From an uncultured Ruminiclostridium sp. (lineage in GTDB: Bacteria; Bacillota; Clostridia; Oscillospirales; Ruminococcaceae): a stretch of 36,913 bases of DNA. The DNA is taken from the NCBI GenBank assembly GCA_947594425.1, contig CANQED010000019.1:1-36913 (forward strand), written 5' to 3'. The notes beneath the pieces are model-generated. The model made no database searches. It saw only the letters and a list, made by a program, of their open reading frames with translations, and was not told where the DNA came from. The position numbers and the translations under genes were made by a program. Positions within the stretch are counted from its first letter, which is position 1; the number at the start of each line of letters is the position of its first letter. Shown one piece after another: positions 1 to 36,913 of the stretch.

Positions 1-5
1 ATGCC

Positions 6-68
6 CCCCTTTCGTTAGACTTTTATTTTGGTGTATCTCTATTATACCATATTGTCTAACAAAAGGGG
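6..68. repeat. Inverted repeat (15-bp arms) flanking a leftward promoter
   Basis: Arms at 6-20 and 54-68 are complementary at 14 of 15 positions and include a perfect GTTAGAC/GTCTAAC pair. The 33-bp spacer holds the -10 element of a leftward promoter. The arm at 6-20 contains what looks like the ribosome binding site (minus strand AAAGGGG) of a gene starting left of the window. No U-tract follows on either strand, so a terminator is unlikely. It may be an operator or an RNA switch. Confidence 0.6.
41..50 (-). promoter_or_regulatory. Extended -10 promoter for a leftward gene outside the window
   Basis: On the minus strand TATGGTATAAT matches the extended -10 consensus (TRTGnTATAAT), with TATAAT at 46-41. 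No good -35 lies 17 bp upstream, which is tolerated by extended -10 promoters. Transcription would start near 34 and run off the left edge. The leader would contain AAAGGGGGG at about 12-4, a plausible ribosome binding site. Confidence 0.5.
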
Positions 69-127
69 AGCAGTTCAACGCTGCGGGATTTTATACATTA
101 TGTATTATTATTATTTTGTTTTATCGG

Positions 128-700
128 TTACTTTATAACCTCGACCATCATACCGGGGACCGCGCCGACGGCGTTGGACTCGTCGGTGTCTATGTGCATA
201 GCGTCGGCAAAATTCTCGCTTACTCTTACGACAACGTCGCCGAGGACGGCGCTCCTGCCGTCGGAGTTTACCTTAACGGATACTATCTGCTTATTCTCTA
301 CGCCCCACGCCTTAGCGGTCTCGGGGACAAGGTGGATATGGCGCTTTGCGACGATAACGCCCTGAGCTATCTCGACCTCGCCGCAAGGACCCGTTATCTT
401 ACAGCCGGGGGTGCCGTCAAGGTCGCCCGACTCTCTTACTACTATCGGAAGGCCTATAGAACGTGCGTCGGTGGCGGATAATTCTACTTGATCTGCGGGT
501 CTTACGGGACCTAAGATAGATACGTTGGCGATAGCCTTTTTCGGACCGGTCACGGTGACACGCTCTTCGCAGGAGAACTGTCCCGGCTGAGAGAGGTCCT
601 TTTTCTTGGTCAGCTTGTGGCCCTTTCCGAATAGGATCTCAAGCGTTTCTTCGGTAACATGCACGTGGCGTGCGGAGGTTTCGAGCAATACTTCCATCAT
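128..700 (-). CDS. pduL: PduL-type phosphate propanoyltransferase (phosphotransacylase)
   Basis: 190 aa. PduL enzymes move an acyl group between CoA and phosphate, linking acyl-CoA to acyl-phosphate for ATP production by acetate/propionate kinase. The sequence shows the two histidine-rich zinc-binding segments expected for the family: SARHVHV near residue 8 and AKRHIHL near residue 118. SATDARSIGL and SGDLDGTPG are also family-like. I chose the ATG at 700 because GAAAGGA lies 10 nt upstream; a longer TTG-initiated reading begins at 730 but lacks a ribosome site. No microcompartment shell genes or N-terminal encapsulation extension are seen, so it is probably a cytosolic housekeeping phosphotransacetylase. 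It follows the glycosyltransferase gene but has its own promoter. Confidence 0.9.
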   Translation of the reverse strand: MMEVLLETSARHVHVTEETLEILFGKGHKLTKKKDLSQPGQFSCEERVTVTGPKKAIANVSILGPVRPADQVELSATDARSIGLPIVVRESGDLDGTPGCKITGPCGEVEIAQGVIVAKRHIHLVPETAKAWGVENKQIVSVKVNSDGRSAVLGDVVVRVSENFADAMHIDTDESNAVGAVPGMMVEVIK

Positions 701-750
701 GATGAATATTCCTTTCTTTATTAAGGGCAAAAGCCCGTTTGTTCAAATAA

Positions 751-779
751 ATTATACACCATATTATCAAAAATTTCAA
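751..779 (-). promoter_or_regulatory. Promoter of pduL
   Basis: On the minus strand TTGAAA (779-774) and TATAAT (756-751) are separated by 17 bp. A small palindrome, GGGCAAAAGCCC (725-736), lies in the leader just upstream of the ribosome binding site. Confidence 0.7.
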
Positions 780-789
780 GTGGTAATTG

Positions 790-1629
790 TCAATACCGCC
801 TAAGTATATTTTTATACAGCAGTCCGGTGAAAAAGCTCGGGGTCAAAAACAATATCACCTGCGCTATGCAGGGTATGATAAGATCCGACAGCCCCGAGTA
901 TCCGAGCTTGTGTATCTTGCGGCGCACCGTGATAAAGCTGCTGGTATTCTTATAATTGCGGCGGCGGGCGAGATTAGCCTCGTCGACGCGGTATTTTACC
1001 AGCGTCTGCGGGAGATTGGCCCCCTTAGCGCCGTATATCAGCATACGCACCATAAAGTCATAATCCTCGCAGCGGATAAGGTCGTCGCTGTAGCCGCCTA
1101 TACGCATAGCGAGCGATTTTTTGTATATGAGCGTCTGATTGTTAAACGGGGTGCGCCGCTTTGCAAACCTGCGTATATCTATATCCTGCACGGGGGTCTT
1201 TCTTGTAGAAAGGTGCTCGCCCGTGCTGCTCTTAAACTCTTCAATATATCCGCCGAGCATATCTATCCCGGGGTGAGAGGCTAAAAACTCGAGCTGCATT
1301 TGCGCGCGCTCGGGCAGGCATACGTCGTCGGGGTCCATTTTCATAATAAGCTCGTTTTTACATAGCTTTAGCCCGACGTTAGCGGCAAAGGCGGTGCCCT
1401 TGTTCTCGTCTAACCTCTTTAATATCAGCTTGTCGCCGATAATAACGCCGTATTCTTCTATCATATTATCGAGAGAGGCATTAAGCGGACCGTCGCACAC
1501 AAGCACAAGCTCGTCAAAGGGGACGGTCTGAGCCAATAGGCTGTCGAGGCATTCTTTTAGATATTCGGGCTTGTCGCCGCCGTATACAGACATAAGTATG
1601 CTGTAGGGCTGAAATTTAGTATTTTGCAT
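790..1629 (-). CDS. Family 2 glycosyltransferase
   Basis: 279 aa GT-A fold glycosyltransferase, expected to move a sugar from a nucleotide-sugar donor to a cell-surface polysaccharide or lipid acceptor. The N-terminus (ILMSVYGGDKPEYLKECLDS, residues 11-30) is the typical nucleotide-binding beta strand and helix. MDPDD at 98-102 is the metal-binding DxD motif. The C-terminal 30 residues are hydrophobic and end in basic residues, so membrane association is likely. A good ribosome site (AAGGAG) precedes the ATG. It starts 9 bp after the substrate-binding protein gene, so it is probably cotranscribed with nrdG. Acceptor and sugar cannot be predicted; no other capsule or wall-polysaccharide genes are adjacent. 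Confidence 0.85.
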   Translation of the reverse strand: MQNTKFQPYSILMSVYGGDKPEYLKECLDSLLAQTVPFDELVLVCDGPLNASLDNMIEEYGVIIGDKLILKRLDENKGTAFAANVGLKLCKNELIMKMDPDDVCLPERAQMQLEFLASHPGIDMLGGYIEEFKSSTGEHLSTRKTPVQDIDIRRFAKRRTPFNNQTLIYKKSLAMRIGGYSDDLIRCEDYDFMVRMLIYGAKGANLPQTLVKYRVDEANLARRRNYKNTSSFITVRRKIHKLGYSGLSDLIIPCIAQVILFLTPSFFTGLLYKNILRRY

Positions 1630-1638
1630 AAATTCTCC

Positions 1639-3264
1639 TTAGTCCTTATAAAGTGCTGAGGTGTAGTCGATATTACCGGTAAAGGGGTCGTATTTTATAT
1701 TCTCGCAGCCCTCGCTGTAAAAGAAATATTCCGAGCAGCACGCCAGAGGGATAAACGTGCCGCTCTTAATAAGCAGCTGTTCCGCCTGCTTGCAGTATTT
1801 AAAGCTGTCGGAGGGGCGCTCGGCTGAGCGGCTCAGGGAAATAAGCCTGTCAAAATCCTCGCCCATATACGAATAGGAATATTCTCCGCCCTTGGCAAAT
1901 TTGCCGAGAGCCGAGTCGGGGCGGTCGTACTCTCCGATAAGCCTTGTCACCGCTATCGAATAATCCCCCGACTTTAGCGCCGCGTCATATTCGTCCTGCG
2001 ACAAAAAGGCTATATCGCAGTAAAAGCCGAGCTTGCCCTGCCACTGCTGCATAACAGTCTGCACCGCGGAGATGATATCCTCGTCGCGGTTCTCGACCGC
2101 TATAATGCGCACTTTGGACAGCTGCTCGCGGTCTAGCTCGCCAAGCGCGCTCTGATAAGATGTGGACGCTTTTATCTCGTCGGGCTTGATTATAGGGGTA
2201 TCGTCGAGGTAGTCGCCGTATAGTTCTCCTCCCACGCCGACAGAGGGCGCTATCGCGCTCTTAGCCTCGGAAAAGCCGAACGGCAGCTCCGCCTCGCTCG
2301 GCTCGGCGGCGTAAAGCAGGGCGTACCGCAGAAAGTCGCTTTTGGTGGCGGCGGTTTTTAAATTCATCATCAGACCGTACACCGAGGTGCGAAACTCGTC
2401 ATATTCGTACCCGTCGCGTATAAGCGTCTGGGCGAGACTGCCCGAGGCGGGTATGCTGTTAGTGGTCCCCGCGTAAAAGTCGTCGGTCACAGACTCGGCG
2501 GGGACGATAAAGAAGTTCAGCCCGAGCGCCGTTACTTCGGTGCTCTCGCTGTATTTGGGGTTTGCACGCAGGACGAGATTGTTATTATCGTTGCTCCACG
2601 GGTCGTAATTGCGGCTCTTTAGGTAAAACGCGCCGTTAGACGGGGTGTCCTCGGCGGTCAGCCCGTATTTTCCCTGCGAGCGCAGGAAGTATTTTTCGTT
2701 GCAGGGCTTTGCCGCGGCGGTGGTAAGCAGCAGAGGGAAGAGCGGCTCGTCGTATTCGAGAGTTATCACAAGGGTAAAGTCGTCCTTTGCCTTTACCCCT
2801 AATTTAGAAAAGTCTTTCAGCTCGCCCTTTGTGAGCTTCTCGGCGTTTTTGATACAGAAGAATTTTTCCGCGGCTGCGGCGCGGGTCTCGGGGCTGAATA
2901 GGCGTTTAAAGCCGTAAACGTAGTCGGCGGCGGTGCATTTTTCATTATATCCGTTGACGTCCGTCCACACCCTGTCCTTTCTCAGCTCAAAGGTGTATGT
3001 AAGCCCGTCGTCGGATACCTTATAGCTCTTTGCGCCCGCGCATTTTATCTCGCCGTCCGCCCCGCATGAAAGCAGCCCCTCGTATATGCAGTTTATCAGC
3101 AGATAGGACTCGGCGTCCTCGGCGCACTGCGGGTCGAGCGAGGCGGGGTTAGAGGTGATATCGTAGGTAAAGATGTGACCCTTGCCGTCGTCCTCGGTAC
3201 AGCCGCTGAAAAGAATGGATATAGCTAAAGCGGTTATCAAAAATAATATAGATCGTGATCTCAT
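1639..3264 (-). CDS. ABC transporter substrate-binding lipoprotein, family 5 (oligopeptide type)
   Basis: 541 aa. The N-terminus is a lipoprotein signal: MRSRS, a hydrophobic stretch, then the lipobox LFSGC with Cys22 as the lipidated residue. The mature part has the family 5 layout (SNPASLDPQ near the start, a YTFELRKDRVWTD segment, then a GAFYLK..Y region near residue 210), as in OppA/DppA proteins that capture peptides outside the membrane. No permease or ATPase genes are adjacent, so it is an orphan binding protein here and must use a transporter encoded elsewhere or act as a sensor. Its ATG overlaps the nrdG stop codon (TAATG) and AAGGAG lies just upstream, which points to translational coupling. 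Confidence 0.88.
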   Translation of the reverse strand: MRSRSILFLITALAISILFSGCTEDDGKGHIFTYDITSNPASLDPQCAEDAESYLLINCIYEGLLSCGADGEIKCAGAKSYKVSDDGLTYTFELRKDRVWTDVNGYNEKCTAADYVYGFKRLFSPETRAAAAEKFFCIKNAEKLTKGELKDFSKLGVKAKDDFTLVITLEYDEPLFPLLLTTAAAKPCNEKYFLRSQGKYGLTAEDTPSNGAFYLKSRNYDPWSNDNNNLVLRANPKYSESTEVTALGLNFFIVPAESVTDDFYAGTTNSIPASGSLAQTLIRDGYEYDEFRTSVYGLMMNLKTAATKSDFLRYALLYAAEPSEAELPFGFSEAKSAIAPSVGVGGELYGDYLDDTPIIKPDEIKASTSYQSALGELDREQLSKVRIIAVENRDEDIISAVQTVMQQWQGKLGFYCDIAFLSQDEYDAALKSGDYSIAVTRLIGEYDRPDSALGKFAKGGEYSYSYMGEDFDRLISLSRSAERPSDSFKYCKQAEQLLIKSGTFIPLACCSEYFFYSEGCENIKYDPFTGNIDYTSALYKD

Positions 3265-3779
3265 TACAGCTCCTTGAGTATTACCTTCCCTTCGGCAAGC
3301 GACCTTTGACAGTCGATGGTGCGCTGATTGCGGCTGCCCTTGAATTTTAGCTCTAAGCTCCTCTGGGCGAGGATAAATCTGCCGTCGACTATAATATCCG
3401 CAACAGACAGCAGATTTTTGACGTTGATATCCTTTTTCGCCATATCGAGCAGCTGTTCAAAGGTATAGCCCGTGTATATCATAATATCCAGCGAGGTGTT
3501 CTCTTTAAGCTTTTTGCCTAAGTCATAAAGCGGCGCGGGCTGACAAAACGGGTCGCCCCCCGAAAATGTCACACCCTTAAGCAATGGGTCGCGTACTATG
3601 TGCTCGTATATCCTGTCGGTGTCGGCAAGCCGCCCGCCGTTAAAATCGTGCGTCTCGGGGTTGTGGCAGCCCTCGCAGTGGTGGGGGCAGCCCTGTGTAA
3701 ATATCGTGTATCTTATTCCGGGTCCGTCAACGATAGACTCGCTGACTGTGCCCGCTATGCGTATTTCCAAAATTTTCAC
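3264..3779 (-). CDS. nrdG: Anaerobic ribonucleoside-triphosphate reductase activating protein (radical SAM)
   Basis: 171 aa. NrdG uses a [4Fe-4S] cluster and S-adenosylmethionine to install the glycyl radical on NrdD, allowing deoxynucleotide synthesis without oxygen. The cluster motif CPHHCEGC is at residues 31-38 (Cys31, Cys35, Cys38), followed by HNPETHDFNGG and the SGGDPF segment typical of the family. Start is a GTG at 3779, preceded by GAAAGCGAG. The gene begins a leftward operon with the substrate-binding protein and glycosyltransferase. Its partner nrdD is not in the window; nrdD-nrdG pairs are often adjacent, so the separation is mildly unusual. Confidence 0.93.
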   Translation of the reverse strand: MKILEIRIAGTVSESIVDGPGIRYTIFTQGCPHHCEGCHNPETHDFNGGRLADTDRIYEHIVRDPLLKGVTFSGGDPFCQPAPLYDLGKKLKENTSLDIMIYTGYTFEQLLDMAKKDINVKNLLSVADIIVDGRFILAQRSLELKFKGSRNQRTIDCQRSLAEGKVILKEL

Positions 3780-3803
3780 TCGCTTTCGGTATGTCTTGAT
3801 ATT

Positions 3804-3832
3804 ATTATAGCGTTTTTATAATGTAAAATCAA
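3804..3832 (-). promoter_or_regulatory. Promoter of the nrdG operon
   Basis: On the minus strand TTGATT (3832-3827) and TATAAT (3809-3804) are spaced by 17 bp. It is divergent from the topoisomerase promoter about 50 bp away. Confidence 0.65.
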
Positions 3833-3879
3833 TAGAATTTTCTTGAAAAAAGATGAAATACATATTAATAATTTTTTCC

Positions 3880-3908
3880 TTGCAAAAAATAAGGAAATGT
3901 GATAAAAT
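3880..3908 (+). promoter_or_regulatory. Promoter of the topoisomerase operon
   Basis: TTGCAA (3880-3885), 17 bp, TAAAAT (3903-3908), with a TG one base upstream of the -10 (extended -10). The leader of about 30 nt ends in AAAGGAAG before the ATG at 3945. Confidence 0.7.
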
Positions 3909-3944
3909 GAATATGTATTTGTTTAAACGAAAGGAAGACGATAA

Positions 3945-5945
3945 ATGGCAAAAAAGGCTTACGGCGACAACAGCCTAAAGCAGCTTAAGGGTCCCGATCA
4001 GGTAAGGCTGCGCCCCGGGGTAATATTCGGGTCGGACGGGCTTGAGGGCTGCTGCCACTCGGTATTTGAGATACTTTCCAACTCTATCGACGAGGCGCGC
4101 GAGGGCTATGGCGACAGGATAATCGTCACGCGCTATCTCGACGGCAGCTTTGAGGTAGAGGATTTTGCGCGCGGTATACCGATAGATTTTAATAAAAACG
4201 AGCAGAAGTACAACTGGGAGCTTGCGTTTTGCACACTGTACGCGGGCGGAAAATATGACAACGACAGCGAGGAGAGCTATTCGTATTCGCTCGGACTTAA
4301 CGGCTTAGGCCTTTGCTCGACGCAGTTTGCCTCAGAATATATGCAGGTGCGCTCTAACAACGGGACGTGGATATACGAGCTCAATTTTGAAAAGGGCTTT
4401 AATGTAGAAAAGGACGAGCGCGGATTTCGCCGCAGACAGTCGGACGGCAAGACCGGCACTAAGATAAGGTGGAAGCCCGACCTCGAGGTATTCACCGATA
4501 TAAATGTGCCGATAGAGTACTTTGACGATGTATTAAGGCGGCAGGCGATAGTAAACGACGGGCTGACCTTTGTATTAAGGAGCGAGGTCGAGGACGAGAA
4601 CGGCACCCGCTTTGAAGAAAAGACCTACTGCTATCAAAACGGCATAAGCGATTATCTTAAAGAGGCCGTCGGCGATACGGCGTTTACACTGCCGCAGGTC
4701 TGGACGGCACAGCGGGTCGGCAAGGACAGAGAGGACAAGCCCGAATATAAGGTAAAGCTAAAGGCGGCGTTTGCCTTTTCTAATAAAGTGCACTTTATCG
4801 AGCATTATCACAATTCGAGCTTTCTCGAGCACGGGGGCAGCCCCGAAAAGGCGCTGAATACCGCGTTTACCTATCAGATAGACAGCTGGCTCAAGGCAAA
4901 CGGCAAGTATAATAAAAACGAGGCTAAGATAAAGTACGTCGATATACAGGACTGCCTTGTGTTCATATCCTCTAACTTTTCTACCCAGACAAGCTATGAG
5001 AACCAGACCAAAAAGTCGATAACAAATAAGTTTATCCAAGAGGCTATGACCGACTGGCTAAAGCGGTCGCTCGAGGTGTATTTTCTCGAAAATCCCGACG
5101 ACGCGGTAAGGATATGCGAGCAGGTGATGGTAAATAAGCGCGCGAGAGAGAACGCCGACCGCGCTAAGGAAAATCTCAAGAAAGTGTACGCCGAGAAGAT
5201 AGACCTTACCAACCGCATACCGAAGTTTGTGGACTGTCGCAGTAAGGATGTAGAGCGCCGCGAGCTGTATATCGTGGAGGGCGATTCGGCGCTCGGCGCG
5301 GTAAAGCAGGCGCGCGACGCGGATTATCAGGCGGTTATGCCCGTGCGCGGCAAGACGCTCAATTGCCTTAAGGCGAGCCACGAGCGCATATTTAAGAGCG
5401 AGATAATCACCAACCTTATGAAGATACTCGGCTGCGGGGTGGAGATAAAGAGCAAGTCTAACCGCAGTCTGCCGCAGTTTGATATAAACAATCTCAGGTG
5501 GAGCAAGATAGTCATCTGCACAGATGCGGATTATGACGGCTATCAGATAAGGACGCTGATACTGACTATGCTGTACAGGCTAGTCCCTACCGTGATAGAG
5601 CAGGGGTACGTATATATCGCCGAGTCTCCGCTGTATGAGATAAATACAAAGGATAAGACGTATTTTGCCTATACCGAGCAGGAAAAGAGCCGCATACTCG
5701 AAAATTTCGGCGATAAGACAAAGTACACGATACAGCGCTCAAAAGGACTCGGCGAGAACGAGCCCGAGATGATGTCGCTGACTACCATGAACCCCGACAC
5801 CCGCAGGCTTATTAAGGTATGCCCCGAGGAGGCGGAGAAGACAAAGGAGATATTCGAGCTGCTGCTCGGTGATAATCTCGACGGAAGAAAGGACTATATA
5901 CGCGACTATGGGTATATGTACCTTGACGATATAGACGTATCTTGA
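3945..5945 (+). CDS. parE: Type IIA DNA topoisomerase subunit B (divergent ParE/GyrB)
   Basis: 666 aa, a normal length for Gram-positive ParE/GyrB. This subunit hydrolyses ATP to drive strand passage. GHKL ATPase residues are visible: Glu42 and Asn46 (EILSNSIDE), Asp73 (EDFARGIP) and an ATP-lid loop at 117-122. The QTK lysine loop is at 354-356. The TOPRIM metal residues are Glu445 (VEGDSALGA) and the DADYDG triad at 527-532. Two motifs deviate: DNGRGIP is DFARGIP and the GLHGVG loop is GLNGLG. Assignment to topoisomerase IV rather than gyrase rests on the partner A subunit lacking a GyrA box. An HD-domain gene lies between the B and A genes, all with gaps of 10-12 bp. Confidence 0.88.
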   Translation: MAKKAYGDNSLKQLKGPDQVRLRPGVIFGSDGLEGCCHSVFEILSNSIDEAREGYGDRIIVTRYLDGSFEVEDFARGIPIDFNKNEQKYNWELAFCTLYAGGKYDNDSEESYSYSLGLNGLGLCSTQFASEYMQVRSNNGTWIYELNFEKGFNVEKDERGFRRRQSDGKTGTKIRWKPDLEVFTDINVPIEYFDDVLRRQAIVNDGLTFVLRSEVEDENGTRFEEKTYCYQNGISDYLKEAVGDTAFTLPQVWTAQRVGKDREDKPEYKVKLKAAFAFSNKVHFIEHYHNSSFLEHGGSPEKALNTAFTYQIDSWLKANGKYNKNEAKIKYVDIQDCLVFISSNFSTQTSYENQTKKSITNKFIQEAMTDWLKRSLEVYFLENPDDAVRICEQVMVNKRARENADRAKENLKKVYAEKIDLTNRIPKFVDCRSKDVERRELYIVEGDSALGAVKQARDADYQAVMPVRGKTLNCLKASHERIFKSEIITNLMKILGCGVEIKSKSNRSLPQFDINNLRWSKIVICTDADYDGYQIRTLILTMLYRLVPTVIEQGYVYIAESPLYEINTKDKTYFAYTEQEKSRILENFGDKTKYTIQRSKGLGENEPEMMSLTTMNPDTRRLIKVCPEEAEKTKEIFELLLGDNLDGRKDYIRDYGYMYLDDIDVS

Positions 5946-5955
5946 CGGAGGATAT

Positions 5956-6429
5956 ATGCAGATAAACAGAGTAAAGGTAATAGAGACGGTAGTATGTATG
6001 ATGCTGGACAGTCTGCCCGACGAGCGCCGCACGGCGGGGTATATCCATATTTTTAGGGCGGAGCAGGCGGCGGCGCTGATAGCGCTGAGGCGCGGGCTGG
6101 ATACCGAGATAGCGGCGGTGGGCGCTTTGCTCCACGACTATGACAAATATCTTACGGGCAACGCGGAGGAGCACGCAAAGAAGAGCGCGGACGCGTCTTT
6201 GCCGATACTCGCTAAGACCGAGCTTTTCACCCCGTGCGAGATAGGAGTTATAGCCACCGCGATAGCGGCGCACTCGGATAAAGAGAATGTAGGCGCGCCG
6301 TATGACGAGGTGCTTAAGGATGCGGACGTACTGTCGCACCATTTTCTTAAAAGCGCGGATAAGGTAAAGGAAGAATACCCCCGCGCGTATCAGAGATATC
6401 TAAAGCTTAAAGAGGAATTTTCGATATAA
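5956..6429 (+). CDS. HD-domain phosphohydrolase
   Basis: 157 aa metal-dependent HD hydrolase. The ligand set is visible: His31, the His60-Asp61 doublet (ALLHDYDKY), His106 (AAHSDKE) and Asp124 (LKDADVLSH). The protein is a bare HD domain with no sensor or nuclease fusion. Small HD enzymes of this sort usually hydrolyse nucleotides or phosphomonoesters, but the substrate cannot be read from sequence. Its position inside the topoisomerase operon, 10 bp after subunit B and 12 bp before subunit A, is the notable feature; a role linked to DNA or nucleotide state is only an inference. Confidence 0.8.
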   Translation: MQINRVKVIETVVCMMLDSLPDERRTAGYIHIFRAEQAAALIALRRGLDTEIAAVGALLHDYDKYLTGNAEEHAKKSADASLPILAKTELFTPCEIGVIATAIAAHSDKENVGAPYDEVLKDADVLSHHFLKSADKVKEEYPRAYQRYLKLKEEFSI

Positions 6430-6441
6430 AAAGGAAAATAT

Positions 6442-8670
6442 ATGAAGAAGAAAAATTCAAAAGCAAATAACACCGCCCCAAAGCAGACGGACGCGTATAT
6501 CGAGGGCGCGGGGCTTGTCGCCGACCAGCCGATAACCGACACGCTGATAACCAACTTTATGCCGTATGCAATGAGCGTTATCGTGTCGCGCGCCTTGCCA
6601 GAGATAGACGGCTTTAAGCCCTCTCACCGCAAGCTGCTGTATACTATGTACAAGATGGGACTGCTGACGGGGCAGAGAACAAAGTCCGCTAACATAGTCG
6701 GACAGACCATGCGGCTAAACCCACACGGCGACGCCGCCATATATGAGACCATGGTGAGGCTTGCAAGAGGAAACGAGGCGTTGCTGCACCCTTATGTCGA
6801 CAGCAAGGGCAACTTCGGCAAGGCGTATTCGCGGGATATGTCCTACGCCGCGTCGAGGTACACCGAGGCAAAGCTCGACCCGATATGCGCCGAGGTATTC
6901 GCCGATATAGATAAGGATACGGTGGACTTTGTGCCTAATTATGACAACAGCACGACAGAGCCCGTGCTGCTGCCGGTAAAGTTTCCTACCGTGCTCGTAA
7001 ATAACAATATCGGTATAGCGGTCGGCATGGCGAGCAATATATGCTCGTTCAATCTCGCCGAGGTATGCGAGACCGCAGCCGCCCTAATGAAAAATCCCGA
7101 GCATGATATAATATCCACACTGCCCGGGCCCGACTTTCCGGGGGGAGGGTATATACTCGCGGACGAGGACGAGCTCAGGGCGCTGTATGAGAGCGGGCGA
7201 GGCAATATCAAGGTGCGCAGCCGCTATAATTATGACAAGGACGCAAACTGCATAGAGATAACCGAGATACCGCCCACCACGACCTTAGAGGCGATAATAG
7301 ACAAGATAGTGGAGCTTGTAAAGCTCGGAAAGATAAAGGAGATAACCGACGCGCGCGACGAGTCCGACCTTTCGGGACTGAAAATAGCCATCGACCTTAA
7401 GCGCAGGACAGACCCCGACGCGCTGATGAATAAGCTGTTCAAGCTCACCCCGCTGCAGGATGTGTTCTCCTGCAACTTTAACGTGCTTGTGGGCGGCTGG
7501 CCTAAGGTCATGGGGATAAAGGAGATACTCGACGAGTGGACGGATTTTCGCATGACGGGGGTAAAACGGCGAGTAAAGTTCGACCTGAGAAAGCAAAAGG
7601 AAAAGCTGCACCTGCTGCAAGGCCTGTCAAAGATATTGCTCGATATCGACAAGGCGATAAAGATAATCCGCGAGACCGAGGAAGAAAACGAGGTAGTGCC
7701 TAACCTTATGATAGGCTTCGGTATAGACGAGATACAGGCGGAGTACGTCGCTGATATACGCCTGCGCAATATAAATAAGGCGTTTATATTAAAGCGCATA
7801 GAGGAGATAGACCGCCTAAAGAGCGATATAGAGGATATGGAGGATATACTCTCCTCCGACCGCAGGGTAAGGCAGATAATCATCTCCGAGCTGAAAGAGA
7901 TAGCCGAAAAGTACGGCAAGCCGAGAAAGTCTCAGCTGCTGTACGGCATAGTCGAGCAGCCCGACGAGCCCGAGGAGGACGTGCCCGACTACGCGGTTAA
8001 TCTGTTCTTCACCAAAGAGGGGTATTTTAAGAAGATAACCCCGCAGTCGCTGAGAATGAGCGGAGAGCATAAGCTTAAGGAAAACGACGAGATAGTGTTA
8101 AGTTACGAGGGCACTAACCGCACCGAGCTAATGTTCTTTACCGATAAATATCAGGTGTATAAGGCTAAGGCGTCCGATTTTGACGACACAAAGGCGAGCG
8201 CTATGGGCGACTATATCCCCGCTAAGCTCGAAATGGAGCAGGGCGAGAGGATAGTTAAAGCGGTCGCCTGCGAGGATTATTCGGGTATGCTGGTGATATT
8301 CTATAAAAACGGAAAATGCGCTAAAGTGCCTATGACCTCGTTTGAGACAAAGACACGCCGCAAAAAGCTCGCCAACGCATATAATGACGGCTCGCCGCTG
8401 ATATCCATGTGGCATATCACCGAGGACAGGGAGTTTGTGCTCTCCTCCGCAGCGGGCAAGACGCTGATATTCGATACCGCGCTTATCCTGCCTAAGGCGG
8501 CGAGGGACACTCAGGGCGTGCAGGTAATGAGACTTACTAAGACCGAGCTTGCCGCCGCTATGCCGTATACCGAGGGTATGATAAAGGACGACGCGCGCTG
8601 CCGCACTAAGACTGTGCCCGCCGCAGGGGCTGCCGTTAAGGAGGATATAACGCAGCTTAAATTTGAATAG
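6442..8670 (+). CDS. parC: Type IIA DNA topoisomerase subunit A (ParC-like)
   Basis: 742 aa. This subunit cuts and rejoins DNA through a tyrosine. The catalytic Arg-Tyr pair is in AASRYTE with Tyr140. The winged-helix region around NPHGDAAIYET (93-103) is the quinolone-determining region: the position equivalent to E. coli GyrA Ser83 is Ala98 and that of Asp87 is Glu102. The C-terminal third (from about 510) looks like a shortened beta-pinwheel and no GyrA box (QRRGGKG type) is seen, arguing for topoisomerase IV or a gyrase-like enzyme without strong wrapping. No intrinsic terminator follows; the next promoter begins 20 bp downstream. Confidence 0.88.
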   Translation: MKKKNSKANNTAPKQTDAYIEGAGLVADQPITDTLITNFMPYAMSVIVSRALPEIDGFKPSHRKLLYTMYKMGLLTGQRTKSANIVGQTMRLNPHGDAAIYETMVRLARGNEALLHPYVDSKGNFGKAYSRDMSYAASRYTEAKLDPICAEVFADIDKDTVDFVPNYDNSTTEPVLLPVKFPTVLVNNNIGIAVGMASNICSFNLAEVCETAAALMKNPEHDIISTLPGPDFPGGGYILADEDELRALYESGRGNIKVRSRYNYDKDANCIEITEIPPTTTLEAIIDKIVELVKLGKIKEITDARDESDLSGLKIAIDLKRRTDPDALMNKLFKLTPLQDVFSCNFNVLVGGWPKVMGIKEILDEWTDFRMTGVKRRVKFDLRKQKEKLHLLQGLSKILLDIDKAIKIIRETEEENEVVPNLMIGFGIDEIQAEYVADIRLRNINKAFILKRIEEIDRLKSDIEDMEDILSSDRRVRQIIISELKEIAEKYGKPRKSQLLYGIVEQPDEPEEDVPDYAVNLFFTKEGYFKKITPQSLRMSGEHKLKENDEIVLSYEGTNRTELMFFTDKYQVYKAKASDFDDTKASAMGDYIPAKLEMEQGERIVKAVACEDYSGMLVIFYKNGKCAKVPMTSFETKTRRKKLANAYNDGSPLISMWHITEDREFVLSSAAGKTLIFDTALILPKAARDTQGVQVMRLTKTELAAAMPYTEGMIKDDARCRTKTVPAAGAAVKEDITQLKFE

Positions 8671-8689
8671 CGGTGATACTAAATTTTAC

Positions 8690-8718
8690 TTGAAATTTTT
8701 AATATGTTATGGTATACT
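8690..8718 (+). promoter_or_regulatory. Promoter of the fhs-tsaE-tsaB-rpiB-upp operon
   Basis: TTGAAA (8690-8695), 17 bp, TATACT (8713-8718), with a TG one base upstream of the -10. The spacing and extended -10 make this a strong-looking housekeeping promoter. Confidence 0.75.
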
Positions 8719-8736
8719 CATATTATAGATTTTTTA

Positions 8737-8761
8737 CCGCTTTAGAGCGGCAATATGCCGC
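8737..8761 (+). promoter_or_regulatory. Two mutually exclusive hairpins in the fhs leader
   Basis: CCGCT (8737-8741) can pair with AGCGG (8746-8750), or GCGGC (8747-8751) can pair with GCCGC (8757-8761). The two share the central strand, so only one can form. The second ends directly before the ribosome site AGAAAGGAT. No known riboswitch was recognised. Confidence 0.35.
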
Positions 8762-8775
8762 AGAAAGGATCTAAT

Positions 8776-10446
8776 ATGCTGACAGATATAGAGATAGCGC
8801 AGAATGCGAAGATGAAGAAGATTAAGGATATAGCAGCACCCCTCGGCATAACCGAGGACGAGCTTATCCCTTACGGGCATTATAAGGCGAAGATATCGCA
8901 GGAGTGCATAGACCGTCTCAGCACTAAGCCGGACGGAAAGCTGATACTTGTAACGGCGATAAATCCCACCCCCGCCGGAGAGGGAAAGACTACCACCTCC
9001 GTCGGTCTCGGACAGGCTATGAATAAAATAGGCAAGAACGCCGTATTGGCTCTGCGCGAGCCGTCGCTCGGCCCCGTATTCGGGATAAAGGGCGGCGCGG
9101 CGGGCGGCGGATACGCTCAGGTAGTGCCTATGGAGGATATAAATCTGCATTTTACGGGGGATATGCACGCGCTGACCTCGGCTAACAATCTGCTGTGCGC
9201 GCTTATCGACAACCATATCCAGCAGGGCAATGCGTTAAACATCGACCCGCGCCGCGTTATGGTGGACAGGTGCCTCGATATGAACGACCGCGCGCTGAGA
9301 AATATAACTATCGGTCTTGGCGGAAAGGTAAACGGTGTGCCCAGAGAGGATCACTTCCGCATAACGGTAGCGACCGAATTTATGGCTATACTGTGCCTCG
9401 CCGAGGATCTGAGCGACCTTAAAAAGCGGCTCGGCAGGATACTCGCGGCATATACTTATGACAATAAGCCCGTTTACGCCGAGGATCTTAAGGCGGTAGG
9501 GGCGCTTACGGCATTGCTAAAAGACGCGATAAACCCCAACCTCGTGCAGACGCTAGAGAATACCCCCGCGATAATCCATGGCGGCCCGTTTGCCAATATA
9601 GCGCACGGCTGCAACAGCATACGCGCCACTAAGCTCGCGCTTAAATTAGGCGACTACGCGATAACCGAGGCGGGATTCGGCTCGGATCTCGGCGCGGAGA
9701 AGTTCTTTGATATTAAGTGCCGCTTTGCGGGACTTAAGCCCGACTGCACGGTGCTAGTAGCGACCATACGCGCGCTTAAATATAACGGCGGCGTGCCTAA
9801 GACTGAGCTGTCGGAAGAAAATCTCGACGCGCTTAAAAAGGGCATAGTTAACCTTAAGACGCATATAGAGAATATGCGCAAGTTCGGCGTACCCGTCGTT
9901 GTCGCGATAAACAAATTCGGCACCGACACCGACGCCGAGATAGAGTACGTGCAAAAGTTCTGCGCCGATATGGGCGTGGAGGTATCTCTCGCTGAGGTAT
10001 TCGCTAAGGGCGGCGAGGGCGGCATAGACCTTGCACAAAAGGTATACGCCGTGATAGATAAGGGCGAGGCTGATTTCCATACGCTGTATGACGAGAAGCT
10101 GAGCATAAAAGAAAAGCTCGAGATACTCGCTAAGGAGATATACCGCGCGGACGGTGTGACCTATACCGCGCAGGCTCAAAAGGCGATAAAGGAGATAGAG
10201 GCGCTCGGCTGCGACCGCATACCCGTGTGCGTGGCAAAGACGCAGTATTCACTGTCGGACGACCCGACCAAGCTCGGCAAGCCCGAGGGCTTTGACATAA
10301 CGATAAGGGATGTAAAATTGTCTAACGGCGCGGGCTTTATCGTCGCGCTGACAGGCGAGATAATGACTATGCCGGGGCTGCCTAAGGCTCCCGCAGCTAA
10401 TAATATAGACGTTGCCGCAAACGGAGAGATAAGCGGGCTGTTCTGA
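8776..10446 (+). CDS. fhs: Formate-tetrahydrofolate ligase
   Basis: 556 aa, the usual family length. It joins formate to tetrahydrofolate with ATP, giving 10-formyl-THF for purine synthesis, formyl-Met and, in acetogens, the methyl branch of the Wood-Ljungdahl pathway. The N-terminal P-loop [10 protein letters not shown] is at residues 65-74, followed by [20 protein letters not shown], the family signature. The ATG at 8776 is preferred over one seven codons upstream because GAAAGGAT lies 5 nt before it. First gene of a five-gene operon; its stop overlaps the tsaE start (TGATG). No other acetogenesis genes are in the window, so a one-carbon biosynthetic role is the safe reading. Confidence 0.97.
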
Positions 10447-10862
10447 TGATGACCTTTATTTCTTCCTCCCCCGAGGAGACTGTAGACATAGGCAGGCAGA
10501 TAGCGTCGTTCTTGCGCCCCGGGAAATGCCTGCTGTTTCGCGGGGAGATGGGCGCGGGAAAGACCCAGCTTACAAAGGGGATAGCGGGCTATTTCGGCGC
10601 GGACGGCGCGCAGAGCCCGACCTTTGCGATAGTAAACGAGTATGAGGGCAGGACGCCCGTGTTCCACTTTGACCTGTTTAGGATAAGCAGCCTGCAGGAA
10701 TTGTACTCGATGGGCTTTTTCGATTATCTTGAGCGCGGCGGGGTGATTGTGATAGAATGGAGCGAGAATATACCCGAGCTTACCGCCGTACTTGAGGATT
10801 ATTGCATAGTCGAGATTGAAAAAACGGGCGACAGCGAGCGCAATATCACCTTGCTCGACTAA
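10446..10862 (+). CDS. tsaE: tRNA t6A37 threonylcarbamoyltransferase complex ATPase TsaE
   Basis: 138 aa. TsaE is the ATPase that cycles the TsaB-TsaD complex making N6-threonylcarbamoyladenosine at tRNA position 37. The Walker A motif GEMGAGKT is at residues 33-40; SPTFAIVNEY and HFDLFRI are the conserved switch segments, and IEWSENIPE is the characteristic C-terminal motif. Its ATG overlaps the fhs stop. tsaB follows 13 bp later, the standard pairing in Bacillota. Confidence 0.95.
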   Translation: MMTFISSSPEETVDIGRQIASFLRPGKCLLFRGEMGAGKTQLTKGIAGYFGADGAQSPTFAIVNEYEGRTPVFHFDLFRISSLQELYSMGFFDYLERGGVIVIEWSENIPELTAVLEDYCIVEIEKTGDSERNITLLD

Positions 10863-10875
10863 GGGGGAAATATAA

Positions 10876-11562
10876 GTGCTGATACTCGGCTTAGATACCG
10901 ACAGCTCGGTGTGCTCGGCGGCGGTATACGATACCGCGCGGGGCGAATTTGCCGCAAGGTATGAGATAAATAACGGGCTTACACACTCGGTGACCTCGGC
11001 GCCGCTTATCGAGGATATGCTGAGGCTAAGCGGCATAAAGCTATCGGATATCGACCTTTTCGCCGTAAGCATGGGACCCGGGTCGTTTACCGGGATAAGG
11101 ATAGGCGTATCCACAATAAAGGGGCTCGCCTACGGGCTGAAAAAGCCTTGCGCGGCGGTGACCTCCTGCCTCGCGGCGGCGTATTCGGTGCAGGTAAAAA
11201 GAGGGATAATATGCGCGGCGCTCGACGCTAAGATAGGGCGGCTGTATTGCGCGATATTTAAGGCGGACGGCGATAAGCTTATAAGGCTAAACGACGAGGC
11301 GTGCCTTACTGTCGACGAGATAGAGGATATGCTTAAAGATTATATAGACGAAGAATTTACTTTTACGGGCGACGGGGCGATGATTTTAGCCGAGAGGCTC
11401 GGCGCGGCATATACACTTCCTAAATGGGCGGCGGCTCAGAGCGCCTGCGGGGTGTGTCTCGCCGCACAGTATACCGAGCCCGTCACACCCGAGAAAATAA
11501 TGCCCTGCTATGTGCAGCTGCCGCAGGCTCAGCGCGAGCTTGAGGCAAGGAAAGGAGAATGA
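10876..11562 (+). CDS. tsaB: tRNA t6A37 threonylcarbamoyltransferase complex dimerisation subunit TsaB
   Basis: 228 aa ASKHA-fold protein that pairs with TsaD (the catalytic subunit, not in the window). The N-terminal LGLDTDSS and the SMGPGSFTGIRIG segment near residue 70 are diagnostic. Translation starts at GTG with AAGGGGG seven bases upstream. The usual neighbour rimI does not follow; instead rpiB starts inside the stop codon (ATGA overlap). Confidence 0.95.
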   Translation: MLILGLDTDSSVCSAAVYDTARGEFAARYEINNGLTHSVTSAPLIEDMLRLSGIKLSDIDLFAVSMGPGSFTGIRIGVSTIKGLAYGLKKPCAAVTSCLAAAYSVQVKRGIICAALDAKIGRLYCAIFKADGDKLIRLNDEACLTVDEIEDMLKDYIDEEFTFTGDGAMILAERLGAAYTLPKWAAAQSACGVCLAAQYTEPVTPEKIMPCYVQLPQAQRELEARKGE

Positions 11563-12002
11563 CTATGCTTGCTGTCGGATGCGACAGAGCGGGCTATCCG
11601 CTAAAGCTTGAGGTGCTTAAGGTCCTTGACGACCTCGGAGAAAAATATATCGACTGCGGCTGTAACGGCGAGACCTGCGACTATCCCGATATCGCCGAAA
11701 CGGTATGCGGAAAGATAAAATCGGGGGAGAGCGAAAAGGGCATACTTATCTGCGGCACGGGGATAGGGATATCTATGGCGGCAAATAAGATAAAGGGCAT
11801 ACGCGCCGCTGTCTGCCATAATGAGTACACCGCTAAATATACCCGACTGCACAACGACGCAAACGTGCTTTGTATGGGCGGACGCGTTATAGGAAGCGGG
11901 GTAGCCGAGGAGATAGTAAGGGTGTTCTTATCCACCGACTTTGAGGGAGGCAGGCACGCCGCCAGAGTAGAAAAGATACACAATTTAGAAAAGGCTGATT
12001 AA
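11559..12002 (+). CDS. rpiB: Ribose-5-phosphate isomerase B
   Basis: 147 aa, typical RpiB length. Interconverts ribose 5-phosphate and ribulose 5-phosphate, feeding PRPP and nucleotide synthesis. CDYPDIAE (40-47) and [11 protein letters not shown] (62-72) with catalytic-base candidate Cys65 match the LacAB/RpiB family, as do [11 protein letters not shown] and the HNDANVL segment. The start overlaps the tsaB stop by 4 bp; a second ATG two codons later is an alternative. The next gene, upp, uses PRPP derived from this product. Confidence 0.94.
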
Positions 12003-12064
12003 GATATATGCGGCGACCCCGTACTGCCGCGCGGAATACAAACACGGGGAGAAATGAGGATAAT

Positions 12065-12703
12065 ATGGAAAACAATAAGCTACACATCTGCGACCATCCG
12101 CTTGTACAGCATAAGATCTCTTTAGTAAGGGACAAGAATACCGGCTCTAAAGAATTCAGAGAGCTGGTATCGGAGATATCTATGCTGATGTGCTATGAGG
12201 CGACCCGCGACCTGCCGTTAAAATCCGTACAGATACAGACCCCGCTTGCTATCGCCGACTCTAACGTCATATCGGGTCGTAAGCTCGCATTCGTGCCTAT
12301 CCTGCGCGCGGGTCTCGGTATGGCAGAGGGCGCGGTAAAGCTCGTCCCCGCCGCTAAGATAGGGCATATAGGGATATTCCGCGACAAGGCTAACGGCAAC
12401 ACAGCCTCGGAGTATTACTGCAAGCTGCCGTTCGATATAGCCGAGCGCGACGTAATAATAACCGACCTTATGCTCGCGACGGGCGTTTCCGCCGTTCACG
12501 CGGTCAAAAAGGTAAAAGAGAGCGGCGCGCGCTCGATAAAGTTTATGTGCCTTATCGCCTGCCCCGAGGGCGCTAACGCCCTGCACAGCGCATATCCCGA
12601 CGTGGATATATACTGCGGCGCTATGGACGAGGGACTCAATGACGATCTGTATATCGTGCCCGGAATAGGCGACGGCGGCGACAGACTGTTCGGCACCAAG
12701 TGA
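12065..12703 (+). CDS. upp: Uracil phosphoribosyltransferase
   Basis: 212 aa. Salvages uracil to UMP with [33 protein letters not shown] (80-90) and the C-terminal [17 protein letters not shown] are family hallmarks. The ATG at 12065 is chosen because ATGAGGA lies just upstream; an in-frame start at 12008 would add 19 unconserved residues. The PRPP-binding loop reads DLMLATGVS (134-142), where most bacterial enzymes have DPMLATGGS, so two positions deviate. Last gene of its operon, followed by a terminator. Confidence 0.94.
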
Positions 12704-12712
12704 TAAAGCTTT

Positions 12713-12741
12713 TTGCCCCTGCATATCGCGGGGGCAAGTTT
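12713..12741 (+). terminator. Intrinsic terminator after upp
   Basis: TTGCCCC (12713-12719) pairs with GGGGCAA (12731-12737), extended inward by three pairs (one a T-G wobble) over a five-base loop, then GTTTT. Confidence 0.75.
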
Positions 12742-12771
12742 TAAGATATTGCGAATTTATTAAGGTTTTAT

Positions 12772-12800
12772 TTGACAACTTAGGCTTATTGTGATAGAAT
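12772..12800 (+). promoter_or_regulatory. Promoter of dacF-rlmH
   Basis: Consensus TTGACA (12772-12777), 17 bp, TAGAAT (12795-12800), with TG one base upstream of the -10. Confidence 0.8.
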
Positions 12801-12850
12801 TATCATATCATATTATATAAATTCCTTATTTTACCGAAAGGCAGATAATT

Positions 12851-14254
12851 ATGAAAAGAATACTGCGCGGCGCGGCTTTTGCGCTGGCTTGTGCGCTGAC
12901 ATTGTGCTCGCTTGTCGTTACGGCTTTTGCCGAGGATGATACGGGCGGGCTTTTTGACCCCGATACCGATACCGTATGGAGCGAGGCGGTGTATATGGTC
13001 AACCTCGACACAGGCGACGTCGTATATAAAAAGAACGAGGACAAGAAGATGTACCCCGCCTCCACCACTAAGATAATGACGGCGATAATCACTCTCGAGG
13101 CGGTGTACGACTGGACGGACAAGGTCGAGGTGCCGTACGAGTGCTTTGACGAATTTTACAGCGGCGACCCGAATAAGACCGACGTTTCGCACGCGTCGAT
13201 AGAGCCGCTGCAGGACAATCTCACCTATAAGGACTGCCTGTATGCGCTTATGCTGCCGTCGGGCTGCGAGGCGGCTAATATCCTCGCGTACAATGTCGGC
13301 AAGGGCGATATGAATAAATTCTTCGATATGATGAACGCCAAGGCTAAGGAGATAGGCTGCACGGGTACGCACTTTTCCGACGCGCATGGGCTTTTTGAAG
13401 AAGAAAACTACACCACCGCAAAGGATATGTATCTTATTACAAAGTACGCGCTCGACAATCTCCCTAAATTCTCCGAGATATGCGGGACTTATGAGTATGA
13501 GATGCCGCCTAATTCGACCTACCCCGACGGCTATTCGATATACAGCACCGTGTCGCTGATAAATCCCGGCAACCCGTACTATTATTATGAGGGCGCATAC
13601 GGCATAAAGACGGGTACTACCGACCAGTCGGGCAGATGCCTTGTGTCGGGGGTGCGCAGGCAGTTCAATTATCTGCTCGTCACTATGGGTGCGCCGCTGT
13701 ATGATAAGGACGGCGAGCCGTACGAGTATTCGTATAATTTTGTCGACGCGGTAAATCTGTACGACTGGGCGTTTAATACCTTTGCTATGATGACGGTGGT
13801 AAATAAAGAGGACAGAATGACCGAGGTGGATGTAAAGTACGGCGAGAACGCCTCGCAGGTCGTGCTCTCCCCGCAGTCGGACTATACCGCTTTATTGCCT
13901 AAGGATATAGACGAGAGCAACGTGCAAAAGACCTTTAAGGCGTACGACGAGGTGACCGCCCCCGTCAAGAAGGGCGACGTGCTCGGCGTTATGGATGTAA
14001 AATACCGCGGTCAGACGATAGCTACGCTAAATCTCGTGGCTAACAGCGACGTTAATCTCTCGCAGGTGGAGTTTTATATCGACCGCATAAAGCAGCAGCT
14101 CGGTCAGACGTGGTTCAAGGTGTCGGCGGTACTTTTCGTGGTGCTCACAATATGCTTTATCGTCACCCGCACGGTGGAAAATTCCAAGCGCCGCAAGGCC
14201 GCCGAAAAGGAGAAAAAGCGGTTTGAGAATTACGCCGCAAATAAAAAGCACTGA
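12851..14254 (+). CDS. dacF: D-alanyl-D-alanine carboxypeptidase (PBP5/DacF family)
   Basis: 467 aa. Trims the terminal D-Ala from peptidoglycan stem peptides outside the membrane. An N-terminal signal peptide ends near AFA (residue 27). The active-site motifs are S71TTK74, S137GC139 and K253TG255. The middle motif is normally SGN/SxN; cysteine here is a departure. After a C-terminal beta domain (about 320-420) a membrane segment (about 425-450) and a basic tail anchor the protein, whereas classic PBP5 ends in an amphipathic helix. The stop overlaps the rlmH start (TGATG). A vegetative rather than sporulation role cannot be settled from sequence. Confidence 0.92.
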   Translation: MKRILRGAAFALACALTLCSLVVTAFAEDDTGGLFDPDTDTVWSEAVYMVNLDTGDVVYKKNEDKKMYPASTTKIMTAIITLEAVYDWTDKVEVPYECFDEFYSGDPNKTDVSHASIEPLQDNLTYKDCLYALMLPSGCEAANILAYNVGKGDMNKFFDMMNAKAKEIGCTGTHFSDAHGLFEEENYTTAKDMYLITKYALDNLPKFSEICGTYEYEMPPNSTYPDGYSIYSTVSLINPGNPYYYYEGAYGIKTGTTDQSGRCLVSGVRRQFNYLLVTMGAPLYDKDGEPYEYSYNFVDAVNLYDWAFNTFAMMTVVNKEDRMTEVDVKYGENASQVVLSPQSDYTALLPKDIDESNVQKTFKAYDEVTAPVKKGDVLGVMDVKYRGQTIATLNLVANSDVNLSQVEFYIDRIKQQLGQTWFKVSAVLFVVLTICFIVTRTVENSKRRKAAEKEKKRFENYAANKKH

Positions 14255-14736
14255 TGATAGCGGTAAATATTATATGCGTAGGCGGGCTAAAGGAAGAATA
14301 CTTTCGCCTCGCGTCAAAAGAATACGAAAAGCGGCTCGGGGCAATGTGCAAGCTGACGATAAACGAGGTCGAGCCCGCAGCTCTCCCGCAAGAGCCTAAC
14401 GCGGCGCAAATCACCGCCGCATTGCAAAAAGAGGCTGTATTGATAGAAAAAAAGCTGTTAGCTAACGCCGTAACATACGCTATGTGCATAGAGGGCAAAC
14501 AGCTCTCGAGCGAAAGCCTAGCCGCCGACATATCCCGCGCGGCGGTAGGCGGCAAGAGCGCGCTCAATTTTATCATAGGCAGCTCCTGCGGGCTGTCCGA
14601 CAGCATAAAGCAAAGGGCGGACGTAAGGCTATCTATGTCGGAGATGACCTTTCCGCACAGGCTCGCGCGGATAATGCTGCTCGAGCAGATATACCGCGCG
14701 TTTTCGATAAACGCGGGAACTAAATACCATAAATGA
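14254..14736 (+). CDS. rlmH: 23S rRNA pseudouridine-1915 N3-methyltransferase
   Basis: 160 aa SPOUT methyltransferase that methylates helix 69 of 23S rRNA. The C-terminal knot region is clear: FIIGSSCGLSD (near 113), RLSMSEMTFPHRLARIMLLEQ and the terminal INAGTKYHK, which aligns with the family ending YHK. The first glycine of the usual IGG motif is serine here. Its start overlaps the dacF stop, so the two are translated together. Confidence 0.96.
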   Translation: MIAVNIICVGGLKEEYFRLASKEYEKRLGAMCKLTINEVEPAALPQEPNAAQITAALQKEAVLIEKKLLANAVTYAMCIEGKQLSSESLAADISRAAVGGKSALNFIIGSSCGLSDSIKQRADVRLSMSEMTFPHRLARIMLLEQIYRAFSINAGTKYHK

Positions 14737-14742
14737 AATTTA

Positions 14743-14779
14743 CCCTTGCCGTTATTAGGGCGGCAGGGGTTGATTTTTT
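14743..14779 (+). terminator. Intrinsic terminator after rlmH
   Basis: CCCTTGCCG (14743-14751) pairs with CGGCAGGGG (14761-14769) with one wobble, nine-base loop, then TTGATTTTTT. The T-tract overlaps the -35 of the next promoter. Confidence 0.8.
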
Positions 14780-14798
14780 GGTAAAGATATAGTATAAT
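14770..14798 (+). promoter_or_regulatory. Promoter of the esterase gene
   Basis: TTGATT (14770-14775), 17 bp, TATAAT (14793-14798). The -35 is built from the tail of the upstream terminator. Confidence 0.7.
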
Positions 14799-14841
14799 TA
14801 AATAAATATGTATCATTTGCCAATTGAAAGGATAAACGGAT

Positions 14842-15651
14842 ATGACGGTAAAATTATTTTATCTCGATAAGGAAAAGACCGTGTCGCTAAAGGCGTATCT
14901 GCTCGACGACGTGGAGGGGCTGCCCTTTTGCAAAAAGCGCCCCGCTATGCTGATACTGCCGGGCGGCGGGTATGAATACTGCTCCGCGCGCGAGGCTGAG
15001 CCGATAGCTATGCGCTACGCCGCCGAGGGGTATAATACATTTGTGCTAATATACACCACTAAAAAGCGCTATCCCGCGTCTTTGCTCAACGCGGCGTACT
15101 GTATAAAGAAGATACGCGAGCGCAGCGAGGAGTTCGGCATAGACCCCGAAAAGGTCGCAGTATGGGGAGCAAGCTCGGGAGGACATCTCGCGGCGTGCAC
15201 GGCTACTATGTGGAGCGATCCCGTGATATATAAGGCGCTAGACTGCAAGCCCGAGGATATACGTCCTAACGCCGTGGTATTAAGCTACCCCGTGATAAGC
15301 GGCGTGTCAAACCCGCACAAGGGCTCGTTTGATATTTTGCTCGGAGAATACGCTACACGCGACGAATTGTCCAAGCTGTCCTGCGAGAACCGCGTCACCC
15401 CGAAAACTCCGCCCGTGTTTATATGGTGCACGGCGGACGACGACTGCGTACCCGCGCAAAACAGCCTCGCTATGGCTAAGGCGTGCGTGTCTAATAAGGT
15501 GCCGTGCGAATTGCATATGTTCGACTCGGGCCCTCACGGGCTGTCCACCTGCGACAAGGCGACGGGCTGGAACGAGTACTTCTATCTTGACAATTGCAAA
15601 AAATGGATAGAGCTGTCGGTAAAGTTTCTTGAGAAATATATGAACATCTGA
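14842..15651 (+). CDS. Alpha/beta hydrolase, acetyl-esterase/lipase type
   Basis: 269 aa, cytosolic (no signal peptide). The nucleophile elbow is GASSGGH (GxSxG, near residue 112); PGGGYEY near residue 36 is the oxyanion-hole loop (HGGG type); Asp in the ADDDCVP segment and His in GPHGLS complete the triad. This fits the hormone-sensitive-lipase-like esterases that deacetylate sugars or xylan oligosaccharides in gut Clostridia, but the substrate is not determined. Good ribosome site GAAAGGA. It is transcribed from its own promoter; lysA follows after 90 bp with a separate candidate promoter. Confidence 0.85.
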   Translation: MTVKLFYLDKEKTVSLKAYLLDDVEGLPFCKKRPAMLILPGGGYEYCSAREAEPIAMRYAAEGYNTFVLIYTTKKRYPASLLNAAYCIKKIRERSEEFGIDPEKVAVWGASSGGHLAACTATMWSDPVIYKALDCKPEDIRPNAVVLSYPVISGVSNPHKGSFDILLGEYATRDELSKLSCENRVTPKTPPVFIWCTADDDCVPAQNSLAMAKACVSNKVPCELHMFDSGPHGLSTCDKATGWNEYFYLDNCKKWIELSVKFLEKYMNI

Positions 15652-15657
15652 GCCTGA

Positions 15658-15686
15658 TTGAACAAAGCAAAAATACTCGTTATGCT
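15658..15686 (+). promoter_or_regulatory. Candidate promoter of lysA
   Basis: TTGAAC (15658-15663), 17 bp, TATGCT (15681-15686). Reasonable but weaker than the other promoters. AAAGGAG precedes the lysA ATG. Confidence 0.45.
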
Positions 15687-15741
15687 TTTTATATAGAGAA
15701 AAATATTTACGGGGTGCGCATTATATAAAGGAGATAATATT

Positions 15742-17013
15742 ATGACAAAAAAGCCTTTTGTTAGCAAGGAAAAAATCGAAGAGATAATCAAAGAATATCC
15801 CACGCCCTTTCATATTTACGACCAAAAGGGGATAGTGGAAAACGCCCGCAGGGTAAAGCAGGCGTTTTCGTGGAATAAGGGCTACCGCGAGTATTTCGCG
15901 GTAAAGGCGACACCGAACCCGTACATAATGAAGCTGCTATTGGACGAGGGCTGCGGCTTTGACTGCTCGTCGTATACCGAGCTTATGCTGTCGGACAAGG
16001 TGGGGGCAAAGGGAGAGGATATAATGTTTAGTTCTAATGCCACGCCCGATGAGGATTTTCGCCTTGCGTACAAGCTCGGCGCGGTGATAAACCTCGACGA
16101 CTTTACCCATATAGAGGTGCTCGACAAGCTGACGGGGATACCCGAGACTATCTCCTGCCGCTATAATCCGGGCGGCGAATTTAAGACCAGCGAAAAGGGC
16201 AACGTAATGGACACCCCCAAGGACGCAAAATACGGCTTTACCCACGACCAGCTTATCGAGGGATATAGGATATTAAAGCAAAAGGGCGCTAAGCGGTTCG
16301 GTATGCATGCGTTTTTAGCCTCTAACACGCTGACTAACGACTATTATCCCGTGCTTGCGGGAATACTCTTTAAGACGGCGGTCGAGATAAAGGAAAAGAC
16401 AGGGGTGTGCCTCGACTTTATCAACCTGTCGGGCGGGGTGGGGATAGCCTACCGCCCCGAGCAGACCCCCAACGACATTATGGCGATAGGCGAGGGGGTA
16501 AGAAAGCAGTTTGACCAGATACTTGTCCCCGCGGGGCTCGGCGAGGTGAAGATATTTACCGAGCTTGGCAGATTTATGCTCGCGCCGTACGGACATCTTG
16601 TCGCCACCGCGATAAGAGAAAAGCATATCTATAAGGAATATATCGGGCTTGACGCATGCGCGGCAAATCTTATGCGTCCCGCTATGTACGGCGCTTATCA
16701 CCATATCACGGTGCTGGGCAAGGAGGATATGCCCTGCGACCATATGTATGATATCACCGGCGGGCTGTGCGAGAATAACGACAAATTTGCGATAGACCGC
16801 ATGCTGCCCAAGATAGACATAGGCGACAGAATAGTGATACACGACGCCGGCGCGCACGGCTTTTCTATGGGGTACAATTATAACGGAAAGCTGCGCAGCG
16901 CGGAGATACTGTTAAAGCCCGACGGCAGTTATCAGATGATACGCAGAGCGGAAACGCCCGAGGACTATTTTGCCACGTTTGATTTTTCTGACGAATACTC
17001 ATTCAAGAAATAA
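15742..17013 (+). CDS. lysA: Diaminopimelate decarboxylase
   Basis: 423 aa PLP-dependent enzyme converting meso-diaminopimelate to lysine, the last step of lysine synthesis. The PLP lysine is in YFAVKATPNP (near residue 53); the glycine-rich phosphate loop NLSGGVGI is near 229; GLCENNDKF near 340 supplies the conserved cysteine; HDAGAHGFSMGYNYNG is the C-terminal signature. It belongs to the alanine racemase-like fold III family; other amino-acid or polyamine decarboxylases share the fold, but the GLCEN and GAHG features favour LysA. It stands alone, not with other dap genes. Confidence 0.9.
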   Translation: MTKKPFVSKEKIEEIIKEYPTPFHIYDQKGIVENARRVKQAFSWNKGYREYFAVKATPNPYIMKLLLDEGCGFDCSSYTELMLSDKVGAKGEDIMFSSNATPDEDFRLAYKLGAVINLDDFTHIEVLDKLTGIPETISCRYNPGGEFKTSEKGNVMDTPKDAKYGFTHDQLIEGYRILKQKGAKRFGMHAFLASNTLTNDYYPVLAGILFKTAVEIKEKTGVCLDFINLSGGVGIAYRPEQTPNDIMAIGEGVRKQFDQILVPAGLGEVKIFTELGRFMLAPYGHLVATAIREKHIYKEYIGLDACAANLMRPAMYGAYHHITVLGKEDMPCDHMYDITGGLCENNDKFAIDRMLPKIDIGDRIVIHDAGAHGFSMGYNYNGKLRSAEILLKPDGSYQMIRRAETPEDYFATFDFSDEYSFKK

Positions 17014-17066
17014 AAGTTATATTTTGTCGACTGTATGAAAGTTTTCGGAAAAATTTTCCCACGCTA

Positions 17067-17095
17067 TTAACATTTACGGGAAAATGTGCTATACT
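17067..17095 (+). promoter_or_regulatory. Promoter of the PBP-methyltransferase operon
   Basis: TTAACA (17067-17072), 17 bp, TATACT (17090-17095), with TG one base upstream of the -10. The leader is about 60 nt. Confidence 0.7.
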
Positions 17096-17159
17096 TTACT
17101 ATAGGCAAGGGCTTGGCTGACGCCTTTCTCTTGGGGCAAATTCTGAAAAGGAAGAAAAT

Positions 17160-19556
17160 ATGAGCGAAAATAAAACGAAATACTATAATATAGACGATAC
17201 GGACGATATGGAGCTTGACGGCCCCTTACCCCCGAAAAAGAAAAAGAAGAAAAAGCACGCTAATCCCGTGCGGCACGTGCTCGGCGTGATAGGCACGACG
17301 TTTTTGAGCCTTGTTATGATAGTAGTCATAACGGGGTGTATCGTCGCGACCGTTTTTACGGTGTATGTAATGCAGTTTGCGGACAGCAGCTTTGACGTGG
17401 ACTTGCAAAACGTCGAGCTAAGCTACACTAGCTTTATTTACGCCGAGGACGAGCAAGGAAACGAGGTAGAGGTGACCCGCCTGTCCGGCGACGAGAACCG
17501 CATATGGGTGGATATCGAGGATATCCCGCGCCATTTGCAGGACGCGTATATCGCCGTCGAGGATAAGCGATTTTTCGAGCATGAGGGCGTGGACTGGATA
17601 AGGACGATGTATGTCGCAGTGTCGACCTTATTCAACGGCTACGGACAGGGCGGCTCGACGATAACTCAGCAGCTCGTCAAGAATATCACGGGCGACGACA
17701 GAGTAAGCCCCGACCGCAAATTCAGAGAGATATTCCGCGCGCTGACCCTCGAGACTAAATACACAAAGATAGACATACTCGAGGCGTACCTTAACCGTGT
17801 TCCTTTGGGTGGAACTATATACGGCGTAGGAAGCGCCGCGTACCACTATTTCGGCAAGACGGTCGATCAACTGACCATAGCGGAGAGCGCGATACTAGCG
17901 GGTATGACATATTCTCCCGGTGTAGCCAATCCTTATGCCGACCTTGAGCTCTCGCGCAAAAATCAGCTAAACGCTCTCGCACTTATGTACGAGCAGGGGC
18001 TGATAACCACCGACGAGTACGAGCAGGCGCGCAACGAGAAAGTGCAATTCCGCCTTATCGTAGAGGGCGACGCATACGGCTATGTTGACCCGAGATATGA
18101 GGAATATTACGGCACCAACGAGGACGAAGAGGACGAGGAGCTCGACGAGGACGAGATATACAACGACGAGGACGATTATGAGGCGTACCGCTGGGACGAT
18201 TATGAGGTAACGCAGAACTGGTACGTCGATGCGGCTATCGTTCAGGTGGCGGAGGATCTCGCCGAATTAAAGGGTATGGAATACGACACCGCGCTAAAGC
18301 AGCTGTACGGCGGCGGGTATAAGATATACCTTAATATGGATATGGCCATACAGAATAAGCTCGAGGAGTTTTTCAACAACCCGTACAACTTCTTCCCGTC
18401 ATATGATACTACGGCGCTTGAAGAGGATCTGATACAGGGCGCGTTCGTGCTGGCGGACTATCACGGCAGGATAATCGCGCTCGCGGGAGGAATAGGCGAC
18501 AAGCCGGGTGAGAACTGCTTTAACCGCGCTACTATGGGACTTTTGCCGATAGGCTCTACAATGAAGCCGATATCGGTATACGGACAGCTTATAGATAAGA
18601 ATATAATCAGCTATTCTTCGCTAATGAAAGAGTCGCCTAGCGTTATACTCGACGACGGGACATACTGGCCCGTAAACTTTGAGGGGGTAGACTACGGCGA
18701 TTATGTACCCGCGTGGTATGCGGTGCAGCAGTCGATTAATACCGTGGCGGTACGAGGCGCTCAGCTGCTCTCGGTGCAGACCTGCTTTGACTTTTTGGCG
18801 GACAGCCTGCACATCTCGACGCTCGACTATACCAATGATATGGCGTTGTCGCCTGTCGCTCTCGGACAGCTGACTAACGGTATGTACCTCGACGAGCTCG
18901 CGGGAGCGTTCCAGATATTCGGCACGGGCGGCGTGTACTATGACCTTAAGCTGTACAGCAAGGTCACAGATTATAATGATAAGACCGTGCTCGAGATGGA
19001 CACCGTCGGCGAAAGAGTTATGGACTCGGACAGCGCGTATATCACTAACCGTATGATGAAGACGGTCGTGGACGCTACATTCGGCACGACGGGACGTTAT
19101 GCTAAGATAGAGGGCATGGAGGTAGTCGGAAAGACCGGTACATCTAACGACGACCGTATAGTCGCCTTTGCGGGGCTTACGCCCGAATATCTCGGAGTTA
19201 TAAGAATAGGCTATGACGATAACAAGTCGATAACAGGCAAGAATTATACCGTTATGGGTCAGGTATGGCACGACTTTATGGTGCAGATAGTGGACGACAA
19301 TTCGCTTAAGACCTTTACTAAAGACCCCAATGTGGTAGAGCGTCAATACTGCACCGCAAGCGGACTGCTCGCAGGCTCTAAATGTACGAGCACCGCGATA
19401 GGCTATTATAAAAAGGACGCCCTGCCTAAGGTGTGCAATTATCACGACGAGGGCGGCGGAAGCACCCATTACGGCGAAACGCTGACCGAGCCCGACTGGC
19501 AGGCTTCTACCGTACTGCCGTCGGACGACACGTCAAAGACGAGCTCGGGAGATTAA
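17160..19556 (+). CDS. Class A penicillin-binding protein (glycosyltransferase and transpeptidase)
   Basis: 798 aa bifunctional peptidoglycan synthase. A lysine-rich cytoplasmic tail (residues 25-33) leads into one membrane segment (about 41-70). The GT51 domain has catalytic Glu134 in AVEDKRFFEH and GGSTITQQLVKN. The transpeptidase motifs are S466TMK469, the SxN motif SINT and K658TG660. Between the domains (about 320-342) is a very acidic insertion, almost all Asp and Glu. The tail after the transpeptidase is short, with several cysteines (YCTAS, SKC, KVC). GAAAAGGAAG precedes the ATG. A methyltransferase gene starts 3 bp after the stop. Confidence 0.93.
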   Translation: MSENKTKYYNIDDTDDMELDGPLPPKKKKKKKHANPVRHVLGVIGTTFLSLVMIVVITGCIVATVFTVYVMQFADSSFDVDLQNVELSYTSFIYAEDEQGNEVEVTRLSGDENRIWVDIEDIPRHLQDAYIAVEDKRFFEHEGVDWIRTMYVAVSTLFNGYGQGGSTITQQLVKNITGDDRVSPDRKFREIFRALTLETKYTKIDILEAYLNRVPLGGTIYGVGSAAYHYFGKTVDQLTIAESAILAGMTYSPGVANPYADLELSRKNQLNALALMYEQGLITTDEYEQARNEKVQFRLIVEGDAYGYVDPRYEEYYGTNEDEEDEELDEDEIYNDEDDYEAYRWDDYEVTQNWYVDAAIVQVAEDLAELKGMEYDTALKQLYGGGYKIYLNMDMAIQNKLEEFFNNPYNFFPSYDTTALEEDLIQGAFVLADYHGRIIALAGGIGDKPGENCFNRATMGLLPIGSTMKPISVYGQLIDKNIISYSSLMKESPSVILDDGTYWPVNFEGVDYGDYVPAWYAVQQSINTVAVRGAQLLSVQTCFDFLADSLHISTLDYTNDMALSPVALGQLTNGMYLDELAGAFQIFGTGGVYYDLKLYSKVTDYNDKTVLEMDTVGERVMDSDSAYITNRMMKTVVDATFGTTGRYAKIEGMEVVGKTGTSNDDRIVAFAGLTPEYLGVIRIGYDDNKSITGKNYTVMGQVWHDFMVQIVDDNSLKTFTKDPNVVERQYCTASGLLAGSKCTSTAIGYYKKDALPKVCNYHDEGGGSTHYGETLTEPDWQASTVLPSDDTSKTSSGD

Positions 19557-19559
19557 GGT

Positions 19560-20675
19560 ATGATGCTTAGACTTGCCGCGCCCTGCCGCTTTGGACTGGA
19601 AAAGACGCTCGCTTATGAGATAAGGCGCGCGGGCGGCGATAATCTCGCCGTCACCGACGGGCGGATAGCCTTTGACGGGGACGAGAGGGTATTGGTGCGC
19701 TGTCTTATCGGGCTGTCTGTAGCTGAGCGCGTGGGGATAGTGATGGGCGAATTTAACGCCGTCACCTTTGACGAGCTATTCGAGGGAGTAAGGGCGATAC
19801 CCGCCGAGCGGTTTGTGGGCAAATTTGACCGCTTTCCCGTAAAGGGGTACAGCCTAAATTCCGTACTTAAGAGCGTGCCCGCCTGTCAGAAGATAGTTAA
19901 AAAGGCGCTGGTCGAGCGGCTGAAGAGCGTGTATCATATCGGCTATTTTCAGGAGACCGAGGCGCTGTATCAATTCAGCTTTTCTATAATGAAAAATAAG
20001 GTGACGCTGACGTTAGACGCGACGGGCGCGTCACTGCATAAGCGCGGGTATCGCGCGCTGTCCAACGCCGCGCCGATAAGGGAGACGCTCGCGGCGGGGA
20101 TAGCGGATATTGCGCATATAAGAGATACCGATATCGTGTGCGACCCGTTTTGCGGGAGCGGCACACTGCTTATCGAGAGCGCGCTCAGGGCGATAAATAA
20201 AGCGCCGGGGCTGGATAGGAGCTTTGACGCGGAGAACTGGGAGATAATTCCGAAAAAGCTTTGGGAGGACGAGCGCGAAAGGGCGCGCGCGGCGATAAAG
20301 ACCGACTGCGCCTTTTGCGCGTACGGCTATGACATAGACGAGCAGGCGGTAAAGTTGACGCTCCATAACGCGCAAAAGGCGGGGGTCGCCGACAGGATAA
20401 GGGTCGAGAGGCGGGATATAAGCGACTTTGCCTGCCCTAAGGGCGTAACCTGCTTTCTGACTAATCCGCCTTACGGAGAGAGGCTGCTCGAGGTCGAGCA
20501 GGCGCGCGACCTTTATAAAAAGCTCGGAGCGGCGCTATTGCCCCTTGACGGCAGGAGGGCGCACGTGATCACGCCCGACGATAAGTTTGAGAGCCTTTTC
20601 GGTAAAAAGGCGGACAAGAACCGAAAGCTGTACAACGGGACGCTTATGTGCAGGCTGTACAGCTATTTTGGGTAA
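19560..20675 (+). CDS. THUMP-domain class I RNA methyltransferase (RlmL/YpsC type)
   Basis: 371 aa SAM-dependent RNA methylase. The N-terminal half (about 1-160) is the ferredoxin-like plus THUMP RNA-binding part. The Rossmann catalytic part shows DPFCGSG at 195-201 (SAM motif I region) and the N302PPY305 active site for methylating an exocyclic base amine. The family includes 23S rRNA m2G2445-type enzymes, so that is the likely target. The 3' part from codon 195 onward is repeated, about 94% identical, at 22650-23183. This copy is the full-length one and presumably functional, though its C-terminal half may have been exchanged in the event that made the repeat. Confidence 0.88.
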   Translation: MMLRLAAPCRFGLEKTLAYEIRRAGGDNLAVTDGRIAFDGDERVLVRCLIGLSVAERVGIVMGEFNAVTFDELFEGVRAIPAERFVGKFDRFPVKGYSLNSVLKSVPACQKIVKKALVERLKSVYHIGYFQETEALYQFSFSIMKNKVTLTLDATGASLHKRGYRALSNAAPIRETLAAGIADIAHIRDTDIVCDPFCGSGTLLIESALRAINKAPGLDRSFDAENWEIIPKKLWEDERERARAAIKTDCAFCAYGYDIDEQAVKLTLHNAQKAGVADRIRVERRDISDFACPKGVTCFLTNPPYGERLLEVEQARDLYKKLGAALLPLDGRRAHVITPDDKFESLFGKKADKNRKLYNGTLMCRLYSYFG

Positions 20676-20701
20676 AATTTGAGAAAATCCGCAAAAACCT
20701 C

Positions 20702-20729
20702 TTGACAAAGCCGAAAAAAGCGGTATAAT
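20702..20729 (+). promoter_or_regulatory. Left-copy rimP promoter, now reading into the insert
   Basis: TTGACA (20702-20707), 16 bp, TATAAT (20724-20729). The spacing is one base shorter than in the right copy (17 bp). It would transcribe the truncated rimP start, the DUF89 fragment and dcd. Confidence 0.7.
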
Positions 20730-20750
20730 ATTACAGTAGAATATGTTAGG

Positions 20751-20778
20751 CTAAAGACTGAGAAATCTCAGTCTTTAG
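20751..20778 (+). promoter_or_regulatory. Leader hairpin, left copy
   Basis: A perfect 12-bp stem, CTAAAGACTGAG with CTCAGTCTTTAG, closed by the loop AAAT. It is not followed by a U-tract. The right copy at 23260-23287 has an identical stem and a different loop. Confidence 0.75.
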
Positions 20779-20822
20779 CGCTTATATGGGGCTATGCGCC
20801 GTATAGCGCGGAGGAAATGCTT

Positions 20823-20885
20823 ATGGCAAAGCAAAAGGGCGGAAAGAAAAACCGCGCCGGGTTCGGTCATCAAAAGGTTTTCTGA
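20823..20885 (+). pseudogene. Truncated rimP 5' fragment
   Basis: The first 12 codons match rimP (MAKQKGGKKNRA), then the frame passes into foreign sequence and stops at TGA after 20 codons. It keeps the rimP ribosome site (GGAGG), so it may act as a short leader peptide upstream of the inserted genes. Confidence 0.8.
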
Positions 20886-21111
20886 AAAGGCAAAGAAAAT
20901 CACATTGGATGCCGATCTGATCATAGCCAAAAGGCAGGGAAATTTTGAAGGATTATTTGGTGAAGGGCTGAACCCCTATTATTTTTTCTTATGCAAATGT
21001 GAATTATTTGTCCGCAGGTTTGGATTAAGGCAATTCGAATCCGTTTTTATAAAAGAAGAAAGAATTGCGTCTTTATTAGGCGTTCATTGCAGAAATGGAG
21101 GAATACGATGA
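20860..21111 (+). pseudogene. C-terminal fragment of a DUF89-family (damage-control phosphatase) protein
   Basis: From the repeat boundary an open frame encodes about 83 residues with DADLIIAKRQGNFEGLFG and [14 protein letters not shown], which I recognise as the C-terminal segment of DUF89/ARMT1-type metal-dependent phosphatases. The N-terminal two thirds are missing and no proper start exists. Codon use (ATT, TTA, GGA) differs from host genes. Its stop overlaps the dcd start (ATGA), implying that DUF89 and dcd were coupled in the donor genome. Confidence 0.65.
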
Positions 21112-21644
21112 TACTCTCAGACAAAACGATAATGAAAATGTTGGAAGAACGGACGCTGATCGTGACGCCCCTTGAGGCGGAACAGATACAGCCGGCCAGT
21201 ATCGATATCCGGATTGGAAATACATATAGCATTGTGGAGGATTCGCCGTCTGGGATTATTGGTTTGAGCAGAGAGATCCCATACAAGACGATCACCACAG
21301 ACAAGTATATTCTGTTGCCGGGGCAGTTTGTGCTGGCCACCACAATGGAATATTTAGAATTGCCTGATGACCTTACCGCATTTGTTGAAGGACGAAGTTC
21401 TCTGGGGAGAATGGGACTTTTTATTCAGAACGCGGGCTGGGTGGATCCGGGCTTTAAGGGAGAGATTACACTGGAATTGTTCAACGCCAACCGGTATGCC
21501 ATTGAGCTGCATGCGGGACGAAGGGTCGGACAACTGGTATTTGCCGGACTGGATGATCATGCGCTGCATCCGTACAAAGGGAAATATCAGGGGCAAAGAG
21601 GTGCCACAGGCTCAAGGGTATATATGGATAAAGATTCTGATTAA
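21108..21644 (+). CDS. dcd: dCTP deaminase
   Basis: 178 aa. Dcd deaminates dCTP to dUTP, the source of dUMP for thymidylate; some members also hydrolyse d[14 protein letters not shown] (93-103) is the family active-site segment, [16 protein letters not shown] (109-124) carries the candidate catalytic Glu123, and the tail [12 protein letters not shown] matches the C-terminal lid. AGW rather than a histidine there resembles bifunctional deaminase/dUTPases, but I cannot decide between the two. The ATG at 21108 has GGAGG 6 nt upstream. The gene looks intact, is AT-rich and carries foreign codon usage, and is probably transcribed from the duplicated rimP promoter. Confidence 0.9.
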
Positions 21645-21946
21645 GATTTCTTATGGGAAGATCCATCGTAAAGGAATTTAAGGGCGCGGACAAAGTTGGA
21701 TCCAAAACAGCGGCTTATTTATTAGAAAGGTTTGGAACACTTGAAAACATCCTTGAAAACGCGAAAAAAATCGAAAGACCGTCTATAAAAGACTCCATTA
21801 TCAGGAATACGGATCGACTGAGAAGAAATTATAAGATTATTAAATTAGGAAACTCAACGCCGCTGCCGTTTGCTTTGGATTGCTTCGCCTATCGCTTTGC
21901 AGGCTTGAGCACGGCCAATGTTTTAAAAGGAATAGGGTTATATTGA
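21641..21946 (+). pseudogene. C-terminal fragment of a 5'-3' exonuclease (H3TH region)
   Basis: The frame opens after a stop at 21638 and contains ADKVGSKTAAYLLERFGTLE, the helix-three-turn-helix DNA-binding segment of Pol I-type 5'-3' exonucleases, then a C-terminal tail ending NVLKGIGLY. The N-terminal PIN nuclease domain with its metal-binding aspartates is absent. The only ATG (21653) has no ribosome site. It reads as a remnant joined almost directly to the dcd stop codon. The identification rests on one motif region, so confidence is moderate. Confidence 0.5.
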
Positions 21947-21957
21947 CAGATTTTCTA

Positions 21958-22011
21958 TTTGTATCAAAATCGCAAAGAACATAGATATAATCTTGCAGAG
22001 TTTGATACAAA
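21958..22011. repeat. Two-armed inverted repeat (hairpin element)
   Basis: Outer arms TTTGTATCAAA (21958-21968) and TTTGATACAAA (22001-22011) are perfect. Inner arms GCAAAGA (21972-21978) and TCTTGC (21991-21996) pair with one extra A bulged on the left. The 12-base loop is 21979-21990. No U-tract follows. The left half recurs at 22627-22651. Confidence 0.7.
21961..21985. repeat. 25-bp direct repeat, copy 1
   Basis: An exact 25-base match to 22627-22651, starting GTATCAAAATCG. It ends at the centre of the hairpin loop. The two copies bracket the NUDIX gene. Confidence 0.9.
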
Positions 22012-22090
22012 ACCGAGAAATAATTGAAAAGTGCGCCTTTGCGGTGTAATTACCCCCTGCGGTGTAAAACTGCTTATCACTTGCAGACGG

Positions 22091-22118
22091 TTGTCTTTCT
22101 CAAAATTTACGGTATACT
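22091..22118 (+). promoter_or_regulatory. Promoter of the NUDIX gene
   Basis: TTGTCT (22091-22096), 16 bp, TATACT (22113-22118). It lies inside the insert, so the NUDIX gene carries its own promoter. Confidence 0.6.
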
Positions 22119-22154
22119 GAATCAGAAAATCGGGATTAGCGGAGGTTTAACAGG

Positions 22155-22601
22155 TTGAGAGCACCATTTCAGATATTGGCAATTCCTTTCAGGAAAACAG
22201 CTTCGAGAGAGATGGAGTTTTGTGTTTTTCATCGCTCGGATTTGGATCAGTGGCAGTTTATTGCCGGCGGCGGTGAAGATGACGAAACGCCGATAGAGGC
22301 GGCAGTCAGAGAAATTTCAGAAGAGACAGGGATAAAAACAAACAGTATTATAAAGCTGACGTCTATGGCGTATATTCCCGCGAATGTTATTTCGGAACGA
22401 CACAGGAAATATTGGGCAAAGAACACCTATGTTATTCCCGAATATCATTTTGCGTTTGAGTGTGTTTCAGACATAAAGTTATCCAATGAACACATCGGTT
22501 CCGAGTGGCTGAGTTATAAAGACGCTATGGCGCGCCTGACTTGGGATTCAAATAAAACAGCTTTATATGAATTGCGCTGTCGGTTGCTTGAAGAGGTCTA
22601 A
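22155..22601 (+). CDS. NUDIX hydrolase
   Basis: 148 aa. NUDIX enzymes cleave nucleoside diphosphates linked to another group. The full NUDIX box (GX5EX7REUXEEXGU) spans residues 38-60 with Glu44, Arg52, Glu53, Glu56 and Glu57. WQFIAGGGEDDE and the compact single-domain layout resemble dihydroneopterin triphosphate or dNTP pyrophosphatases, but the substrate is not fixed by sequence. Translation starts at TTG (22155) with GGAGG at 22141-22145; no ATG fits. AT-rich, with codon usage unlike the host. It is the second intact gene of the insert. Confidence 0.88.
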   Translation: MRAPFQILAIPFRKTASREMEFCVFHRSDLDQWQFIAGGGEDDETPIEAAVREISEETGIKTNSIIKLTSMAYIPANVISERHRKYWAKNTYVIPEYHFAFECVSDIKLSNEHIGSEWLSYKDAMARLTWDSNKTALYELRCRLLEEV

Positions 22602-22626
22602 ACCGATAAAGAAAGGTTTTTTGCTC

Positions 22627-22651
22627 GTATCAAAATCGCAAAGAACATAGA
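22627..22651. repeat. 25-bp direct repeat, copy 2, at the right edge of the insert
   Basis: Identical to 21961-21985, and equal to the left half of the hairpin element. It joins the methyltransferase fragment with a shared GA (22650-22651). Confidence 0.9.
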
Positions 22652-23183
22652 CCCGTTTTGCGGGAGCGGCACATTGCTTATCGAGAGTGCGCTGAGGGCG
22701 ATAAATAAAGCGCCGGGGCTGGATAGGAGCTTTGACGCGGAGAGCTGGGAGATAATCCCGAAAGAGCTATGGGAAGACGAGCGCGAAAGGGCGCGCGCGG
22801 CGATAAAGACCGACTGCGATTTTTGCGCGTACGGCTATGACATAGACGAGCAGGCGATAAAGCTGACGCTGCATAACGCGCAAAAGGCGGGGGTCGCCGA
22901 CAGGATAAGGGTCGAGAGGCGGGATATAAGCGACTTTGCCAGCCCTAAGGGCGTAACCTGCTTTCTGACCAATCCGCCTTACGGAGAGAGGCTGCTCGAG
23001 GTCGAGCAGGCGCGCGAGCTTTATAAAAGGCTCGGAGCGGCGCTGTTGCCCCTTGACGGCAGAAGAGCGCACATAATAACGCCCGACGATAAATTTGAGA
23101 CCCTTTTCGGTAAAAAGGCGGACAAGAACCGAAAGCTGTACAACGGTACGCTTATGTGCAGGCTGTACAGCTATTTTGGGTAA
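22650..23183 (+). pseudogene. 3' fragment of the THUMP RNA methyltransferase gene
   Basis: This encodes residues equivalent to 195-371 of the gene at 19560-20675, in frame and with an intact stop, but lacks the RNA-binding half and has no start with a ribosome site. Nine amino acids differ from the full-length copy, mostly conservative exchanges (V/I, D/E, K/R, S/T), and DPFCGSG and NPPY are kept. This pattern suggests the sequence diverged while part of a functional gene. Confidence 0.9.
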
Positions 23184-23209
23184 AATTTGAGAAAATCCGC
23201 AAAAACCTC

Positions 23210-23238
23210 TTGACAAAGCCGAAAAAAAGAGGTATAAT
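23210..23238 (+). promoter_or_regulatory. Promoter of the rimP-nusA-infB operon
   Basis: Perfect consensus TTGACA (23210-23215) and TATAAT (23233-23238) with optimal 17-bp spacing, as expected for a strong housekeeping operon. Confidence 0.85.
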
Positions 23239-23259
23239 ATAACGGAAGAATATGTTAGG

Positions 23260-23287
23260 CTAAAGACTGAGTTCACTCAGTCTTTAG
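23260..23287 (+). promoter_or_regulatory. Leader hairpin of the rimP-nusA operon
   Basis: A perfect 12-bp stem (CTAAAGACTGAG / CTCAGTCTTTAG) with a TTCA tetraloop, about 45 nt upstream of the rimP start. No U-tract follows, so it is not a standard terminator. It could be a site for NusA-linked autoregulation or RNase processing; both are inferences. Confidence 0.75.
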
Positions 23288-23331
23288 TGCTTATATGGGA
23301 CTATGCGCCGTATAATGCGGAGGAAATGCTT

Positions 23332-23817
23332 ATGGCAAAGCAAAAAGGCGGGAAGAAGAACCGCGCCGCCGAGGTCGAGCGGGAGGCTATGGAGCTTGTC
23401 GCGCCGATAGTAGAGCGGTACGGGTACGAGCTTTGGGATATCATATTTGAAAAAGAGGGCTCGATGTGGTATCTTAAGGTGCTTTTTGACAAGCCCGACG
23501 GCGGGATAAGCGACGACGAGTGCGAGGCGGTAACCGCCCCGATTAACGAGGCTATAGACCGTATGCCGAGCATAGACCTTATCGACGTGGCGGAGGTCGG
23601 CTCCCCGGGGCTCGACCGCGCATTACGAAAGCCCGAGCATTTTCGGCAGCTGATGGGACAGCCGATAAGGATAGCCTTACGGTTAGACGGCGGCGATATG
23701 CGATATATAAGCGGCACACTGTGCGGCTATGACGGAGATAATGTCAGCGTGGTATGCGAGGGTAAAGAAGAGAGCTTTCCTCTTTCACGCTGCAAGAGAA
23801 TAAATCTTGACCTTTAA
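23332..23817 (+). CDS. rimP: Ribosome maturation factor RimP
   Basis: 161 aa. RimP assists 30S subunit assembly. YGYELWDIIFEKEGSMWYLKVLFDKPDGGIS is the N-terminal domain, and VGSPGLDRALRKPEHF is the family signature. The ATG at 23332 is chosen over one two codons upstream because GGAGG (23319-23323) is 8 nt before it. The first 12 codons are shared with the truncated copy at 20823. It starts the operon that continues through ribF. Confidence 0.95.
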   Translation: MAKQKGGKKNRAAEVEREAMELVAPIVERYGYELWDIIFEKEGSMWYLKVLFDKPDGGISDDECEAVTAPINEAIDRMPSIDLIDVAEVGSPGLDRALRKPEHFRQLMGQPIRIALRLDGGDMRYISGTLCGYDGDNVSVVCEGKEESFPLSRCKRINLDL

Positions 23818-23852
23818 TTATTAAGATAAACTAAACGGAGGACAAACGGAAA

Positions 23853-24941
23853 ATGAGTAACGCAAACAACACCGAGCTTTTCGAGGCATTGACGCTCCTT
23901 GCCAAAGAGAAAGGGATAGAGCCCGACGTATTGCTCGAGAAGATAAAGACAGCGCTTGTGATAGCTATAAAAAGGGATTATCCGCGCAGTGAGAATATGA
24001 CCTTTGACTTTGATATAGAAAACGGAAAATTCGACGTTGCCATACAAAAAGAGGTAGTCGAGCAGGTGGAGGACAGCGCAAACCAGATCTCTAAAGAAGA
24101 GGCAGCCTCGCACACCCGCAAGAAGCTGAATTACGGGGATATGGTATCGATTAAGCTCGACACCAAGCAGTTCGGCAGAATTGCCGCCCAGACCGCAAAG
24201 CAGGTAATAAAGCAGGGCATTAAAGAGGTCGAGCGCGAGCAGCTTGTTGCACAGTGGGGCGATCTTCAGGCAGAGGCTGTCACCGTTAAGGTCAACAAGA
24301 TAGAGCCGAGAACAGGCAACGCGATAGTAGACATAAACGGAAACGAGGTGCCGCTGTTTAAGAGTGAGCAGATACCCGGCGAGGTAATACGCGAGGGAGA
24401 TATGATAAAGGTGTACGTATCGGGCGTATCCGCGTCCGACCGCAGACCGACGCTTAAAATTTCCCGCATAAATAAAGAGCTGGTAAAGCGCCTGTTCGAG
24501 CAGGAGGTGCCCGAGATATTCGACGGCACCGTCGAGATAAAGGCAATAAGCCGCGAGCCGGGCTTTCGCTCTAAGGTTGCGGTCATCAGCAACAATCCCG
24601 ACGTTGACGCGCTCGGCGCGTGCATAGGACCTAAGCGTCAGAGGATAACCAAGGTATGCGAGCAGCTTAACGGCGAGAAAATGGACGTGGTATTCTACAA
24701 CGAGGACCCCAAGCTGTTTATCGCGCAGGCGCTTAAGCCCAGCGACGTAGTGAGGGTGGATATACCCGACCCCGAGATACGCAGCTGCACCGCTATAGTG
24801 CCGGACAATCAGCTTTCGCTCGCTATCGGCAATAAGGGACAGAATGCAAAGCTTGCCGCTAAGCTTACGGGCTATAAGATAGATATACGCCCCGAGAGCG
24901 GATTTTACGAGGGCTCGGACGAAGACGAAGACGAGGACTGA
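23853..24941 (+). CDS. nusA: Transcription termination/antitermination factor NusA
   Basis: 362 aa, the Gram-positive length without the E. coli C-terminal repeats. An N-terminal RNA polymerase-binding domain (about 1-130), S1 domain (about 135-200), KH1 (about 205-280) and KH2 (about 285-350) are followed by an acidic tail of Asp and Glu. KH2 has a proper GxxG loop, G326NKG329. In KH1 the loop is G259PKR262, lacking the second glycine. GGAGG lies 11 nt upstream of the ATG. It is 35 bp after rimP and 9 bp before rnpM. Confidence 0.96.
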   Translation: MSNANNTELFEALTLLAKEKGIEPDVLLEKIKTALVIAIKRDYPRSENMTFDFDIENGKFDVAIQKEVVEQVEDSANQISKEEAASHTRKKLNYGDMVSIKLDTKQFGRIAAQTAKQVIKQGIKEVEREQLVAQWGDLQAEAVTVKVNKIEPRTGNAIVDINGNEVPLFKSEQIPGEVIREGDMIKVYVSGVSASDRRPTLKISRINKELVKRLFEQEVPEIFDGTVEIKAISREPGFRSKVAVISNNPDVDALGACIGPKRQRITKVCEQLNGEKMDVVFYNEDPKLFIAQALKPSDVVRVDIPDPEIRSCTAIVPDNQLSLAIGNKGQNAKLAAKLTGYKIDIRPESGFYEGSDEDEDED

Positions 24942-24950
24942 TAAAGCATA

Positions 24951-25223
24951 ATGGCAGTCAGAAAGATACCTCAGAGAAAATGCGCGGGCTGCGAGCAGAT
25001 GAAAGATAAAAAGCAGCTTATCCGCATAGTGCGCGCGCCCGACGGGGAGATATCGCTCGACCCCACAGGCAAAAAGTCGGGGCGAGGGGTGTATATATGC
25101 CCGCGGCGCGAATGCCTTGATACCGCCCATAAAAAGCGCGGGCTCGAGCGCGGACTTAAATGCGCCGTACCCGACGAGGTGTACGAGAGGCTCTTAGAAC
25201 AGTTAGAGGACGAGAGCGAATGA
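24951..25223 (+). CDS. rnpM: YlxR-family RNase P modulator RnpM (DUF448)
   Basis: 90 aa. RKCAGCEQMKDKKQLIRIVR followed by GRGVYICPRRECL is the YlxR signature. In B. subtilis this protein binds RNase P RNA and modulates its activity, which is established for that organism only. It sits in its conserved place between nusA and ylxQ and overlaps the ylxQ start by 4 bp (ATGA). Confidence 0.93.
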   Translation: MAVRKIPQRKCAGCEQMKDKKQLIRIVRAPDGEISLDPTGKKSGRGVYICPRRECLDTAHKKRGLERGLKCAVPDEVYERLLEQLEDESE

Positions 25224-25525
25224 ATAAGTTTTTAAGCACGCTGGGGCTATGTCGCAGGGCGGGAAAAATCGCGCTGGGCTATGACGCGGTGTGCGACGAG
25301 ATAAAGCGCGGCAATGTCAGCGGGGTGTTTACCGCGTCGGACATTTCGGATAAGACCCGCAAGGAGATAGACTATATCTGCGATAAATATTCGGTACCGC
25401 ATATCAGAGCAGATGTGACAATGGACGAAATAAAGCAGGTATTGTCGGTGAGAACGGGTATCACAGCTATCTTAGATAAGGGCTTTTTTGACAGCCTGTC
25501 TAAGTCTATATACAGAGCAAACTGA
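25220..25525 (+). CDS. ylxQ: L7Ae-family ribosomal/K-turn-binding protein YlxQ
   Basis: 101 aa. LSTLGLCRRAGKIALGYDAV followed by VFTASDISDKTRKEI is the L7Ae/L30e fold pattern of YlxQ, which binds kink-turn RNA. I place the start at the ATG overlapping the rnpM stop (25220); a longer frame from 25160 lies within rnpM and lacks a ribosome site. Conserved member of the nusA-infB cluster. Confidence 0.9.
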   Translation: MNKFLSTLGLCRRAGKIALGYDAVCDEIKRGNVSGVFTASDISDKTRKEIDYICDKYSVPHIRADVTMDEIKQVLSVRTGITAILDKGFFDSLSKSIYRAN

Positions 25526-25543
25526 CCAAAAGGGGAACTGTTA

Positions 25544-28153
25544 ATGGAACAAAAATACCGTGTAAATGAGTTAGCAAAGGATCTTAATGTTTCGGCGGGG
25601 GATATTTCCGCCTTATTGCAGGATTATTTGGGCGTACAGAAAAAGACGCAGGCGGCGTTGAGCGAGGAGGAGCTTTCGGTCATCCTCGAAAAGTATTCGC
25701 AGGATAATCAGGTGAGCAGCTTTGACGAGTATTTTGCCTCGGGAGCCGTAAAAGAAGAGCCTAAGAAAAAGCCCGAGAAAAAGGCAGAAAATAAGCCCGA
25801 GGAGAAGCCCGAGGAGAAGCCCGCCGAGGAAAAGAAACCCGATGTCGCCGAGGAGAAAAAGCCCGCTAAGAAGCCCGACGAGAAGAAGCCCGAGGGCAAG
25901 CCTGCGGCAGATAACAGACCCCGTAAGGACGACAGACGTCCCGCAGACAAGCCGCACAGAGAGGGCAGACGCGAGGGCGAGCGCTTTACGCACGATAACC
26001 GCGATACACGAGATAACCGTGACAATCGCGACAACCGCGACAGACGCGAAAGGCCCGCCGAGCACCCTCGCCGCGAGGTTAAGCCCGCTCAGCCTGCCAT
26101 CGACCTATCGCATATCAAGACCAACGAGCCCCCTAAGGGCAAGGTAAAGGGCGAGGCCGTGCAAAGGGGAGAGCAGGTGACAAAGCATGTCGACACGAGG
26201 GGCAGCTATGTCAACCTTGACAAGTATAACGAGAAGTACGAGTCCATAGCGCAGGAGGACAGGCGCGGAGGAAACGGCGACAATTATACCAAAAAGCAGA
26301 AGATAAATCAAAAATCCCAGAAGAACCGCCAGCAGTTCAGCAAAAAGCGCGAGACAGAGGCTCAAAAGCTAAAGCGGCTCGAGCTTGAGCGCGCAAGGAA
26401 AAAGCAGCTCGAGATAGAGATACCCGACGAGATAGTAGTGAGCGAGCTCGCATCAAGGCTAAAGCTGACCGCAGCCGAGGTAATAAAAAAGCTGTTCACG
26501 CTCGGCGTTATGGCTAATATAAATCAGACGGTAGACTTTGACACCGCGTGCATTGTTGCCGAAGAATTCGGCGCAAAGGTCACTAAGGAGGTCGTAGTCA
26601 CCATCGAGGAGCGCCTTTTTGAAGAGACTGAGGACACCGAGGAGAGTCTAAAGCCGCGCTCACCCGTCGTTGTCGTTATGGGACACGTCGACCACGGCAA
26701 GACCTCCTTGCTCGACAAAATACGCAATTCTAACGTGACTGCGGGCGAGGCGGGAGGAATAACCCAGCATATCGGCGCGTACCGCGTAAAGGCGGGCGGG
26801 CGTGATATCACGTTCCTCGATACGCCGGGACACGAGGCGTTTACCGCTATGCGCGCAAGGGGCGCGCTCGCTACAGATATAGCGATACTCGTAGTAGCGG
26901 CGGACGACGGCATTATGCCGCAGACAGTCGAGGCGATAAACCATGCTAAGGCCGCCGACCTTTCTATTATAGTTGCGATAAATAAGATAGATAAGCCCGG
27001 GGCAAATCCCGAAAAGGTAAAGCAGGAGCTTACCGAGCACGGGCTTGTTATAGAAGAATGGGGCGGCGACGTTATATGTGTGCCTGTTTCCGCTAAGACG
27101 GGAGAGGGCATAGACGAGCTGCTCGAGATGGTAAATCTTACCGCGGACGTGCTTGAGCTTAAGGCTAATCCCGACCGCATGGCTAAGGGTACCGTAATAG
27201 AGGCGCGCATAGATAAGGGCAGAGGACCTATAGCCACCGTGCTCGTACAAAGCGGCACGCTGCACACGGGCGACGTCATCATCGCGGGAATGTCGGTAGG
27301 ACACGTGCGCGTTATGCGCGACGACAAGGGCAGGACGGTCAAAGAAGCAGGACCCTCCGTGCCTGTTGAGATAATGGGACTTGCCGAGGTGCCGGGCGCG
27401 GGCGACGATTTTGCGGCGGTAGAGGACGAGCGCCTTGCGAGAGAGCTTGTTGAGAAAAGAAAGTTTGACGCAAAGCAAGAGCAGTTCAGCCGCTATAAAA
27501 AGGTCAGCCTTGACAATCTGTTCAGCCGCATAGAAGAGGGCTCTATGAAAAAGCTGCCCATCATAGTAAAGGCGGACGTTCAGGGCTCGGTCGAGGCGGT
27601 TACTCAGTCGCTCGAAAAGCTGAGCAACGACGAGGTAAAGGTAGAAGTTATCCACGGCGCGGTCGGCGCAGTAAGCGAGAGCGACGTTATGCTCGCTAAG
27701 GCGTCGGGCGCGGTAATAGTAGGGTTTAATGTAAGACCCGCTCCCGCAGCAGCCGAAAACGCAAAGCGCGACGACGTAGATATAAGGCTGTATCGCGTAA
27801 TATATGACGCGATAGAGGAGATACAGACCGCCATGAAAGGAATGCTTGCGCCTAAGTTCCGCGAGGTCGACACAGGCCGAGTAGAGGTGCGCCGCGTGAT
27901 AAAGATATCGGGCGTAGGCGTTGTCGCGGGCTCATATGTCTTAAGCGGAAAGGTACAGCGCAACGGCGAGGTAAGAGTAGTGCGCGACGGCATAATCCTC
28001 GCAGTGGATAAGATAGCGGGCTTGCGCAGGTTCAAGGACGACGTAAAAGAGGTGTCCGAGGGCTATGAGTGCGGTATAAGCCTTGAAAAATTCACCGATA
28101 TTAAAGAGGGAGACGTTTTCGAGGCGTTTATCGTTGAGGAATACAGGGACTGA
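25544..28153 (+). CDS. infB: Translation initiation factor IF-2
   Basis: 869 aa. The GTPase that brings fMet-tRNA to the 30S subunit and promotes subunit joining. An IF2N domain (1-50) is followed by a long low-complexity linker (about 65-290) of Lys/Glu/Pro repeats and an NRD-repeat basic stretch near residues 155-170. A second IF2N-like domain is near 295-340. The G domain has G1 GHVDHGKT (380-387), then [22 protein letters not shown] and SAKTGEG. Domains II-IV follow to the end. Start at 25544 with AAAAGGGG upstream. Confidence 0.97.
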
Positions 28154-28173
28154 CAGCGGACAAAGGATAGATT

Positions 28174-28560
28174 ATGGCAAACCACAATATTGACAGGCTT
28201 AACGAGGATATCAAGCGCGAGATCTCGTCAGCCGTGCGCGATATAAAAGACCCGAGGGTCGCCGGAAGGTTAGTAAGCATTACGGGCTGTCACCTAACGA
28301 GCGATCTGTCCTATTGCAAGCTTTATGTTTCCTGCATGGGAGGCTCGGGCGCGGCTAAAGACGCGGCCGAGGCACTGACCGACGCGTCGGGCTTTTTCAA
28401 GCGCAGGATAAATCAACGGATAAAAATGAGAAAGCTGCCGGAGCTTATCTTTATTCCGGACAATTCGTTGGACTACTATTCTCATATCGAGAAGATAATA
28501 GAGGGTCTTCCGTCCGCCGACGGTGCGGAGGACGCGGATAATAATGCGACGGAGAAATAA
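28174..28560 (+). CDS. rbfA: 30S ribosome-binding factor RbfA
   Basis: 128 aa KH-fold protein needed for 16S rRNA 5'-end maturation. RLNEDIKREISSAVRDIKDPRV and the C-terminal RIKMRKLPELIFIPDNSLDY are diagnostic. Between infB and nrnA in the canonical order; AAAGGAT precedes the ATG. An acidic tail of about 15 residues is present. Confidence 0.95.
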   Translation: MANHNIDRLNEDIKREISSAVRDIKDPRVAGRLVSITGCHLTSDLSYCKLYVSCMGGSGAAKDAAEALTDASGFFKRRINQRIKMRKLPELIFIPDNSLDYYSHIEKIIEGLPSADGAEDADNNATEK

Positions 28561-28562
28561 TT

Positions 28563-29528
28563 ATGTTGGTAAATGTTGAACGGGCGGCACGCATACTCGG
28601 CGAGTATGACGACTATCTGATACTTTCTCACGCCAATCCCGACGGAGATACGCTCGGCTGCGCATACGCGCTGTGCCGTATACTCCAAAAGGCGGGAAAG
28701 CGCGCTAAATGCTTATGCGCGGACGAGATACCGTACAAGATGAAATTTCTGACCGATCAAGTGCAAAATCAGGAATTTGAACATAAGACGGTGGTAAGCG
28801 TGGACGTTGCCGACCGTAAATTGCTCGGCGGGCTCAATCAGGTGTACGGCGACGACGTGTTTCTTGCCATAGACCATCACGGCAGCCGCACCGAGTTTGC
28901 CGAATTTACATTAGTCGACCCCGACGCGGCGGCCGCCTGCGAGCTGATATACAAGATAGCCGAGACTATGGATATACCGCTCGACAGTCAGACGGCGGTC
29001 TGCCTGTATACGGGGATAGCTACCGACACGGGGTGCTTTCGCTTTTCTAATACCACCTCGGCGACGCATTATATCGCACATAAGCTGATAGATATCGGGA
29101 TACCGTTTGAGAAGATAAATTATCGGCTGTTTGATATGAAATCCAAGGGGCGTATGCGCCTTGAACATGAAATATTTGAGAATATGGAGTTTTACTGCGA
29201 GGACAGAGTGGCTGTATCGATACTTACCCTCGCGCTGATAAATAAATATAAGGGCGAGGTAGACGTAGAGGACTTTAACGGTCTTGCGGGGATGCCGCGC
29301 CAGATAGAGGGCGTAGAGGTAGGCGTTACGATAAAGCAAAAGGACGATAACGTATTCAAGATATCTATACGCACCTCGGACGAGATAGACGCCGCCAAGA
29401 TATGCGAGAAGTTTGACGGCGGCGGACACGCGAGAGCGGCGGGCTGTACTCTCGAGGGGACGCTCGAGGAGGTAAAGGCACGGCTGCTGCCCGCGGTGAT
29501 AGAGGCGGCGGAGAATGGCGGAGAGTGA
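28563..29528 (+). CDS. nrnA: DHH-family oligoribonuclease/pAp phosphatase NrnA
   Basis: 321 aa. NrnA degrades very short RNAs and dephosphorylates 3'-phosphoadenosine 5'-phosphate. The DHH domain metal ligands are in HANPDGDTLG (Asp27, Asp29) and D104HH106; the C-terminal DHHA1 domain ends with GGGHARAAG. It begins 2 bp after rbfA and overlaps truB by 14 bp, so translation is probably coupled. Confidence 0.94.
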   Translation: MLVNVERAARILGEYDDYLILSHANPDGDTLGCAYALCRILQKAGKRAKCLCADEIPYKMKFLTDQVQNQEFEHKTVVSVDVADRKLLGGLNQVYGDDVFLAIDHHGSRTEFAEFTLVDPDAAAACELIYKIAETMDIPLDSQTAVCLYTGIATDTGCFRFSNTTSATHYIAHKLIDIGIPFEKINYRLFDMKSKGRMRLEHEIFENMEFYCEDRVAVSILTLALINKYKGEVDVEDFNGLAGMPRQIEGVEVGVTIKQKDDNVFKISIRTSDEIDAAKICEKFDGGGHARAAGCTLEGTLEEVKARLLPAVIEAAENGGE

Positions 29529-30429
29529 GCTTTGCGGGATAATATGCGTTAACAAGCCGCAGGAGTTCACCTCGTTCGATGTTGTCGCAATAGCGAAGAA
29601 AGCGGCGGGTACCCGCAAAATAGGACACGGCGGCACGCTTGATCCTATGGCGACCGGGGTGCTGCCGCTGTTTGTCGGAAGGGCGGCAAAGCTATCCGAC
29701 CTTGTACCCGACACCGTTAAGCAGTACAAAGCGTCGTTTATGCTCGGGGCGTGTTCTGACACCGAGGACGTGTGGGGAGAGGTCACAAAGCTGCCCTACC
29801 GCAAAATAAGCCGCGCTGAGCTTGAATGCACTATCGCGGGCTTTATCGGCGAGATAGAGCAGATACCGCCGATGTATTCCGCCGTTAAGGTAAACGGCAG
29901 GCGGCTGTACAGCATAGCTCGCACGGGTGCGGAGATAGAGCGCCCCGCGCGTAAGATAACCGTGTACGGCATTACACTGCTTGACTATGACGAGGATACG
30001 CTTAACGGGCAATTGCTGATAGACTGCTCTAAGGGGACGTATATCCGCACGCTTATCGCCGATATAGGAAAGCGGCTAAACAGCGGCGGGATAATGACCG
30101 CCCTTGTACGCACGCGCTCGGCGGGCTTTACGCTTAATGACTGCATAGATATAGATACATTGCGTGCGCTGACCCCGAGTGAAGTCGGCGGGCGGCTGAT
30201 ACCGAGCGAGAGCCTGTTTATTAACAGCCCCGAGTACGTGCTCGACGACGCAAAGCGCAGGCTTTTTTTAAACGGCACGGTGCCTAATAAGCTTGTCGAG
30301 GACGCGGGCGGGCTTGATAAAGGAATGATAAGGATAAAAGACGCGTGCGGAAAATTTCTCGGGCTTGCCTATAACGACGGGCAGGGCAATGTTCAGACAG
30401 CGTATCTTGAATTTACCGACAGGCATTGA
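29515..30429 (+). CDS. truB: tRNA pseudouridine-55 synthase TruB
   Basis: 304 aa. Forms pseudouridine 55 in the T-loop of tRNAs. The catalytic aspartate is Asp43 in GHGGTLDPMATGVLP; the motif YKASFMLG and the KGTYIRTLIADIG segment are conserved. The ATG at 29515 lies inside the end of nrnA, with a GGAGG-like sequence upstream. ribF follows after 32 bp. Confidence 0.96.
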   Translation: MAESELCGIICVNKPQEFTSFDVVAIAKKAAGTRKIGHGGTLDPMATGVLPLFVGRAAKLSDLVPDTVKQYKASFMLGACSDTEDVWGEVTKLPYRKISRAELECTIAGFIGEIEQIPPMYSAVKVNGRRLYSIARTGAEIERPARKITVYGITLLDYDEDTLNGQLLIDCSKGTYIRTLIADIGKRLNSGGIMTALVRTRSAGFTLNDCIDIDTLRALTPSEVGGRLIPSESLFINSPEYVLDDAKRRLFLNGTVPNKLVEDAGGLDKGMIRIKDACGKFLGLAYNDGQGNVQTAYLEFTDRH

Positions 30430-30461
30430 GATAATAATAAGCGAAAAGAGTTGAAAAGGCT

Positions 30462-31346
30462 ATGACAGATATAACATATCATCTGATACGGCTGCCCGAA
30501 ACGGCGGTGGCCGTAGGCTTTTTCGACGGATTGCATTTAGGTCATACCGAGGTAATAAAGGCGGCAATGCGGCAGGATATGGCGTCGGCTATGTTCACCT
30601 TTCACTCCGACACCGCTCTGCCTAAGCGCGAAAAGATAGAAAATCTGCTGTCAAATGAGATGAAGCTCGAGCGGCTGGGGCAGACGGGGCTGGATTATCT
30701 GTACTCGCCCGATTTTGATACGGTGAGGGACTATACCGCCGAGGACTTTATCTCGCGGGTGCTCGTTAAGATAATGAACGCTAAGGTCGTGGTGTGCGGC
30801 TTTGACTTTAGGCTCGGGGCGGGCGGAGGCTGCGACGCCGAGCAGTTTAAGCGGCTTAGCGCTAAATACGGGATAAGCACGGTGATAATACCGCCGTTTT
30901 CGCTAGAGGGGCAGATAGTGCATTCTACCGCGATAAAAAATCTTATCAAGGCGGGTGATATAGCAAAGGCCGATCGCCTGCTCGGGTATGATTTTTCCTA
31001 TGAGGGAGAGGTCATATACGGCAAAAGGCTCGGGCGCAAGCTCGGCTACCCCACCGCAAATCAGCTCTTTCCCGAGAAGATAGTTATGCCTAAATTCGGC
31101 GTGTATAAAAGCTCGGTCGAGATAGATGGGCGGCGGTATAATTCTGTCACAAATATAGGCTTTCGCCCGACGGTGGACAATGACGGCGTGCCGCTAAGCG
31201 AGACGCACATATGCGGCTATTCGGGCGAGCTGTACGGCAGGACGCTAAGGGTGAGCCTTATCGATTTTATTCGACCCGAAAGAAAATTCGACAGCCTTGA
31301 GGGGCTGAAAGCGCAGCTTGCCAAAGATAAAGAGATGGCAAATTAA
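30462..31346 (+). CDS. ribF: Bifunctional riboflavin kinase/FAD synthetase
   Basis: 294 aa. Phosphorylates riboflavin to FMN and adenylates FMN to FAD. The N-terminal nucleotidyltransferase has GFFDGLHLGH (19-28), where most enzymes have GNFDGVHLGH. The C-terminal flavokinase domain has GRKLGYPTAN (near 195) and FRPTVD. Last gene of the rimP operon; rpsO, often next, is absent here. Confidence 0.94.
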   Translation: MTDITYHLIRLPETAVAVGFFDGLHLGHTEVIKAAMRQDMASAMFTFHSDTALPKREKIENLLSNEMKLERLGQTGLDYLYSPDFDTVRDYTAEDFISRVLVKIMNAKVVVCGFDFRLGAGGGCDAEQFKRLSAKYGISTVIIPPFSLEGQIVHSTAIKNLIKAGDIAKADRLLGYDFSYEGEVIYGKRLGRKLGYPTANQLFPEKIVMPKFGVYKSSVEIDGRRYNSVTNIGFRPTVDNDGVPLSETHICGYSGELYGRTLRVSLIDFIRPERKFDSLEGLKAQLAKDKEMAN

Positions 31347-31466
31347 TTTCACTGTGTTATCACCTATATTTCACGGTGAGGGGTTATTATGATAAATAGC
31401 CGTGTATGCGGCATATAATAAACACACACTGTCCTTTTGGGCGGCGAACATAAAAAGGAGAGCCAT
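31347..31466 (+). promoter_or_regulatory. Intergenic region with candidate promoter of the Gld-like ABC operon
   Basis: A clear TATAAT is at 31414-31419, but no convincing -35 lies 16-18 bp upstream (ATGATA at 31389-31394 is 19 bp away). A short inverted repeat TCACC/GGTGA (31360-31379) and a GCCG/CGGC pair next to the -10 may be regulator sites. AAAAAGGAG precedes the downstream ATG. Confidence 0.45.
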
Positions 31467-32459
31467 ATGATCGAAGTACAAGACCTAACAAAGCGATACG
31501 GCGCTAAGCTCGCCGTGGACAAGGTTTCATTTGCCGTGGGCGAAAGCGAGATACTCGGCTTTTTGGGACCTAACGGCGCGGGCAAGACCACTACTATGAA
31601 TATACTCACCGGCTACCTTTCCTCCACCGACGGAAAGGCTATGATAAACGGCATAGACATTCTCGAAGAGCCGATAAAGGCCAAAAAGCTGATAGGCTAT
31701 CTTCCCGAGCAGCCCCCGCTTTATATGGATATGACGGTAGACGAATATCTCAAATTCGTTTACGGACTTAAAAAGTGCAAGCTCCCGATGAGGTCGCACT
31801 TAAACGAGATATGCGAGCTTGTAAAGATAACCGACGTGAGAAAGCGCGTGATAAAGAACCTGTCCAAGGGATATAAGCAGCGCGTCGGCGTGGCGCAGGC
31901 TCTTGTGGGCAATCCGCCGGTGCTGATACTCGACGAGCCGACGGTCGGACTTGACCCTAAGCAGATAATCGAGATACGCACTCTTATAAAAAAGCTCGGA
32001 AAGAACCACACGGTGATACTTTCGAGCCATATCCTCTCCGAGGTTCAGGCGGTGTGCGACAGGATAGTGATAATAAACCGCGGCAAGATAGTTGCCGACG
32101 ACAGCTCGGACAGGCTGGTGCACAATCTTTCTAACGATCACAAGCTTATAGTCCGCGCAGAGGGCAACGCTTCTGAAATCAAAAAGCTGCTTTCGACGAT
32201 ACCCGATATGCAGGAGGTAAGGATAAACAAGGAGAATATCGAGCCGGGCGTGGCGGAGATATACCTTACCGCAAAGGACGGGTGCGATATACGCAGGGAC
32301 GTGTCCAAAAAGCTGTCGTCGAGAAATTATCCGCTGCTTATGATGAAGTCTAACGAGCTTACTCTTGAGGAGATATTCCTTAAGATAACCACGGGTGATA
32401 TATACGGACACGCCGATAAGATAGAGGCGAGCATGGAAAACAAGCTCGCGGGCAAATAA
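31467..32459 (+). CDS. ABC transporter ATP-binding protein, GldA-like
   Basis: 330 aa. Walker A GPNGAGKTT (34-42), signature LSKGYKQRVG (near 131) and Walker B LILDEP with Glu157 make it an ABC ATPase of the drug/polysaccharide exporter type. The 90-residue C-terminal extension is as in GldA/CcmA-like subunits. I start it at 31467, where AAAAAGGAG is 8 nt upstream; ten extra in-frame codons before it lack support. It energises the permease encoded next. Confidence 0.88.
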   Translation: MIEVQDLTKRYGAKLAVDKVSFAVGESEILGFLGPNGAGKTTTMNILTGYLSSTDGKAMINGIDILEEPIKAKKLIGYLPEQPPLYMDMTVDEYLKFVYGLKKCKLPMRSHLNEICELVKITDVRKRVIKNLSKGYKQRVGVAQALVGNPPVLILDEPTVGLDPKQIIEIRTLIKKLGKNHTVILSSHILSEVQAVCDRIVIINRGKIVADDSSDRLVHNLSNDHKLIVRAEGNASEIKKLLSTIPDMQEVRINKENIEPGVAEIYLTAKDGCDIRRDVSKKLSSRNYPLLMMKSNELTLEEIFLKITTGDIYGHADKIEASMENKLAGK

Positions 32460-32471
32460 GGAGGGTATGAT

Positions 32472-33176
32472 ATGCTTGCGATATTAAAAAGAGAATTGAG
32501 GGCTTATTTTACCTCCCCGCTCGGATATGTGTATCTTGCGATATTTTACGCTTTCTCGGGAGTGTTCTTCTGGCAGTTTACGCTCGCGCTCAATTCTACC
32601 GATATGTCGGCGGTATTTCTCGCGCTGTTCGTGGTGCTTATGGTGCTCGTGCCGCTGCTGACAATGAGACTGCTCGCCGACGATAAAAAGCAAAAGACCG
32701 ACCAGCTTACCCTGACGGCTCCCGTCAGCCTGTTCTCGCTGGTGTTCGGCAAGTTTTTATCCGCGTACGTTATATTTGTTATGGGCGTTATAATGCTGCC
32801 GATATACGGCTTTATAATGTCGACTATGGCGACGGTGTCGTGGCTGCCCATACTCGGAAACACGCTCGGACTGCTATTACTCGGCGGGATATTCGTGTCG
32901 GGCGGGCTGTTTGTGTCGTCGCTTACCGAAAACCAGATGATAGCGGCAGTCGGCAGCTTTTTCATAAACTTTATGGTGCTGCTTATGGACACGCTGATAA
33001 ATCAGCTGCCCTCGGGGCTGTTCAGGCAGATATTTGAGAGCATTTCGATATATTCGCGCTATACGGATATAACGCAGGGCATATTCAGCCTGTCTAGCGT
33101 TATATTCTTCCTCAGTGTTACAGGCATATTCCTTTTTCTCACCGTAAGGGTGCTCGAAAAGAAACGCTGGGCATAA
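32472..33176 (+). CDS. ABC-2 type permease, GldF-like
   Basis: 234 aa integral membrane protein with about six hydrophobic helices and the N-terminal motif LKRELRAYFTSPLGYVYLA that is typical of GldF-type permeases. LLADDKKQKTDQLTLTAPVS is the cytoplasmic loop thought to contact the ATPase. Strong ribosome site AAGGAGGG. In Bacteroidota GldA-GldF-GldG serves gliding and type IX secretion; here no such machinery is expected, so the exported or regulated substrate is unknown. Confidence 0.88.
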   Translation: MLAILKRELRAYFTSPLGYVYLAIFYAFSGVFFWQFTLALNSTDMSAVFLALFVVLMVLVPLLTMRLLADDKKQKTDQLTLTAPVSLFSLVFGKFLSAYVIFVMGVIMLPIYGFIMSTMATVSWLPILGNTLGLLLLGGIFVSGGLFVSSLTENQMIAAVGSFFINFMVLLMDTLINQLPSGLFRQIFESISIYSRYTDITQGIFSLSSVIFFLSVTGIFLFLTVRVLEKKRWA

Positions 33177-33205
33177 GCCGATAATTTCAGCAAAGGAGGA
33201 TAAAA

Positions 33206-34726
33206 ATGAGCGAAATAAACGAAACAGCGGAGAAAAAGACCGTAAAGTCAAAGAAAAGCTTAAATCCGTTTAAAAATAAAAAGTTCAAGTACGGCAGCCT
33301 TTCGGTATTGTTTACCGTGATATTTATAGTGATAGTAGTGCTTGTAAACGTCGTTATATCACTGCTCGGCGAGAGATTTTCGGTAGCGGCCGACCTTACC
33401 GACGAGGGGCTGTATACTATAGAGCAGGAGACTGAGGACTATCTTGCGGGGATAACCGATAAGGTGGCTATAACCGTCACCGCCACCGAGAGCGACTTTG
33501 GCTCAAGCTCTAATATATATCTTTATCAGACGAATGCAATATTAAAGAAGATAGCCAACGCTAACGACAATATCACGCTTGATTATGTGGATATTGTGGC
33601 TAATCCCGGCTTTCAGGCAAACTTTACCGAGACGATAAGTCAAGGCCAGATAGTAGTACAAAGCGAGAATACAAAGCGCTTTAAGATACTCTCGCAAAAT
33701 GACTATCTGTCCATCACCTACAATCAGCAGTATATGCAGATGGGCTATCCCATGATAGAGAGCATAGAGGCAAACTGCGAGCAGGCGGTAGTGTCCGCGA
33801 TAATGAACGTCACCGATACCGACCCCGTAAAGGTCGCTGTAATATCCGGCTACGGCGAGAGCGACAACCCCTATGCCGAGCAGCTGCTGACCACTAACAG
33901 CTATGTGCTTGAGGATGTGGATATCACCCGCACTGACAGCATAAGCGAGGAGTACGACTTTGTATTCATCAACGGGCCTAAGACCGACTATTCGGTAAAG
34001 GATATCACTAAGATAGACGACTGGCTGGATAACGGCGGCAAGTTCGGAAAGAGCTTATTCTACGCGTCGGACCCCGGTCTCGGAGAGTCGCCTAACCTTG
34101 ACGGTCTGCTTGCGGACTGGGGACTTAAGGTAGAAAAGGGTACGACATACCAGACCGATATGAATTATGCCTATGAGGGCGTGTATACCTTACAGTCGCT
34201 CGAAATACCCCAGACCGACTACTCCGACTTTGACAGCGAACGCCCGATATTCACCGACAACACCTCGCCGATAACCGAGATGTGGCAGGCGAGCGGCATA
34301 ATGGAGGTCACCACTCTGCTCGCTACCCACGACGGCGCGGTAATAAAGCCGCAGAACGCGGGCGATAACTGGGCGCCCGAGGACTCGACCGAGAGGACGG
34401 CGTACCCTGTAGCGGCTATGACCACCAAGACGAGATTTGAGGGCAACGACCCGTTTATCAGCCGCGTTATAGCCGTAGGCGGAACGGATATGTTCTCCAC
34501 CTATCTTATGACCAATACCAACAACTCGCAGATGTTTATAAATATCTTCAATATCAGCTGCGGCAAGACCGAGGGCATAACGCTTACGCCTAAGTCCTAC
34601 AACGCGGCGGTGCTTGAGATAACCGACGAGCAGACCAATATTTTGGCAGTAGTCTTTGTGATAGTTATCCCGCTGATAGTGCTTGTCGGAGGAATATTCA
34701 TCTGGCTTAGACGTATCCATAAATAA
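33206..34726 (+). CDS. GldG-family ABC auxiliary protein
   Basis: 506 aa. A basic cytoplasmic N-terminus leads into one membrane helix (about 35-55), a long extracytoplasmic part beginning SVAADLTDEGLYTIEQET (the GldG/ABC_transp_aux signature), and a C-terminal membrane helix (about 480-500) ending LRRIHK. The protein is thus held outside the membrane by two anchors. AAAGGAGG precedes its ATG. It belongs with the preceding ATPase and permease genes. Confidence 0.82.
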   Translation: MSEINETAEKKTVKSKKSLNPFKNKKFKYGSLSVLFTVIFIVIVVLVNVVISLLGERFSVAADLTDEGLYTIEQETEDYLAGITDKVAITVTATESDFGSSSNIYLYQTNAILKKIANANDNITLDYVDIVANPGFQANFTETISQGQIVVQSENTKRFKILSQNDYLSITYNQQYMQMGYPMIESIEANCEQAVVSAIMNVTDTDPVKVAVISGYGESDNPYAEQLLTTNSYVLEDVDITRTDSISEEYDFVFINGPKTDYSVKDITKIDDWLDNGGKFGKSLFYASDPGLGESPNLDGLLADWGLKVEKGTTYQTDMNYAYEGVYTLQSLEIPQTDYSDFDSERPIFTDNTSPITEMWQASGIMEVTTLLATHDGAVIKPQNAGDNWAPEDSTERTAYPVAAMTTKTRFEGNDPFISRVIAVGGTDMFSTYLMTNTNNSQMFINIFNISCGKTEGITLTPKSYNAAVLEITDEQTNILAVVFVIVIPLIVLVGGIFIWLRRIHK

Positions 34727-34735
34727 GAGGCTTAT

Positions 34736-36229
34736 ATGAAAAAGAACGGAAAAATACTGATCGCCTCGGCGGCGGGGATAGTCGTGCTCGGAGGAGCCGC
34801 TGCGGCGCTGCTGCTGACTATGCCCGCGACTGAAACCGAGAGCGATATACCCACCGAGGATACCTCCGCTACGGTATATTCTTACGACACCGACGAGGTG
34901 TCAAAGCTCACGGTCAAAAATGCCGACGGCGAGTACGCGATAAACCGCCTCGGGGTGGAAAAATGGGGCATAGACGATATTAAAGAAGAATACGCTAACT
35001 CAAGCTTTTACAGCTCGGCTATGAAGACCGCGGCGGCGCTAACGGCGGATGCCGTTGTCGAGCAGGACGGGAGCGATATAAGCAAGTACGGCTTTGACAA
35101 TCCGACCGCGACCTTTACCCTTGATTTTAAGGACGGGGCGCACGACAGCATAACCTGCACGGTCGGAAGTGAGAACGAGGGCGCGGGCGGCTGGTACCTC
35201 AAAAAAGAGGGCGGCGACGATATATACCTTGTAAAAGAGTCGGATATATCCTTTTGTATGCGCAACAAGCTCGACTTTGTGTCGCTTAGCGGCTTTATAG
35301 AGGCGTTTGACGAGGAAAACGACGTGCTCAGCAGGGTGCGCGTATCGCGTAAGGATATGGATACCGACCTTGTGCTCGATAAGCTGCCCGATAAGGACCC
35401 CGACCGCGAGAACACTAATATTTATGTCGGGTATACCATGTCGAGCCATAATAATACGCTCGCCGACGACGAGAAAGCAAACGACGTGCTATTCGGGCTG
35501 TTTAACCTTGCGGCGTCTAGCGCGGCGGCAATTTCGCCCGACAGCGAGCAGCTGAAAGAATACGGGCTTGACGATCCGTTTTGCAGCGCAAGCATGGTGC
35601 TTAACGACGAGGTAGTAAAGCTCGATATAGGAAACGCCGTATACGGCGTAAATGAAGAGACGGGCAAAGCCACCGACGAGATAACCGGCTATTACGGTAT
35701 GCTGCACGGAAGAGATATCGTGTACATTTTCCCGCCCGATACATTGCCGTGGGTGACGGTCACTCCCGACGATATACTGTATAAGCAGTTCCTTACCCCA
35801 TATATATACTATGTTGATAAGGTAAATATCGTTATCGGCGAGGATAAGACCGAGCACGTCCTCGATATAGAGGGCGACGACACCGAGACCGGCAAGTTTA
35901 CCCTCGACGGTGAAGAAGCCAACGGCTTGCAGGTAAAGACCTTCTACCAGTATTTGCTTAGCTGCTACGCCGAGAAGACTTATATCGACGATCTCACCGA
36001 CGATAATAAATTTATCGCGTCGTTTGAGTATATCTATCGTGACAAGGCGGACGGCACCGAGGGTACGGGTGTAGACAAGGTAGAATTGTACGAGTCCGAG
36101 AACGACCGCACCTGCATAATAGTCGTCAACGGTCAGGTGCGCTATAAGGTGCGCCGTATGTACGGAGAGAGGTTCGCCTCTAACTTCAACGCGCTCGAAA
36201 CGGGCGGAGATATTATGCTTGAATACTGA
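34736..36229 (+). CDS. DUF4340 domain protein, membrane-anchored
   Basis: 497 aa. One N-terminal membrane helix (about 5-28), then a Thr/Glu-rich linker and a large extracytoplasmic domain. DEVSKLTVKNADGEYAINRLG and the repeated SDISKYGFDNPTATF / EQLKEYGLDDPFCSA blocks are the DUF4340 pattern, present here in two or more repeats. DUF4340 proteins commonly accompany GldG-like ABC systems; their function is not known. The start lies 9 bp after the GldG stop with GAGG upstream. Confidence 0.8.
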   Translation: MKKNGKILIASAAGIVVLGGAAAALLLTMPATETESDIPTEDTSATVYSYDTDEVSKLTVKNADGEYAINRLGVEKWGIDDIKEEYANSSFYSSAMKTAAALTADAVVEQDGSDISKYGFDNPTATFTLDFKDGAHDSITCTVGSENEGAGGWYLKKEGGDDIYLVKESDISFCMRNKLDFVSLSGFIEAFDEENDVLSRVRVSRKDMDTDLVLDKLPDKDPDRENTNIYVGYTMSSHNNTLADDEKANDVLFGLFNLAASSAAAISPDSEQLKEYGLDDPFCSASMVLNDEVVKLDIGNAVYGVNEETGKATDEITGYYGMLHGRDIVYIFPPDTLPWVTVTPDDILYKQFLTPYIYYVDKVNIVIGEDKTEHVLDIEGDDTETGKFTLDGEEANGLQVKTFYQYLLSCYAEKTYIDDLTDDNKFIASFEYIYRDKADGTEGTGVDKVELYESENDRTCIIVVNGQVRYKVRRMYGERFASNFNALETGGDIMLEY

Positions 36230-36258
36230 TTTTATCAATATATGAAAGGGTGAATGAT

Positions 36259-36537
36259 ATGGCTGAGTTTTTCACATACCGCGGGTTGCCGCTGGTACGA
36301 AAGGATAAGGTGATGTATTACGGCAATATGTCCGATAAATATGTCGCTATGCTGACGGTGCTGTCGGGGCATAAGGTAAAGGAGCTCGACGTCGCCGACA
36401 AGACGAGGGTGCAGATAATGGCGACCGACCCGACCAGCGTCCCCGCAAGCGAGATAATCGCAAAGAGCGGCGAGCGCGGCAGCCTGTACGACGCGCTTGA
36501 TGTGGCGTATATATGGCTAAATAAGATAAATGCGTGA
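36259..36537 (+). CDS. Small uncharacterised protein
   Basis: 92 aa, soluble, with no signal peptide or membrane segment. The ATG at 36259 has GAAAGGG 8 nt upstream; an in-frame GTG three codons earlier is less likely. I do not recognise a named family. YGNMSDKYVAMLTVLSGHKVKELDVADK and an ending LYDALDVAYIWLNKI suggest a compact alpha-beta fold. It lies 29 bp after DUF4340 and just before a hairpin, so it is probably the last gene of that operon. Confidence 0.7.
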   Translation: MAEFFTYRGLPLVRKDKVMYYGNMSDKYVAMLTVLSGHKVKELDVADKTRVQIMATDPTSVPASEIIAKSGERGSLYDALDVAYIWLNKINA

Positions 36538-36540
36538 AGA

Positions 36541-36741
36541 AAAATCCCGCCGATGGGCGGGATTTCAGCTTGTCGAAAAACACCTTGCGGTGTTTTCCGA
36601 CGCTGAAACTTATCTCAAATGGGGGCAAAAACCTGATGTTTTTACCCCCATACCCCCTTTTTCTTCCGAATATTTTAGCTTGATATATTTTATTAAAACC
36701 TTTTTCTACAGTCAAAAATCCCGCCGATTGGCGGGATTTTT
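36541..36741. repeat. Array of nested hairpins bounded by two near-identical stem-loops
   Basis: Hairpin 1: AAATCCCGCC/GGCGGGATTT (36542-36565, loop GATG). Hairpin 2: a long interrupted stem 36563-36608 built from TTTCAGC, GTCG and AAAACACC with their complements around TTGC. Hairpin 3: 36619-36651, ATGGGGG and AAAAAC with complements and one mismatch. Hairpin 4: 36714-36741, almost the same as hairpin 1. It resembles a repeated extragenic palindromic element. The whole 36538-36898 stretch has no convincing gene. Confidence 0.65.
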
Positions 36742-36742
36742 T
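36714..36742. terminator. Intrinsic terminator, probably bidirectional
   Basis: A 12-bp perfect stem (AAAAATCCCGCC / GGCGGGATTTTT) with loop GATT, followed by T on the plus strand and with an A-tract at its left foot, so it could work in both directions. Confidence 0.75.
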
Positions 36743-36745
36743 AAT

Positions 36746-36777
36746 GCCTGCACATCTTATTGCTATGCAGGCCTTTT
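36746..36777 (+). terminator. Second stem-loop with T-rich tail
   Basis: GCCTGCA (36746-36752) pairs with TGCAGGC (36766-36772) around a 13-base loop, followed by CTTTT. Weaker than the preceding terminator. Confidence 0.4.
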
Positions 36778-36825
36778 ATATCAATAAGGCTGTGTTCTGC
36801 TACAATAGATATGTTACAAAAAGAG

Positions 36826-36854
36826 AAGACAAACGGCCTCAAAAATGTTATAAT
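36826..36854 (+). promoter_or_regulatory. Promoter of the gene leaving the right edge
   Basis: AAGACA (36826-36831), 17 bp, TATAAT (36849-36854), with TG one base upstream of the -10. Confidence 0.6.
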
Positions 36855-36898
36855 GTAAGTAGCAAACAAAACATATAACGAAAGAGGCGTTTATCTTC

Positions 36899-36913
36899 AT
36901 GAATATTATAGCA
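36899..36913 (+). CDS. Start of a gene truncated by the window edge
   Basis: ATG at 36899 gives MNIIA before the window ends. AAAGAGG lies 11 nt upstream and a promoter about 45 bp upstream. The product cannot be identified. Confidence 0.45.

Follow-up and report, generated by a model that had tools for sequence, protein, structure and literature searches.

The window, a 36,913-nucleotide stretch of contig CANQED010000019.1 from an uncultured Ruminiclostridium sp., carries a NUDIX gene cassette between an intact rlmL and a headless second copy of its 3' part. It is likely that a serine-recombinase-type cassette came from a relative with an occupied rlmL and was set beside the intact gene by one recombination.

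The duplicated rlmL-rimP locus

The features of the locus are as follows.

19560..20675, plus, intact rlmL-like 23S rRNA methyltransferase gene (RlmL-like domains PF22020, THUMP, PF01170)
20142..20859, plus, long repeat, left copy (rlmL motif-I Asp codon 195 to the stop, rimP promoter, 12 rimP codons)
20702..20729, plus, likely rimP promoter, left copy (TTGACA-16-TATAAT, 12/12, consensus match only)
20823..20858, plus, rimP codons 1-12, then the junction to foreign DNA
20860..21111, plus, DUF89/ARMT1-like gene, C-terminal fragment (PF01937)
21087..21644, plus, complete dCTP deaminase gene, ATG at 21108 (PF22769)
21653..21946, plus, 5'-3' exonuclease gene, C-terminal fragment (PF01367)
21958..22011, plus, joint attP-like site (26-bp left arm, GA at 21984-21985, 26-bp right arm)
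21986..22649, plus, NUDIX gene cassette, 664 bp (same ends in genomes G187, G195, G342, G405 and G472)
22155..22601, plus, NUDIX hydrolase gene, the sole plus-strand cassette ORF of at least 70 aa
22625..22651, plus, closing left arm and GA, junction of the cassette with rlmL motif I
22650..23183, plus, headless rlmL 3' part, opening D-P-F-C-G-S-G
22650..23368, plus, long repeat, right copy
23210..23238, plus, likely rimP promoter, right copy (12/12, consensus match only)
23287..23817, plus, complete rimP (MAKQ... start at 23332)

The direct repeat of about 718 bp with roughly 40 differences described in the original prediction is real and far beyond chance: the copies at 20142-20859 (718 bp) and 22650-23368 (719 bp) are 94.2% identical, with 41 mismatches and 1 gap. 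Its limits were also read correctly, the right copy starting at methyltransferase codon 195 and the left one ending after 12 rimP codons, and so was the foreign character of the DNA between them, which has a GC content of 0.39-0.46 in 500-bp windows against 0.46-0.60, mostly above 0.5, outside. The empty rlmL-rimP junction that had been proposed as a check is present in a genome of the same genus (G013), where the junction is contiguous. An assembly chimera of the occupied and empty rlmL alleles of a mixed sample deserves mention here, as a mixture would supply exactly these two alleles and the locus is known from the assembly alone. Nevertheless, completeness of the genome is 99.95% and contamination 0.2%, and a like architecture of intact rlmL, cassette and motif-I remnant is found independently in G192, which makes a chimera very unlikely.

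The rlmL copies differ at 26 of 534 coding nucleotides, with 9 amino-acid changes. By lineage, 12 changes fall on the left (8 synonymous, 4 nonsynonymous), 11 on the right (7 and 4) and 3 are unclear, and the 4 of 11 nonsynonymous changes of the right lineage have P = 0.008 against a neutral share of 75%, which is our own assumption. Both copies thus seem to have diverged under constraint. If the segment had been duplicated where it lies in this genome and had then decayed as a pseudogene, the missing start of the right rlmL copy would be accounted for, but the changes are evenly split and similarly constrained, and foreign cassette DNA lies between the copies; we consider this history extremely improbable, and the decay itself is rejected, as had been predicted. 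The origin in a related strain that was proposed along with it is upheld, but a search of 71 same-genus genomes turned up no donor strain.

A NUDIX cassette bounded by attP-like arms

Two identical 25-bp stretches in direct orientation, at 21961-21985 and 22627-22651, flank the NUDIX gene, and an imperfect palindrome of 54 bp occupies 21958-22011; both features had been missed before. The palindrome has an attP-like form, an imperfect inverted repeat of about 50 bp (26 bp, GA and 26 bp) around a central dinucleotide, with a DNA fold z of -5.2 over a 76-base stretch, and it is composed of the end of an upstream unit and the start of the NUDIX cassette. The right copy of the long repeat begins on the GA of the Asp codon in rlmL motif I (D-PFCGSG), directly 3' of the 25-base arm, and GA is the central dinucleotide common to site and target at the rlmL and other methylase junctions. 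We rejected identity with an integron attC: there is no GTT core, and the junctions lie at GA rather than at an attC core G/TTRRRY exchange.

ORFs and Pfam matches reveal no recombinase gene within the NUDIX cassette; phage structural and lysis genes are absent between its att halves, the 664 bp holding one long ORF, NUDIX. No conjugation module occurs among the four Pfam-identified ORFs of the insert. None of the DUF89, dCTP deaminase and exonuclease pieces is preceded by its own cassette start, and illegitimate joining is the only account that we can offer for the rimP/DUF89 junction.

Recurrence of the cassettes in other genomes

Putative cassettes, single or in same-orientation arrays, are found by sequence in other loci of the same gut Clostridia family. 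These similar units end in two arms around GA, and adjacent units have a single GA in common. A scan of 34 loci gave 18 units of 442-1420 bp that possess both arms. Among 60 distinct right arms in the whole collection of loci, 21 follow a left arm (array) and 39 do not, in a count that required GA and includes some prophage ends. The viral-locus scan described below likewise required GA; in the unfiltered scan GA is absent beside some arms (L185, L191, L193 and the left arms of L008 and L150). A short-pattern scan of 41 genomes was mostly near the control level, and a 119-base probe had no match in plasmids. The 3-kb EAL-like and PAS-GGDEF-like genes in the rlmL-rimP gap of L010-L012 were considered as cassettes and rejected, as they look like a native neighbour difference.

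The NUDIX unit itself is present in six copies of 662-664 bp, each starting after GA and closing with an arm and then GA. The other five copies are 91-98% identical to that of the window, their 150-bp flanks only 43-57%, and the RlmL proteins of their hosts 52-71%; because of this disparity, the unit must have moved horizontally. One host, G195, has the cassette and no PF07508 match, and therefore the enzyme acts in trans, is of another kind or has been lost. The occurrence of a one-gene NUDIX unit in unrelated places points to a little-noticed route of gene passing in gut bacteria. We found no description of att-flanked cassettes of this kind in the titles and abstract openings of the literature searched, a set with preprints and most subscription papers outside it.

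Methyltransferase genes as targets

At 25 of the 39 non-array right arms, an ORF of at least 60 aa ends at the arm in the frame in which GA falls in an Asp codon. Methyltransferase models match 19 of these 25 ORFs (10 N6_Mtase, 3 of them below Pfam's cut-off, 3 MmeI, 1 RlmL and 5 type III), and no such match was obtained for the other six (L352, L359, L315, L377, L165, L126). Of the ten N6_Mtase alignments, eight stop at profile position 50-52, that of L163 at 47 and that of L157 at 43; a methylase fragment past a prophage-like end in this genome starts at position 52. G321 and G471 have rlmL interrupted at the same codon as in the window; both sides are seen in G321, and only the C-part was found in G471. 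In G107 the rlmL C-part follows another arm type; it counts for the C-part junction only, because the N-part ends upstream of motif I. An extra rlmL C-terminal piece was also noted in G371. Judged from these sequences, rlmL motif I is a recurrent target, so the term "neutral capture site" used in the original prediction was too weak.

These junctions also bear on how the right boundary arose. Plain Campbell integration of a random circle with a 0.7-kb homologous fragment, in which that boundary has no special meaning, would leave foreign DNA between two copies with both neighbours whole, and it fits the empty junction in G013. The boundary, however, coincides with the GA of the Asp codon in motif I, beside a site arm, and the junction of arm, GA and motif I recurs in rlmL of G321 and G471, in hsdM, in other methylase genes and in phages. 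The boundary was therefore wrongly taken for the mere end of a homologous fragment; as a full account, plain integration is largely refuted and has very little probability left, surviving as a last step only.

Another possibility is that the units are transposon-like, with terminal inverted repeats of about 20-25 bp, a 2-bp (GA) target duplication and a DDE transposase. The unit ends are indeed inverted repeats, mostly flanked by GA, and some insertions lie outside methyltransferase genes; against this, methyltransferase genes are strongly preferred, and at one codon (19 of 25), adjacent units have a single GA between them, and phage ends next to serine recombinases carry the same arms. We therefore hold a transposon to be improbable.

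Arms at phage ends

The right arm accompanies a tandem pair of large serine recombinases in three Ca. Heliusvirales records, and in two Ca. Heliusvirales records it cuts an MmeI-type methylase gene. At one end of a Ca. Heliusvirales phage the right arm is nearly the same and includes flanking bases; at the opposite end, in PV036426, lies the left arm followed by GACCC. The genome studied here has its own tandem recombinase pair (on C1), 47.5 and 62.9% identical to the pair of PV036416. The arm scan of 15 recombinase regions gave weak matches only, a looser look at C1, which is among the 15, gave one arm, and a separate scan of 30 recombinase loci yielded no convincing arms. The right arm was absent at 53 of 80 viral recombinase loci (one strand, set filter). 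None of 87 viral loci (L315-L401, in which L315 and L322 are one contig and L319 and L321 two ends of one record) had an arm-to-arm array junction, and thus carriage of cassettes by phages is unsupported.

One prophage-like end (L402, 10402-11860) bears a GNAT-like and a NUDIX gene. Together with the prophage ends among the counted right arms, it would fit units that are independent decayed prophages, in which deletions left two att halves and one moron gene with no cassette mobility. Yet the same-ended NUDIX unit lies in six genomes within six different flank pairs, and the arrays hold several different units, all of which would need movement after such an origin. We find decay of this kind hard to credit as the explanation.

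Proposed history of the locus

On this reading, the NUDIX unit at 21986-22649 is a gene cassette able to move, delimited on either side by an arm of an attP-like site for a large serine recombinase, with GA at the centre of the site. The sites of such cassettes match prophage ends of Ca. Heliusvirales and relatives, whose tandem serine recombinases may insert at methyltransferase Asp-Pro codons. In a relative of this bacterium, an array would have been seated in rlmL at the motif-I Asp codon, as in G321 and G471, and one later recombination would have linked the right-hand portion of this occupied locus with an intact rlmL and the first 12 rimP codons. That would leave rlmL whole, followed by foreign DNA with the NUDIX cassette at its end, then a headless rlmL 3' part from GA and an intact rimP. 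For the last step there are three candidates: a circle integrating in the Campbell manner, import of linear DNA through homology in rimP with illegitimate joining at codon 12 of that gene, and unequal crossing-over. The single-crossover integration first proposed is hence one of three possible last steps, and its right boundary is a site-specific junction. We infer the action of phage-type recombinases on the cassettes in trans, the formation of circles and the direction of transfer.

On a broader scale, we lean modestly towards an integron-like system of gut Clostridia that is based on large serine recombinases. Its small cassettes would bear copies of the attP arms of phages that target methyltransferase genes, would be mobilised in trans by the tandem recombinases of these phages, would build up into arrays and would dock at Asp-Pro codons of both DNA and rRNA methyltransferases. 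If true, it would be a route of cassette exchange that has no integron integrase and is tied to a widespread phage group, and it would account for a recurrent exact methyltransferase breakpoint that otherwise resembles scattered gene decay. The codon-level target makes enzyme specificity directly testable, and the arms could be a search key for cargo. Each insertion cuts the gene of a restriction-modification or rRNA-modifying enzyme; the movement of phages and cassettes could therefore change host defence directly.

Comparison with known systems

Integron gene cassettes are single-gene units with a recombination site, form same-orientation arrays and include GNAT and NUDIX cargo. The units described here share these traits. 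They differ in the site, which would exchange at GA and not at the G/TT core of attC and which matches phage ends beside serine recombinases; also unlike integrons, no fixed platform was seen among the loci examined. SCC elements have two large serine recombinases (CcrA/CcrB), the rRNA methyltransferase gene rlmH as target and tandem elements, and these three traits have counterparts here, whereas in SCC rlmH stays intact at its 3' end, ccr is carried by the element and the size is far larger.

Excerpts of PMC3783163 report attP x attP recombination by Ccr. Tn4451 (TnpX) and Tn5397 (TndX) have clostridial large serine recombinases, with 2-bp identical sequences recombining in Tn4451 and a central GA in Tn5397 targets of B. 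subtilis, according to extracts of PMC4430133 and PMC5704250. By the same extracts, Tn5397 prefers Fic-coding DNA in C. difficile, unlike the targets found here, and both transposons encode their own recombinase, which the NUDIX cassette does not. The arms are common to the cassette and to Ca. Heliusviridae/Heliusvirales phages (PMC9226167), although phage genes are missing from the cassette; the main text of that paper contains none of the words recombinase, integrase, methyltransferase and attachment site.

Streptococcal ICEs, as far as the available portions of PMC4701971 and PMC7563491 describe them, have serine-integrase triplets in hsdM, mutT or traG, with direct repeats of 2-8 bp, or a single serine integrase in rumA. 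The likeness lies in the entry of serine integrases into dispensable methyltransferase genes (hsdM, rumA), and insertion into a methyltransferase gene with a very short direct repeat, as for the serine-integrase ICE in hsdM, was likewise found here. Those ICEs, on the same portions, are whole conjugative elements with their own integrases, whereas the present units are 0.4-1.4-kb cassettes with no recombinase, and the genes cut at their arms also include rlmL and those of MmeI-like and type III methylases.

Long repeat and NUDIX cassette at rlmL

The repeated methyltransferase gene is RlmL-like, and the direct repeat of about 718 bp is as originally described; its copies (718/719 bp) differ by 41 mismatches and a single gap. 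The right copy begins at GA-CCC, the Asp-Pro codons of rlmL motif I (DPFCGSG), and is immediately preceded by a 25-base stretch, GA included, whose exact second occurrence forms part of the left half of an imperfect palindrome. The single-stranded DNA fold of a 76-base stretch containing this palindrome beats 200 of 200 shuffles.

Features of the locus (window coordinates)
20142-20859: left copy of the long repeat
20751-20779 and 23259-23287: hairpin-like palindrome (CTAAAGACTGAG...CTCAGTCTTTAG) just 5' of rimP
21958-22011: 54-bp imperfect palindrome, 26 bases + GA + 26 bases
21961-21985: second occurrence of the 25-base stretch
22650-23368: right copy of the long repeat

Between the two 25-base occurrences lies a unit of 664 bp that carries a single NUDIX gene. 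The original prediction correctly started the right copy at methyltransferase codon 195 but overlooked the arm, the GA junction and the bracketed unit. The complete unit, arm to arm, is present in G187 and G195 among 297 family genomes searched, as well as in the same-genus genomes G342 and G472, and in G405 it is a member of an array. All six copies measure 662-664 bp. Identity to that of the window is 91-98% for the other five, only 43-57% for their 150-bp flanks and 52-71% for the RlmL proteins of their hosts. The NUDIX unit appears to be mobile. The palindrome upstream of rimP, retained in both repeat copies with an altered loop, may serve the rimP operon as a leader element.

rlmL in related genomes and history of the locus

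Several searches, which do not amount to a census, returned further rlmL cases. In G321, rlmL is divided over two contigs, each piece bordering an arm: the N-part (residues 3-197) ends at GA plus right arm, and the C-part (residues 194-370) begins after left arm plus GA. The sole rlmL piece found in G471 is a C-part preceded by a variant arm, and in G107 the C-part lies behind a different arm type, one that also terminates the tandem-recombinase region in the genome from which the window comes. G192, where an intact rlmL is followed by a cassette body and then a left arm with a short motif-I remnant, is much like the window. The empty rlmL-rimP junction to be looked for in relatives was found in the same-genus G013, where nothing breaks motif I and rimP follows rlmL after about 170 bp. 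Separately, G371 carries a second rlmL C-terminal piece (C12:70453-70785, residues 260-370) directly behind an intact rlmL, and in related genomes (L010, L011, L012) rlmL and rimP are separated by genes that, by eye, are EAL/HDOD-like and PAS-GGDEF-like.

The rlmL copies carry 12 and 11 derived changes (3 unclear) at similar synonymous/nonsynonymous ratios, which supports the earlier proposal of divergence in a working gene rather than after duplication; because of this similarity, both copies probably evolved as working genes and came together later. A relative of this bacterium would have carried a cassette array inside rlmL, and a stretch from within that array through rimP, joined to an intact rlmL-rimP', would give exactly the window's arrangement. 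Campbell integration of a circle, as first suggested, is one possible last step, but linear import joined by homology at one end and illegitimately at the other, or unequal crossing-over, would yield the same product. Divergence along the repeats reveals no crossover point, because the differences are scattered over the full length at 1 to 6 per 60 bp.

A wider family of cassettes

The right arm with adjacent bases recurs with different cargo in 28/396 family genomes at E <= 0.01, 20 counted as strong matches (about 1e-11 or better) and 8 between 0.001 and 0.01. At class level it was found in 6/391 genomes, three from other families, one of these matches spanning only 27 bases. Scoring was limited to two candidates per genome, which makes the per-genome copy numbers lower bounds. 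Scanning 34 loci gave 18 units with both ends (442-1420 bp), and arrays exist, such as that of G405 with five successive right arms.

Pfam was run on ten proteins, nine from cassettes and one, a NUDIX protein, from the prophage-like region L402. The cassette proteins matched HIT, MazG, HTH with GyrI-like, GNAT (two), FMN reductase, APH-like and TfoX_N, the last in a unit for which no far end was located; one of the ten had no match. The window's own genome holds two more cassette loci (L007 5053-6467; L008 5245-6566, C5). By eye, their ORFs include GNAT-like and cytidine-deaminase-like ones, as well as an HTH gene apparently disrupted relative to its G405 relative. A CRISPR-like repeat tract adjoining apparent cas4, cas1 and cas2 genes (L188 162-4701, G342:C8; by eye) has a cassette array within a few kb.

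Among streptococcal ICEs, serine-integrase elements have been described in hsdM and in rumA (PMC4701971, PMC7563491). Targets of Tn5397 reportedly have a central GA, and Tn4451 reportedly uses identical sites of 2 bp (PMC4430133, PMC5704250). Recombination of attP with attP, on record for LI integrase, A118 and Ccr (PMC3783163), would permit cassette arrays. For recombinase-free, att-flanked single-gene cassettes of this type, no description was found in the literature searched.

Insertion at motif I of methyltransferase genes

With a filter that included GA, applied to all loci collected for this count, we found 60 distinct right arms, 21 after a left arm and 39 not. In 25 of the 39, cassette starts and prophage ends together, an ORF 60 codons or longer ends at the arm in the frame placing GA at an Asp codon. 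This ORF matches a methyltransferase model in 19 of the 25 (10 N6_Mtase, three below Pfam's cut-off; 3 MmeI; 1 RlmL; 5 type III) and none in six (L352, L359, L315, L377, L165, L126). The ten N6_Mtase alignments end at profile position 50-52 in eight loci, 47 in L163 and 43 in L157, and the methylase fragment behind the prophage-like end in the window's own genome begins at position 52.

On the other side, D-P codons come after the left arm in rlmL (window, G321, G471), in the G192 remnant, in an N6_N4_Mtase gene of L316 and in L317. G195, G342 and G472 show left arm then GACCC, with only short frames beyond. Not every end lies in a methyltransferase, because other left arms lead into an ABC-ATPase-like gene (L120) or, in L140 and L155, into a short stretch resembling a hairpin.

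Phages and tandem recombinases

No plasmid matched a 119-base probe; the three phage records that did are all Ca. Heliusvirales. In two of the three, the arm interrupts an MmeI-type methylase gene, and the opposite end of PV036426 carries the left arm, then GACCC. Accessory genes and two large tandem ORFs lie beside the phage right arm; both ORFs encode Resolvase-Recombinase-Zn_ribbon proteins in PV036416 and the viral contig L315, with relatives of both in the other two records. For one tandem protein, 498 viral relatives were found; among the best 80, a looser one-strand filter shows a right arm in 27, some perhaps by chance, and none in 53. A tandem pair is also present on C1 of the genome that holds the window, 47.5 and 62.9% identical to that of PV036416. 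At least one PF07508 match was found in 20 of 21 genomes searched; the other, G195, has the cassette and no match. By association, we infer that tandem large serine recombinases are the cassettes' enzyme.

The prophage-like region with this pair (L402 4864-12672, on C1) ends at N6_Mtase motif I; between its recombinases and the site lie two genes, one GNAT-like and one NUDIX. Elsewhere, ORFs for large serine recombinases directly border a left-arm-like 25-mer (TTGTATCAAAGACA..TTTACATA), the junction reading D|EGIS or D|DGxSG.

Left-arm-like 25-mer beside a recombinase ORF
L350:5646
L351:12347
L365
L387
L390
L345

The ORF remainder was Resolvase-Recombinase in both cases checked, and these loci may be either prophages in other recombinase genes or an att-like stretch within the recombinase gene.
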